Origin: Mariannaea sp. PMI_226
Taxonomy: Eukaryota; Ascomycota; Sordariomycetes; Hypocreales; Nectriaceae
DNA length: 64,000 bases
Assembly (NCBI GenBank): GCA_024336345.1
Contig: JANFOG010000011.1
Coordinates: forward strand, 62,001 to 126,000
Direction: 5' to 3'
In this document: one piece after another, positions 1-64,000 of the stretch
Numbering within the stretch: the first letter of the stretch is position 1
Layout of the letters: every line of letters begins with the position of its first letter
The notes under the pieces: generated by a model
What the model was told of the DNA's origin: nothing
Databases searched by the model: none
What the model saw: only the letters and a program-made list of their open reading frames with translations
Program-made: the position numbers and the translations under genes

Positions 1-851
1 TTGGCAAGCTTGGCGTTTGCTGCGATCCCAGCTGATACAGTGATTCTTGTCTTTTCATGCACCTCTCTTCTCATTTGATCCACCGCCTCGGCAGGTTCCG
101 TCCCGTTATCTTTGCAGTACTCGGTAATGTTGAGGTACGCTTCATCGATACTGGCGCTCTGAAATCGTGGGTCATATGTTGCAAGAATTTCTCTGATCTC
201 TTGGGCCTTGGCGTTATACTTGTCAAAATTGAGTTTGATAAGAATGAGGTTGGGGCACAGCTTCTTAGCCACGAAGCCAGCCATTCCTGATCGACAACCA
301 TATTGTCGCGCAACGTAGTTGCACGTAGTTAGGACACCGCCACCAACAGCAAATGGAACATCTTTCAATTCTGGGCGATCAAGCAGCTCCACGGAGGCAT
401 AAAAGGCGTCGCAATCAACATGAACAATCGTTTGGGTGAGGTCCCTGGATGTCTCAAGCTCTGAGATCAAGCGATCGGCATTGCGCGTTTCGCGAGTAAG
501 GTCCTGCTTTTCTAAGGCGGCTTTCCTTATTTTTATTCTCTCAATCTTTTCGGTTAGGACCTTGTCACGCACTTCCTCGCGGTTGAAAAATTTGGAGCCC
601 TTGGAGGCGTTGTAGATAATTTCAGACACCTTGGGAAGCGCGGGGTAAGTATTGGATCAAGGCAGCATTGACAGGGAAAAGTTTTTTACCTTGCTCTGAT
701 CAACTTTATCTTGGCCAGCCTTGAGAAGAGAGGGACCCAGAAGCGAATATTTGAGCGTCGTGAACTCATTGTCTGCGTTATCTGCGTTGTCTGTGTTATC
801 TGGGGTTTGCGCCGACGCTCCCGGCTGCTGCGAGTCTTCTCTTGATGTCAT
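1..851 (-). CDS. DNA polymerase kappa (DinB, Y-family), 5' part
   Basis: N-terminal 263 residues of a translesion DNA polymerase of the kappa/DinB type, which bypasses damaged template bases in the nucleus. Seen: the start ATG is at 851. Exon 1 (851-690) encodes a disordered leader. A 60-nt intron (689-630, GTAAAA..AAG) follows in phase 0, and exon 2 runs off the window. Residues 55-120 form the helical N-clasp typical of eukaryotic pol kappa (NASKGSKFF). The catalytic palm follows, with HVDCDAFYASVE at about 124 and SIDEAYL at about 214, which supply the metal-binding acidic residues (Asp126, Asp216, Glu217). CNYVARQYGCRSGM between them is the fingers region. The C-terminal little finger and any zinc finger lie outside the window. 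It faces the + strand gene starting at 1511. Family assignment is firm; kappa over eta or iota rests on the N-clasp. Confidence 0.93.
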
Positions 852-1510
852 CTCGACGAAAAGTTTGAATACAAGTAAGTTCCAAGAGAGTTATCTCTCA
901 TGAAACATAGACACATTATTGCAAATGGTTCAAGAGCCACTTTGGGTGACTATCGCGTCTGGACACATGAGAGTATAGACGAGAACGTGACCGGGAGGAT
1001 GGACGCGTTGTAGGCAGGACACGAAGTCACGTGGATAGTATGACTCGAGTTCCACAATTGCACTTGAAGCTCCGCATGTGACAGTGATGGTGTGGGGACA
1101 TCGAGGGGGGGCAGTTCAAATATCGCCAAGGGTCCCTTTGCGGTGATTGGCCATACCATAGCTCACCCCTCTTCAAGAAACGACATATCGATGTCGATTA
1201 AGCGCCGACATCAAGGGCTCCAGCAGAGTCGCAATGCTGCCCCTCGAATCATGTTCTGATCGGCTCGAAGGGTATTGCCGCTCCATTGCTAAGTGGCCCA
1301 TGGGAGCAAGGTACAAAACCCAAACTCCCGCAAAACTGTTTGGCCTGTATCTCATTTTCCCCAGCTCTCCATTTTACGTTTTGTTCGTAAATCTTTTGGT
1401 CGTATGCGTCACAGCGGCCAGTGTCCTCTTGCTATTTCTCCAGTGCCCACTTCTTGGCGTTTTGTTCACTATCCCTGTTGACTGGAATTCTGACTGCCGA
1501 ATCCAACAAT
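852..1510. promoter_or_regulatory. Divergent intergenic region, pol kappa / 411-aa protein
   Basis: 659 bp between two genes transcribed outward, so it must hold both promoters. I see no convincing ORF and no clear TATA or operator. A short TTCC/TTTTC-rich stretch lies near 1350-1440 in front of the + strand gene. Confidence 0.4.
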
Positions 1511-2865
1511 ATGGCGGCGCGGCCTGGAGAGGAGAATGTGGCTACACTGTGAGTTCTGAGGCTTTGCAACTAAAAACAGGACTTTCGGTGTTAACCCACG
1601 GTCACTAGCTTTGGGGATATTCATTACTACTACGGGCCTCCAGATGTGAAGCCTCGCCATCACCGGTTTGACGAGGGTTCATATGTCTATCTGTTTGAGA
1701 ATGCCAACGAGCGCCGCTGTCGCATTGAAGTCGCCAACCGCCCTGGCACCGACGACCAGGATGCCTTTGAAGGCTGTAAGATCTACCGCGATAGACTTAA
1801 GGAACGAGCGCACGCTGACCTTGGTGCGACGCAGTTTTGGACCAAACCCATTTGCGATACTCCTACAAAAACACATGCAAGGTGTCGCTCACCGTTGCAA
1901 ACAATGTAGATCAGAGCGAATGGCACCTGCCAACCTACGACCCGCGAAATGAAAATATATACCACTATAAGCTCTACTCTCTAGATATATACTTCTGGAC
2001 ACAGCAAGATGCCCTCAAATTTGTCAACGGTGTGAGGATGGTTATTCAACCCTCCCAGGTGGAGATTCTCGATGAACCCGGCCCTCCTCCTCAGCCAGCA
2101 CCAATGAGCTCTGTTGTCCAGCAGCTGGAGCACGTCGCCATTTCTGATCCTCAATATGGAGCAGTCAACCCTGCTCCCAAGGCCCCTGCTCCAGCAAGTG
2201 GGAGCCCACAACACGGTCACACTGCAACACAAGCTACATTTGCACCCATGGCGTATAATCCGGCTGCTCCAGCTGCTCCCGAGACAGTTCAATATCGAGA
2301 GAAAACTCCTCCTCCAGACGAGGATCCCCTAAATCCTCTCGCGGTAGCCGTCGCACATGATTACAACAAGCAGCCATTTACACCTGGAATGCCACCACCA
2401 TCGCAGTTTCCGCCTGGTGGACTGACCAGTCCAGGGTTACCAGCACCACAATTTGGTGCCCCGCAACCTGGTCTGCAGCGAACGCAGACAATGCCAACTT
2501 ACACTAATCACGGCAATACATATGGCGTACCGTTCCCTGGTCCGCCAGCATCGCAACCGGCACCTCAGCAGTCGATCGTGCAACCTCCGGGGCAGCCAAC
2601 ACCACCGGGAGCCAACCCGGGCGTCCCGCCTCCGCCCCCTGGTTACTCGTACACCCCGCAACCAGCTCAGGCCAATAATCCAGGTGTCGTCGATTACAGC
2701 ATCCATCAGCAGGTATACCGACCTTCAGCAGCTGAAGGGGGCAGTTTTGACAAAAGCAACTACCAACCCAAGGCTGAAGTGAGGGGTAGGCTTGAGGAAA
2801 ATGCCGGGCGGCTTGAGCGGGGTGTCACAGGAATGCTGAAGAAGTTTGAGAAGAAGTTTGGTTGA
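1511..2865 (+). CDS. Conserved fungal protein with proline-rich C-terminal tail, function unknown
   Basis: I do not recognise a named family. Three exons (1511-1548, 1609-1775, 1835-2865) join in phase to give 411 residues; both introns (60 and 59 nt) have GT..AG ends and the second has a GCTGAC branch site. Residues 12-150 look like one folded domain, starting FGDIHYYYGPP and including HHRFDEGSYVYLFE, RIEVANRPGTDDQDAF and YDPRNENIYHYKLYSLDIYFW. The middle (about 160-360) is Pro/Gln/Ala-rich and probably disordered, with several PPP and PGPP runs that could bind SH3, WW or profilin partners. The last 30 residues are strongly charged and likely helical (KAEVRGRLEENAGRLERG, then MLKKFEKKFG). 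No signal peptide or membrane segment is seen. The start is the first ATG in frame; a TTG-initiated reading from 1837 would cut the domain in half. Confidence 0.85.
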
Positions 2866-5800
2866 TCAGGTCGAGGCAATAGGGAATATGGTTTGTGGCT
2901 GCTGGGTGATGTTCGGTTGCATCTACTGGAGTTCTTGTCTGGTTTGCTTGGGTGGGTACATTCTAATGCTGCTCTTTTGCATCACAACCCAGGTCATTGG
3001 TTAATAAAGTTTCTATCAAAGTGTTCTGGATCAGTGGATCAACGCTGTGATGAATATGTAGCATCATCAAAAAGTCGGTTCATTGTAGAGCTCGAGACTG
3101 TACCGCAGTTCAAGTGCCTGAAGCTCCTTTGTGGAAGCATAAATCAATAGAAGCCTCATTATATAAGGTATTCACTGGTGTCACAAAGTGAGGTGGCATC
3201 TGAATTTTACTAGAGATATAACATAGGAGAAAACTCCCTTCCTTTCTTTCTCCCAAAAGAAATGACATTCGAAACTTAGGGAGCTTGTAGCTACTTGGGT
3301 AAACAAGCAACGGGTCAGTTTTGCTGCTCCTTTTCGTGCATATTCAGTGGCACCGGTCTGGGTTGGGGGAGGGGATGGGTAAGGTACTGTATAGTAAGAG
3401 TGGATGCGCCAACCAAATCGCAAATAGGAGCTGCTGCTCACTTCGTGGAGCTGAAAACAGCATTAAACAAAGGACCGTTTGCTTTTTTGTTTATCATCAT
3501 TATCATTTTAGAAAAAACTCCATACCACCTCTGCAGCTCCTGTGCTTGACTGGCTAAGTAGATTTGTTGAGGACCTAATCTATTATAGTACACGGCCTTG
3601 CATCGCAGCACAGAAGCGGAGAATCAGGCGGCGATGTTTTCACATGCTGTTGCATATATTAGCTAGCGTTGTAAACAATTTGTACAAGGAGGAGGGGTCC
3701 TTGGCACTATTCCAGCTCCGAAATCGTTGGGCCTGTTCAGCGAAGGAGTTGAATAGCTGAATATGTGTCAAGTAGCTCATAAGCCATGCTGCTAAGCTGT
3801 GAGGCTGCGGCATTGACAAGGCAAACCTCCGCTCGTTGGCGGAAAGACATCGGCCATCTTTGTTCTACCGAAACTCATGCGACTGCCACGGTCCACAAGG
3901 GAAACCCGAGCAACGGATAGCTGCAGCAAAAATGGAAGATGGGAACCAGAGTACCAACTCTCGAGTCTTTCCGTGCTATGGAACTTTGAAGTTTAAGAAA
4001 ACTACACCACCGTTCGCTAGTTACGGTTGAACCTTTTTTGAGTATGCCTAACTTTAAGCAAGACTTGAACGGCGATGCAGATATATGCCCCACTTGAAGT
4101 TGCACCGTGTGAGACGTATTCTTCCTTGTGAATAATCCCTCCAGCCTCATGAGGATCAAAGCTTAGACTATCAGCAATAGGTTATTTATCATGCAAGTGG
4201 GTATTCCCTTATTGGAGTGTAAGAGAGCATTTGATAGTGTGTGCTTGTGATGCCAGGATCTGGACGAAGCCGATATGCTGAGCACGAACAAGCTCTGCAG
4301 AACACAACTTACCTATTGCCATGTTACAAATCGACGTGTGTGCACGACAATGGGGGGGGAATTGGGTTGCCTAGCATTAGTCTTTGGAGGAACCACGTTA
4401 GAATGGCCAAAAGTCAACGAGAATTTCCAGAATGACTGGCCACTAGCACAGCGACCGGCGGCGGCGCTTATTCGGGCCTCCAAGCCACACACTCTATTGT
4501 CCCATCGGATGAGCACTAATCAAAGCTATACGAAGTTACCTAGTTTGGTACAGATACGATGCACGTACTGACCAAAGATGACGTCTACAGCACGGCGCAT
4601 TGGAAGACAGTGCAGATGACTGGGAAACCTATTGTCTGGGTTTTCGTGGCCTATGAAGATAACATACTGAGGCCAACACGCTAAGTGCCCGGGTAGTTGA
4701 GATTTGATTTTAGATCATCCATGGATATGGACCTTGAAGAGCATTGCGTAACCGAGGGAAGCCAATCCTTCCGGAGTACAGATACGGAGTACGTAGCGGG
4801 GTACAGACAATGTCACCTGTGCTCACTCCCCTGCAAGGCGTTTTTCACAATTCGTCTCTCTTTCCGTCCGGAACGCGACTTGCGACGATTGGGAATGTTG
4901 CATAATGTTGACACAGCCTCATTGATGACGGACTTTGGACTTCATTTACCAGCCACAAGCACATGCAACATGTAACCAAGCGACGAATATGCACAGACGG
5001 GAATGGGCAAGCACCCTAAGGGCATTGTCCTCAATAGTTGGAACTGGCATTCACTCATACTACTATCATGCTCAATCTTCGTTTTTCATTTAGATTTCCA
5101 GAACCACTGTCCCGTTCATAGTTGTATGACGTCTCATCTCAGCTCATCTCATCTTGTCATCCCACCATCTACCTGAAGTTCCCCCACCACCGCCACCACC
5201 GCCACCTCTTTGTTACCCTCTTGTGCTTTTTCTCCCCCTTCCGCTTCTCCCAACTCTACCACAAGATTTCCCTTACATTGCAAAATAACCCAACTCTTAC
5301 TGCTTTTTCCTTTTTTTGGGGGTGAGAAGCGTAATGTATCGAACTCCATACAGCCCACTCAAAGAATCCGAAAATACCGGCCGCCGCTAAGCCCTAAATT
5401 AACGACAAAACCAGAGACCACTCTGTCACGAACTCGCAAGCCTACCTAACCCTCCTGACTGGTACTTGAAAAAGCTCAGGGACACCAGGGCCCCCCCAAG
5501 GACACCTGCTTGATGTCACCCATTGACGATCTCACTGCTGCGGAGCATCGGTAGAGCCGGCCTCTACTACTCAACCACTGACGACACTGGTGACGGTTTA
5601 TCCGGCCCACTAGAATCGCCCACCCAACGAGCAACGGTTCTCACGACAGCTGCTTCTTTTCTCAGATTGCATCCTACTACTCGCGTTACAGCTTGTAGTA
5701 TTCGCTCTTCTTGCCTTTCCAAGTGTCTAATCTGTCGTCGTTCATCTTACTTCTCAATCTTGAACCGTGGACAAGCCAATCATCATTTCCCTGGCCTCTT

Positions 5801-6150
5801 TAGCTCCAACCCCGGAAGCGAACGAAACCTGGGAAGAGAGCGGGCCCAGACCCAAGCAACGCTAAGCCTGCTCAGCCAACCATCCTCACGGCCAGCACGG
5901 CGGCTGTGCCTGGAAGAAGGACCCTCGTCCGACGTACCTAGCTGAACAAAAGGCAGGGAAAACATACACAAACACTTGTGGAAGCCACCCCATGCTGACT
6001 GTGCTCGTCTTCTTTCCTACCTGAACCTTCAATTTTCCTTTATCACTCCCCTCTTTTCTTTACCATCTGCGCCCGTGTTTGCAGCGTCGTTTGCCTAGCC
6101 AGGCCAACACCGATCAACTCTCGCAATAAGCTGCGGTGTGTTTACCGGCG
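2866..6150. other. Gene-poor intergenic region and leader of the PPxY protein gene
   Basis: About 3.3 kb without a credible gene; the open frames are short and lack family features. From about 5100 the sequence becomes C/T-rich with a CCACCGCCACCACCGCCACC-type triplet run at 5183-5206. That is common in fungal promoters and leaders, so 5100-6190 probably holds the promoter and a long 5' leader of the gene at 6191. A 13-codon uORF begins near 5514. Confidence 0.4.
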
Positions 6151-6200
6151 ATGCAGCTTACCCGCTTTGAATGTCGCGATTGAACCAAAAATGTACCTGA
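6151..6200 (+). promoter_or_regulatory. Two uORFs immediately before the start of the PPxY membrane protein gene
   Basis: uORF 1 starts at ATG 6151 (purine at -3), encodes 10 residues and stops at 6181-6183, 7 nt before the main ATG at 6191. uORF 2 starts at ATG 6171 (T at -3, weak context), encodes 9 residues and stops at 6198-6200, overlapping the main start in another frame. The main ATG has A at -3. If the transcript includes this stretch, main-frame translation needs leaky scanning or reinitiation. Confidence 0.6.
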
Positions 6201-7664
6201 ACTTTGCCGAGTCTCGTAGCTGGGCAACCCACCAGCCTCGAGAGACAACAAAGACCGATGACGGCAAAGACAACGGTGGCATTTCTACATCAGCTGTGGT
6301 TTTCATTGTAAGTTAATATACCGGCCCATCACAACATCATCAGAGTTATAAGCTCTAGGGATACCTGACCGCTTTTATTACACCAGGTTGTTGCTAGCGT
6401 TGCCGTTCTACTTATCAGTGCTGTAATCTGGACCTGCTACTCCCGACGATCCAAACAACCGATATCGGCAGGACAAACCGATCAGAAGAAGAAGACTTTC
6501 TTCGGTCGAATTACTAGCCACCTTCGCAGCGGCAGTTATGAGCAGGCAGCCGCTGAAGATAGTGAACAGCCTCATCAGCTCTCCACGACACAACGTAGCC
6601 AGCGGAGCAGAAATGTCGAGCAGACAACGAACCGAGACAGCGCGGCCACAACAACGGTCGATCGCAACACATCAGTACGATCCGTCATGACCCTACCCGC
6701 ATACCGCCAGAGTGCGGCGACCAATGAACGCGTTTTGGGAAGAGAAGGAGAGCGTGATGGAATTGATGTTATCGTGGATCTGCCAACGCAAGAAGAGGAA
6801 GAAGAGCTGCGAGATCAGGAGATGGCAGCATTATACGACATTCGAACAACAAGACGGCAATTACTGGCCGAACGAGAAGAGAGGCGGGAGCAACGACGCG
6901 AGGCACGGAGGCGAGGCGATAGAGCCGCTCTCGAGGACCTGCGTAACCGAACCCGAGCTGCCAACGAAGATACCTCTCTGAGAGATCTCCGCCAGCAGGT
7001 TGAGCGTATTAAGGAAACGCGTAACCGATCTGTTTCGAGTGTATCATATGCGGATGTGGGGCTTGCCCGTCATGATGGGACAAGGATCCGAGCCAACAGT
7101 ACAGAAAGCGAACGAGTTGGCTTGCTCTCTGATGCCGGCAGTATCAGTCGGGGTCACCAACGGGAACGTAGCGCAAGCTCTGCTGCAAGTGCTGAGAGCG
7201 ATGTTGTGAGTTTGACAGCGACTCGTACCCGGGGCTCCTCACAATCAGGAGGTCTTTGGGTGACAAATGGACATGAGAGGCAAGGGTCGGATCCTAATCT
7301 CGTTGAAACCGACTTGGGCGACACAGCCATGCCGCCGCCAGAGTATGAAGATGTTTCATTATGGGAAGAGAGTAGATCGACGACGCCTAGACATGAACCA
7401 CCGCCAGACTATCCTGGTCCATACCGTTCAGCTTCTCAAAGAACACACCGCAGCCTCTTATCAGTCGGGCAGCATGAGTCGGGCAGCAATCAAGCAGAAG
7501 AGGAGGAGGAACGTGACGGCCAGACTACACCTCGACCACCAGGCCGTGGAGTTGACGGTATTCCACACCTCCCCAGCTTAAGAATTACGCCGCTTCCCGA
7601 GATCATTATCGAGCCATCCAGCGCACATCCCCGGGATGATGAACGCCATGAAAGCCATTCGTAA
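6191..7664 (+). CDS. Single-pass membrane protein with PPxY motifs (possible Rsp5/NEDD4 ligase adaptor)
   Basis: 464 residues from two exons (6191-6307, 6387-7664), with a 79-nt intron (CTGACC branch, CACCAG end) in phase 0. Seen: a short N-terminal segment, one hydrophobic helix at about 33-55 spanning the exon junction, a basic stop-transfer (CYSRRSK), and a long polar tail. The tail has an acidic patch with EEEEE near 170, a very basic coiled stretch (EREERREQRREARRRGD), Ser/Arg-rich segments, and two PY motifs: PPEY near 355 and PPDY near 377. Such motifs bind WW domains of Rsp5/NEDD4-family ubiquitin ligases. A TM helix plus PY motifs is the layout of yeast adaptors such as Bsd2, Ssh4/Ear1, Tre1/2 and Rcr1/2. 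I infer an adaptor role from layout only. Two uORFs precede the start. Confidence 0.85.
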
Positions 7665-8630
7665 CAAGTTGCCTTTTTGATCTCGATGGTTTTTATTTTT
7701 GAGAAAGGGTTGGGGAGGGGAATTTTTTTTTTTTTTTTGAAACCAAAATTTGGTCTGCACATGTCTCAATTGTTCAACGAAAGCATGGAGTTCGGACTTA
7801 GGTAATAATGATGATAACGCATGGAGGTGTCTTTTCTCGAGAAATGAGCTGGATATTGACCGGAGCTAGAAACTTGTACATTTACGTATGGATTTATATG
7901 TTGCAACGACGCATGAGGTGGTGATGGGAAACATGTCGTATCATAGAGTGTTGCATTCTGCATACATATTGGGCAACAACGGTTACAGGGTTCGGTCCGT
8001 AGGCCAATCAAGCATAACTGTGCATCAGTCTAGTTACGCATCGATGTATCCGAAGCCTCTTTGTGGTTACTTATGTTCGTAGATCTTTGATGGGGTAGCT
8101 CGAGGTAAACCACGGGCAGCTCATAAATAAATAATCAGGCAACAAGATGAGCGTTATGGTCCACATGCAATCCAATAACAGTACGTTTCCAGTCAACATG
8201 CTTTACCTCCGGGACTAGCTTTTGACGCTGTATCAATTGACTTCGGAAAACAGTTCACGCTTTGGTAGATTCAACACGCAATTGATGAAGTCAATCTAAA
8301 CGGACCAACAATTGGCAGTGATGTATGGATGCCATAAACGTATCCTCATTGCACTGGAACAGGTAATGGACAGACGCTAACGTGCCAGAGAGTAAGCTCC
8401 TCCTTAGTAGACAGCTGTGCAGTAATAAGATAATTCTTCCGAAGAGTCGGTAGATGTTAGCGGCGGGGAGACTTTTACTTGATTACTCGACAATGACAAA
8501 CAGAAAAATCAGAAAAGGTAGGGGAGTGGTTGGGACAAAACCCCCCGAAGCACCTTAAAATAGTAATAATAACAATAATAATGAGAAAGGAAAAAAATCC
8601 CGTGAAAAAGAGAGAAGAAATCTTTCATTT
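7665..8630. other. Intergenic region between PPxY protein gene and tRNA-Gly
   Basis: About 970 bp. An A/T-rich 3' UTR region follows the stop, with a 17-T run at 7722-7738. No ORF has gene-like features. The end next to the tRNA contains T runs on the minus strand that can serve as the RNA polymerase III terminator. Confidence 0.4.
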
Positions 8631-8708
8631 GCGTCGTACGGAACTCGAATCCGTGCCTCAACTTCTCTCAATGGAAGAGTTGAATCCTTACCCCTAGACC
8701 AACAACGC
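8631..8708 (-). tRNA. tRNA-Gly(TCC), apparently with a 7-nt intron
   Basis: Read on the minus strand from 8708, a complete cloverleaf forms. The acceptor GCGTTGT pairs with ACGACGC. The D arm is GTCT/GGAT with loop AGGGGTAA. The anticodon stem is CAACT/AGTTG, and the T arm is ACGGA-TTCGAGT-TCCGT. Between the two anticodon-stem strands lie 14 nt, read as loop C-T-TCC-A plus a 7-nt insert (TTGAGAG) and a final A, i.e. anticodon TCC with an intron at the canonical 37/38 site. The tRNA is 71 nt after removal. T-rich stretches follow downstream. Isotype depends on the intron position; I prefer Gly because the anticodon stem then pairs perfectly. Confidence 0.8.
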
Positions 8709-11566
8709 GTTTGCCCACATAAGAGATGAAGTGGTTGTCGCTTTAGCTATATCCGTTGTTTATCAAAAGCAAAGCGTGACTGTTGAGTCCAGCAACAGCC
8801 AGGGGGTTTGAGAGCACCAATTCAGTGTCCACCAAATCCTGAGGATAGGTAGATCACTTTACAATAACCTTAACATGAATAAAGGTTTGTGTCACGGTAA
8901 AGCTCAGTACTGTATTTTTCTTATTTATTTATTTTTGGGGGGAGCGTGAAGGCAGGGAGTTCTTAATAGTTAGGCTATTCTTTTCTTATTTACACCAACA
9001 AGGAGTTACACGCCAGGGTGGAATATAGGACTGATTGAAGGTAGAAAGGGCGGCGCGGAGGTAGTTATTGGGCAAATTTTAAGACTCCAACTCATCAAGA
9101 GGTCAGAGAAGGTCTGAAGTGGCAGTGTATGGTTATGGTACATAGTAATTTACATGAAAGCCTTCCATTTGGTTTTTTTTTGAGGCGCCACAAAACTGCG
9201 CATGTGAGCGAGAATATTCCATCAGAGCAACTATTTGCGGCTGCCTCCACTATTGCTGACGCTATGTTACAAAGCTTCTGGCGACTATTCCCTCTTAGGT
9301 ACGTACTTATCTGCTATATTGCGAGATCCCTAGGAAGATGATCCTTGAAATTTTGTCGGGGGTTTAAAAATGGAAACCTGCTCAGGGAAAGAAAAAAGAC
9401 TCCAAGAATGCACTTGAATGGGTTGAATATAAGAGTAACTTAGGTTCAATACAGCACATATCACCATAAGTTCACATATAATTTTATACAACAAAGAGGC
9501 ACATTATTAGTTTCTAGTTCACACGTTTCTTAAGAGGAGAATTAAAAGTTGCGAAACTTGTAGTTTAGGGTAGCAATCTACAAATGGAATCAGAGGTTTG
9601 GCCGCAGAGTGAGTGAGTGAGTGAGTGACTGGTGTACTCTGATATTTTTCGAATGCGGATGCAGCAGTGAAGTAGATTGCTGCGATAGATACAGCACAGC
9701 ATATATGAAATATACGAGCAACCACCCTGCTGCACACCCGCTTTAGATTTTCTCGCAGGATACTGGAAATAGACTACGGTACACGCAGCATACGGTGGAC
9801 ACGCATGGTGATAAAGTTGGAGTGCGTACGTCCCTTCTACACCCTGAAATCCCCCTTATTGGAGGAAACTAGTTCACTCCAATTACACTCATCAAGGGCA
9901 GACAGACAGACCGGTTGGTGATGGAAGAAATAAGCATGTAAAAGACACATAACGCGATGATGATGGGATGCTTGATAATGCAAAATAGACGCACAGACCA
10001 GGCAACAGTTGATCCGAAAAATGTTGCCGGGACCTGTGCCTGGATTATGCAAGCGTTAGCTAAGCCTCGAGGAGGTAGCCGCGCGCGAACTTGACAGTCG
10101 AGAGGCAAAACGTAGCGGACCGAAGTTCAATCTGACTGGGGAGGGGGGGGGGGATGGGGGTTGCTCTCAAAGTGGCAGGCCTTTCGTAACGAGGTGCTGA
10201 GGTCAATGGTTAGCAACCGGAGGTGGCGCGAGTCGCTAGACCCCGCTTCGGCGGAGACGGTGGCGGGCGGGACGGGTGAGAACACAATCGGGTTTCTCAG
10301 CTTGACTCAGCCTGACCTCAAAATAAGAAGCTATATTACTAGGCGAGTACTAAGCTAATACCCACACACGTATCCAATGGAAGAATGGAAACTGAGCCCC
10401 AAGCTTGGCAATACTGTAAGGCTAGGGGCCTTTTTTGAGGACTTCAGTCCATGTTGGCGGGCGTAAGGTTGCCGAAGGAGCGGCGACGCGGAACAACTGA
10501 CACGGCGGACCAGCTGCCATCGAAACAGAAGACGACCACTGTCCAACAAAGTATCTCCTCATATCACAATGAGAGCCACTGGTTATCTCTATGCACATGG
10601 AAAACATAGGAGACAGGGCTATCTACTCTGTGCAGGACCGCTTACAAACGTAGTAGGTAGCATGCAAGGGTCCAACTGCAGACAGTCAAAGACATAATTA
10701 ACTACAGTACGCAACCTACATAATACAATATTGACTCCCTCTTGTACCTACCAACTAAGTACTAGCATTATCGGCGTGCGCGGGACGGCAGCGTTAAGAT
10801 TTTTGATTGGCTCGTTTCTCCATAGACTTTCAACATCCGCGGGCATTTTCAGAACGAAAATGCTATCAAGGGTCCAAAAAACGTGCTTAGCAATCAGCAA
10901 TTGACACACTCCCCCGGGCAAGTTCCCCTGGATTTAGCATTCCTCTAGTCAGTACACGGCCTAGAAACCAAGGGTTGCAAGCATCCAATCGTTCTGTGAG
11001 TACCCATGGAGAATGAACTAGATTGGGCCATAGGGTGACTTTGTACAAGACTTGCACTTTGACCTCAAATCGAAGTACTATGTATTTCTATGAAGAGTCC
11101 AATCGACATGGCACAGGAGCTACTAGAGAAGAAATAATTCATGTTGTAAGGAACATCGATAGAGCATGTAGTAAATTAAACAAGAGGCGAAAAAAAATAA
11201 AATCAAAAAACCTCCCTCGCTGGCGCAGGGTTTGACAGAGGGAGGCTAATAGCGTCATGGCGGTGGGCGGCGCCATGGAAGCCATACATCCCCCCATTCC
11301 GCTGCGGCTCCCACAACGATACCATAGCTCACAAAGGACCCATCTAACCATCGGCAACTCAGTCATGGAGAGCGGGGAGGGGGGTACAGAAGCAAAAACA
11401 AGTGTTTGTTTGGATCTCGAGCTGTAACGACTCAGTACGTACAGTCCTTCGAGGTATAAGACGGCAGCTCCTCGTCCTCTTGAATGATTTCCTTCTCCTC
11501 ATAACATCCTACTCTTTAATCAACAATTCCTTGATACCCATCAAACATCCACAAACCATCTTCAAA
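8709..11566. other. Intergenic region upstream of the flavodoxin-fold gene
   Basis: About 2.9 kb with no supportable gene. It holds a GAGT tandem repeat (9607-9628), a G-rich tract at 10139-10158, and AT-rich stretches around 8870-9520. From about 11440 the DNA becomes a C/T-rich leader (TCCTCGTCCTC, ATCCACAAACCATC) ending in CTTCAAAATGG at the start of the next gene. Confidence 0.4.
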
Positions 11567-12568
11567 ATGGCTCCTAAGATCGCTGTTGTCTACGTATGTA
11601 CTCCAATCCTTTTCCAATGGCTCTTTCGCCCCGGCCGAGTCTTCGACCCCCGAGTTTTTACAACTGTTATTACTATTTGCCATCTTCACTTGTCGAGCTT
11701 GTGTTGGTTATCAAGTAGCATAACAATGGAGCTCAACTCGATTACCAACTCGACTTCTTCCTACTATTCACGCTCGCATTCCATATCTCTCCACACACCA
11801 CGAACCCTTCCCTACCTCCTCCTATACAAACACATAGACACACACTTATACCCGACCTGTACCTGGTTCAAATATCTACAATACCCATAACGCTGACCAC
11901 CATTTCTTTCACAGTACTCTATGTACGGCCACATTGGCCAGCTCGCCCAGGCTGAGAAGGCCGGTGCTGAGAAGACCGGTGCTACCGTCGACATCTACCA
12001 GCTTCCCGAGACCCTCCCCGAGGAGGTTCTCGGCAAGATGTACGCCCCCCCCAAGGATGCCAGCATCCCCGTCCTCGAGGATCCCGCCACCCTTGAGGCC
12101 TACGATGGTGTCATCTTCGGTATCCCCACCCGTTTCGGAAACTTCCCTGTCCAGTATAAGGTATGTGATGAAAAAAAAAAAAACTCCTTTTGATATTCTG
12201 GAGGAAGAATCGATGTATTGACTTACCTACGATAGGCTTTCTGGGACAAGACCTCCGGCCAGTGGGCCTCCGGTGCCTTCTATGGCAAGAAGGCCGGTCT
12301 CTTCATCTCTACCGGCACCATGGGTGGTGGTCAGGAGACTACCGCCTACTCTGCCATGTCCACCCTCGTCCACCACGGTTTCCAGTTCGTTCCCCTGGGT
12401 TACGGCAAGACCTTCGCTCAGCTCACCAACATGACTGAGATCCACGGTGGCAGCCCCTGGGGTGCCGGTACCTTTGCTGGCCCCGACGGCTCCCGCCAGC
12501 CCACCGCTCTCGAGCTCGAGATCGCCACCATCCAGGGTGAGGAGTTCGCCAAGACCTTTGGTAACTGA
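11567..12568 (+). CDS. NAD(P)H:quinone oxidoreductase, WrbA/Pst2 flavodoxin-like family
   Basis: 201 residues from three exons (11567-11593, 11915-12160, 12236-12568). Intron 1 is unusually long (321 nt); intron 2 is 75 nt. The family binds FMN and reduces quinones by two electrons, protecting membranes from oxidative damage; yeast Pst2, Rfs1 and Ycp4 are found at plasma-membrane eisosomes. Seen: MAPKIAVVYYSMYGHI at the N-terminus is the FMN phosphate-binding loop, followed by GIPTRFGNFP and STGTMGGGQETT, both hallmark flavin-contact segments of WrbA. Length to the stop matches WrbA and Pst2 (about 200). Codon use is strongly C-ending, suggesting high expression. The stop is TGA followed by CTA, and the frame continues open for 52 codons to a CaaX box (separate entry). 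Family assignment is firm; physiological substrate is inferred. Confidence 0.95.
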
Positions 12569-12727
12569 CTACATGGCAAGAAAGTTGAGCCTGCTGTCGT
12601 TGCCCAGCCGGCACAGAAGCAGCAGACTGTTGTGAAGACTGAGAAGAACAGAACCGAGTCTCCCAAAGAGCTCAAGGAGGTCAAGGAGGGTCCTTGTGGA
12701 TTGCCAGCGAAGTGTGTTGTCCAATAG
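12569..12727 (+). other. In-frame 3' extension of the flavodoxin-fold gene, ending in a CaaX box (candidate stop readthrough)
   Basis: Directly after the TGA at 12566-12568 the same frame runs for 52 sense codons to a TAG at 12725-12727. The predicted extension is hydrophilic and Lys/Glu/Gln-rich, with one Cys at extension position 43 and the C-terminus CVVQ. This fits a CaaX prenylation box, and Gln in the last place favours farnesyl. The stop context TGA-CTA is the motif known to promote readthrough in fungi and animals. Codons look coding-like. Alternatives: a relic tail killed by a recent stop, or a 147-nt alternative intron from GTAACT (12561) to CCAG at 12707, which would also rejoin the CVVQ end. 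The reading is inference from sequence only. Confidence 0.55.
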
Positions 12728-13196
12728 ACAAAAGAAATGAAATTTAAGCATTAGCATATATCAATAACATGAATCAATTTTTTTTTAAAAAACGAACAAG
12801 AAAAAGAAAAGAGACTTAGACATTTGTCTGATCCCAACGATACCGCGTCTGACCTCTATTCTAATGAGTGTTTGATGGCAAAGAAAGCAAATCGAGCATA
12901 TACGTGGACGGCCTGCACCGGATGTCGATATCGTCAGTGAAAGATTAATGTTTTTTTTTCTTTTTATCCTACACTATAAAGATTACTTATGCTATATGCC
13001 TGAATAATAAGCAAAACGGGGGGTATCAAAGTGCTAGCTGGCAATGAAAATGGGTAAAAAGTTATGTCCCGTACCACCAAGTTTGGATTAACTGATTCTC
13101 GTTTATGCGCCTGTGATTTCTAAACCAGAAAGGAAAAGAGTAAACCAAGAGAAAATTGGATTGTGCTAAACTCCGTCTCATCGTTGATAATTCTGT
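12728..13196. other. Convergent 3' region
   Basis: 469 bp between two convergent genes, A/T-rich with runs of T and A (12779-12788, 12952-12966). It probably holds both polyadenylation regions. No ORF of interest. Confidence 0.4.
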
Positions 13197-14208
13197 TCAT
13201 TGTTTGACAAGATTCGTTGTCGACTCGTGAGGGTTGTCCTGGAGCTCTCCATCATAAACTCGTGTCTGCTCATCCTCCACAGGTGCAGCGACCTGAATCT
13301 CGCCTCGGTAGATTTCGATGACGGATACCAAGGGCATGATGAGCAGAAGCATTGAGAGTAGCTGGCCAAAGCTCCACGTCTTTTCACCCTCATCCTTGAG
13401 CTTGATGGAAGGGTGACCGAAGGCCTGAGAGAGGAGGATGATACGGATGGCGGCGCCAATGGCAATGGCGGTCATCAGCGCTAGGCCGATGATTTGGATG
13501 AGCTTGTAGAACTTTTGACTACGGTTATGAAGATACCAAGTGGCGAGACCGAAAATCACCACGTTTCCAGCAATGACGGCGATGGTACCAACATAAGACA
13601 GGCCCGCTGTGGCAGGAGGTCCGTCGCCGTCCACCACCCACACACACGCAACCGGCAGTGTCTTGTTGTCCAGGCCTTTGGACACGGCTTGAAGCACGAA
13701 TACACCCGAGATACACGATAGAGCCAGGTTAACGAACATAAGGAACTGGCGCATCCATCTTAAAACCCAGTCCCGGCGGTAGTCGTGCACAAGGGCGAGC
13801 AAGGTAGCGTTGTGGGTGGCCATGGAGAGTAGTGAGAGCATCCAAATGAGGAAAAAGTGGTAAGGGACCAGCGAGTTTATCTTGGCGAGGCCAACGCTCT
13901 GGATACCGATGCCCTGCAGGATTTGCGAGTCGGAGTAGGAGTTGAGAAGTTTGCGACGGATGACGGAGTTGCGGCCGCGAAACTCGCCAAAAATGACGGA
14001 GGAAGATAGAGCAATGGCAAGGCCGGCGGTGATGATGAATGAAAGCAGGATCTGTCATGCCAAAAGTGTTTAGTACAGTATCATGGGAATTTGCTGCTGC
14101 GTTTACAACTTTGCAAGGGGGACTTACACCAGCACCAGCAACGCCTGCATCACTGGCGGCAGCGGCATCGGCATTGCGAGAGCAGTTGGCCGCATCAATG
14201 AAGGCCAT
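13197..14208 (-). CDS. Polytopic integral membrane protein, fungal-specific, function unknown
   Basis: 311 residues from exon 1 (14208-14128) and exon 2 (14051-13197), joined across a 76-nt intron in phase 0. Seen: a short N-terminus with several Asp/Ala, then about six hydrophobic segments. The first is ILLSFIITAGLAIALSSSV; the others include YHFFLIWMLSLLSM, QFLMFVNLALSCI, TIAVIAGNVVIFGLATW, IIGLALMTAIAIGAAI and LLSMLLLIMPLVSVIEIY. A charged loop FGEFRGRNSVIRRK follows the first. The C-terminal tail is acidic and polar, probably cytosolic. I recognise no transporter or receptor signature. An in-frame ATG at 14271 would add 21 residues; I chose 14208 because the extension lies in C/T-poor leader sequence. 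It converges on the flavodoxin-fold gene. Confidence 0.8.
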
Positions 14209-15581
14209 AATTAGTGCTCCAAACAACGATTGAAGAGCAAACTTATGAGAGAGAATGAGACCAAAAAGCAAAAAGGAACAAAAGGAAGAGAGGAGGGCGA
14301 TAGAAAGGGGAAAGGGGAGAGGGGAGGGGATGGTGAAAATGAATGGAATGAGACGATGAGATGAAGAATGAGAATTTCTTTCTTCCCGTCTGCATTCCCC
14401 AGCCTGGTTAGATGGCGAGTGGGCTGTACTGTAATCTGTACCTCCACCACCTATGACGTTTTTTTGTTTCTGAGGTGGTTATAAGCGCGGACCCCCCCTG
14501 TAATCTGAAACCCTTCTTTGTCGCGATCTGCCGCCCACAAGTGGATTGACTGGATGACAGCGAAACTTGGCGCATCGAGGCTGTGCTGCCCACTTCAGGA
14601 AATCCTTCTGCCAGCGCATAAACAAAAAGAATAGGAAGAAAGGAGGAGGGTATGAGAAAGAGGAAAAATAAAAATAAACAGAGGTGGGTGACTGCACGTG
14701 CTCAATTGGCACCCCACGATGACAATTTGCCCATATTAGTCGTTGGAGTCGTTTGTGAAGTTTGTGAAGTTTGCCTTGCAATGCGTATGTAATCAGCTAC
14801 ATACCCTTTGTTTGTCAAGTTAATGTCATGTCAAATGTTTCCATGCGGCGACCTCAGCAACAGCATTCCAATCAATAAAACCAGCTTTGTAACTGGTAAA
14901 AAAAGGCCATCGTGTGTTTCTACCCGTTATTGTCATTATTCACGGCGTCGCCGAGCGAAGGGTCGCACAAACCCATACGGCACTGTTTTTGCTCAACAGC
15001 TCGAATCCCTTGGTCGAACTGACGAGTTTATCTTCTAGCTGACTGCTATTGTTGGAAAGTTCCAAGACTATAACGAGATGGTCGAAAGCTGTGAGCTGTT
15101 GCTTCCAACTCATTTCTATCAGATGATCTCGGTCTTCACCAACACCATACTCATCAGATCACCCACTTGGTTGAGTTTGGTATCAGTATACGACTGTATA
15201 AATAGACCTTGGAGTAAAAACTGCCGGCTCACTGAAAAATAACTACATGGGAATATAACTGGCCCTAGTGCAGCTTAGATACCTCAGCCTGAACTTCTAG
15301 ACCAGAAGGAAGATTGCGGACAGGTATGGTCCTCGAGATAAACTGTGACTAAAGCACGATATCGGGCGTTTTCACTTTCCTTCCACGATTGCACCTTACA
15401 AAAACGACGTCCAAGGCAATATTGAACTTCGAAAAAAAGACAGTGAGAAAGAGAAAGCGATAAAAGATGTTGGTCAGCCGCTTGTGTTGCCGCTTGGGGT
15501 ATTGCTATCGACGGTGGTGGTCGGGTTTCTCATCATACCGTCATACACTGTTTCCCTGATTGCCGCGCGGAGAACATGATA
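14209..15581. other. Intergenic region upstream of the membrane-protein gene
   Basis: About 1.4 kb. On the minus strand 14250-14400 is a strongly pyrimidine-rich promoter or leader stretch (CCCCTCTCCCCTTTCC-like). The rest shows no gene. Confidence 0.35.
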
Positions 15582-15786
15582 AGACAGATTCCCTGTCTTG
15601 GCCATGAATGCGAAAATGGAGGATGTGAGGATCCTGTTTCCCTTTCTCGACAAGCACGCCAGGATGGATGAGATGAACAACCCCGTCAGCAAATCTACGA
15701 CAGAAATGACGCTTATCTTCCAACAGTCTCTTGCGCTGACTGAGTATTCTGCTACGCATCCCGCAGACGCGCACGCAATCATGTAG
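15582..15786 (+). pseudogene. Fragment of kynurenine 3-monooxygenase gene, degenerate duplicate
   Basis: This 205-bp stretch matches the last exon of the intact kynurenine 3-monooxygenase gene (about 34300-34495), on the same strand and 18.7 kb away. The predicted peptide [20 protein letters not shown] corresponds to [20 protein letters not shown] in the intact copy, and similarity continues through SLALTEYSAT and DAHAI. The fragment then hits TAG where the intact gene reads on. The similarity fades within a few bases upstream and just after the stop. There is no start, no cofactor domain and no introns, so it cannot encode an enzyme. Differences from the intact copy are mostly C-to-T or G-to-A, consistent with RIP. 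Confidence 0.85.
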
Positions 15787-18700
15787 CTTTCACGCTGCCG
15801 TTAAGAAATACGGGCCCAACTTGTGCCTTACTTCTAGATTACGGAATACTCTATAATAACTCTGCACCACATCTTGGCATGTTTTCGGAGTAACTAGGAA
15901 GGTGAAGAAAAAGATGAGGCCACTGCCAAGTCTTGAACGCGAGATTATAACGGTTTAGTCAGGCAGCTCGGAACTCAGGGATTCTTGTGTGTCTATATTT
16001 TGTCCCAGCAAGCTATTGAGTCCTACGTCGGATTGGGATGTTCGAGGGCATTGACGTTTCCGAGAGGCCAGTCCTGCCATCATGCCCCACTTGATGCGAG
16101 TAATGAACTTGCGTCGGCCATGACAACTCTCAAGGAATAGAACTGACGATCCCCCTACCAGGAAATAAGCTCACAGATGACAGAGTTGTATTTTGCTTGT
16201 TTCAGTGTAGGCTCTGTGCATGCCAACAAGCGAGTGGGTAGGCTAACAGCGTTGTAACGCCGAGGTTGCAGTCAAGAGAGGTTCGAGCAAGGTAGCATCC
16301 GTTTCACGTCACACTGGCGAAGCATGCCCGTCCTTGGACGTGTAACTACATAGTAAAGATCGGGCTACTCTGGAGCGCATGAATACAACTCTATGTGACA
16401 CCAGTAGCAGTGACTGCGAAAGGTCATAGATTAGCTTCTGTGTGGTTGGATTGTGGCCTCCCAAGTTCCAATTAGATTCATTCGACTCCCCTTCATGCAT
16501 ATGCCATCATGGCAAATCCATAGAACTAGCCAATGGCCAAAATGCAGCCCTCAAATGGGTTCAAAATAGTGACAAAATGTCAATGACATTTCGAGTTTAA
16601 ATAGTTTCTGGCACGCCAATTTTGGGTAGGATATTTGCTTGAGCTTTATATCAGCAGTCCCCGTGGTTGACTTCTAAAACGTGCCCAGGTGTAACTGCGA
16701 AACACGTCAAACACCAGACACGCTTACGAGGACATCGGTGATAAGACTGTCTGGTCAGTCGGACGGCAGTCCCAAATTCGCGACTCGGCAAACTACCCGG
16801 GATGATCATGTGACTGCGAGTACTTTGGTGTAAAGGTGCTTCGACACCCTTCTTCCATAATAGTATTGAACCTTGCTCAGCTGGGTTACTCGAGGCGGGT
16901 ATTAGATTGGCAGTCATGGGGTCGTAGAGCTCGCTCTTCTCCGAGTTCGGAACTAAGCAACGGAAGAATATCCTTGCTTGATGCCGTCGTATATAGTTTC
17001 ATACCCCAACGAATGATCTTGACTCCATGTGACCACAAGATACCATGATCGACTTTGTTTTTGACAAGCACCCTGATGTATGATGTGGTACTCTTTGCCT
17101 CATCTATCTTGCTTCTGGTCTGTGTGCGTTGTGCATCTCTGGCATGCAATATCCAAGCACTTTCATCGGTCCTCCTGCATGCATGTCTTGGGGAGCACAG
17201 CTCCATCTGTCCTTGCATCAAAAGATCCTCATAGTGCGACTAGCTTGGGAGGCATGTGTGTAAGATGTAGGAGGATGCGAAGTCTTATCCTCTCCTCTTT
17301 CTCGCTTTCTTTCCTTCCTTACTTCACCTGCTCTTCATTATGAAGACCTACACCATGCATATGAGCCAAAGTGGAACCGAGGCTAATAAATAATTGAGTT
17401 GCCATGCCGTCGTAGGGGAACGAGGCTGGCAGCTTGCCTCGCGTGCGTGTTTGTTATTTTATTTTCGGAAAGCGAACTGGTGCGTGTGTGTGTGTGTGGG
17501 CCCGTAATTATGCAGATTTGTCAAGGACCTCTAATAAGTAATAAGATCGACTTATAAGGCAATCATAAGTGGCAATGCGACAAGGCGAAAGACGGAATAA
17601 GGCAGTTGCGTATGTATGGACTTTGCCGCGGGGGGGGGGGGAGGAAGGAGGAGACTGAGAGCGTGAAACTCTTTCTGTTTGCTGACGGGCCCAGTCATCA
17701 CATAGTTCTCAGTGGGGAGCTGCTGTATGTACATACATAAACTGTTCTACTAGTATAGCAGAGAAGAAAATTTTGAAAAGTCTCATCAATCATCTAATCT
17801 GGGGAGGGAGAGGGGGGGGGGGGGGGGGGGGGGGGAACTAGAGGACGGATATTCCGTACATACATAGTATTCATACCAGAGGTTACTGTGGAGTGGGGGT
17901 TTGGAGATGGAGATGGAGTGTGCGGGCCGCTGTTGATTGCGATCTGACGGTCAAATTTGACAGGGTCTGTTGCAGGAGTCCATCGTGAAGACATCATTTC
18001 CAACTGCCGACGCAAAGAACAGGCCGAGTTGATTACCTGGTGTGTCGACCAGGGTTAGTTATTAGTCTCGGCAGAAGGGAGCAAGACAGACTATGAAACG
18101 TGAGCAAGGAGAAAAATGCCGATCGCCATCTGCGCAGGAACACCAGGCGACGAACTAAAAAAGGACCAAAAAAAGAAAGAAAAAAGAAAAGAGTGGAGAG
18201 GGGTTGTACTCGGGTTGGTTTACCTTTATTGTTATGATTACTTTTCTCTATTCTTTTTCTCTGTTTGGGAGTACGGAGCATTATTCAGGGATTGTGGTTC
18301 ACAGTTTAGTTCCCTTGTCCTGGCTGCTCTATTCCCCGTTGCCGTGTTGCAAATTCTTGTGGTTGATGAAACCCACCTGGTATTAAAATGAAATATTAAC
18401 TGCCCACCTACCTTTCCTATCTGCAGTACTGCGTAGTTATGTATCAATGCAAGGGAGGAGCCGAATCTCATACCTAAACGGGATTGGGTAATAATTTCCT
18501 TCATATGTCAGTCAGCACAAACAGAATGAGCCGGCCAAGTAAAGGCAGCATCGCACTTTTTGTTAGCCATTGCACTGCATGCAACATGCATACGCAGACA
18601 GTCCTGTAGCATAGCAGACGCGTCATAGTCTATGTCGTTGGTTGAAAGGTCATTTAGCACTAGATGATGGGCACTTCTCATTGGCTAGTTCACCCTCGTC

Positions 18701-20983
18701 CTGTTGGTTCTGTTCGGTTCTGCTCGGTGTTGTTGGTACTGTTGGTGCTGTTGGTGCTGTTGTCAGCAAGCTTGTTTACATACCTGCTCCATTAGCTCTT
18801 GGTGTGTGTGGCATTTGCCAAAGAAGCCTCACCGCAAAGCCTGACCCGACGGAGCGGTTCGTCACTGTGATTCGGACTTTCTGGCCATATCGGCCCTCCA
18901 TTCGCTCACATGATGGAATTGCGCCGCCGGGGAAGACCAGGGCATCCATCCCCGGGAAGGCCAGATGTCGGGTGGACTGGGAAAAAGCAAGCGCGCATGC
19001 AGCCGGTCACGGTCACCATCATGATATCAGTTAGTTGTCGTCTGTTCAGACTGTGCTCCGAATGTACAATACGATGCGAAGAAAGTATCTCATAGTTTCA
19101 TGCCTCCCCCCCCCCAACTGTGAACAAGCAGAGGTCCTTGTGCTATCTGACGACGCTACTTGTTTTGTCTTGCGTTGCTCTGCTTTCCCTTGGCAACATA
19201 GTCAGTACATACCAATGAACCCGTTCTGATCAAGTGCAATACTAGTACATCAGAATAATTGCCACTTCTGTACATCCTCGACTTTCTGGGCGACCCTAGG
19301 TTACTTGATCGGTCCCAGCTACTGCACAAAATCACACACGCTACTGCGCGCGAGGGGGGTAGGCGACCCATGCCATCGATACCCTCTCCGCTTCCCTCCC
19401 CTGCTCATGTAACTAGCTAGTAGCCCATCCTGTTGGCCAGCCCTGGCTAACAGGGAGTTTTTTCTTCCTCCCCTGCTATCAAGCAGGCCTTATGGACCAT
19501 GGACAGAGAAACAGGGATGTCGTTAACGGGTCATGATCATGATACATTGAAATATGCTTACGGACTTGGCAGCACGACCCTGAGTATTTCTCCCTCTTCT
19601 TCCCTTCTGGACCCTTGTATTTTCTTTTTCTTCTCTTTCTTATTGAATCCCTTCTTTAGCTTTGGCTTCTTCTTCCTCTCCCTGTATCGTATCTGGGTCT
19701 CAATCGGAATCTCCGTTACAAGGGTAGGAGCCTGGGAACCGGTGTTAGTACAGACCAAAAGTCTGCTCTGCCACGAGAAAAAAAAAATCACGACATGTGA
19801 GACTTGAAAGAAGAAAAGAGGGGAGAAAAGCAACTCATTTCCTGCATGATTGAGGCGTGAACCCGTGCGTGCTCGGATATGGCCTTACAAGTTTAGACGT
19901 GTGGATGCGTGGACGTATGTAGCATGCAAACAAATACCAAGACAATGCACTTTCATCCGTTGGTCAATGTTCGAAAGCAACAGCCACTCTCGTCGCTTTA
20001 CTCACATGTTCATGCGCAGATGCGTGCACACGATTAGAGTACTGCCTCTAGAGTAGGAGACGATCCAGACTCTATTTCGTACGTGCTAACGTGTGCTATA
20101 CTATGCTAGCCTCGTTTCTTCTTAGCCTACGATCTGCCTCTCCTTCTCTCTCGCCTTTGGTCCGTCGGCGACGGAAGGGGACCACTACCCATGCCCACAA
20201 GCCGACGAGCGATAGCAATTGCGGTCATGACCGAAAACGGGCTCATCGGCTTCCATACCGGGGGGTCAACCGGCCCACACGTCCCAAACGAGGGGAGACG
20301 AAGAGCATGCTACCTAGGAACTGGGTAGGCAGAAGGAAAAAGGAAAGGTGAAAGAACAAGTGAAAAAAAAAGAAAGGGACATGCTGCCTTGTCTCAGCCT
20401 CCGAGACAGGGCCAACGATCTGTCTGTTGCCAGAAAGAGACACTTGCATTACACACTTTTTGGCCAAATGCTTGCTTGCGTCTATTTGTTTGTTGCCCTG
20501 GTCCCCTCCCCCCCTTTACCACCGTCTGTCACCCATATACTTACACTCTGACACAATACACTGAAGTCTCTCTCATTTGCGTGCGTGCGTGAGCGTCTCC
20601 ATCACTCTATCTCTGCTGTTTCTCTCTAGTGACCCCCTGCTTCCACCGGACCCCCGCTCACCCTCCCCCCAGTTGACTCCATTCATCATCTACTACCTGG
20701 GTACATACATGCCCAACAGCTACGGAGTATTTCCCCAGTCAAAATGGTCAAGAAGCAAGCATGGTGTTGGTGGCAATTACGCATGAAGCCCGACCATGTT
20801 CTTTTCTGGTCCCTTGCCTTGGTCCTTATAGAGTCAACGTTCGCTCCCGCATCAGATTATCGAGATCGTCCACCCATTTGATGCTGTCTCACACTTCTCT
20901 GTTCTTCATATCATCCATCACTCTCCTGTTTTTTTTTTAAAACAAAGTTTGTTGTCATCCATTACTTCTCATATTTGCCCATC
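15787..20983. other. Large gene-poor region with simple repeats
   Basis: 5.2 kb with no supportable gene on either strand. It contains a 12-G run (17630-17641), a 24-G run (17812-17835), a GT microsatellite (17481-17498), CTGTTGGTG-type repeats (18718-18765), and from about 20060 C/T-rich sequence leading to the F-box gene. The longest frames have no domain and poor codon bias. Confidence 0.4.
17812..17835 (+). repeat. 24-base guanine homopolymer
   Basis: An uninterrupted run of 24 G, preceded by GGGGAGGGAGA. It is long enough to fold into a G-quadruplex and to be length-unstable. An assembly or sequencing length error is possible. Confidence 0.85.
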
Positions 20984-21700
20984 ATGATTGTTCTTCCACG
21001 CCAGCCACCTGGCCCAGAAGTCAAGCTTCCTCCCATCTACCTCTCCACCCCTCGTTTATATTCATCACCTCAGCCTGCCACTCTTCCAATCCCAAGATCG
21101 CTATCGCGCTCGAGCTCGTCCTCTCTATCAAGACCTTCATCACACAGAATGCCTTCACTGTTCGAGAGGCTCCCCAATGAAATTCAACGTCTCATCTTCT
21201 CCAGTCTCGACTACCAATCCCTCATCCTGTTGTCTACCACAAGTCGACACTTTCACCGAAATGTCAGCCCCCAAGAGATGGCGGACCCTCTTGACAAGTT
21301 CGAGTTCGTCATGAAAGCTGCCAAGGACTTCCCACAGCACCGGCCGAGCGAGAAGGGCCAGGATCACCAGCCAGGCAACTTTGAGTGCTATATCTGCTAC
21401 AGGGTACGAAGGCCCGAGTACTTTGATATCCTCCAACCTCAATCAACTTACATTGATGCCCATGGACGCGTCGTTTCGGACCGGGAGCCTGCTGTTGGAG
21501 ATCGCCTTGTACCTCTAAGGCGGTTCTGCATCGAGTGTGGAGTCAAGTGCGGACTTCACGCACCCTTTGACTGCCTGACAACTCGGACAGGCTTAGATCT
21601 CTGGGTGTGTCGGTGCAGGATGGTCTGGCAGAAGCCAACGTGCTTAAAGTGTCCCGACTGCGGAGGAAGTTGTCCTCTCCGACCAAAGCGCAAGTGGTGA
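20984..21700 (+). CDS. F-box protein with cysteine-rich C-terminus
   Basis: 238 residues, single exon. The first ATG in frame is at 20984. Seen: a Ser/Pro/Arg-rich N-terminus (1-55), then an F-box at about 57-100 (MPSLFERLPNEIQRLIFSSL followed by DYQSLILLSTTSRHF), the segment that binds Skp1 in SCF ubiquitin ligases. The C-terminal half has paired cysteines: CYICY, CIECGVKCG, CRCRMVW, CLKCPDCGGSC. They look like zinc-binding knuckles, and the tail is basic (RPKRKW). No leucine-rich or WD repeats are seen, so the Cys-rich part is the likely substrate-recognition module. The SCF role is inferred from the F-box. The upstream kilobase is C/T-rich and probably a long leader. Confidence 0.85.
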   Translation: MIVLPRQPPGPEVKLPPIYLSTPRLYSSPQPATLPIPRSLSRSSSSSLSRPSSHRMPSLFERLPNEIQRLIFSSLDYQSLILLSTTSRHFHRNVSPQEMADPLDKFEFVMKAAKDFPQHRPSEKGQDHQPGNFECYICYRVRRPEYFDILQPQSTYIDAHGRVVSDREPAVGDRLVPLRRFCIECGVKCGLHAPFDCLTTRTGLDLWVCRCRMVWQKPTCLKCPDCGGSCPLRPKRKW

Positions 21701-23435
21701 TTCGACGTTCAAGGAGAAAACATCAGTTTATGCGACGTTGCACCCAGGTTTGTGTGCTTTTTGCAGGCATTTACGACATGTACCAACCAACATGTTGACA
21801 AACACTGGATGCTTGGCTATAACCAATGATCCCTGTTCAAATAGGGGGTGGAAGTCCACAAAATCGAACGGGCTTGTTGAAGCGGCATTGCAATGAAGGC
21901 TGTTATAATGATCATTTGTTTTTTTTTTCTTTGTCCCTTAAAACAAGATCTAAGGGTAGATCATGCTGTTGTGTTTGGCAGACTATAACTCGGAGGATTT
22001 TATTATAGCACACGCGGGGCGAGGGGGGAATGGTTTTAGCTAGACATCCCCCTGGCTCGTCAAGGGTCCTGGGAAAGGGAAAGGAATGGGACACTGCAAA
22101 AACGATGGCGTTTTATGGACAGGGAGGGGCAATGGGGATTCAAAAGGGCTGACATCTTCGTGGGAGAGAAGGTTGGGTTTCCTGGCTTGCTATGGTGGGG
22201 GTGCACATTACCAAAGATCAACATGATCTTACCGCCCGGTTTACCTTTGGTTCATTTTATTTCTTTTCTTTTCTTTTCTTTTTTTTGGTCATATGTATCT
22301 GTTTGTATATAGAGATGGGAAAATTAGCTGCCCTGCGGTATGGTTACGGGATCATGATACTGGGAATAATATCAGCACACGCGAGCTGACAGCTCGGATC
22401 CTCAGTGTTACCGTCCATGCCCACCGTCAAAGTCGTAGACAGCAACCAGAGGCGAGAAATGTAAAGGATGAGAAGAGGGGGGAGGGAAACGGATGGAGAG
22501 AAAAAGAGACGCACAGAGAAAGAATCATGTCCAGGGAATCATGCGGACATTGCCATCACCTGACCTCACGCGGTTCTTGGGCCAGCATCGTGCAACGTGG
22601 TGCGGACAGACAGCCTGTTACTTGGATGTAGTGGTATTTTCTGGTGGCCTCTTTTTGTTCCGTGCCTCTGTCTGCGAGGGTCACATGCCTCCGAAAAGAA
22701 TTTATTACCGACAGTTCATTCATTGTTGCGATGCGGTGAAGCACGACGGAGGATACGGAGTTTGATGTTTGTCAGACAAGATCCGTAGAGACGATGGCGC
22801 AGGTCGTTTGATGCTAGTATTGTATACACACATATCTGAAAATCTATGCTGTAATACGTATCACAATTGCTTTTGTCGTTTGCGATTTTAGTCCCGGAAA
22901 ATCTCAAATTTTTGCATCTCCTTTTGCAACGTTCCTCTCTTGTCCCCCCTTCAATTTGCTTTCTCTTTGTCCATACATCCCAACTCACACAGAGGTAAAC
23001 GTCGGAAAGGTGTATATGTACGTCTTGTTTTGTTTCTTGTCTCGTGGCTTGTTTTATTTGTATTCCGTGGAATCTTGCCTTGATTTCTTCGCATGCTTAG
23101 TTTATGGTGGCTATGTCAGTCAGCGGTCCAGACACAGGCTGTCATTCCTCCATTATCTGTGATTATCTGTGATTCATATGGCTATCAAGCATTTTATCGT
23201 GTTAACATCTGTTCTTAGGCTTCTTCTCGCACTACATTATACCTTTCACATTTACGTAGACAAATCCGCGCTTCCCTAGCCTATCTACGAAAGTTGAACT
23301 GCATTGACCTTGCCAAATGTCGGCTCTTAACTCTCGTCACATATCCTTACCTCAGATCCATCAGCTTTGCAACAACTTCGATCGAAGGACTGATAGGAAG
23401 AGTCCGAGCAACTCAATTCGAAGCAAGTGCGTTCC
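21701..23435. other. Intergenic region between F-box and SET genes
   Basis: 1.7 kb. T-rich stretches at 21920-21931 and 22260-22286 are likely the F-box gene's 3' region. No ORF has domain features. A C/T-rich run lies near 22940-22990. Confidence 0.35.
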
Positions 23436-24981
23436 ATGAAAACCATGAATATTAACACGACCACACTCACGACAAACCCCTCGTTCCTAAACCTAGGAAT
23501 TCCAATAGAGGGCCAAGTTGGCACTCAAGTGAAGCCTGTTTCTCAAAATGAAACGGATAAGAAACTAGAAAAGCCTAAGGTTCGTTTTAAAGTGAGCCGA
23601 GTCGTGTTCCTATAACTTGACGTAGCTGAGATGTGGTTCCTCGGTCTCTTCGCAGGACTGTGCAAAAAGTTCCACTCTACTTACTAACCACTCTCGAGGA
23701 ATCAGGAGCAACAGAACACTACTTCTAATCCAGTTTCTCATGGACAGCCAGTGCTATGCAGAGACATTCTGTCTCAAGCCCAGCTCTGGTCATACACTGA
23801 TGGCTGTGAGACTGAATTCGCCTGCCCATCCGAATCGGACTCAGGGTTCACTTCAGACACAGAACCTTGGAGCGACCACGAAGACGACGACCATGATGAG
23901 TATGCCTCACTGGATTCTCAGATTATACATCCACACACACACACACACACAGCGATATACGTATATGTGATTCTCGTTAACAGCAAGCTAGATTTGTACT
24001 ATGCCTTACCAGTCGTGGTGCCCGACCCCTCGACTCCACGAGCGACTTACGCCCACCTCTGCCCCGGCGGTTGTCCTTTAAACCGCTCGAGACAACTGAT
24101 GACCAAGTTCATGACTATTTAATAACAGGCGGAAGGAGTTCAAAGAGAAGCCAAGAGAGATGTGAACTTGCATCAGAGAACACAATTGTTGTTCATTCTG
24201 AAAATATCATTTTCAGAAACGACTTCTTCGAGATATCCAAGTCGAAGATTGCTGGGTTTGGTGCATTCGCGATCAAACCTCTTAAGTATGGCGACAGAAT
24301 ACTTGATGAGAGACCGCTCTTGATGGCTAGCTCACTCTCTCTCTTCAAAGAGTTTGGAAAGTTGAATCCCCAGGAGCAAAAATGTGCCTTGAGTTTGCAT
24401 GCAAACGAAGTGTGCAAGCCCGGCACTCCGAAACTGCAGGCAATCTGGATGGCCAATTGGTGAGTTTGACCAGCGCAACATTTTCCCTCGAAGCTCCTTG
24501 TCTCGATTCATCCTTCTGTTGGCCTCGTTGTCTGGGAATTTGTATCGCATGCCTTGCACAGCTTCATCGAGCTCGTTGAAGCTCTGTGGCGCTTCAGTAG
24601 CAAAGCAATGCCAGGCCATAGACTGCTCATGGAGTTGAGCCCAGAGCTCCTAGATGCCCAGAGGCAGAGTCAACGTGCCTTGACTAACACAAAACTCCCA
24701 GTTTTTCAACAGGAGTGGGAGACACCGCCGGGTTGTTCCCCATAGCCTCTCGTTTTAACCACTCTTGCCATCCAAAAGACAATGTTGAATATAACTTCAA
24801 CGCCACCAGTCACACTCTCGAGATGAGAGTCAAGGCCCAGTCTATTCCGGCTGGAGAGGAGTTGACAATATCCTATGGGATGAGGCGCACCCCCATGGAC
24901 CTCTACTTGAGATACGGATTCCAGTGTCACTGTGGAGCGTGTCCTGGTCTAATCGACCGCGACCTGTTTGTAGCCTGGTAG
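23436..24981 (+). CDS. SET-domain protein (putative lysine methyltransferase)
   Basis: Best model: exons 23436-23579, 23706-24069, 24129-24459 and 24702-24981, in phase throughout, 372 residues. Intron 1 ends with a perfect TACTAAC branch and ATCAG. Intron 2 (59 nt) has a weak GTTGTC donor. Intron 3 is long (242 nt) and splits the SET core. Seen: an acidic, probably disordered middle (SDHEDDDHDEYAS), then the SET N-part (KSKIAGFGAFAIKPLKYGDR), the catalytic core (GLFPIASRFNHSCHPKDN, EELTISYGM) and a Cys-rich post-SET segment (CHCGAC). The RFNHSC and ISYG motifs bind S-adenosylmethionine and form the active site. Family members methylate lysines on histones or other proteins; the substrate here is unknown. 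The N-terminal exons are uncertain: a CA microsatellite in exon 2 encodes a His/Thr run, and an alternative intron could remove it. Confidence 0.65.
23932..23951 (+). repeat. CA microsatellite inside predicted SET-gene exon
   Basis: Ten CA units. In the preferred model they are translated as alternating His and Thr; a slippage event would shift the frame ahead of the SET domain. They also create a CACACAG splice-acceptor look-alike at 23947-23952. Confidence 0.8.
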
Positions 24982-26698
24982 ATTGCATGGTTTTTGCCAA
25001 TTCTGCCAGAGTTCAAATCCAACCTCCCTTCTTTTCCATTTGGCTACCGGCCTCGCTCAACCAAATAACATCTTCTCTTTTTAACGGTAGAGTAAGAACC
25101 AGCTTTGGGTCTCGCTCAACACACACAGAAAAAACAACAACTAAATGCTATGCTTAGGGTTTCTATGTTGTTTGAGGTCTTTTCTAGGTTTTATAAGGAT
25201 TTTTTTAGACTATGCGGTCTGGTGGTCAAGTCAATAGAAGGGGTTCAAGGCCTCATATACCAAATAAGATGCATGGACGACAAGCAATCCTAGCCGCGTG
25301 GCTTGGGAAATGACACACGCTTTCATTGTCCGTTTCGATAATGGAAATATTTTGATGGAGGATCATGATGCAGTTATGGTGGAAAAGTACATCTGACTTA
25401 GCACGGAATCTCGTGTATTCTCAGCTGGTCCGTGAGGAGCATTCTCCCGCGAGTTTCTCATGAGCTAGCCTGGTTTGCGGTGGCATCAAAAGCATAGATA
25501 AATGAAGCGATTCATTCATAGAAGAGAAAGAACCAATTAGAATAAGATACAGTCGACAAAATCATGCTTCAGTGTCGTTTATATCTTCATAGTCCGATAT
25601 ACAAGTAGAGTATACGCAATATTCATCTCCCTGCTTTATTGTGTGTGTGAAGCATCTTATCCTGCACCACTTCAAGAGGAATGGTCAGCATATTTCTACC
25701 AATTAATATGCCTCTAAACTCGTTATTACCATCTCAAGAGCAGGATAGAACGTATTGGGCGCTCTTGATTCGAATCCCTGAACTACCGTAGCCCTTTGGA
25801 AGTATAGTGTTTGTATTCCTTCCCATGACAACCCAAATATGATTGTGCCCGTGTAGAATTTCAATAACACAATTATCTACATTATACATAAGATTGTGGT
25901 TTTCTGAAAGAAAGTAAAACTTGTGTCAACCATATCAAAATAGCTTTGAGGATGGCGTGTGCTAACCTAACACACAATCAAGTGAAATAATGGTCACGAA
26001 ACTTACGTACGATATGACACAGTTTTGCTAGAACTCTTTTCTTATCAGGGTGATTACTTGATAGAGAGCTGCCAACCAAAGGAATCTGGAAAGTTATATA
26101 CTTGCAACACTATATAAGCAAGGTTTTACGCTCCTTAGTCAGAACGAAAGGAGGAAAGGGGTTAAGGGCCAATAAAGACTTAACCAAGCCTATTTTGCTC
26201 TTTCTTTTGTCCCACCTCGTTTTGCTAAAAAGGACTTCATAATGTTTGCTAAACTCCGCCTCAAGGTGGGTAGGTTGAGCTGCAGTGTTGCATGCCCATC
26301 CTCTTCAGCTCCGTGTGCGAGCTTGGGGCTCTTGACGCAGCCCGTTGTAGCCAGAATAGCTTTCTGCAACGCTGAATAGAAGCCTCCAGTTTCTTAGAGT
26401 TCACCGCCAACAGGATCAAAGCTTAGATAAAGGGGAGCGGTCGCCATATAGATTTGAGATGCTGATATAAAGAGAAGGCTCTGGTATTGGCACAAGCCGA
26501 CATCGTTTAGATATCACAAGGATAGGACAAAACATATTCAACATAATATCCGTAAAAGAAAAATAAAAAAGGGAAAAGAAAGTAGTCAATAACTCGTACA
26601 AAATTAAAAAAAGTGAGCGGTAGTCTTATTTGAACTCCTCGATATTCCAGAACGCCTTGCCATGCCATGTCCAGATTTTCCTGATCACGCTCACTCTT
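24982..26698. other. AT-rich intergenic region
   Basis: 1.7 kb, noticeably AT-rich from about 25500 to 26600, with no gene-like ORF. A partial inverted repeat with CCCACCT (26213) and AGGTGGG (26262) flanks two TTTGCTAAA copies. This could be decayed repeat DNA, but I cannot assign a family. Confidence 0.3.
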
Positions 26699-28294
26699 CT
26701 AGTCCCAAAACTTGATTTCACCATCCAAGCCCGCCGTCACAACCTTGCTAGTTTCTTGGGGATGCCACTTGACGCAAGTCACGGCTTGCGTGCTGGCCTT
26801 GATCTTATGATACAGCTTTGACGTTTTCCAATCCCAGAAGCACACAAAGCCGCCCTGGTCACCCGATGCGACGAACTGGCCATCAGGACTGCAGTCCAAG
26901 TCAATAGCAAGGCCAGCGTTGCTGTGTCCGCGGAAGCTCTTCTTGCGGTTCTGTCGGAATTTGTCATTGGCGCCGTATACCAGAATCTGGTTATCGGAGC
27001 TCTGGTAGGCTACGTATTTGCCACTTGGGTGTGCAGCGGCGCGGGTCATTGGGTACATATCTGGCTCTGCCACGTACTTGATGGGAACGGGAATATTGTA
27101 ATCCCAAGCTCGGAGAGACTTGTCGTCGGAAGTCGTCATAAAACGGCGATTCTGATCGACGAAGGTGATAGTGTTGATGGCCGCCAGATGGTGATCATAC
27201 TCCTGGACGATTTCACTGGGAGTCCGAATGTCAAATTGAACAATCTTCTTGTCGGACATACCCGCCAAGAACTCGTTGGCATGCTCGGGATTGGGGTTGA
27301 ATTTGACGACGTGTGGGGTCTTGCCGGTCGTAAACTTGCTAACGCAGACACCCTTCTCAGTGTCCCAAAGTTTAATCATGCGATCATATGACGCAGACAG
27401 GAACTGAGAACCGGATGTATTGAAAGATAGGTCGGAGAGCGCTCGGGAATGGCCAGAGTACGTCCGCAGAAGCTCGCGCTCGTGGTAGACATCATAGATC
27501 TTGACAGTAGTGTCTGCACTGCCTGACAATAAAAGATGCCCTGAGCCAGGGAAAAAGCGCAATGCCGTGACAGCCTTCTTGTGATCTTTCCAAGCATGGA
27601 TCTGCTTTTTTGGAATATAGTTGGTGATGCTCCCAGCTTCCTTTCGGAGGTCGATGTCGAGATCCTGAGGAACGTGCATGTATGTTCTTCCCTGGTAATC
27701 GTATTCGGCCGACCCATGGAACGTTGTTGTCTCCTCGCCCATTGCTTCGACCTCTTTTCTCCGTTCCAATGCCCGAGGCGGGGCGCGGACAACCGTGCCG
27801 CTCTCAACAACCTCCTCCTCTTCCTCCTCCTCGACAATTTCGTATTCCTCGTCGCTAGCGAGCTCCTCTCCCTCTCCCACTTCTTCGTACTCCTGTCTCT
27901 TGTACCTAGCCCATGGCCCTACATATGCGCCAGGGCCTTCAGCAATGCTGGCGTCGCCCTTCTTCTCTCTGCCAGCACGTATCCGAGCAGCTTCTTCCTT
28001 AATCTGAGTGTTGGTTTGATATTCTCTCTCAGGTCCCCCTCTCCTCTCAACTGCTCGATGTTTGGTCCTAAATGTGTGTTCGCTAACGAAAGTTTCCGTG
28101 GCATGACCGGTGAGGACGTTTTTGCGCTTGAGCGCGTTCGGGTCGCCGTTGAAAGGGTTCGAAGGGCCCAGCTGAGGATGCGACAAGTCTTCTCCTGAGT
28201 AGGGTACCACGGCGTGGTCTGGCTGTTTTTGCTCCCGAACGATGAGCGCATCCTGAGGCGCCATGTTTGGCGGGTACTCCCCAAAGTCAGCCAT
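26699..28294 (-). CDS. PRP17: Pre-mRNA splicing factor PRP17/CDC40, WD40 protein
   Basis: 531 residues, single exon, ATG at 28294. Prp17/Cdc40 joins the spliceosome for the second catalytic step (3' splice-site ligation) in the nucleus. Seen: N-terminal region with PPNMAPQDALIVREQK and the conserved KRKNVLTGHATETFVSEHTF, a basic/acidic linker with a Glu run near 155, then WTYMHVP-like YMHVPQDLDIDL and KKQIHAWKDHKKAVTALRFF opening the beta-propeller. Seven WD repeats follow to the end (for example SGSADTTVKIYD, SASYDRMIKLWD, SSDDKSLRAWD, SGDQGGFVCFWD, and the terminal GLDGEIKFWD). Length agrees with fungal Prp17. It is followed downstream by ERV14 on the opposite side (both minus). Assignment is firm from the N-terminal block plus propeller. 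Confidence 0.95.
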   Translation of the reverse strand: MADFGEYPPNMAPQDALIVREQKQPDHAVVPYSGEDLSHPQLGPSNPFNGDPNALKRKNVLTGHATETFVSEHTFRTKHRAVERRGGPEREYQTNTQIKEEAARIRAGREKKGDASIAEGPGAYVGPWARYKRQEYEEVGEGEELASDEEYEIVEEEEEEEVVESGTVVRAPPRALERRKEVEAMGEETTTFHGSAEYDYQGRTYMHVPQDLDIDLRKEAGSITNYIPKKQIHAWKDHKKAVTALRFFPGSGHLLLSGSADTTVKIYDVYHERELLRTYSGHSRALSDLSFNTSGSQFLSASYDRMIKLWDTEKGVCVSKFTTGKTPHVVKFNPNPEHANEFLAGMSDKKIVQFDIRTPSEIVQEYDHHLAAINTITFVDQNRRFMTTSDDKSLRAWDYNIPVPIKYVAEPDMYPMTRAAAHPSGKYVAYQSSDNQILVYGANDKFRQNRKKSFRGHSNAGLAIDLDCSPDGQFVASGDQGGFVCFWDWKTSKLYHKIKASTQAVTCVKWHPQETSKVVTAGLDGEIKFWD

Positions 28295-28923
28295 TTTGGA
28301 AGCGCTGGTGATGAAGTTGAGATTTTTAACTTATACGTGACGTCGCGGACTGAACCCCCAAAGTAGTGGCGTCGAGGCATTGACGCTTGAAAATTGAATG
28401 TCACGTGACGCTGCTTTCTTGCTAGCTGCTTGATGGGCACATAAGAGCGGAAAATGGCATGGGGATTGCATGGTTACTTTAGTTACACGATCACGATTTA
28501 CTCAAGTGTCATTACAAACAACTTGTTTGATTTGATCATTACTCAATTATCATGCCAGGACGTTGACCGAACAAAATGTTGAGGAGGTGACAAAAGCACC
28601 AAGCTCCTACAAAACTAGCTCGCAGCTACCACCACCTAGCCAGTAGGAAAATAATCAACCAGAGCGCCAGCCGGCATGATAGCACGTTATATACGCCAAG
28701 CCCGCCTCTTTGAACACCATCATCAATCTATACCCTCTTCCACTAGTTATTTACTGCAACAGCAGACTCGTCTCCTTGCTACCATGCTCGCGCAGTCAAC
28801 GCTGCTAGTGAGCGCAGGTTACACTCTCGTGGTACCACCTAGCCTGTAAGAAATACTCATCGTTGGCCTCGAATGCGACTCGTGGCACGGTTTCGTGATT
28901 TGCAATCCAGTCAAGGGGTGCGC
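28295..28923. promoter_or_regulatory. PRP17 promoter region
   Basis: 629 bp between the ERV14 stop and the PRP17 start, both genes on the minus strand, so it holds the PRP17 promoter and the ERV14 3' end. Two CACGTGAC/ATACGTGAC sequences lie near 28335 and 28402. Function unproven. Confidence 0.35.
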
Positions 28924-29566
28924 TTAGGAGGACTCGTCACGGATAAGGGCGACGATCATGCTGTAGAGGTAGAAGAAGAACATGATGAGGTGGAAACCAA
29001 GCTTGAAGAAGGATTCCTGTCATATGGTTAGAAAAGCTGCAATCTTCTCGAGCGGGTGTTGTTTGCGCAAACCTTCTTGTGGACGTTAAGCTTGCGGAAG
29101 ATCTCGGTGGCGTCAAGCAGATGAGTGTTGTCAACAATCCTGTGTGATTTGGTTAGCCTGGCGTCCGATTTTTTTTTTAATAAAAAAAACCATGAAAGAG
29201 GACTGTACTTCTTGAGATTCCAGCCAAGGAGCGGCAAGTTAAGGATCAGAGGCACCCAGTATCCATTGATAAGGAAGAGGAAGGTCAGGAAGCCATGAAC
29301 GGCAGCCTCGGGGATGATATAGGTGTTGAGTCGGTTGCAAAGGTCAATGGGGTTAATGTAGTCGCTATAAGATATACTGTTAGTTCTGAAATTCCGAGGG
29401 CCATCTTGGACGCAAATCGTTTTTTTTTTGTCATTTGTCGGATGAGCAGGGTTGCGACATACCACTCGAGATCGCTGTACATAATAGTGAAGAAAACCTG
29501 TAGGAACAGGTTGACGGCGTTGATCAACACCGCCAAAAGAAACAGCCAGGCCTCTCCGGACATCAT
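28924..29566 (-). CDS. ERV14: COPII cargo receptor Erv14 / cornichon
   Basis: 139 residues from four exons (29566-29463, 29364-29209, 29139-29073, 29016-28924); introns of 98, 69 and 56 nt keep frame. Erv14 packages membrane proteins with long TM helices into COPII vesicles leaving the ER. Seen: near-perfect family sequence, with [20 protein letters not shown] as TM1, [20 protein letters not shown] as the signature luminal/cargo segment, [20 protein letters not shown] as the cytosolic COPII-binding loop, and [18 protein letters not shown] at the C-terminus. Length equals yeast Erv14. The first of two adjacent ATGs was chosen; starting at the second removes one Met. Confidence 0.97.
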
Positions 29567-30951
29567 GATGCTGGTTGTTGCGGGAAGTAGTTGTTAAGTG
29601 GGAAGGTCCAAGTTCTGAGGCCGAGGTGATTTATCTCGAGGTGGAGGGAGGACAGCTGTTCGTGGAGCTCCGTCACAAGCTCCGATTTGCGCGCGCGTAC
29701 AAGGGTTTGTGTCGTCCGATAACAAAAGGCGGAGAGGGGATGGTGAGGATCAAATAATCACAACGTGGCCTGGACACCAGATCAAGGGCGGACGAGCAAG
29801 TTGGAGTCCTGAGGCGGGAACGGGAGAGTGGGGGAGGTAGAGGGAGGAAGAAGAAGTTGGAAATGTGGTGGCGGGCAGTGGATGGTGTGGTTTCTGGTTT
29901 CTTTAGCGGGAATTGGCAGTGGGAGGTACTTGGTGGTGAGGTCTGGGGTCTTGTCGCCTACAAAGCCCGTACCGAGCACCGGGAGGAACTGGACGTCCGC
30001 ACGTCTACTACCTAAGCTATTGGGTAGCGCTGTACCTTGTACATAGGTAGATAGAGCGAGAGAGAGAGGTGGGGAGGGTAATAATTTCTTCGTCTGGAGT
30101 ACAAGGTGGAGAAATCTGTAGTGTAGTGCTCGCTCTTTGCTTGGTGCTTGCTCCTCTCACGCAAAGACGCAATTCACAGGGAGTATCAGCGAGCAGCAAC
30201 ACTCGGCTGGGATGGAAACTAGCGGCTACGGTTGAAGAGGCTCACAAGCTCAGCGCCTCTTCTAAGCACAAGTGACTGCATTGGCAATGCATGGAAGCCT
30301 GCTGAAGGATGGAAAAGCCGCACGTTCTTCGCGTGGCGCGTGGCGCTTTCTTCTCACAGAAACAGGTAAGTGTGGCTAGGAATGTGACCTGACCCGCACA
30401 AATCGACGAATCTGCGCCGAGTACGTGCGTAGATTGACGCATAATATCGACAGCTCAACCGTCAAGGTAAGCAATCCATCCATGTGAGTTATGTCATCCA
30501 TGTTCCTTTCATCCCTATCTCTTCAGACCACTCGCATCAATCAAAGGCATGGATCTACAAAGCACCAAGTTTTCGCACAAGCTAGGTAGTCTACGTAGCC
30601 TTCGTTTGGTTGCGTCATACCACAGGTTCGGACAGCATCTGAGATTCACCCCCAAGAGCGATGCATTGCTATCCTGAATTTGAAGAAAAAAAAAAAAAAA
30701 CGATGTCAATTATCGACACTTCTCTCCAGGTGCGCTGCGTCTATTTCCATGGCTCTTCCTTCCTCTCTCCCTTGATGAATTCGCTTGGCATTCAACATAC
30801 AACAGCCACCATGCAACTAAACTCCGCGTAAATGCCTCTTCGTAATGCGATACACGTATATGTTGTCCAGACGACAGAAAAGCATCCCCCCTTTCACCCA
30901 GAATTGCACTCTTTCCAAAAGCTTTTATTGTGTATTGCAATCAGTTTCGGA
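29567..30951. other. ERV14 upstream region
   Basis: 1.4 kb between MAP1 and ERV14, both on the minus strand. It contains G-rich purine stretches (29760-29880; C/T-rich on the transcribed sense) likely to be the ERV14 leader, and an A16 run at 30687-30702. No gene recognised. Confidence 0.35.
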
Positions 30952-32368
30952 TTAAGTAGACTTTGCAGTCTCAGTACTGGCCTCAATTCGAGGGAGAGGA
31001 CCACCAGGGGAATCAGGAAGTCTTGCCGTCAGAATCTCGACGCCATCCTCGGTTACCAGAAGAGTATGCTCTAAAGGGGAGTCAGCGGTTTCTTGCGACA
31101 TCCTATAAAAGGAGGCTTGTCCTTACCGAACTGAGCAGTCAGCTTGCCGTCGATGGTTGTGCTGGTCCAGTTATCAGGCCAGGTAATGTCCCGATACTTG
31201 CCAACGGCAATCATAGGCTCAATTGTAAACGTCATTCCAGGCTTGCATTCACCGATGGCTTTATTTTTGGCATAGTGAGGAACATTAGGAGGGCAGTGGA
31301 ACAGCTTTCCAACACCATGGCCACAATACGTCCGGATGACACTGCAGTTGTGTTTCTTGGCGTGTTTCTCGATAATGTTTCCAAACTCACGAACCAAAAC
31401 ACCTGGTTTGACAGCCTTAATAGACTCCTCCAAGCATTCACGGGCCGTTTCGACAACTCGAACCGCATCAGGATCAGCCTTGGATCTGTCACCAATGTAG
31501 TAGGTCTCGTTCAGATCGGCATGGTATCCCTCATGGTAAAGGGACACATCGATGTTGAGAATATCGCCGTCGAGGAGCACACGCTGGTCAGGGATACCGT
31601 GGCAGATGACTTCGTTCACAGAAGTACAGCACGACTTGGGGAACTGGTTATAGTTCAAGGGCGATGGGTAAGACTAGCACACGTGTCAGCTGCCTGCATC
31701 CGACTACGGGTAGGCTTCAGTTGTAAGGCCCGTTGAGAGTTTTTGTTTGCAATACGAACGTTTCTTTCAATGCAAGCCTTGTGAACGATCTCGTCGATGT
31801 AGTCGGTGGTAACTCCAGGTTTGGCGGCTGCCGCAGCAAGGTCGAGCACCTCTCGTGCAAGCCGGCAGGCTTTTCGCATGGCATCTTGACCGGCATTGTC
31901 GAGAATCTCAATCTTGTTACGGCTAGCTAGAGTACGGCTGTACCTAGGGTTGCCATCCTGCCACCAGACGGGGTGAGGAATCGTCTTGGGGAGCGTCCTG
32001 TGCGGAGAGAGGGGGTAGACTGGTCGAAGAGGTCCAGCAAAGGGGAAATCGGGAAACGGGTTGTAGTAACCGGTAGCTGGATCTGGTGAGATTGCTTTCG
32101 GAGGAATTAAATGGTGGAGGAAATTACTTTGCGACTTGTGCATCGTCTTGTGGATGCTCTGAAGAAATTGTCAACATACGTGGTCATGATGAAGGGAATT
32201 TACCCAAAAGCATGGAAGACTCACCCAGTTCCTCTTGAAGCACTCTTGAGAGCAGAAGAAGCTGTCCTTGATTCCAAGCTTCAAGCAGGTCGGGCACTGC
32301 AGAGTTCCTGCATCGTTGTCGCAGTCTGAGCCCAGGCACTTCTTCTTCGCAGGTGGTTCGGAGGTCAT
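30952..32368 (-). CDS. MAP1: Methionine aminopeptidase 1
   Basis: 402 residues from four exons (32368-32225, 32158-31760, 31673-31127, 31070-30952), all in phase. The enzyme removes the initiator Met from nascent proteins at the ribosome. Seen: an N-terminal MYND-like zinc finger (CLGSDC, CPTC, FCSQECF, then a His pair) that is diagnostic of eukaryotic type 1 and targets it to ribosomes, a Pro-rich linker ([10 protein letters not shown]), then the pita-bread fold. Metal and substrate residues are visible in [57 protein letters not shown] and [10 protein letters not shown]. Intron 2 has an unusual GTTCGT donor. It is transcribed divergently from the kynurenine monooxygenase gene across about 600 bp. 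Confidence 0.97.
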
Positions 32369-32971
32369 CTTGCTGTCGCTGGCGGGGTCGTAGAGGGGTA
32401 ATGTAGGTATTGGAGTGAAGGTGCAGGCGTTGCGGCAGAAACGCAGAGACTACTGAAGATCACGAAAGTTTGAAATGAACCAATATGGTTGGCGGTTAGG
32501 AAAAAAAAATAAAACAATTGTTAGCAAAGCACTGCCACCAAACAGTATGAAGCTGTGGGATCAACTTTTACGGCACAAGATCAACTTGATTCGTGGTGGA
32601 TGCTTTGGTGGGATTGTGGAGCTCGTCCTCCGGGGGGGGGGCCACCCACCACTGAGCCGACAAGCCTGCGCGGGCTCGCATTTGGCAGCGAGACAGTGCG
32701 TATGTGATATGCATCAATCCACATCAAGGGAAAAGCTGCAATCCCTAATAAAGTACCTTGGGTACCTTACTTGTCTCACGCCATGTATCATTACATACAT
32801 ACATGTATCGGGGCGATGACAAGCTTTGGTTCCCAAGGGATTTTTCTTATCTTATCAGCATCCCGGTCACCTTCGGCCGATACCGTCGAGTCAATTACAT
32901 GTGTGAGTCTCATTTAAAAGAGTTTCTCTTTCCGTTCGTCCTTGACAAGCGACTTCGTAGACAGATCAAAG
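32369..32971. promoter_or_regulatory. Divergent promoter region, MAP1 / kynurenine monooxygenase
   Basis: 603 bp between outward-facing genes. It holds a G10 run at 32630-32639 and a C/T-rich stretch before the + start (32900-32950). No further element is identified. Confidence 0.4.
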
Positions 32972-34814
32972 ATGGAGAAATCTCAAAAGATTGTTGTAGT
33001 AGGTGCAGGCCCTGTTGGCTCACTTGCGGCTCTATATGCTGCTCAAAGGGGTTACCAAGTTGAGGTCTATGAGTTACGCCCTGGTACGTTTCTTATTTCT
33101 ATTCCTAGCTTAACCATCTGCTGCACGACATAGTAGGCCGTTGTTTGAGTAAGAGGCGCAGTGAACAACATAGTTGAGCCATCAACGAACGGTTTCACAC
33201 AACATCCTTTTTATTCCAAATAATTTGCTGCACGATGACATTGCTGTCGAAGATGATCCCAGTTTATATTTCCCACTTACTAATATCTTTCAGATCTGAG
33301 AGACCCTAACACTATCCCTCTCAACTTCACAAAATCTATTAACCTCGCCATTTCGGAGCGTGGAATCAACGCTATGCGCCATTCCGGCCAACCCGATCTA
33401 CTGGAACATGTCATGGCCACCACCATTCCAATGCGAGGGCGTATGATTCATGGTCGACGGCCAAATGGCGCCTTGTTTGAACAATCCCAAGACTACGATG
33501 TCAAGGGCAGGGTAAGATAAAATTACCTCAATTGCTGGTCAATTTCAGGACTCTAATAGAGGGGGTCGATTACAGGCTATTCACGCCATCGACAGAGCAG
33601 GCCTCAATAAGAGGCTCCTTGACATTCTAGACAGCATGCCCAATGTCCAGTTGCATTTCAGCCACAAGCTTACAGGAGCGGACTTTCGGACGCGGAAGGC
33701 CTGGTTCGAAGTCCAAGACAGCCATCCTGAAAAGGGCACCCGTCCTGATGAGATTGATACCACATTTGATCTCATGATCGGTGCCGATGGTGCTCATTCC
33801 GCTGTCCGCTACCACCTGATGAAGTTTACCCGAATGGATTACCAACAGAAGTATATTGACACACTTTGGTGCGAGTTTCAGTTGCAGCCGGTCCATAACG
33901 GCGATACAAAAGATCCCATGTCAAAATTCCGCATCTCCCCAAATCACTTGCACATATGGCCCGGCAAAGATTTTATGTTCATTGCCATTCCTAGCGATGT
34001 AAGTTGCCATGAATTGATTCTGGTTGATCAGCCGCTGACTCTTCTGTGAAAGGATGGGTCTTTTACTTGCACTCTCTTCATGCCCAGTAGCGAATTCTCG
34101 GACCTGGAGAGCAATCCAGAGAATTTACCGTCTTTCTTTGATAAACACTTCCCGGGTGTGACGGATTTAATTCCAGCAGAAGAACTTATTCAAAGCTTCA
34201 AAACTAACCCTCATCTACCACTCATCAGTCTCAAATGCAAGCCGTATCACTATGGCTCTTCTTGTGTTATCATAGGTGACGCATCTCATGCCATGGTTCC
34301 CTTCTACGGCCAGGGCATGAACGCGGGAATGGAGGATGTGAGGATCCTGTTTTCCATTCTCGACAAGCATGCCAGGATGGATGAGACGAACAACCCCGTC
34401 AGCGAATCTACTACAGAAATAACGCCTGCCTTCCAACGGTCTCTTGCGCTGGCTGAGTATTCTGCTACGCGTCCCTCAGACGCCCACGCAATCAACGACC
34501 TAGCGTTGCAAAATTACGTCGAGATGAGATCATCCGTTCTGTCTACACGATACCGCCTGCGAAAGTTTCTGGAGGAGTTTATGAGCGTTCACCTTCCCGG
34601 TTTTGGTTGGCAAACCAAGTACTCCAGGGTTAGTTTCAGCAACGAAGGATATCTTGATGTCATCCGTAAGAGTGACGCGCAGGGCAGAATCCTCGTACGG
34701 GGCTTCTTTGCATTGCTCGCAAGTCCTTTCATTGTCACTGCAGCTGTGGTTGGCTACAAGTATCGCCGTATGCTTGGAAACATGATGCAGGTTCTACAAG
34801 CAGGGCACCCTTGA
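32972..34814 (+). CDS. BNA4: Kynurenine 3-monooxygenase
   Basis: 504 residues from exons 32972-33083, 33294-33511, 33576-33998 and 34053-34814. The flavoprotein hydroxylates L-kynurenine to 3-hydroxykynurenine with NADPH and oxygen on the mitochondrial outer membrane, in de novo NAD synthesis from tryptophan. Seen: the FAD dinucleotide-binding loop [20 protein letters not shown] near residue 8, [18 protein letters not shown] and [12 protein letters not shown] (substrate region), [14 protein letters not shown], and the second FAD motif [21 protein letters not shown] hydrophobic C-terminal helix ([16 protein letters not shown]) ends in basic residues and fits the tail anchor. Intron 1 is long (210 nt). 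Part of the last exon is present as a mutated fragment at 15.6 kb. Confidence 0.97.
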
Positions 34815-35680
34815 GAAGGATGGTTGAGTTGCAGCCACCATTAGTAATAATGTATCATATTTTGAAGCCGAAAGGCGTCATATCATTAGACAACTGAGTC
34901 GCCAGACGCTCTCGGGAAACGATACCGGAGCTTGTAGCCATAAGATACATAGAAGCCATGTCCAGTTTCAAGGACCAGTCTCATAGAGCTTTTGCAAGTC
35001 CATTCGTGTCGAGAGCCCAGACCTGATAAATTGTCTCGTCTGTCACCCCAAAATTCATCAAGATAGGAAAGTAGCGAGAATATGGAAAGAATAATCAAAA
35101 ATGACAATAAGGTCCTAATCTTGTGCAAGAATTCAGCAAACTCCGCACGACATCATAATGCAATGCAAAGACGATGTATCCGTCCCGCCGACGTCGGGCG
35201 TGTAAATAGAATTACCTATTATTGAAAAGACATCATGCCACCCAGCTCCGATAATTTATGCATTAAAGCAGATATACTCATATATGCGGAAAGAATAGCC
35301 GTTGCTGTCTGTGCTGCTTAGTCATTCCCTCAAACAGCTCTGAATTTTTGGGGATGGCGTCCTAACGAATAACGTCTTCGACGGACCCCGATCAACGACT
35401 CTCCCTTGGTTCAAAAACTCCGTTGACTGCCGCTCTCCAAACGACTGGGGTCTTATCACGGTTCGATTAATATTGTAGCCTGAAGAAGGCTCCAGTAGTG
35501 CCTTCTAGGATTAGTAGGTGAGTTCGGATATGTCCTGCTATCAGTTCTCATTGACGATCGTTTGCTAATAATCTTCCAAGCCTAGACGGTCAATCGGACG
35601 GGCCCCTCATCAATTCTTCCGTATCAATTGCAGTTTTTTATTTTATTTTCGGTTCGAACCTTCCTCGCCGTCCATCCATC
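34815..35680. other. Intergenic region before the mitochondrial uS8 gene
   Basis: 866 bp, A/T-rich, without ORFs of interest. It must hold the kynurenine monooxygenase terminator and the uS8m promoter. Confidence 0.35.
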
Positions 35681-36181
35681 ATGCCGTCCGTCCTCAACGT
35701 TGCGAACATGTGTTCGCATCTCCAAAACGCCTCCAAGGCACGCCTAGGCATCACATCGGTCAAGAACTGCAAATACAACCTGCAGCTCGCCCTCGCTCTC
35801 CACCGATCCGGATTCTTCTCCTCCGTCTACCGCGCAGGCCCTAACCCCCCCACCCCCGAGCAAATGGTTTCCCAAGCCCCCGAGGCCGTTACCCACGCCA
35901 ACGTGGCGCAGATGCGTCTGTGGCTCGGCCTCAAGTACTGGGACGGCAAACCCGTTCTCACCAATGCCAGAGCGATTAGCACACCCAAGCGTGTTATGAC
36001 TGCGAATATTACCGAATTGGCGCGCCTGACGAGAGGGTTCCCCACAAAACTTAAGGGCGGTGTTGTACCTGGGTTGAATTTAGGCGAGTGCATGTTCGTT
36101 GCTACCTCGCGAGGTGTTTTGGAGTCACGGGAGGCATTGGCCCGGAAAACTGGCGGCGTCTTGATGTGCCGAGTGTCATAA
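35681..36181 (+). CDS. MRPS8: Mitochondrial small-subunit ribosomal protein uS8 (MRPS8)
   Basis: 166 residues, single exon, ATG in CATCATG context at 35681. It is the mitochondrial form of ribosomal protein S8, which binds the central domain of small-subunit rRNA. Seen: an N-terminal HLQNASKARLGITSVKNCKY block, VANMCSHLQNA equivalent to the bacterial S8 first helix, a YWDGKPVL/ISTPKRVM segment, and the S8 C-terminal signature GECMFVATSRGVLESREAL with terminal GGVLMCRVS. Length fits fungal MRPS8. No cleavable presequence is obvious, as in yeast. It converges on the disordered-protein gene. Confidence 0.95.
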   Translation: MPSVLNVANMCSHLQNASKARLGITSVKNCKYNLQLALALHRSGFFSSVYRAGPNPPTPEQMVSQAPEAVTHANVAQMRLWLGLKYWDGKPVLTNARAISTPKRVMTANITELARLTRGFPTKLKGGVVPGLNLGECMFVATSRGVLESREALARKTGGVLMCRVS

Positions 36182-36599
36182 GGATAGGGAGAGGACGGCT
36201 TTTGTTTTGCTTCAAATGGCGCCTTGATGATGAACGAGTGGTCGGGTGAGAGAGAAAGCTTCAACATGAACTGATTTTGGAGCTTGTACAACTAGACGGA
36301 CTTGTCCTTCGGAGTATACAAGACTATACTTCCCGACGGCGGTTGTGTAAAAACATATTCTCAACATGAACAGCTTTTGGTCACTAGAGCTGCTCTGTAT
36401 CTAGTAGTCTAGAATATTTACAATGTAAATGCAGTTAAATTCACCGTTCGCCTTCGCTGTTCGCAGGTATCTTATACAATAATTTAAAGTTTCCACCAAC
36501 TTATGGTTCTTACGCTGGTATCAATCTGCCGCTTCACTCAGTAGTCAGGTCCTCCTTGGTGATGGGAACCTGAAGCATCCTTTCTCTCCCTTCCAGGAC
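36182..36599. other. Convergent 3' region
   Basis: 418 bp between convergent stops; A/T-rich, no gene. Confidence 0.4.
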
Positions 36600-38752
36600 T
36601 TATTCACCAATAGAATCCTTCTCTTCCTTCACTTCCACCTCACCAGAGGTCACCACTTCCTGGGTGTCATTTTGAGGAGACTCCTGAATTTCAGCAGGCG
36701 CAGCTGTATCCTTCTCCTCGTCAACAAGGATACTTTCAGTCGTCTCTGGGACTTCTTCAACAGCTTGCTCCGGTGTCTCAGTTTCGACAGCATCTCCCAC
36801 CTCTTCCACAACCAAATGCTCCGTCTCGGTTTCAGTCTGAGTAATAGGCTCAGACACGGTCATTGTGACCTCAACCTTGGGCTGCTCAATAATTGACTCT
36901 TCTACAGCCTCCGTAGCGACGTCAACAAGCTCCGAGTCGGTAACCTTCTCCTCGTTTGCGGCCTCGATATCCTCGCTCAGAGTTTCAGGCTGAGCCTGCT
37001 GCTCTGCCTCTGTAACTTCTTCAGTTGGCAAAGATTCGACGTGATCATTCTCAGTTTCAGGGATAGAGCTGGGTTCAGCGTCTTGGTTGTGTTCAGAAAT
37101 TTCACCAGTTGATTCGGTGGTGATGGTAGGCTCAGAAATAATGTCAGGCACAGGACAGATATTCGAGTCATCAGCGGAAACAGTGTTGTTGCCCTTGTTG
37201 TGGGCAGGTGATTCGACCTGCCGCCTCAATTGTTTCTTAGCGCTTCCCGGGGCCTTAAATCGAGGCTCACTGCCAGTCGACGACTGTTTTGAAACCTTTC
37301 TAGGGGGTGTAAGAGGGGCTTTGTCTGTCGTCTTAGAGGAAGAGGATTGGGTAGGTCGCATCATGCGTGCAAGGAAACCTTCATCAACTGGGGCCGCTTC
37401 CTTCTTTGAATTGGGTTCCCCCGCCGTTTTCTTTGGGGGAGGACCCAGGCTGGGCCTCGATCGACTGATGGATGATGGCTGACGCTTGACCGTCTTACCA
37501 TTGCTCGTGGTCGTCGATACACTCGCTCTGCTAGCAGAACGAGGCGGAACATTGAGAGTGCTAGTGTTGCCAGATGGGCGCGCTTGACCCTGTCGTGCGT
37601 TTGCACCCTTGGAGACTGATGATGCAGTTGGCGCCGTGAGAGAGGAAGGCAGGTTGACAGGTTTCGTTGGAGATTTAACCTTTGGCTTGACGAAACCGGT
37701 CTCGCTGATTGAAGGATTAAGCGGCTGAGGCTTCTTGGTACTAGTTGTTGGGCGAGGAGCAGAAGGTGAGGGTTTTGCGGCTGTAGCCTCCTTCTTGATA
37801 GCAGGTCTATCATGAGTCCTGGCTGTTGGTTTGGAGACTCCCTTGTCTGATGCGTTGGGAGGTGTCTTTAAAGGAGTTTTTACCACAGGTTTGGAGGCAT
37901 TTTTGTTTGTGGAAATTGGGGTAGGGCGAGAAGCTGGCTTCTTAGACGCGATAGTCTTTGAAGGGGTAGATGAGGCAGGTTCTTTGGTTTTCTCTGGTCT
38001 GGTTTTACCATTGACTGCCGTAGGAGGCTCTGATACCTTCGCTGTCTTCCCTGCCGACGTCGCCTCTACAGGTTCAGGAGGATCAGATTGTGCCGGTTCA
38101 GCTTTCTCGTCCACAGGAGTGGAAGGCTTCCCATAAACAATGGGGGCATCATTGGTCTTGGTCTCGGTCTCGGAAGGTTGTCGGGGTGACTCTGGAATAG
38201 TCTCGTGAAGAACAAGCTTGGAAACTTTCGGTACATCATTGGAAACCACCACAGGCTTGTCTGGGGCTGTTGAAGTAGATTCAGGATCCGTCTCCATACT
38301 TAACCTCCGTCTTGACGCGCTGGATTCGTGGCTTTGGTCTCTTCGAAGGCCTATCCTGCCGTCTTTTTCGATAGCAACGAAGTTTGTGCGAACTTTGGAG
38401 AGAGGTCGAGGGGACTCGGAGCTCGAGAAAGCTGAAGAGTGGTCGAGAAATTAGTATTGGGGTGTTGCTCGGCAGTCAAGAGAATAAGAGGGAGAGGGCG
38501 CGAAACCCCTTGCATGAAAGGGAAGCACTAATAAGAGAGAAAATGGGGAGAGCAGAAAAAAGCATCTATGGTGCACGTGTGGATGTGCTCGACAAAAAAA
38601 AAACACGGGCAGGAAATTGTGTAGAATGCTTCGGGGAGGCTGTCGGTCGTACCTGGAACGGGAGTGGACGCGCCTGACGATCTCCCTCTGTCGGGAGGGC
38701 TGGTGTCGCCTTTGCTCTCGAACATGGCGCGGAGGTTCTTGACCTGACTCAT
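36600..38752 (-). CDS. Long disordered Pro/Ser/Thr/Lys- and Glu-rich protein with conserved N-terminal motif
   Basis: 643 residues from exon 1 (38752-38653) and exon 2 (38431-36600), with a 221-nt intron joined in phase. Seen: N-terminus MSQVKNLRAMFESKGDTSPP, then SESPRPLSKVRTNFVAIE and DGRIGLRR, a motif pair I have seen at the start of many filamentous-fungal proteins without a known function. Residues about 130-390 are very basic with repeated TP/SP/KP (likely phosphorylation sites), rich in Lys/Pro/Ser/Thr. Residues about 400-643 are very acidic, rich in Glu/Val/Thr (EEVTEAEQQAQPETLSED style). There is no globular domain or TM helix. The basic-then-acidic layout resembles cytoskeleton-associated scaffolds, but I assign no function. 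Starting at the internal Met (38297) would lose the conserved motif. Confidence 0.85.
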
Positions 38753-40931
38753 GGTGGCTGAACGACGGCGGAGACTGGAGGGAGAGGAAGGTTCAGGACG
38801 GCGCAGAGGGGAGGACCTGTAGGCTAGATGCCGTGAGGTCCGTACGGGGGGTGGGCTTCGTCCAGAAGCTCAAGCAGCAAGCAGTGTGAGATGACAGCAC
38901 AATGGTGTTGATGGTGGTTGGTGGTGGTAGTGGTGTTGGTTGGGATCGGGAGATTGTCTGATTATGAGCTCTCAGGCGGCAATGGGCCACAGGAGGCACA
39001 TGCCCACCGTGGAGTTTGATGGGATAAGGCCAGGCGGTCCGTCAGAAGCGGGTACCTCTCGTCGACATTGGACAGGGATATGGATATCAGGTAAGGTCGG
39101 TGAGGTACGAAACGACTGCGCGCAGGATGGATGTGCCAGCCCAGAAAGACATGGCATGCTTTCTGCTCTCCGGCCTTATATGATGTAGAAATTGCCTGGA
39201 GAGGAAGGTCGCTATAGCTCTAGCTTAAGTACAGGTACCTTGCTGCCATATCTCATGCCCTCATCTCCTTTTTGCCTGTCCTGTCAGGCCCTAATTCACT
39301 TATACACAAATGCTCAGGTGAGGTGGTTGAAGAGCCACTTGGGGGAACTTGCTCGAGGTTCGTTGTAGTGTTGTTCCAGAAGCAAAATAAGGGGGGGGGC
39401 CCTCAGGGAGCCTGTGTTAGGGGTAAGTGGCCCAGGAAGCTCTAGCAGGGTTGGGTCCAATGAGGCCGGGTACTTGGGTACCTTTCGCGGTAAGTACCCT
39501 GCTCGGTAAGGTCAAAGTAAGGTACCACAAGACTACTGTGTACCTGAGAGGTAGGGTAGGTAGGGATAGGCTGGCAGGGCCTTTAAAGTGAAGTAGTGGA
39601 TCCGTTGCAATGAATGCACGATGCGGAGGGAACAGACATGACAACGGGGATGGGGGGACAATGCTTTGTGGAAGTCAAGAGTGCCACGTACGTAGTTACC
39701 TAACTAGATCACCCTCTCACACTCCCGCCGAGAGAGCACGCACACCTGTCATCTCTTGAACACCTCTACCCCAGAGAGCTTTTAATAGTACAACATAGAA
39801 TACCTTGCATCCATCGAGGCTGAGTACACCACAGCAATCACTTTGTAGAAAGATGGCGTAAAGGCGAAATAACACTCGGTTATAATAATAAAAAGGGGAT
39901 GGGGATGTGTGTAAAATCTGTAGGCTGGTATCATTACCAACACGTGGGCGGTATTGCTTTTACCCCATCTTATTTCTGAAATGTATGAAGGAGGTACAGT
40001 ACTTGTATAGAGGTACAATCGCCAAAATTTAGGAAATGAGATGCCTCCGCATCCTAGACCCGTTGGGCTCAATGCAGTCGAGCCATTGAAATACGTATCA
40101 TCTAATTGTTGATTGTATCCGTACAGAGGAGGTTCAAGTGCGTCCCAGTGGGACCGGAACACAGCACGGGCATGGCGGGGATAATATAACATACTTCATG
40201 CTTGAGCTCGTTCGAGCTTCCTCACTCGGTCCTCCCGTGGATGCTCTCTGCTTCGGGGGGTTTCCTTACGTACTAAGATAGGTACTTTGATAAAGTTAGT
40301 TGGGTATTATGTACAGTAATGATTGATTATGTAGAAACCAACCCTTCCAAGGAGAAGTTACTGGACACCAAAGAGTTCTCCCCTCCGCAAGTAGACGAAG
40401 GAAAGCTATGATTGATGGATCCCTAGAAGGGGCAGGCCCTGGTCGACAACGTCCGAAATGGTTCAAGCTCTGGCCCACCGTGTCGGGTTGCCTGGGGCGA
40501 GTTCATCATGGATCTCGCTAATTAATTGGCGAGGTGACAAAATACCATTTCTCGCCTGGCAGTTCGTAACGCCCTGGATGGATGGACACTCGCCGCCTAG
40601 CTCATCAGTCAATGGAGTCGGACGTCCAGGCAACGCACATAAGTTGACAACAACTTCGACAGGGCGCCTTCGAGTACCGCCACGCGATGAAGTTGGGGGG
40701 GCTTTTACCAAGCGCGCCACCTGCTGGGCGCCTGTGTGTATAATATTGTATTTGGACTAAAGACCATACGTCACAGAGTCCAGCTTGGCAGCACAGTTGA
40801 TATTCAGTCGAAAAGGGTATTTAAAGAAAGGGTCATGCATGATGCATGTCCAAAAATAATAATACCCAATCATAAGAACCCTTCCGCAAGGGCCCCGTCT
40901 GTTCATCTGCATTAGTCTTCGGATCTCCAAC
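38753..40931. other. Gene-poor region with GGTACC-type short repeats
   Basis: 2.2 kb. The 38780-38960 part is the likely leader of the disordered-protein gene (C/A-rich on the minus strand, CACCACCACCAACC-like). From 39220 to 39560 GGTACC, GGTAAG and TAGGTAGG words recur. No supportable gene; the frames at 40458-40760 on both strands show no family feature. Confidence 0.35.
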
Positions 40932-41189
40932 CTACCCTGGTACAGCCAACAAGGCCAGCTGGGCCGAAGCGATGTCAGCCAGCGAGGAGTTGCCAATGCC
41001 CGACAGCAGTGTCACATCGCTGACGATGGTCCTGTTTCTCCAAAAGCATCGATTGCCCAGCGAACAGTAGGTCCCGTTCTCCCTCCTCACCAGTACTGGC
41101 TGAAACGAGCACGTGGAGAGGGCGTAGAATTCCGGCGCATGTTGGAAACACTTGCATGTAATTAGTAACAGGAGCTCTAATTTTATCAA
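40932..41189 (-). CDS. Possible exon of a cysteine-containing secreted protein, or relic
   Basis: Low-confidence coding segment. On the minus strand a frame with coding-like codon use (mostly G or C in third position, unlike the AT-rich flank) reads CKCFQHAPEFYALSTCSFQP, ENGTYCSLGNRCFWRN, then IVSDVTLLSGIGNSSLADIA, ending LLAVPG at a TAG (40934-40932). Several Cys and two NxS/T sites suggest an extracellular protein. On the 5' side a TACTAAT branch-like word and GCAAG acceptor (41148-41165) suggest an upstream exon I could not find. It could equally be a decayed gene remnant. No family recognised. Confidence 0.3.
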   Translation of the reverse strand: MIKLELLLLITCKCFQHAPEFYALSTCSFQPVLVRRENGTYCSLGNRCFWRNRTIVSDVTLLSGIGNSSLADIASAQLALLAVPG

Positions 41190-42065
41190 GCTTTTTTTTT
41201 TCTCTGTGATTCATCCGCTACCCCATACTCCTGACTCTGTGTGGTGGAACAGCAAAAATATCCTGGAAGACAGTAAGATGAACTCATGGCAAAACATGTT
41301 ATATGCTTCAGTTCGCACGTCTCCCTGTGTGAAAGCAATGGAATGCTATTCCCAGCTGAAGCAGTGTCTCCTGTGTAGACCGTTTGCATTTGTGTCGGGT
41401 TGGTTATTACTGATGCAAACCAGTGATATGTCATGTTAATGAAAACCCGGTTGGCAAGGTGAGGTCGAATGGAGTGACTGTTGACGAGACGATGTTCCAT
41501 GATCAATATTCCGCTACTGTACAAACACAAACTCAATACCAGCTTCCAATCTCTGCTGTGAACTCTCTATCTCGAAAGTCGTCAGCCATGTCGCTTCATT
41601 GCACAAAACTTTGTATTCACTGAACAACACGACAAAAAAGAAAAATACATACACTCGAGAAGTCAGGATTGGTAGTGTACAATCAATCGTGGTGCATTGG
41701 CTTGGAGTCCTCAAAGAGTTGCCAAAATGTAATGTAGGGTAGGAGAGGGACACTGTAAGCAGACCAGCAAGCCGGCTCTATAGTCGGCCCGAGGAAATAG
41801 GGGTTATTCCCGTAGGAACGTTCCAAGCTAGCTAGCAAGAAAAGATACCTTCACATTGGGAAAATTGGCGGTCTACAGACACAATTATTAGCTCCCTGCC
41901 TATCGCTTGGGTTTCCTTCCCACGCACTGTCTGACCCTCACTCATACTTATTGACTGATGAGATGCATGACAGAGCAAAAAGTTACCGAGAAACCAGCAA
42001 GTGTAAAACACAAAAAGATCATTCTTAACCACCAGGATATTAACGCCGCAAAGCTGCGTAGTTAA
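41190..42065. other. AT-rich intergenic region upstream of tRNA-Arg
   Basis: About 880 bp, AT-rich, no gene seen. A T5 run on the minus strand at about 42015-42020 could serve as the tRNA terminator. Confidence 0.35.
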
Positions 42066-42137
42066 ACCCCTAGGGGGACTCGAACCCCCAATCTTGAGAT
42101 TAGAAGTCTCACGCCTTAACCATTAGGCCATAGGGGC
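42066..42137 (-). tRNA. tRNA-Arg(TCT)
   Basis: Read from 42137 on the minus strand: acceptor GCCCCTA with TAGGGGT, D stem GCCT/AGGC with loop AATGGTTA, anticodon stem TGAGA/TCTCA with loop CTTCTAA (anticodon TCT, decoding AGA), and T arm GGGGG-TTCGAGT-CCCCC. It is 72 nt, intronless, with all arms paired. The 1-72 pair is G-T. It lies 169 bp upstream of the homoisocitrate dehydrogenase start. Confidence 0.96.
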
Positions 42138-42306
42138 TTTGCTGATTGATGCAAGTTTTGAACAAAATTTTCCTCATATCGCTTAGTACCCCACGTTTGA
42201 GTCCCTCTTGGCGAAGAAATTCCTCCCAAGTGTGAGCTGAGCTCAAGCTCCGATACTCGGCTCAAACAAAACTTTTGCAACTTCGCAGTTCCCAATTACG
42301 TCCACC

Positions 42307-43440
<1,134 letters not shown>

Positions 43441-43844
43441 GCTAGCCCCTAGCCTTACAATACGAGGCCATGGATAAGGCGGCTAGCCATCAGATTTCCA
43501 CCGTTGGGACATTGATGATACCTTGTTCAAAATAAAAGGAGAGATGCAACAGACTAGAGGGGATTTTTTGTATATTTTATACATGTTGGATTAATCTAAC
43601 CAACTCTCTCATTTTTTTTGGTACCGTCATTAAATGGCTTCTTGACTCTGTAAACCACCAATCGTGTCGTTGACATCTTCACGTCACTTTATGACTCTTT
43701 AACATGATAAATATGGTACAACATCATACACACATCCTGTGCGTACGTAATCTACAGCACGGCGCAGTTTGCTCAGCAAGTGCGTGTGCTGAAAAAAAAA
43801 ACTTAACTTTCATAACTTTTTGCCCTCACGTCAACATTAATTCT
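43441..43844. other. Convergent 3' region
   Basis: 404 bp between convergent stops; T-rich after the LYS12 stop. No gene. Confidence 0.4.
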
Positions 43845-46379
43845 TTATTTGGTGCGCTTAGCCTCAAGCTCGGCCTGGTACTTGGCAACCAGCTCCTTCC
43901 TATGAGTTTGTTAGTGATGTTTTTATTAATACATGTGTCATCCTGGGTGAAACGTACTGAAGGTGAGGAGGAGCGGGAGCGTAGTGACTGAATTCCATGC
44001 TGAACTCGCCCTTGCCTTGTGTAGCAGCACGAAGCTGGGAGCTGAAGCCAAACATGGCGTTCAGACTGCAATCGCAAATGAGAGTAAAATCCTCAGTACC
44101 AACATCAGTGTCGTGAATAGTGGCGTTTCTCTTATTCATTAACATCAGGATATTACCCTGGAATTCGTTGGGGGCAGTGATGGTGGTCTTCATGAGAGGC
44201 TCGAGGACCTGACCACCAGCATCGGGGAAGGCCTTGCGGAAGGCCATTTGAGTAGCGAGATTGAATGCATAATCAGAAGAATCAGTGACATGGGTAGCAC
44301 CGTCGTTGACAATCATCTTGGCACCAATAACCTTGTGTCCTAGAAGAGGGCCCTTCTCGGTGACAGCCTCGAAACCCTTGGCACAAGCAGAGAGGAACTT
44401 GTCGGGAATGTGGCCACCAACAACCTGGCTCTCATAGTGGTTCTCATCAGGTTTATCGTTGGGTTCAATCCAACCGGCAACACGGGCAAAATCACCAGGA
44501 CCACCACTCTGTCGCTTGAGAAGGAAGTCATAGTCGGCACGTCGGGAGATGGTCTCACGGTAGGCAACACGAGGCTGTCCAGTGACACACTCGGTCTTGT
44601 ACTCTCGCTTCAAACGTTCCACGTAAACCTCGAGATGTAGTTCACCCATACCAGAAATGATAGTCTCCTCGCTCTCAGCGTCGACGTGGACGCGGAAAGT
44701 GGGATCCTCACGCTGGAACCGGTTCATAGCCTTACTGAAGTTGTCGGCGTCGCCGCTTCGCTTGGGCTTAATCGAGAGAGACATGACGGCATCAGGGACG
44801 AACATGGAAGACATGGTATAGGGAAGGCCACCATCAGTGAAGGTATCGCCAGAGGCACAATCAACACCGAACACAGCACAGATTTCACCAGCACCAACCT
44901 CAGAGACATCTTCCATCTCGTCGGAGTGCATGCGCACAATTCGAGGGATTCGGACCTTCTTGTCAGTGCGGGAGTTGAACAAGTATGAACCCTTGGTCAA
45001 CTTGCCCTGGTAAACACGGATGTAGGTGAGCTGTCCGTAGTTGTTCTCCTCGAGCTTGAAAGCGAGACCGACAAAGGGAAGGGAGTTGTAAGGGACCAAT
45101 TTGACAGTCTGCTCCTCCTTGACCTTGTCCAAAGCAGTGTTCTCAATCTCAGAAGGGTTGGGAAGGTAGTCGCAAACAGCATCGAGCATGGTCTGAACGC
45201 CCTTGTCGGCGAGGGCGGAGCCCATCATGACAGGACTGAACTTGAGAGCGATGGTAGCGCGTCGGATGGCGTCCTTGATTTGCTGGTTGGTAGGCTCCTG
45301 TTCTTCGAGGAAAAGCTCGGCCATCTCGTCATCAACGTCGGCTAGCTTCTCAATCAGGACCTGTCGTTTCTCCTTAACAAGCTCTTGCATGGCACCGGGA
45401 ATCTGGTCAGTGGTACGAAGTTTTGTGCCACGAGGGCCCTCAAAGTAGATGGCCTTCATCTCAATCAGATCGATGACACCCAAAAACTCATCTTCAGCAC
45501 CGATGGGGACCTGGATCGCAGCAGCAGGGATCTTGAGTTTGGTGTTGATCTGCTCAACGGCCTTCCAAGGGTTGGCACCCATTCGATCCATCTTGTTGAC
45601 AAAGGAGAGTCGGGGAACACTGTAACGCTTCATTTGTCGGTCGACGGTGATGGTCTGGGACTGAACGCCGCTGACAGCACACAAAATCATGACAGCACCA
45701 TCGAGTACACGGAGGGCACGCTCGACCTCAATGGTGAAGTCGATATGACCAGGAGTATCAATCAGGTTGAAGTGGTAGGTTTCCTCTTTGCCGTTTTCCA
45801 TTTTCTTCCAGTCGCAGAACGTCGCAGCGGACTGAATAGTGATGCCTTTTTCCCTTTCAAGTTCCATTGAGTCCATTTTGGCACCGACGGCATCCTTGCC
45901 TCGAACCTCGTGGATTGCGTTGATTCGGCCAGTATAAAAGAGAACTCGCTCACTGACGGTAGTCTTGCCGCTATCGATGTGCGCCTGGGAAGAATTCTTG
46001 CGTTAGTACACGACGGCATTGAGAGAATTGGTTTGTCGTACGGCAATGCCGATATTGCGAACTCGGGAGAGTCGCTTGGCCTCTTCGGGATCCATGTTGG
46101 CAGCAACAAACTCGGGTGTCAAGCTGGCTGCATCTTCTTGAGCTTTTCGGAGACTAAAAAGAGCACAAAATCAGTGGCAGATCAAGTCAATGGGGACGGT
46201 TATTATTCCTACGCTTCCTGTGCAGCGCTCCGGTGCAAGAAGGTCTGACTGAAGGCTCGGCGAGTTTCCCAAGTGGGTGCTGCAACAGAGATGTTAGAAT
46301 GGCGAGCACCACAGCTCGTCTGCGGAGAGCACGATATCAGACGGCAATTGAGCCATCTGGCGACACCGGATGCCCTCAT
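43845..46379 (-). CDS. MEF1: Mitochondrial elongation factor G1
   Basis: 786 residues from exons 46379-46213, 46153-46042, 45984-43958 and 43899-43845, all in phase. The GTPase moves tRNA and mRNA through the mitochondrial ribosome. Seen: an N-terminal basic, Cys/Ser-rich mitochondrial presequence (about 1-50), GTPase motifs G1 AHIDSGKTT at 94, switch 1/2 REKGITI, G3 DTPGHIDF at 169, G4 NKMDRMG, then domains II-V with [16 protein letters not shown] and the EF-G C-terminal [21 protein letters not shown] with Ser (Ala in bacteria) and length match Mef1 rather than Mef2. The last exon adds only 18 residues, ending KRTK. The first intron donor (AGC|GTAGGA) is slightly unusual but keeps the frame. 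Confidence 0.96.
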
Positions 46380-47098
46380 TTTTGCGGTGTTCGCTCCAAC
46401 GGTTGGAGAATGAGGTTGCTAATGCCAATTAGGAAGTAATTTTTTTTTTTTTGTCGGAGCTCACAGGAGGAGAATCGGAGAGTGGCGGAAGTCGCGCAGG
46501 CACGTGCATCCGTGTCTCCGTTCGCCCTGGAACGTGCCGCCAACGGATTTACTACAATGGCCAGTTACTCTACTATCAACATGATTGTCCACACCTCCAG
46601 CAGCAGGCATCTAAATTACCTTACTTAGCTACGGGATAACCTGAAACTCACAAGTGATGCGTACTTCAATCGAAAATGTGTATCCGTGCAAAGCTCAATA
46701 CAAAAAACTAGGCTGAGCCTGTATGGAGCGTAGCGTTTGAGGGAACTTTGTGTAATGAGCCTAAACCAATTGCTGTTATCCTTCATATATTCGGGCACAA
46801 GAACCAATGAACCAATACATTGATGGTTGTAGCTTATATTTCTCTTTCTTCTAAAGTACATTGTTTATACAATTGCGTAAAACACTAAATTTCATGGCCT
46901 CGTAACGTGTGTTCTCTTTTCTTTCAAAGCTCAGTCCTTACTTTTTGTTGTCAACGCCGCCCAGGATATCGATATGCAAACGCCCATCTGCCAAAAAGAA
47001 AAAAAAGGTGCTAAACCCACTGTAAACCAATACCCCGAACTCCTACTAATGATACATGCGAAATGTAGTGACGGTATGAAGATCCAACCTCTACGGCA
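46380..47098. other. MEF1 upstream region and protease 3' region
   Basis: 719 bp; a T/A homopolymer at 46440-46453 lies in the MEF1 promoter. The remainder is AT-rich without a gene. Confidence 0.35.
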
Positions 47099-48624
47099 TC
47101 AGAGAAGGGTATTAAAGACACCACCTCCCACAAGTGTGAACATCAGTGTAATACCAATGAGTAGGAAGCCGGGACCAGGCACCTCAAGGAGTGATGCAGC
47201 GCTATCTGTCTCATGTCTGAAACCGCTGGCTGCTGACAGGTCGGTTGAAGTAGAAGTACTAGTTGACGTAGGGGTTGACGGGGTAGAATTTTGGTTTGGT
47301 GCCGCTGTAGCATACGGAATGGTCGCCCCTTTGCTCTTGAACGCGACAATGTTGCTCTCATTGACATTAAAAGTAGCCTGAGCTATGCCAACCTCGTTGT
47401 TCACCAAATCGTAGACGACATAGGCCGAGCGCAGAAAAGTCGCCCCTAGAAGGTAGACCTCACTATTTGTGTAGTTCTGGATGCCACACTCGCAAATTGT
47501 TTGACCTTTGTATTTGCCACCCTCAAACGTTGGTGGGTTTCCGTTAGTGAGGTCGATTACAAGCTCGTCCATGCCCAACACAATATTTGGTCCTCCGGGC
47601 CCACCAAAACCAAAAGTGAAGTTGCCTGGATGCTTTGCAAATGAGCAGGGCAATACCGCCAACCCCCATGACGGCTCATAAATGGCACCGACCTCGTCCC
47701 AGACTTGTGATGCCAGCCTGTCAGGAAGATAGGTCAACGTGGTTCCAGAATCAAGCACAGCATGAAATGGGAAGTGGCCCGGAGAGAGCTTGTCTTCGCC
47801 ACTCGGGCTCGTAGCAGTGAGAGAGGTGACGGCCACTTTGAAATGATCATATATCCCATTCTCCGAGATCAAACTGAGGCGAGTCAAATTTCCAGCAAAC
47901 TTTTCCGTATCGATGCCGCCGAATAGTATGCTTCCGGTGCTGGCGTCAAGGTCATTCAGCCACAGGCTGTATGCGATGGAGTTGATTTTTCTCGCTTGAT
48001 ATAAGGCCACCGGTAGGTTGGGATATGTAACATCAGCGGTGTCAGCAGATGCCTCGTTGATGATGTATCCCAACCCCATCAAACCGTAAGAAATGGTTGT
48101 GGAGAGAGCCAATCCCATCGTGAAGTTTCGCAGCTTGATGTCGCCCATGGTAAAGACATCGGTGAAATAGTCGCCTCTGGCATAGCTGTTGTCGATATAT
48201 GTTATAGAGAACATGTGTGAGGCAACATCATGATATGAACTCGACTTGGCAGGATCAACTGAAAGTATGTGAGCAAAAGGAAATGCAGAAGTGAAGAAGT
48301 CACGCCGAATTAGAAGGAATACTGACAACTTCCTAGTTCGCAACTCAAGCTTTCACAAGTGGATGATTCACTGTACGGTATCCAGACATCGCTACTCCCT
48401 GTGTCGAGCTGCAAAGTAACATTTTGACCGGGGCTGCCAAGTTGAACATTTGCAAAGTAACCGCCATGCCTTTTATTGTTCGAAATAGCCTCCTGGAGAG
48501 TCGTCGATATAGACCGAGGTTCTAGGCGCAGATTGGTGTGGTAGCTTTCTAGGTCCCATTGAACGATCTGCGCATGAGCCATGAATCCTGTCGAAAGCAA
48601 CGAGACCACCAGCCACGCCTTCAT
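47099..48624 (-). CDS. Secreted pepsin-type aspartic protease, probably GPI-anchored (yapsin-like)
   Basis: 485 residues from exon 1 (48624-48327) and exon 2 (48258-47099), with a 68-nt intron having a GTCAGT donor. Seen: signal peptide at 1-18 (LVVSLLSTGFMAHA), a short propeptide, then the two catalytic motifs LDTGSSDVWIP (Asp74) and VLDSGTTLTYLP (Asp269), a YFANVQLGSPGQNV flap-preceding strand and the LGATFLRSAYVVYDLVNNEV C-terminal lobe signature. Several N-glycosylation sequons are present. After the protease fold come a Ser/Thr-rich stretch (STPTSTSTSTSTDLS) and a hydrophobic C-terminus (GFLLIGITLMFTLVGGGVF), the layout of a GPI-anchored cell-wall protease such as yapsins. GPI attachment is inferred; a TM anchor is the alternative. 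Confidence 0.93.
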
Positions 48625-51600
48625 GGCGTCAAACTAGCAATACCGACAAGTATGGCCAAGTTTCAACACAAAGAAAACCTCAGAGATTCGATGAAGCTCG
48701 AGTAGGGGCATGGATGTTTGGAAGAATGAATATTCACCTCCATAAAACAATCGTTGCGTTACAGGTCCTGGTGTGCTGAGTCGGGCGGGGGCATTGAGTC
48801 TTGTTGTTGAATTTGGTGATCGGGTCGAATTAGTCTCAACCGTCTCCGATCTTCAGTGCAAGAATGACTGTTTTAATCGGAAAGCTGATTCCCTAGGCTC
48901 AGCAGAAACAAGATGGACCGGGATAATTGGGGGAGGAAAACCCCAGCGCAGGACCAAGTGAGGTGGAGCACGACAGACGTTGGTATTCCAAACTGGAAGA
49001 ATAAGTGAAACAGAGGAGGATGATTTCAAATTGTGGAAGGGATTGCAAGAGGTAAGGGGAAAAAGGGAAAGAGGAAAAAAAAAAAGTACATCTGAATAAG
49101 ACGAGAAGGAGATCATTGTGAGGGTCCATGAAGGAGGATGGGAAGGAAGGCCACGCAAGCCAGCAAACCATCCAGAACAAGGTAGGGGCATGGACGACGG
49201 TAGCACGGCACTTGCCTCAGAGCCTTTCTCGAAAGGAGACTGCGTACGTACGCAATGCGCGCCAAACCACCCCCCCCTCTTTTATCCATTCTTTAGTCCA
49301 GTACGGGGTCCCCTCTGGTCCCCAATGTAAAGCTGTTTAACGGTTTCATGGTGCTTCAGCTTTTCCTTCTGGTGCCAAAAACGTGTGGGTCACTGAGCAC
49401 CCAGCACTGTGGAGGAGGGGTTACGTAGTCCTCCATCCATCTCGTGCACCAACCCAACACCAAAATGTCCGGGTGTGTGTCAGGAAGATACAAAGTTACA
49501 AAGCTACAAAGCTAGGGGTCCGCGTACTCCTTGTAGGTACTCTTGTTGTTATTATACTGGCTGTGCTTAGCCAACCCAATTGACTGTTTGGTGTGATATT
49601 TCTGACCCTGGGAGACAGACTGATGCTGATGGACTGTTCGTGAGGTCATTGAAAACCTGATCGCACGAAGTCGTGGGTATGTTATATACATCCTCAGATC
49701 TTCTAGCAAAGGTACATCATCCTGTAATACATAGCAAACGGAAAAGTGCATGTTTCTAGGTCAGCTCTGGGCTGATGGTATTTGGTAATTGCTAATTACC
49801 TGCCCTCCTAGATGCCCTGGTGAAAGCATTGACTTGCCTCTCCCCATGCCCAACCGACTCTAATACGCGGAAAGGAGCTCACCTTGCTGATTGCCCACGT
49901 GACGTTCCCCCCCCCCCCCAAAGTTCTGAACCTGCAACTAATCAACAGATTTAATTTTGGGTGTCGGGACATGTACCTCGGTAGGTACTATCAGGTAACT
50001 TACGAGGTGCCCACCCACCTGGGTAAAATTATCATAATAGTCTCTTCTCATTGGTGACCTGGGCGCAATAATCGCCGACCATCTTTGGCGGCAGAGTATC
50101 TGCACCAAAGAGCTGGTATTTTACTTTCCCATCCAAAGTGACAACTTCAGTCGATTTCTTCGTTCTATCATGTCTGCTTTATGATACCATTACTAACCCA
50201 GGGCTCAAGCTCTGCTAGTTATACAGTAGCTTGATAGGGAACGGTCTTGGCATTCCACTCACTATGGTAAGCTAACCATGTGCAGGAAGGTAATTCCGGG
50301 AGCGTATAATCTGTACAGATTATTCCAGGTATCCGTAAGCTAGCCTGTAATCACATCTCCATGCCTCCACCGGTGCTGACGACGCTTCGGTGGGGCTAAA
50401 TACGCGCTTGGCCAGTGATCCGCCCATGCAACGAGATGGGCTTCTCAGTTCATCGAATACGTGACAGAGCCTCTGTTTGCGCCATTGTCGTCCATATTAT
50501 ATCAACTATGGTGGACACTCTATTATGGCTGGGTGTTGAACTCTTGGTACCAATCACTTTATAGTGATAACTACTTTCCATTTTGATTCGAATCTACTCT
50601 CGCCACCAACGTGCATTTAACCACTTGATAGTTCGCAATATCCTTGTTATCCCAGGGCAGTCAGAACAAACACCAAGTACCGCTTTGGGCGTTTCCTGGG
50701 GCATTATTCTAGCCCTCAGCCTAATTTACCAGTCATATATTACTCTCAAATCTCAGAGCAAGATGATATATCTTGGCTTCATCACCGCACTAAATGTAAT
50801 GCCGTACTATACCTATGATTACTAGGTCGCCTTTCAATTTTTTTTTTTTTTTTTTTTTTGGCTTTGAAGTCATTGAATGACAGTTCCTAATTGCTAGATT
50901 GTAGTTAGGATTGTGTTGTCAATACTGTTCAGTAGGATGGGAAGAAAGCCGACTTTTTATATGCTTTATCTTCACACTAATAAGCGCAGGACTTGATTTC
51001 GACATTCTCAGCCGGCAACATCAAATCTGAAAATATACTGTAACTTGATAATAACAAGTATTATGCCTTCCGAACAACTTATATTAGGGACAAATGATTT
51101 TATTCCAAGACGATTAAGCCTCTAACTAAATAATTCTGCGTATTTTCTATCGCCGTCTTAGGCACACTCGTGATTGATGTCTCATTATTGACTTTCCCAC
51201 TCTACATGACCACATAGACTATTATCATAATGCACTGCTGACCTATTTAACCCAGAACCCTTGAAGTCTCAGACCATGCCAAAACCCCCTTCAGATGTGT
51301 TTCATACAAGATAGACGTTCGTTCAATTGAGTGATTTCTCGATAGTCATGAACGCCCATACACTACATCACTGTGTGGATGACTTGAGGAACTGTGGACT
51401 TCGCCACAGAGATTCCGGATGATACACGTCTAGGGGATGGGAGCTGGATGCTAAATCAATGATGAGCACAAGCACATGCCGTGGTCTATGATTTGAAAAT
51501 ATGGATTCTTCTCTGTTGAGTTGATCGTATGGTGCCTAGGTAGCTGATGCTTAATTAGATCGATAATCGCTCGTGGCTTTGCTTTGTTTGAGAAATACGC

Positions 51601-52345
51601 TGGTTCACTCTAGGGAGAGAGTTGGGGGTTGATGTAGCCAAAATGAGAACAAAACAAAAAGAGAACTTGACGTATACCTGAATACAATGCGTGGTGCAGA
51701 ATAATAGTCTACTTGCCACTTACCTAGGTACGGAGAATGGAGCACTAAGAGCACAGAGAAGGTTGGCGAGAATGCATGCAACTTGCTCGCGTTGTTTGGC
51801 TCTGAGTCGATATTGGCTGAACTTTGGCTTGTTTCTCAAGGCCCGAGTCAGAGCCCCCGGATGCATGATTGCTTGAATGTGTCTTGGGTGGTGGCTGGTG
51901 CCCCGGTTTCATGGGTCCATGTTCCACTTGTTGAGGTCATGAGGTCCACTCCCGTCAGGAGAGGATGCCAATCAAAGGCGGTAGAAAGAGCTTGTGCAGC
52001 TAACCTGCCCGCATTGGCTCAGGCGGGCTGCTGCATACACTAACGCCGGCAGGTTAGTCTTCGGTCCAAGCAGGTGCCTGAGGAAGCCAACCAACCAAAC
52101 TCTAGTGCAGGCAAGCAGCTGTGGCAGGTGCTGTACCTGCCTTCTTCGTACACTGTAGCCTTGTTTCTGCTGTGTGGAGCGCCACTCCACGGTCCGAGAA
52201 GCTCATCCCGCTCAGCCTCTCGGCGTCACTCGTCATTCATCGACTTGGCCTCTAGCCGTCTTTCCATCATCACCGTATCTATCCTCATTGCCGCACCTGC
52301 AGTTCATTCAATCCTTATCAGATTTGTCTTTGAATAGCTGCAGTT
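48625..52345. other. Large gene-poor region upstream of ABC transporter
   Basis: 3.7 kb without a supportable gene. The AT-rich part 50500-51700 contains a 22-T run (50838-50859). Toward the transporter (52150-52340) it becomes C/T-rich (CTCATTGCCGCACC), the probable promoter and leader. C/T-poor TAGGTACC words recur at 49975-50000 and 51725. Confidence 0.35.
50838..50859 (+). repeat. 22-base thymine homopolymer
   Basis: Uninterrupted T22 within AT-rich intergenic DNA. No A-rich tail duplication or ORF next to it supports a retroelement end. Confidence 0.8.
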
Positions 52346-55300
52346 ATGCCTCCTCCTGGCTTAAGGAGTCTCCTTGTCGGGGCTATGGCTTCGTTGCCTG
52401 CCCTCGCTGCGACTTGGAACGCCAGTTATTCACAGGCTGACATGCTGCGGGCACAGGCGGCACTGCTTGACAACCGGCCTGACGGCTGCCCACCTTGGTA
52501 TATTTCAAAACCAGCCTTTTACCACCAAACCTATTGATTACATGTTTTCTGACTTTCGCTACAGCTTCAACTGCCTTCTTCCAGCCCATACCTGCGCACA
52601 ATACGCCGACTGCAACGAGTTCAACGGCAAATGCGACTGTCCCGAGGGATTTGGTGGTGATGACTGCCTTGAACCCCGTACGATTTTATACCCTCTTCCA
52701 ACACCATCATAACGCCGGGAACTAATTATTTTCCACCAGTGTGCGGGTCTCTTGCCCGAGGTAAGGATCGTCAGATGCGATCCGGTTCCTCCTGTAAGTG
52801 TGACGAAGGCTGGACCGGAATCAACTGCAATGTCTGTACCGACAACAAGGCATGCAACGCATTAATGGAGACGGGCGAGGGCGGCGTCTGCTACCAGAAC
52901 GGCGAGGTTGTCAATCATAATTACCAAATGTGCGACGTGACCAACGAGAAGATTACCACCCTCCTTGGCAAGCAACGCCCAGAAGTCACATTCACATGCA
53001 AGGAAGAGGATGCGACCTGCGACTTCCAGTGTACGTTCTAACAACCAGAATCGCTGGATAACTCTTCACTAATATTTTCACATAGTCTGGGTTGATCAGA
53101 TCGAGTCGTTCTATTGCCACCTGTCTGACTGCCAGTCCGGCGCCGAATTCGGAGAAACCAAGAACACCACCTCTTACAAATGCGACCAGATCCGCTGTAG
53201 CTGTATACCAGACCGTATGCTCTGTGGGAAGGATGGATCTATCGATCTGAGTGATTTCCTTGACCAGTCCATCCGAGGTCCCGGCCGCTTCGAATGTACC
53301 CAGAAACATGGAGGCGCTCACGATTGCGCCTTCAAGGAGCCAGAGATGGACGCCTTGATTCTTGCGTTGATAGGAGATTCCAGTATTTTCCTCGATTGCC
53401 GCGCCGGAGAGTGTCTTTACGAGACAGAGGTGCCGGGATACCACAGACCCGTCAAGAAGATCAACACCCCTTTGATTGCCGGAGTCATTGCTGGCAGCTC
53501 ACTCTTCCTTGTTGCTGTGATCGTTTTGACCTGGTTCCTATCAAGACGCAGGCTGGCCCATGGCCCCATCTATTTGGATGACTCCGACGACGAGGGCACT
53601 AAGCTTATGGCAGACCACAAGCCTGCGTCACTGTACTTCGAGAACGTCGCGTACTCGCTCAACGGAAAGCACATTCTTACCGGCATCCAAGGCATCTGCA
53701 AACCTGGGGAGGTAACGGCTATCATGGGCGCATCAGGTGCTGGAAAGACCACGTTTCTTGATATCCTAGCGCGCAAGAACAAGCGTGGGAATGTTCATGG
53801 CGATTTTTATGTCAACGGCGAGAAGGTTGCGGATTCTGATTTCAAGAGCGTTGTTGGATTTGTTGATCAGGAAGACACCATGCTTCCTACACTGACCGTC
53901 CACGAGACCATCCTGAACAGTGCACTTTTGCGGCTTCCTCGTGATATGGGCCGCGCTGCTAAAGAACAGCGAGTCTACGAAGTTGAAAAAGAGTTAGGAA
54001 TCCATCATATTCGAGACTCCTTGATTGGATCTGAGGAAGGAAATGGTCGTGGCATTTCTGGAGGTGAGAAGCGACGGGTGGGAATTGCCTGTGAGCTTGT
54101 TACGAGCCCTTCTATTCTGTTTCTCGACGAACCCACCAGCGGCCTGGACGCATATAACGCCTACAACGTCATCGAGTGTCTCGTAACACTCGCTAAAAAC
54201 TACCAACGTACGGTGATCTTTACCATCCACCAGCCCAGATCAAACATTGTTGCTCTCTTTGACAGACTGGTTCTTCTGGCCAAGGGACGAACTGTCTACT
54301 CGGGCCCGTTCAACCAGTGCCAGGCATACTTCGATCAAATTGGATATGAATGCCCCCCCGGATTCAACATTGCAGATTATCTTGTCGACCTCACGATGCA
54401 TGCTGGTAGCACCCAGTCAATTGATGATGGTGCCCTTATTCCAGACTCTGGGAGTGTAGGACCTAGCAGTACGCGAGCTGTCAAGTCAGTCGCCAGCGTC
54501 TCAGGCACAAGCACAGGAGAGGATAGCGGTATTGAGCCAGGTTCATCAGTCCGTCCCAAATCCTGGCGCCGAGATTCGATCAAGGTGCGCCAGGATCGTG
54601 AGCTCTTTACTCGAAGGAAGAATGCTGCGGAGTCGACGGCTATGTCTGATGCCGGAAACGAAGAACCAAGCTCGTATCAGCTTCAGCCGAACCCGGTCGC
54701 AGATTCTTCTACCGCACCCCTTTTGGAAGACCCTCACGATCTTCCTCCAGCCGCCCCAACTGGGACTGACCTCGATATTATGACTCGATCATTTGCCCAC
54801 TCACACATTGCTGCATCGACTCGCGAAGAGATCAACCTGGCCGTTACTGCAGCAGAGACTGCGAATGGCTCAAACTCCAATGGCCATCCTGCGAATGTTA
54901 ACACCAGTGCTGTCGGAAAGGGGTATGCTCGTGTTGGTTATTTGCGACAGTTCGTCATCCTTTCTCAGAGAACCTGGAAGAATCTGTATCGAAACCCGAT
55001 GCTGATGCTCACCCACTACGCCATTGCCATAGTCCTGGCTGTATTCTCAGGCTATCTGTTTTATGGCCTCACGGATGACATCCCTGGTTTTCAGAACCGT
55101 CTCGGCTTGTTCTTCTTCCTCCTTGCACTGTTTGGATTCAGTACCCTTACGAGCCTCAATGTCTTCGCCACAGAGCGACTCTTGTTTGTCCGGGAGCGAG
55201 CGAATGGGTATTACTCCCCAGCTACCTACTTTGCGGCCAAGGTTTTGTTTGATATTGTCCCACTTCGAATCATTCCACCAATCCTAATGGGTTCCATTAT

Positions 55301-55769
55301 TTACCCGATGACCGGACTTGTCGCCGATTCAACCCATTTCTTCAATTTCATTTTGGTCCTTGTACTGTTCAATATGGCTGCTGCGGCAGTTTGCTTGTTC
55401 ATTGGCATTGTTTGCAAGGACGGCGGCGTGGCCAATTTGATAGGAAGCTTGGTGATGCTTTTCAGCCTGCTCTTCGCTGGCTTCTTGCTGAACCATGATG
55501 CCACTCCCAAAGGCGCACTTTGGCTCCAGACGCTGTCCATATTTCACTATGGCTTCGAGTCACTGATCGTGAACGAGGTGTTGCAGCTTACGCTTGTTGA
55601 TAGCAAGTATGGGCTTGATATTACTGTTCCAGGTGCCGCCATCCTGAGTTCGTTTGGTTTCAACAACAATGCTCTGTGGCCAGATATTCGAAACCTGGGT
55701 ATCTTCTCTATCATTTTTATTGTCTTGTCTTACGCGGCAATGCACATCCTGCTTGTAGAGAAGCGATAG
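52346..55769 (+). CDS. ABCG-family transporter with extracellular EGF-like region (yeast ADP1 type)
   Basis: 1079 residues from exons 52346-52497, 52565-52677, 52740-53030 and 53086-55769. Seen: a signal peptide ([14 protein letters not shown]), then about 330 extracellular residues with many Cys, including EGF-like [19 protein letters not shown] and [12 protein letters not shown], a first TM ([19 protein letters not shown]), and an ATP-binding domain. That domain has Walker [10 protein letters not shown] near 400, signature GISGGEKRR, Walker [13 protein letters not shown] and switch FTIHQPR. A long Ser-rich linker (about 630-770) leads to the C-terminal ABC2-type membrane domain with about six TMs ([17 protein letters not shown] onward). 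NBD before TMD is the ABCG order. Yeast Adp1 has the same layout; its substrate is unknown. It is probably a half transporter acting as a dimer. Confidence 0.95.
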
Positions 55770-56249
55770 ATATGAGAACTAGTGCTCAGACGCTTTTTTT
55801 TCATAGACATCTAGACTGACGCACAAGGCCGGGATAAAGGCAGACATGGTGATTGTCTTTATGTAATTACTATTGCGTCAGGGCGTGTTCTTGGTTATCA
55901 CTGTTGGCGTTGGTGGTTGTTATGACAGCATTGTCCTCAGCTATGATATTCTTGAGATTTCTTTTTTTTTTCTTTTCCTTTTTCCTTTTTTTTGTTTTTG
56001 TTTTCCTCATCACTCGAATACATGACATGACAAGAATATATTTCACAGCCAAGTTACGTCGACCCCTCTACCCCCTCACTTCATAACGAGGCCAGAAATT
56101 CTGTGTTGCACCTTTACCTATAAACAAGTCGAAGGTTATGGGAACGTAGTACTGGAGCAGCCTGATGCCAGATACAGTAATTGATAGATACGGATACATA
56201 GGTACATGTGAGTTGATACTGTTATACATTTGTGAGTTCTAGTCGAGCC
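55770..56249. other. Convergent 3' region
   Basis: 480 bp between convergent stops, with T-rich runs (55964-55999) likely belonging to the transporter 3' UTR. No gene. Confidence 0.4.
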
Positions 56250-57158
56250 CTACTCCATCTTTCCACCAGTAAACTCCTCAGCGATTCTCTTCTGGCGTTT
56301 GACAGATCGATCGTATTCCGACTCATAGAAATCGACAACCTTGGTGGATGTGCCTGTGGTAGTCTCGAGCATGTTGCCAATAGTTGGTGGCTTGCCCCAG
56401 ATATCCCAAGTGTTCTCTGCACTGCCGTACCTACCCACTGCTTGACCCTGCTTTTTGAAGAAATCTTCGGCAAAGATAGTATCGATTTCAGCCTTCAACT
56501 CCGCCTCATTGGTGATGAAGTTCGAGGCGTTAATGTACAGTTCCATCAGTGAATCCCGACGAGCCTCACGCTTAGCCTTCTCATTGGCCTCGACTCTGAG
56601 TTTGGACTTCTCGGCCTGCTCGAAGCGTTCGGGGTCGGGGTAGACGGTCGTATCCATGATAGCATCTAGCACAGTGCTACGGGTGAGGCGATCATCTTCT
56701 CGTTCTGGAGCAGCTGCCGCTGCGTTGTGCTCGGCGAACTTCTTGCTCACCCGAGCATTGCGAACCTCATCTCGTCGATTCCTGCGCTTCCAAAGAGCGT
56801 TCAGTGATACTTGAAGATTGTCTCTGCGCTTGTGGGCCATCATCTGCTTCCACCGCTGCGTCTCATTTTGAGGATCTTGTTGTTTGCGTGACACGGGAGC
56901 TGTTTGTTGAATGTACTTTGGCTGGACTTTTCGGTTGCCTTCTTCGCGGGGGAAGATCTCGCGAGGCACAGGAAGGTGGCCTCTCACACGTGGAAGCTTC
57001 TTTTCTTCGGATTGAGGAGGTGTGGGCAGGCGAATGTAGGATGGAGACTCTGGCGGAACATGTGAGAGGAGGGCGGGCATAGTCGAGAAAGTGCGCGACA
57101 CTGTCAAACCCTGACGGGAGACTGCCCGAGGGCAGAGAGCCCCGAGAGAAGTTGCCAT
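56250..57158 (-). CDS. PET123: Probable mitochondrial small-subunit ribosomal protein mS26 (PET123)
   Basis: 302 residues, single exon. The N-terminus (MATSLGALCPRAVSRQGLTV) is basic, Ala/Ser/Arg-rich without acids, a mitochondrial presequence. The body begins LSHVPPESPSYIRLPTPPQS, then RVRGHLPVPREIFPREEG and long charged helices (WKRRNRRDEVRNARVSKKF, EANEKAKREARRDSLMELY), ending NTWDIWGKPPTIGNM and a Lys/Arg-rich tail. The PPESP..PP..VRGHLPVPRE block is what I recall of filamentous-fungal Pet123/mS26, which works with mitochondrial translational activators; the assignment is from memory and not certain. An in-frame ATG at 57194 would add 12 residues ahead of the presequence; 57158 fits import better. 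It shares a short divergent promoter with NOG2. Confidence 0.75.
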   Translation of the reverse strand: MATSLGALCPRAVSRQGLTVSRTFSTMPALLSHVPPESPSYIRLPTPPQSEEKKLPRVRGHLPVPREIFPREEGNRKVQPKYIQQTAPVSRKQQDPQNETQRWKQMMAHKRRDNLQVSLNALWKRRNRRDEVRNARVSKKFAEHNAAAAAPEREDDRLTRSTVLDAIMDTTVYPDPERFEQAEKSKLRVEANEKAKREARRDSLMELYINASNFITNEAELKAEIDTIFAEDFFKKQGQAVGRYGSAENTWDIWGKPPTIGNMLETTTGTSTKVVDFYESEYDRSVKRQKRIAEEFTGGKME

Positions 57159-57516
57159 GATATGAAGAAGACGAATCCTCCAGCGAAAGACCACAAATAT
57201 TGGAAGATGAGATCACAATTGATCGTCAGAGGTCATCATCGCCCTCCTCTCGGAATACTAGCTGATCAGTTGAAAATGCCTGGCTGCTGAGCCCAAATTT
57301 AACGGATTTAACTTTCTCCGTGTTAGCGGCCAAGCCCCTGCATTTTTCACAAGCACGGCGCTAGCTGCCTCCACCGCCAACCACCAGAGAGGAGTCTTTG
57401 GTGGGGCTTCCGACATGCTCAAGAAAAAAAAAAAAAGTTGGGCTTTAAATTCTTGCGACCGCCAACTTTTCTCTGTTGGTTCTCGCACTCAAGTCAAACA
57501 TTCATCTCTTTCCACC
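57159..57516. promoter_or_regulatory. Short divergent promoter, mS26 / NOG2
   Basis: 358 bp separate the two starts. An A13 tract at 57424-57436 lies about 80 bp before the NOG2 ATG and could exclude nucleosomes. Shared control of a mitoribosomal gene and a 60S-assembly gene is plausible but inferred. Confidence 0.5.
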
Positions 57517-59788
57517 ATGGGCACCGGGAAGAAAGAGGCCACCCGGCGTGTGCGCCAGGGTAAGACTGGCGATGGACTGGGCAATGTCCGAGTCAAAGGC
57601 GAGAACTTCTATCGGTAAGTTCTTCCTCGCCAAAAAAAACTGGTTTGGCTTCCGTTGCTGACCAAACATGCCAATAGCGATGCGAAGAGGGTCAAAGCCT
57701 TGAACATGTACAAGGAGGGCAGGGCGCAGAGAAATGCAGATGGCGAAATCACAAAGGCTGCTACGTACCAGTCAAGAGAGATTCCTAATGCCCGCGTCGA
57801 GCCGAACCGCAAGTGGTTTACGAATACTCGTGTCGTTTCCCAAGATACTCTGAAAGCCTTCCGTGAGGCTATGGAAGAGCAGGCTCGCGATCCTTATCAG
57901 GTCCTTCTCAAGTCCAACAAACTACCCATGAGTCTCATTCGTGACGGTGGCCCGGACACTCAGAACGGCATTAAGCAGCACCGTGCCAAGATGACTGTTG
58001 AGACCTCACCTTTCGCCGATGTCTTCGGCCCCAAGGCCCAGCGAAAGCGAGTGAAACTTGGCGTCAGCAGTCTTACTGATTTAGCCGATGACACGGAGAA
58101 GAGTATGGACACATACCAAGAGCGTCTCGAGCAGCAGAAGTTGCTTAGTGGCGCCTCTGGCGACCCTGATAATGAGAATGACGAATCTGTTACCATGTCC
58201 ATCGAGCCTGTTTTTGACAAGGGACAGAGTAAGAGAATTTGGAATGAACTTTACAAGGTCATCGACTCATCCGACGTTGTCATCCACGTACTGGATGCTC
58301 GAGATCCCATTGGAACTCGATGCCGAAGTGTTGAGAAGTACTTGAAGGAGGAAGCCCCCCACAAGCATTTGGTGTTTGTTCTCAACAAGTGCGATCTGAT
58401 TCCCACCAGTGTTGCGGTAAGTCAAAGCTATTATTATATCTGCTCTTTCCTCCCTTCACTCCCCGTCTGCTTCAGACCCCAATGCATTTTGTCAGGACCC
58501 CTATCTCTCTTTCCTATGGAGGTGGTCTGTTACATCATTGGGAGATTAGTGCTATTCTCGACTGCTGGCAACGTTCCGTTGCCAGCTGATGTGTGCCGTT
58601 TTGGTTACTGTCATGAGATTCGCTCCGTGTTCGATTGAGTTGAGGTCTACCTATGCCATTATCCATTTTTTGGGGCATCGATTGTATACCTCTTAGTGAT
58701 GACACAAACATATTTTCCCCCCAACATTTCTGATACTTTATTGTTCTCAACCTCGATGGAATGAAGATGCTGATGCGTATCATAATTAGGCCGCCTGGGT
58801 TCGTCACCTCTCGAAAGAAGTCCCTACTCTGGCATTCCATGCCAGCATCAACAACTCCTTTGGCAAGGGCTCGCTTATTCAGCTTTTGCGACAATTCTCC
58901 TCCCTTCATTCAGATCGAAAGCAGATTTCTGTGGGTCTAATTGGTGGCCCAAACACTGGCAAGTCATCCATCATCAACACGCTTCTCAAGAAGAAGGTCT
59001 GCAACGTTGCTCCAATTCCTGGCGAGACCAAGGTTTGGCAGTACGTCAGTCTGATGAAGCGTATCTACCTGATTGACTGCCCTGGTGTTGTTCCTCCTTC
59101 TAGTACTGATACACCTACCGACCTTGTTCTTCGCAGTGTCGTGCGTGTTGAGAAGGTTGAGCACCCAGAGCAGTACATCCAGGCTGTTCTGAATAGAGTC
59201 AAGCAAAGTCACATGGAGAAGACGTATGACATGAAGGGATGGACCAACTCAACAGAGTTCTTGGAGCTCCTTGCCCGAAAGGCTGGTCGTCTTCTTCGAG
59301 GAGGCGAGCCGGATTTGGACGGTGTTGCCAAGATGGTTCTGAACGATTTCATGCGAGGAAAGATTCCATGGTTCACGCCGGCTCCTGTGGCTGAAGGCAA
59401 AGAAGAGGGTAATGTTGGCGGACGTGAGGGCAGACTAGGCGAGATGCCTAGAAAACGGAAGCAAGATGAAACGTCTGATGAGGCGGACTTGTTGGCAGAT
59501 GCCCAGCTCCAGCAAGAGGCTGATGAAGCCATTCAAAAGAAGGGTGAAGAGGAGTCAGAGGAGGATGATGACGACGAAGATGAGGAAGACGACGAGTTTG
59601 AAGGATTCGGCAGTGACACAGAAGATGCCAGATCCCGAAAACCTTCCTTTGGAGCTACGACCAATGGAAGTGACGAAGAGAGTGGTGCTGAGAGCGTTCC
59701 CTCTGTCCATGGCTCTGACCAAGAAGTCCAACCAGAGAAGGTCGAGCAAGATAAAGCGCAACCTCAGAAGAAGCGACGCAAGACTTGA
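57517..59788 (+). CDS. NOG2: Nucleolar GTP-binding protein 2 (60S ribosome assembly GTPase)
   Basis: 611 residues from exons 57517-57614, 57678-58416 and 58790-59788. Nog2 binds pre-60S particles at the rRNA helix 69 region and gates nuclear export by holding the site later used by Nmd3. Seen: N-terminal block [19 protein letters not shown] and [20 protein letters not shown] typical of NGP1NT. The GTPase is circularly permuted: G4 NKCDLIP near 269 comes before G1 GGPNTGKSS at 331 and G3 DCPGVVPP at 375. The tail has a bipartite basic PRKRKQDE, long Asp/Glu runs and a terminal KKRRKT nuclear signal. Intron 1 is 63 nt; intron 2 is 373 nt, structured, and may host a snoRNA (separate entry). Confidence 0.96.
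58540..58713 (+). ncRNA. Candidate H/ACA snoRNA (snR191-like) in NOG2 intron 2
   Basis: Seen inside the 373-nt intron: a perfect 10-bp hairpin (58564-58573 with 58577-58586, loop TTC), then GTTACT (58604-58609), then a second hairpin with stem GAGGT/ACCTC (58642-58646, 58688-58692) and inner stem ATGCC/GGCAT. An internal pocket and a lower stem GTGTT/GACAC (58627-58631, 58701-58705) follow, and an ACA box at 58708-58710 lies 15 nt below the pocket, as H/ACA rules require. GTTACT and the pocket GAGT can pair with the conserved large-subunit helix 69 around AGUAAC/ACUC. In yeast the NOG2 intron carries snR191, which modifies those uridines. The hinge (AGATTC, 58616) deviates from ANANNA and the 5' boundary is a guess. 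Confidence 0.4.
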
Positions 59789-61028
59789 ACTACGCCGAGC
59801 TGGCTGGTTTGTAGCTTTGGATACAACTTTTCAATGTTTCAAAGCTAAGCGACACTCGAGAACCCATCACAATCTCCATGGAGTTGGATGAGGAGTGGAG
59901 CAATTGCGATTTGCCGCGTACTGCGCTGACTCCTTGGTGAATGCTGCCAAGATTAGGCCCCTCCCCCGGATGGTGATGACGACTCTCACCACTGGGACGC
60001 CTCATCCGACAATGCTTCACCTCTTTTGAGATTTTGAACCAACTCGTGGCCCACAAAAGGCCGATACGGCCTGGCCTAGCCTTCTGGTCCATTGCTCAGA
60101 TTATGAAGCTCTGATCAAGGTAGCATAATGACTTTAATCGCTTGCTGCTTACAGTTGGCCCGCCCTAAGCTTAGATGTAGCGAAATCGGGATTGAACAGG
60201 CCTGTGCCCAGTTATAAGACGCTGGTAGGGATTACTTTGGCACTGAATTATTCAAGAATGCGGCTGGAGATGGTCTACTCCCTCACCGGACCCAGTCACA
60301 TATCTAGAATTGTTCTGTAAATAGATACCCAAGAAACGACGCATCTTGACGATGTTCATGACCAAATACAAATGATTCGAAACAGAACCAATAAAACACT
60401 TCATATAGTAGTTACTTGCTTGTGAACGATATCCTTTTCGACGATTTGTTGATAGATTCAGTTCAGCCCTAGATAATCTAGTGTATACATGCGAGCCTGA
60501 ACTTTCAACTTCTAACTTACCTTGCATAGTTTGGTTCATGGCGATCGTACACCAGACGATAGGTCGGCATGCGCAATATCTTCGTGTTGCAGAGGTATCT
60601 ACATTGTCTGCAGTGCCGCGGCGAGGTTGATTAGTCGAAGAACACCAATTATCACTCTTACTTCACTGTCTTCAAAAATTCAAAAATTCAACTATAAAAT
60701 CTTTTTAGTGAGAGAATCCATAGAGTCCACGTGAATTACCTTGCCATTTTTGAAAAGTATACTAAAACAAAATATGCAGGGTCATGTAGTGTAGGAGGTA
60801 TGCGCCCAGCTGAGGAGTTCGACAATCTTTTGGCTGACATCATTGACCAGTCCCCGGAAGAATTGGCGTCCCGATGTGTAAATAAGGGCTCATGATGGCA
60901 AGCTCAATTTTAGCCCACTCAATATCGCCCCCTAATTATAACCTCGTAGTCAACCCTCTTCCGTTGTTCAGCTCATCTATACCCTCTGTATCCCTAATTT
61001 CGCATTCTCCGACCCTACCGCTGCGACA
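59789..61028. other. Intergenic region between NOG2 and the putatively myristoylated protein
   Basis: 1.24 kb. No ORF of interest. The last 100 bp before 61029 are C/T-rich (CCTCTTCCGTTGTTCAGC, CATTCTCCGACCCTACCG), the likely leader. Confidence 0.35.
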
Positions 61029-61675
61029 ATGGGGTCCGCATCCTCCAAGGTCGCTCGTGGCGCGACACGAAAGTATCCAACCCGTTCTCCCGGATCTACG
61101 ATCCCCAGTACCGCACAACGCAGCAAGCCCATTGGAAACCAGATTTCAAGGCCCAAGGCTGAACCCTTGGGTGATGGCTCCAAAGATGATGGTAGGCAAA
61201 TTTTATTGGTATGCTGCCAGGATGACAACTCGCATACTGACTTGCAACTACAGCTATCCGCGCCGATGCTATGGATCCCGACTTCGTAACAGGCGACTTC
61301 TCTCGTCGCCTCCAACAGATGGGAATCGTGGACCCAAATCCAACCTACTCTCCCTCTTCCTCCGCGGCGCCGAACCTAGGACCTCGGAGCACGGCAGGAC
61401 CCTCATTCGCACCCAGCAGAAGTAACCCAACCCTCTCCGCGCTCGAGGCCCGGCGACGACTACAACAGCAGGCTGAGGAGGACTTTGAGGCCATGGGGCG
61501 TGCGAACTCGCAGGGGAGGCGATTTCTTGACATGCGAACCGTGGTCGATGCCATGAAAATGCGCGACCATGGCCTGGCTGACCAGGAGATTGAAAAGAGA
61601 CTACGGATTCAACCGGGTCTATTACAGAGAGTAGGTCGACAAAGCGGCCTCTCACATGTGACGAGTCCCAGTTGA
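61029..61675 (+). CDS. Conserved fungal protein, probably N-myristoylated, function unknown
   Basis: 194 residues from exons 61029-61191 and 61254-61675; the 62-nt intron has CTGACTTGC branch and CTACAG end. Seen: N-terminus MGSASSKVARGATRKYPTR, with Gly2, Ser6 and Lys7 fitting the myristoyl-transferase consensus and a basic patch to strengthen membrane binding. A Pro/Ser linker follows, then AIRADAMDPDFVTGDFSRRL and QQMGIVDPNPTYSPSS, which I recall as a recurring block in filamentous fungi without an assigned function. The C-terminal 45 residues (GRRFLDMRTVVDAMKMRDHG, then LADQEIEKRLRIQPGLLQRV) have the spacing of a helix-turn-helix. Upstream in-frame readings lack an ATG that would keep Gly2. 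Confidence 0.85.
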
Positions 61676-61958
61676 AAAGACGGATTGGATTCCCATACTA
61701 CGAAAAAAAAGAAGTTTAAAAAAGAACAAAAAAAAAAGCATCACGGTTATTGAACACTCTTCTCATCCTACAATCAATCCAGAGGAAGACATAATGAAAA
61801 AAAGACATTTCGATTGCATTAAGCCCGGTTCTCCTCGCTATCAGAAGTTTTACAAGACGCCAAAGAAAAAAAAAAGAGCACCAGATTGGATCCCATCTTG
61901 ACCACAGATATTCCACCCCTGTCCCTTCTTTTGAACTCGTTTTGTGTCACATGTCGGT
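61676..61958. other. Convergent 3' region
   Basis: 283 bp between convergent stops, A-rich (several A8-A10 runs). No gene. Confidence 0.4.
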
Positions 61959-62983
61959 TTACCAAGCGGCGTGGCCTCCGTCAATTCGGAGGTCGCTACC
62001 AGTCATGAAGCTGCTGGCATCACTCAGGAGGAACACAGCGGCGCCACGGTACTCGTTGGGAGTGCTGAGACGACCCAGCATGTTCTCCCCAGCCCATCGA
62101 GTCTCACGCTCGGGGTAGTCGACGAAGAGGTTCTTGAGCATCTGGGTCAGGATGTAGCCGGGGGAGAGGGTGTTGACGCGGATGCCATACTGGCCCCATT
62201 CGGAGGCCAAGCTGCGGCCGAGCTGGACGACAGCAGCCTTGGAGGGGTTGTAGACTCTAGTTGGCGAGAAAAAAAAGAAAAACTTGTTAGTGGCTATGCA
62301 GATTTTGGCTTGCGTGTATGCATGTGTGTGTAACAGGTGACTACTTACGGGGCGATCATGCCCTTGTTGGCAATGGTGCCGCTCATACTGGCAATCATCA
62401 CGATGCTGCCAGGTCGCTTGAGACGCACCATTTGGCGGGCGACGGCCTGGGCGGTCATGAAGCAACCGGTGAAGTTAATGCTCATCATGCGATCGGTGTC
62501 CTCAGCGGTGTACTCGAGGGCAGGGGTTTCCTGGTTGATTCCAGCGGCGGCAATGAGGCCATCCAAGCGGTTGTGCTGGTTGGCGATGTCCTCAATAATC
62601 TTGTTGAGGGCAGCATTATCCCGCACGTCGGCCTGGTGATAGGTCAAGGAAGTACCGAGCTCCTGGCGGGCTCGAGCAGCGACCTTGGCGAAGTCTGATT
62701 CAGGGTCTGATTCGGGAGAGGGAAGGCGATCAAGGGCATGGACTAACAAGGGAGCTGGTTAGTATGTAGTTGCAAAAAGAGGTTGTTTAAAACCCCCCTC
62801 CCAAAAAAAAAATGAAAATTAAAAATTGAGAGGTTAAGCACCGGGGGACTTGGTTTACTTACCAATGGCACCAGCTTCGAGACAAGCTTCAATCTGGACA
62901 AGGCCAAGACCTCGAGCACCGCCGGAGACGACGATGACCTTGTCCTTCAAGCTAAAATCGGGGAGGAGAGTGGGAGCAGACAT
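61959..62983 (-). CDS. Short-chain dehydrogenase/reductase (polyol-type)
   Basis: 270 residues from exons 62983-62863, 62742-62349 and 62256-61959 (introns 120 and 92 nt). A classical NAD(P)-dependent SDR. Seen: cofactor loop VSGGARGLGL near 19 (Gly-rich TGxxxGxG equivalent), HALDRLPS at the end of beta-2, ADVRDNAAL, LIAAAGINQE (NAG motif with Ala for Asn), IVMIASMSG with the catalytic Ser, YNPSK (Tyr174, Lys178), RVNTLSPGYILT, and the C-terminal SDASSFMTGSDLRIDGGHAAW. The overall pattern resembles fungal D-arabinitol 2-dehydrogenase, mannitol dehydrogenase and L-xylulose reductase members, so a sugar or polyol substrate is likely but not provable here. An in-frame upstream ATG (63133) would add a poorly conserved stretch encoding a TH run from a GT microsatellite; I rejected it. 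Confidence 0.93.
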
Positions 62984-63507
62984 TGCTGAAAGAGGGGATA
63001 AACCGGTTGTGTGTGTGTGTGTGTATGAAGAACTATGAGGAGAGTTGATCAAATCCGAGCATTCCCAGAGCGAGGAACAAGCTTCTTTATACACGAAACT
63101 CCAAAGACAGGAGGAGGCAAACAATATTTCCATTGGTGTGTTACTAGAAGTAGCATTTTGGCGTATATTCTTTTAATGGCGTAGCGGCCGAAATTGATGA
63201 ATCGGCAAGACACGACATGATGGCTAGGTTAGTTCGGTCCATAGATGGCTTACGATTCAACGACCCCACGCGCAGACGCACATAAGAAAAACGCATGTAC
63301 CATATTTTTATTTACATTGTAGTTACTTGATACGTGGTGGGAGTCCCTTCATCAATGCAAGTATTAGTTACCAAAATCCAAGGCCGTAGCGGAGTAGCAT
63401 AGGGAAATAAGGGAAATGCGGGATGTGTCATGAGACCTTGGGTGGTGGCGGCGGGAGGAGAAGCTACAGAGGCGGGTTACTGCATAGCATGCACAGGAGA
63501 ATTGAGA
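62984..63507. promoter_or_regulatory. SDR upstream region
   Basis: 524 bp holding the SDR leader and promoter. A GT microsatellite (63008-63024) lies 25 bp before the start. Confidence 0.4.
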
Positions 63508-64000
63508 CTACAGTACCGCTAGACTGATATCGATGATGCCGATGCGCGCTTCGGATTTCCTGCAACAGTTAATCCAGGGCCATAAGTTAGTTTCCGGGAG
63601 AAGAGGGGGAGGGGAGGGGCATCGGCGGGGGGCGGGGGAAAATGTCCCCCCCTTCAGTTCCCTCAGTTCCCTCAGTCCCTCATCAGTCGCCCTCTTCATC
63701 CAACAACAGCCACAACAACTCTCTTTAGCCTGGGGTTTTAAATAGTTCCATCCATTCTCAGATCTTGCCCCTCTTTTGTCTCGCACCAAGTTCTCAATGG
63801 CATACAGTTGAAGTTCTGTATACTTTAGTAAATCCAATGACTTTCTTGTGCTCTAGCATGACTGTGCAAGTACCTCTATCTATCTTAGAGGTCGCTCCGC
63901 CGGGTGGATTACGCCCAGTTGCATTGGTACCGGTATTGGTGAGCTTTGCCTCTGAGGAAAACATGACCTGCAAGCCTTGGCCGGCTATTTCATTGTTCTG
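63508..64000 (-). CDS. Possible 3' end of an unidentified gene (partial)
   Basis: Weak candidate. On the minus strand a frame open from the window edge reads SEAKLTNTGTNATGRNPPGG and ATSKIDR, followed by a GTACTT donor at 63873. A 58-nt intron with a TTTACTAAAG branch and TACAG end (63816) leads in phase to ELQLYAIENLVRDKRGARSE, continuing to a stop at 63508. The splice signals and frame continuity argue for a gene; the later part is Pro/Cys-rich and unconvincing. I recognise no family. The opposite strand is also open from ATG 63860 to the edge and could be the true reading. Confidence 0.3.

Follow-up and report, generated by a model that had tools for sequence, protein, structure and literature searches.

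A single gene of Mariannaea sp. PMI_226 very probably gives two forms of one quinone reductase, a soluble enzyme and a form with a CaaX tail, judging from its sequence and those of its relatives. The gene lies in a 64,000-nucleotide stretch of DNA (the window). The initial annotation had proposed that one gene makes both a soluble and an anchored enzyme through leakage at its stop codon. A conserved CaaX-tailed second form encoded in the same gene has stood up to analysis, but readthrough as a general route has not. For Mariannaea itself, splicing is somewhat favoured as the route to the tailed form.

The gene body is, on curated family cut-offs, a type IV NAD(P)H:quinone oxidoreductase of the WrbA/Pst2 type. 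The spliced product of its three exons (201 aa) is 100% identical to P0001, the record found for Mariannaea sp. PMI_226, which is the short form. P0001 exceeds the curated cut-offs of both TIGR01755 (203.5 bits, cut-off 132.5) and NF002999 (210.9 bits, cut-off 141), and the best solved-structure match of the body is 5mp4 (Protoplast secreted protein 2; residues 3-199). NAD(P)H:quinone reductase activity with FMN would be expected from family membership. The body and the frame that follows it are laid out as follows.

11567..11593, plus strand: exon 1 (MAPKIAVVY); spliced product matches P0001
11915..12160, plus strand: exon 2, WrbA/Pst2-like quinone reductase; spliced product matches P0001
12236..12568, plus strand: exon 3 of the short form, last codons GGT AAC TGA, with TGA at 12566-12568
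12566..12571, plus strand: TGA (12566-12568) and CTA (12569-12571), a stop context tested as leaky elsewhere (passages of PMC4207609)
12569..12727, plus strand: tail frame with a charged linker, the conserved KELKEVKEGPCGLPAKCVVQ and a TAG stop (12725-12727), drawn from sequence, homology and codon score
12695..12697, plus strand: Cys codon 10 residues from the end, a candidate palmitoylation site by position, present in 48 tailed homologues
12713..12724, plus strand: CaaX box CVVQ, in frame with the body, behind the TGA

The elements of the initial annotation that were checked are confirmed in the sequence: TGA then CTA at the gene end, a 52-codon open frame after the TGA (12569-12724), a Cys 10 residues from its end and a CVVQ-stop terminus. 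The last residues are CGLPAKCVVQ, the terminus GPCGLPAKCVVQ is followed by TAG, and the linker includes KVEPAVVAQPAQKQQ. The CVVQ box may be of the 'farnesyl type', the label given to it in that annotation.

Codon use in the tail is coding-like, as had been claimed. The tail frame scores 0.421 bits/codon (exon 3, 0.504), against -0.196 and -0.104 for the two remaining plus-strand frames and no more than 0.116 on the minus strand; directly downstream of the tail the same frame scores -0.036. The linker alone, at 0.537 bits/codon, ranks among the highest 0.6% of open 81-mers taken from beyond the training frames. Against P0011, one of the tailed homologues, the tail scores 53.9 bits (59% across 46 aa; E 7e-13 with the database size nominally set at 100,000 letters), compared with 32.3 bits for the best of 100 shuffled tails, which bears out the view that it is more than chance. 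Two of the 100 shuffles gave a match below E 1e-3, the reversed tail gave 21.2 bits, and one of five other frames matched (19.2 bits). Given this homology, the conservation of the tail's end and its coding-like codon use, chance and decay appear to be poor explanations.

Tailed homologues span fungi from Fusarium and Neonectria to Penicillium and Alternaria. Three homology searches, with the best 120 of each retained, provided 299 homologues including P0001, 290 of which are shorter than 300 aa. These comprise 239 untailed proteins of < 230 aa, 48 ending in CGLPxKC plus three residues, and 3 others. Conservation of the tail through its C-x-x-x end had been proposed as a check, and it is found: Cys is fourth from the end in 48 of the 290, with CGLPxKC there in every one of the 48. 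CVVQ ends 18 of these tails, and the remaining 30 have other C-x-x-Q/L/M boxes. Fusarium proteins P0030, P0034 and P0045 have a second type of tail, ending in GGACGLPTKCVVQ and with another junction, and apparently belong to a separate paralogue. P0114 (Colletotrichum orchidophilum), which belongs to the 3 others, has a broken tail, GPCGLPNNN..., that lacks a CaaX box, perhaps through a gene-model error. P0002-P0010 are longer homologues (400-442 aa); the part of the P0004 sequence that was printed has two flavodoxin-like bodies in tandem, and one member of P0003 carries a name from a eukaryotic transcriptome (MMETSP0689).

Records of the tailed form are unevenly distributed by source, which was read by hand from the tables as either contig collection or NCBI annotation. 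The 96 contig-only proteins fetched (jgi, lgn, ena, merc) include one tailed protein, P0019, and 95 untailed ones; the remaining 47 tailed proteins come from NCBI annotation. Either the tailed form is rare among contig-derived records or it is a minor product, and the finding of only 1 in 96 lowers confidence in dual output.

The way in which relatives join body to tail seems to involve splicing out of the stop, not reading through it, because the tailed protein has other residues in place of the short form's final ones and does not run on past them. P0019 (tailed, 250 aa, from a JGI contig of 1,058 nt) and P0111 (short, 205 aa, Podospora aff. communis) share 204 residues without a difference, after which P0111 has A-stop and P0019 has G-I-A-N-G. 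Similarly, P0040 (tailed, C. fructicola) and P0143 (short, Colletotrichum sp. SAR 10_99) match at 201 of 202 residues, past which P0143 reads V-G-stop and P0040 D-G-A-K. In neither of these closest-body pairs does the tailed protein contain the whole short form. P0037 (F. culmorum) and P0121 (JGI), 98.9% identical over 185 residues, diverge after Gln-Gly, and two weaker pairs, P0105/P0190 (96.2%) and P0027/P0149 (93.0%), diverge near the short-form end. P0019 probably derives from cDNA, since its full body is intronless on a short contig, whereas the Mariannaea gene has two introns there.

Two places of exit from the body can be recognized. A simple pattern sorts the 48 tailed proteins into 39 that retain the body's final half-helix and 9 that depart at Gln-Gly, the position that holds a donor (12537) in the window. 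Among short forms, 53 of 239 end in His-Pro or His-Gln, all from the Alternaria search; such protein ends would fit a stop inside a GTAA donor. The use of one gene for both a soluble and a CaaX-tailed enzyme, through retention or removal of a stop-bearing intron, looks to be old in Pezizomycotina on these protein comparisons. Scans for orthologous fungal DNA gave 29 pattern matches in viral_contigs, none a relative, and in genome_contigs the best 80 of 562 relatives were all prokaryotic by title and none fungal; these loci were left out of the analysis.

In Mariannaea, removal of the sequence between any of 14 donor-acceptor pairs, 40-250 nt apart, would take out the TGA and leave the tail in frame. 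Four of these share an acceptor end at 12584 and the branch site CTGAC and keep the linker; three of the four begin deep in the body (12447, 12462 and 12468), and only 12537-12584 is short. Two stretches are relevant.

12537..12584, plus strand: candidate 48-nt optional intron, donor G/GTGAGG in the conserved Gln-Gly, acceptor GAAAG; keeps the frame
12561..12584, plus strand: stretch matching by position the junction that many relatives have at the short-form C-terminus, as deduced from protein ends (G/GTAACT ... AAAG); 24 nt, contains TGA-CTA

Removal of 12537-12584 would give a 238-aa tailed form (...IATIQ-VEPAVV...KCVVQ). The branch site lies at 12565-12569, with the branch A at 12568, the A of the TGA, 16 nt before the acceptor end. 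Among frame-keeping candidates of 42-90 nt that span the TGA, it alone passes a donor/branch/AG test, whose donor threshold (0.7 bits) was fixed after donor 12537 had been seen; the test is passed by 2% of 4000 random positions and by 1 of 37 stops of mechanically called frames of at least 150 aa. Its length is in the range given for 2022 Fusarium introns, 42-529 nt (passages of PMC5677156). Its sites are weak, however. Donor 12537 scores 0.72 bits (92nd percentile of GTs in the window), compared with 4.2 and 6.8 bits for the body introns. The acceptor is in the rare RAG/Y class, which makes up 2.2% of Fusarium introns in the same passages, and a search over the TGA restricted to YAG acceptors found nothing. 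A nearer AG at 12580 would lead to a dead frame (193 aa, ending IATIQES), and removal of the 48 nt would also delete the half-helix that most tailed relatives retain.

The shorter stretch, with G/GTAACT at 12561 only 24 nt from the in-frame acceptor, is likely too short to splice alone; it is below the range of those Fusarium introns (PMC5677156, passages). Within it, 12561-12580 comprises 20 nt with a donor-like GT, the branch-like CTGAC and an AG, resembling an intron with its central part deleted.

Stop-codon readthrough, in which ribosomes would pass TGA-CTA and go on to translate the 52-codon tail, is the main alternative in Mariannaea, and can be put forward tentatively. It is kept in consideration because TGA-CTA has been tested as leaky, UGA CUA being sufficient for readthrough in Ustilago according to passages of PMC4207609, and because the splice sites of 12537-12584 are weak. 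As in genes with UGA-CUA readthrough, TGA CTA stands exactly at the stop and is followed by an unbroken in-frame extension under coding constraint; TGA-CTA occurs at 0 of 37 stops of mechanically called frames of at least 150 aa in the window. The local intron signals are poor, and the relatives' junction site has just 24 nt here. Nevertheless, the coincidence of TGA-CTA with the stop is smaller than apparent, because the same letters make up CTGAC, a good branch site that accounts in part for the leaky context. In addition, the base after CTA is C and not the favourable G (PMC4207609, passages). As a general mechanism, readthrough is not supported by the closest relative pairs, in which the short form's final residues are absent from the tailed form.

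Splicing and readthrough might also have succeeded one another. An optional stop-holding intron, proposed for Pezizomycotina at large, could have shrunk in Mariannaea to an unspliceable 24 nt and been replaced by TGA-CTA readthrough, a sequence of events that we regard as rather doubtful. A change of route between splicing and readthrough would not be strange, because fungi use both for peroxisomal isoforms of glycolytic enzymes, as described in passages of PMC4207609. Among the titles and abstract openings of the matches listed, none gave an earlier case of readthrough to a CaaX box or a printed account of this switch, an absence that is not proof of novelty.

It is improbable that the tailed form was lost in Mariannaea, leaving the tail as decaying 3' untranslated sequence. 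That the species record P0001 is the short form and that the intron looks degenerate would fit such a loss, but the tail retains its frame, codon bias, both cysteines and CaaX box. Moreover, identity over the last 20 aa is 0.682 for the window tail, compared with 0.524 in 642 body-matched pairs, in a sample where Fusarium-like tails abound, to the advantage of the window. Among 49 tailed sequences the window has the most divergent body (rank 49 of 49), although its tail ranks 8 by mean identity over the last 20 aa and 13 over 46 residues, ranks that the same excess of Fusarium-like tails favours. Such comparisons suggest no sign of relaxed constraint or decay in the window tail.

A longer intron from donor 12561, ending at 12668 (108 nt) or at 12707 (147 nt) and giving a tailed form that lacks the linker, is very improbable: both versions are in frame and end in KCVVQ, and the 108-nt one retains ELKEVKEGPCGLPAKCVVQ, but both are disfavoured because the linker that the 147-nt intron named in the initial annotation would likewise delete scores as coding, while the donor GTAACT scores -0.61 bits with a C at +5 (1% in Fusarium; PMC5677156, passages) and no branch-like site lies in the range tested.

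In the preferred model, a short intron holding the TGA would be kept or removed, so that one gene gives soluble and membrane-anchored forms. Relatives have proteins of both kinds whose bodies are identical or almost so. With the intron kept, translation would end at the TGA at 12566 and yield the 201-aa soluble enzyme. With the intron removed (in Mariannaea probably 12537-12584, 48 nt), the frame would join the linker and end in CVVQ. A prenyltransferase would then modify CVVQ, and palmitate is predicted on the Cys six residues upstream; the Mariannaea genome has matches, at family level, to prenyltransferase families PF00432 and PF01239. The anchored form would reduce quinones at the membrane, as proposed for Candida eisosome proteins. 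Lipidation, membrane location and a lipid-protecting role are suggested by the CaaX box, by Ycp4 (passages of PMC4556627) and by an eisosome review (passages of PMC5753163). The choice between soluble and anchored forms may be regulated.

The closest known system is Ycp4 of C. albicans, which belongs to the same enzyme family and has an extension of ~90 aa ending in a CAAX box that is likely lipid modified (PMC4556627, passages); Candida Ycp4 is also listed as an eisosome protein (PMC5753163, passages). The separate, tailed and probably lipid-modified Ycp4 of yeast mentioned in the initial annotation agrees with the C. albicans account. As in Ycp4, the Mariannaea extension finishes in a CaaX box, in frame but behind a TGA. 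However, Candida has a separate gene beside Pst1-3, whereas Mariannaea has one gene with body, stop and 52-codon tail. An A. brassicicola eisosome paper describes one Pst2 and one Ycp4 homologue, as two genes, and is silent on CaaX in the passages available (PMC6916069). With Pst2/WrbA the Mariannaea body shares matches to TIGR01755 and the 5mp4 chain, but the aligned structure chains end at about the end of the body and no CaaX tail is seen in them.

A further likeness is to fungal cryptic peroxisomal isoforms, for which PMC4207609 cites Freitag 2012. In these a cytosolic enzyme similarly gains an optional C-terminal address by splicing or UGA-CUA readthrough (PMC4207609, passages), but the address there is a peroxisomal PTS1 and in Mariannaea a CaaX box. 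In human OAS1, p46 is one of several isoforms of an alternatively spliced gene and is membrane-anchored by C-terminal CaaX prenylation (passages of PMC13372824). OAS1 differs in being an animal immune sensor; no sequence relation is claimed, and the comparison covers the likeness of outcome. Arabidopsis G6PD5 was considered as a precedent for a spliced-in CaaX box and rejected, as splicing there alters the N-terminus and the CaaX protein is PGL2 (PMC9478949, passages).

No second tailed gene was found in the Mariannaea genome, a search with the tail returning only the window's own place. The genome also has a paralogue of the body.

Contig 24, about 985-2004: paralogue sharing 67% identity with residues 38-198 of the 201-aa product

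This paralogue ends in KTALKHFG-TAA, no tail was found behind it, and on its sequence it looks like a soluble-only copy. Within the window, 13200-14054 on the minus strand is an open frame of 285 codons with several hydrophobic stretches and no Pfam match.

Where Candida has a separate gene for a CaaX-tailed quinone reductase (PMC4556627, passages), in many filamentous ascomycetes a single gene perhaps provides for the anchor as an option. Because the Mariannaea record shows the short form only, the anchored form can escape notice, and it may be overlooked too in the family of the minor allergen Alt a 7, namesake of many homologue records. The Mariannaea gene is possibly a case of readthrough having replaced splicing for the same product; if so, it would be a readthrough isoform addressed by a lipid anchor. 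The system lends itself to a simple test of the way in which quinone reduction is brought to membranes in cells.
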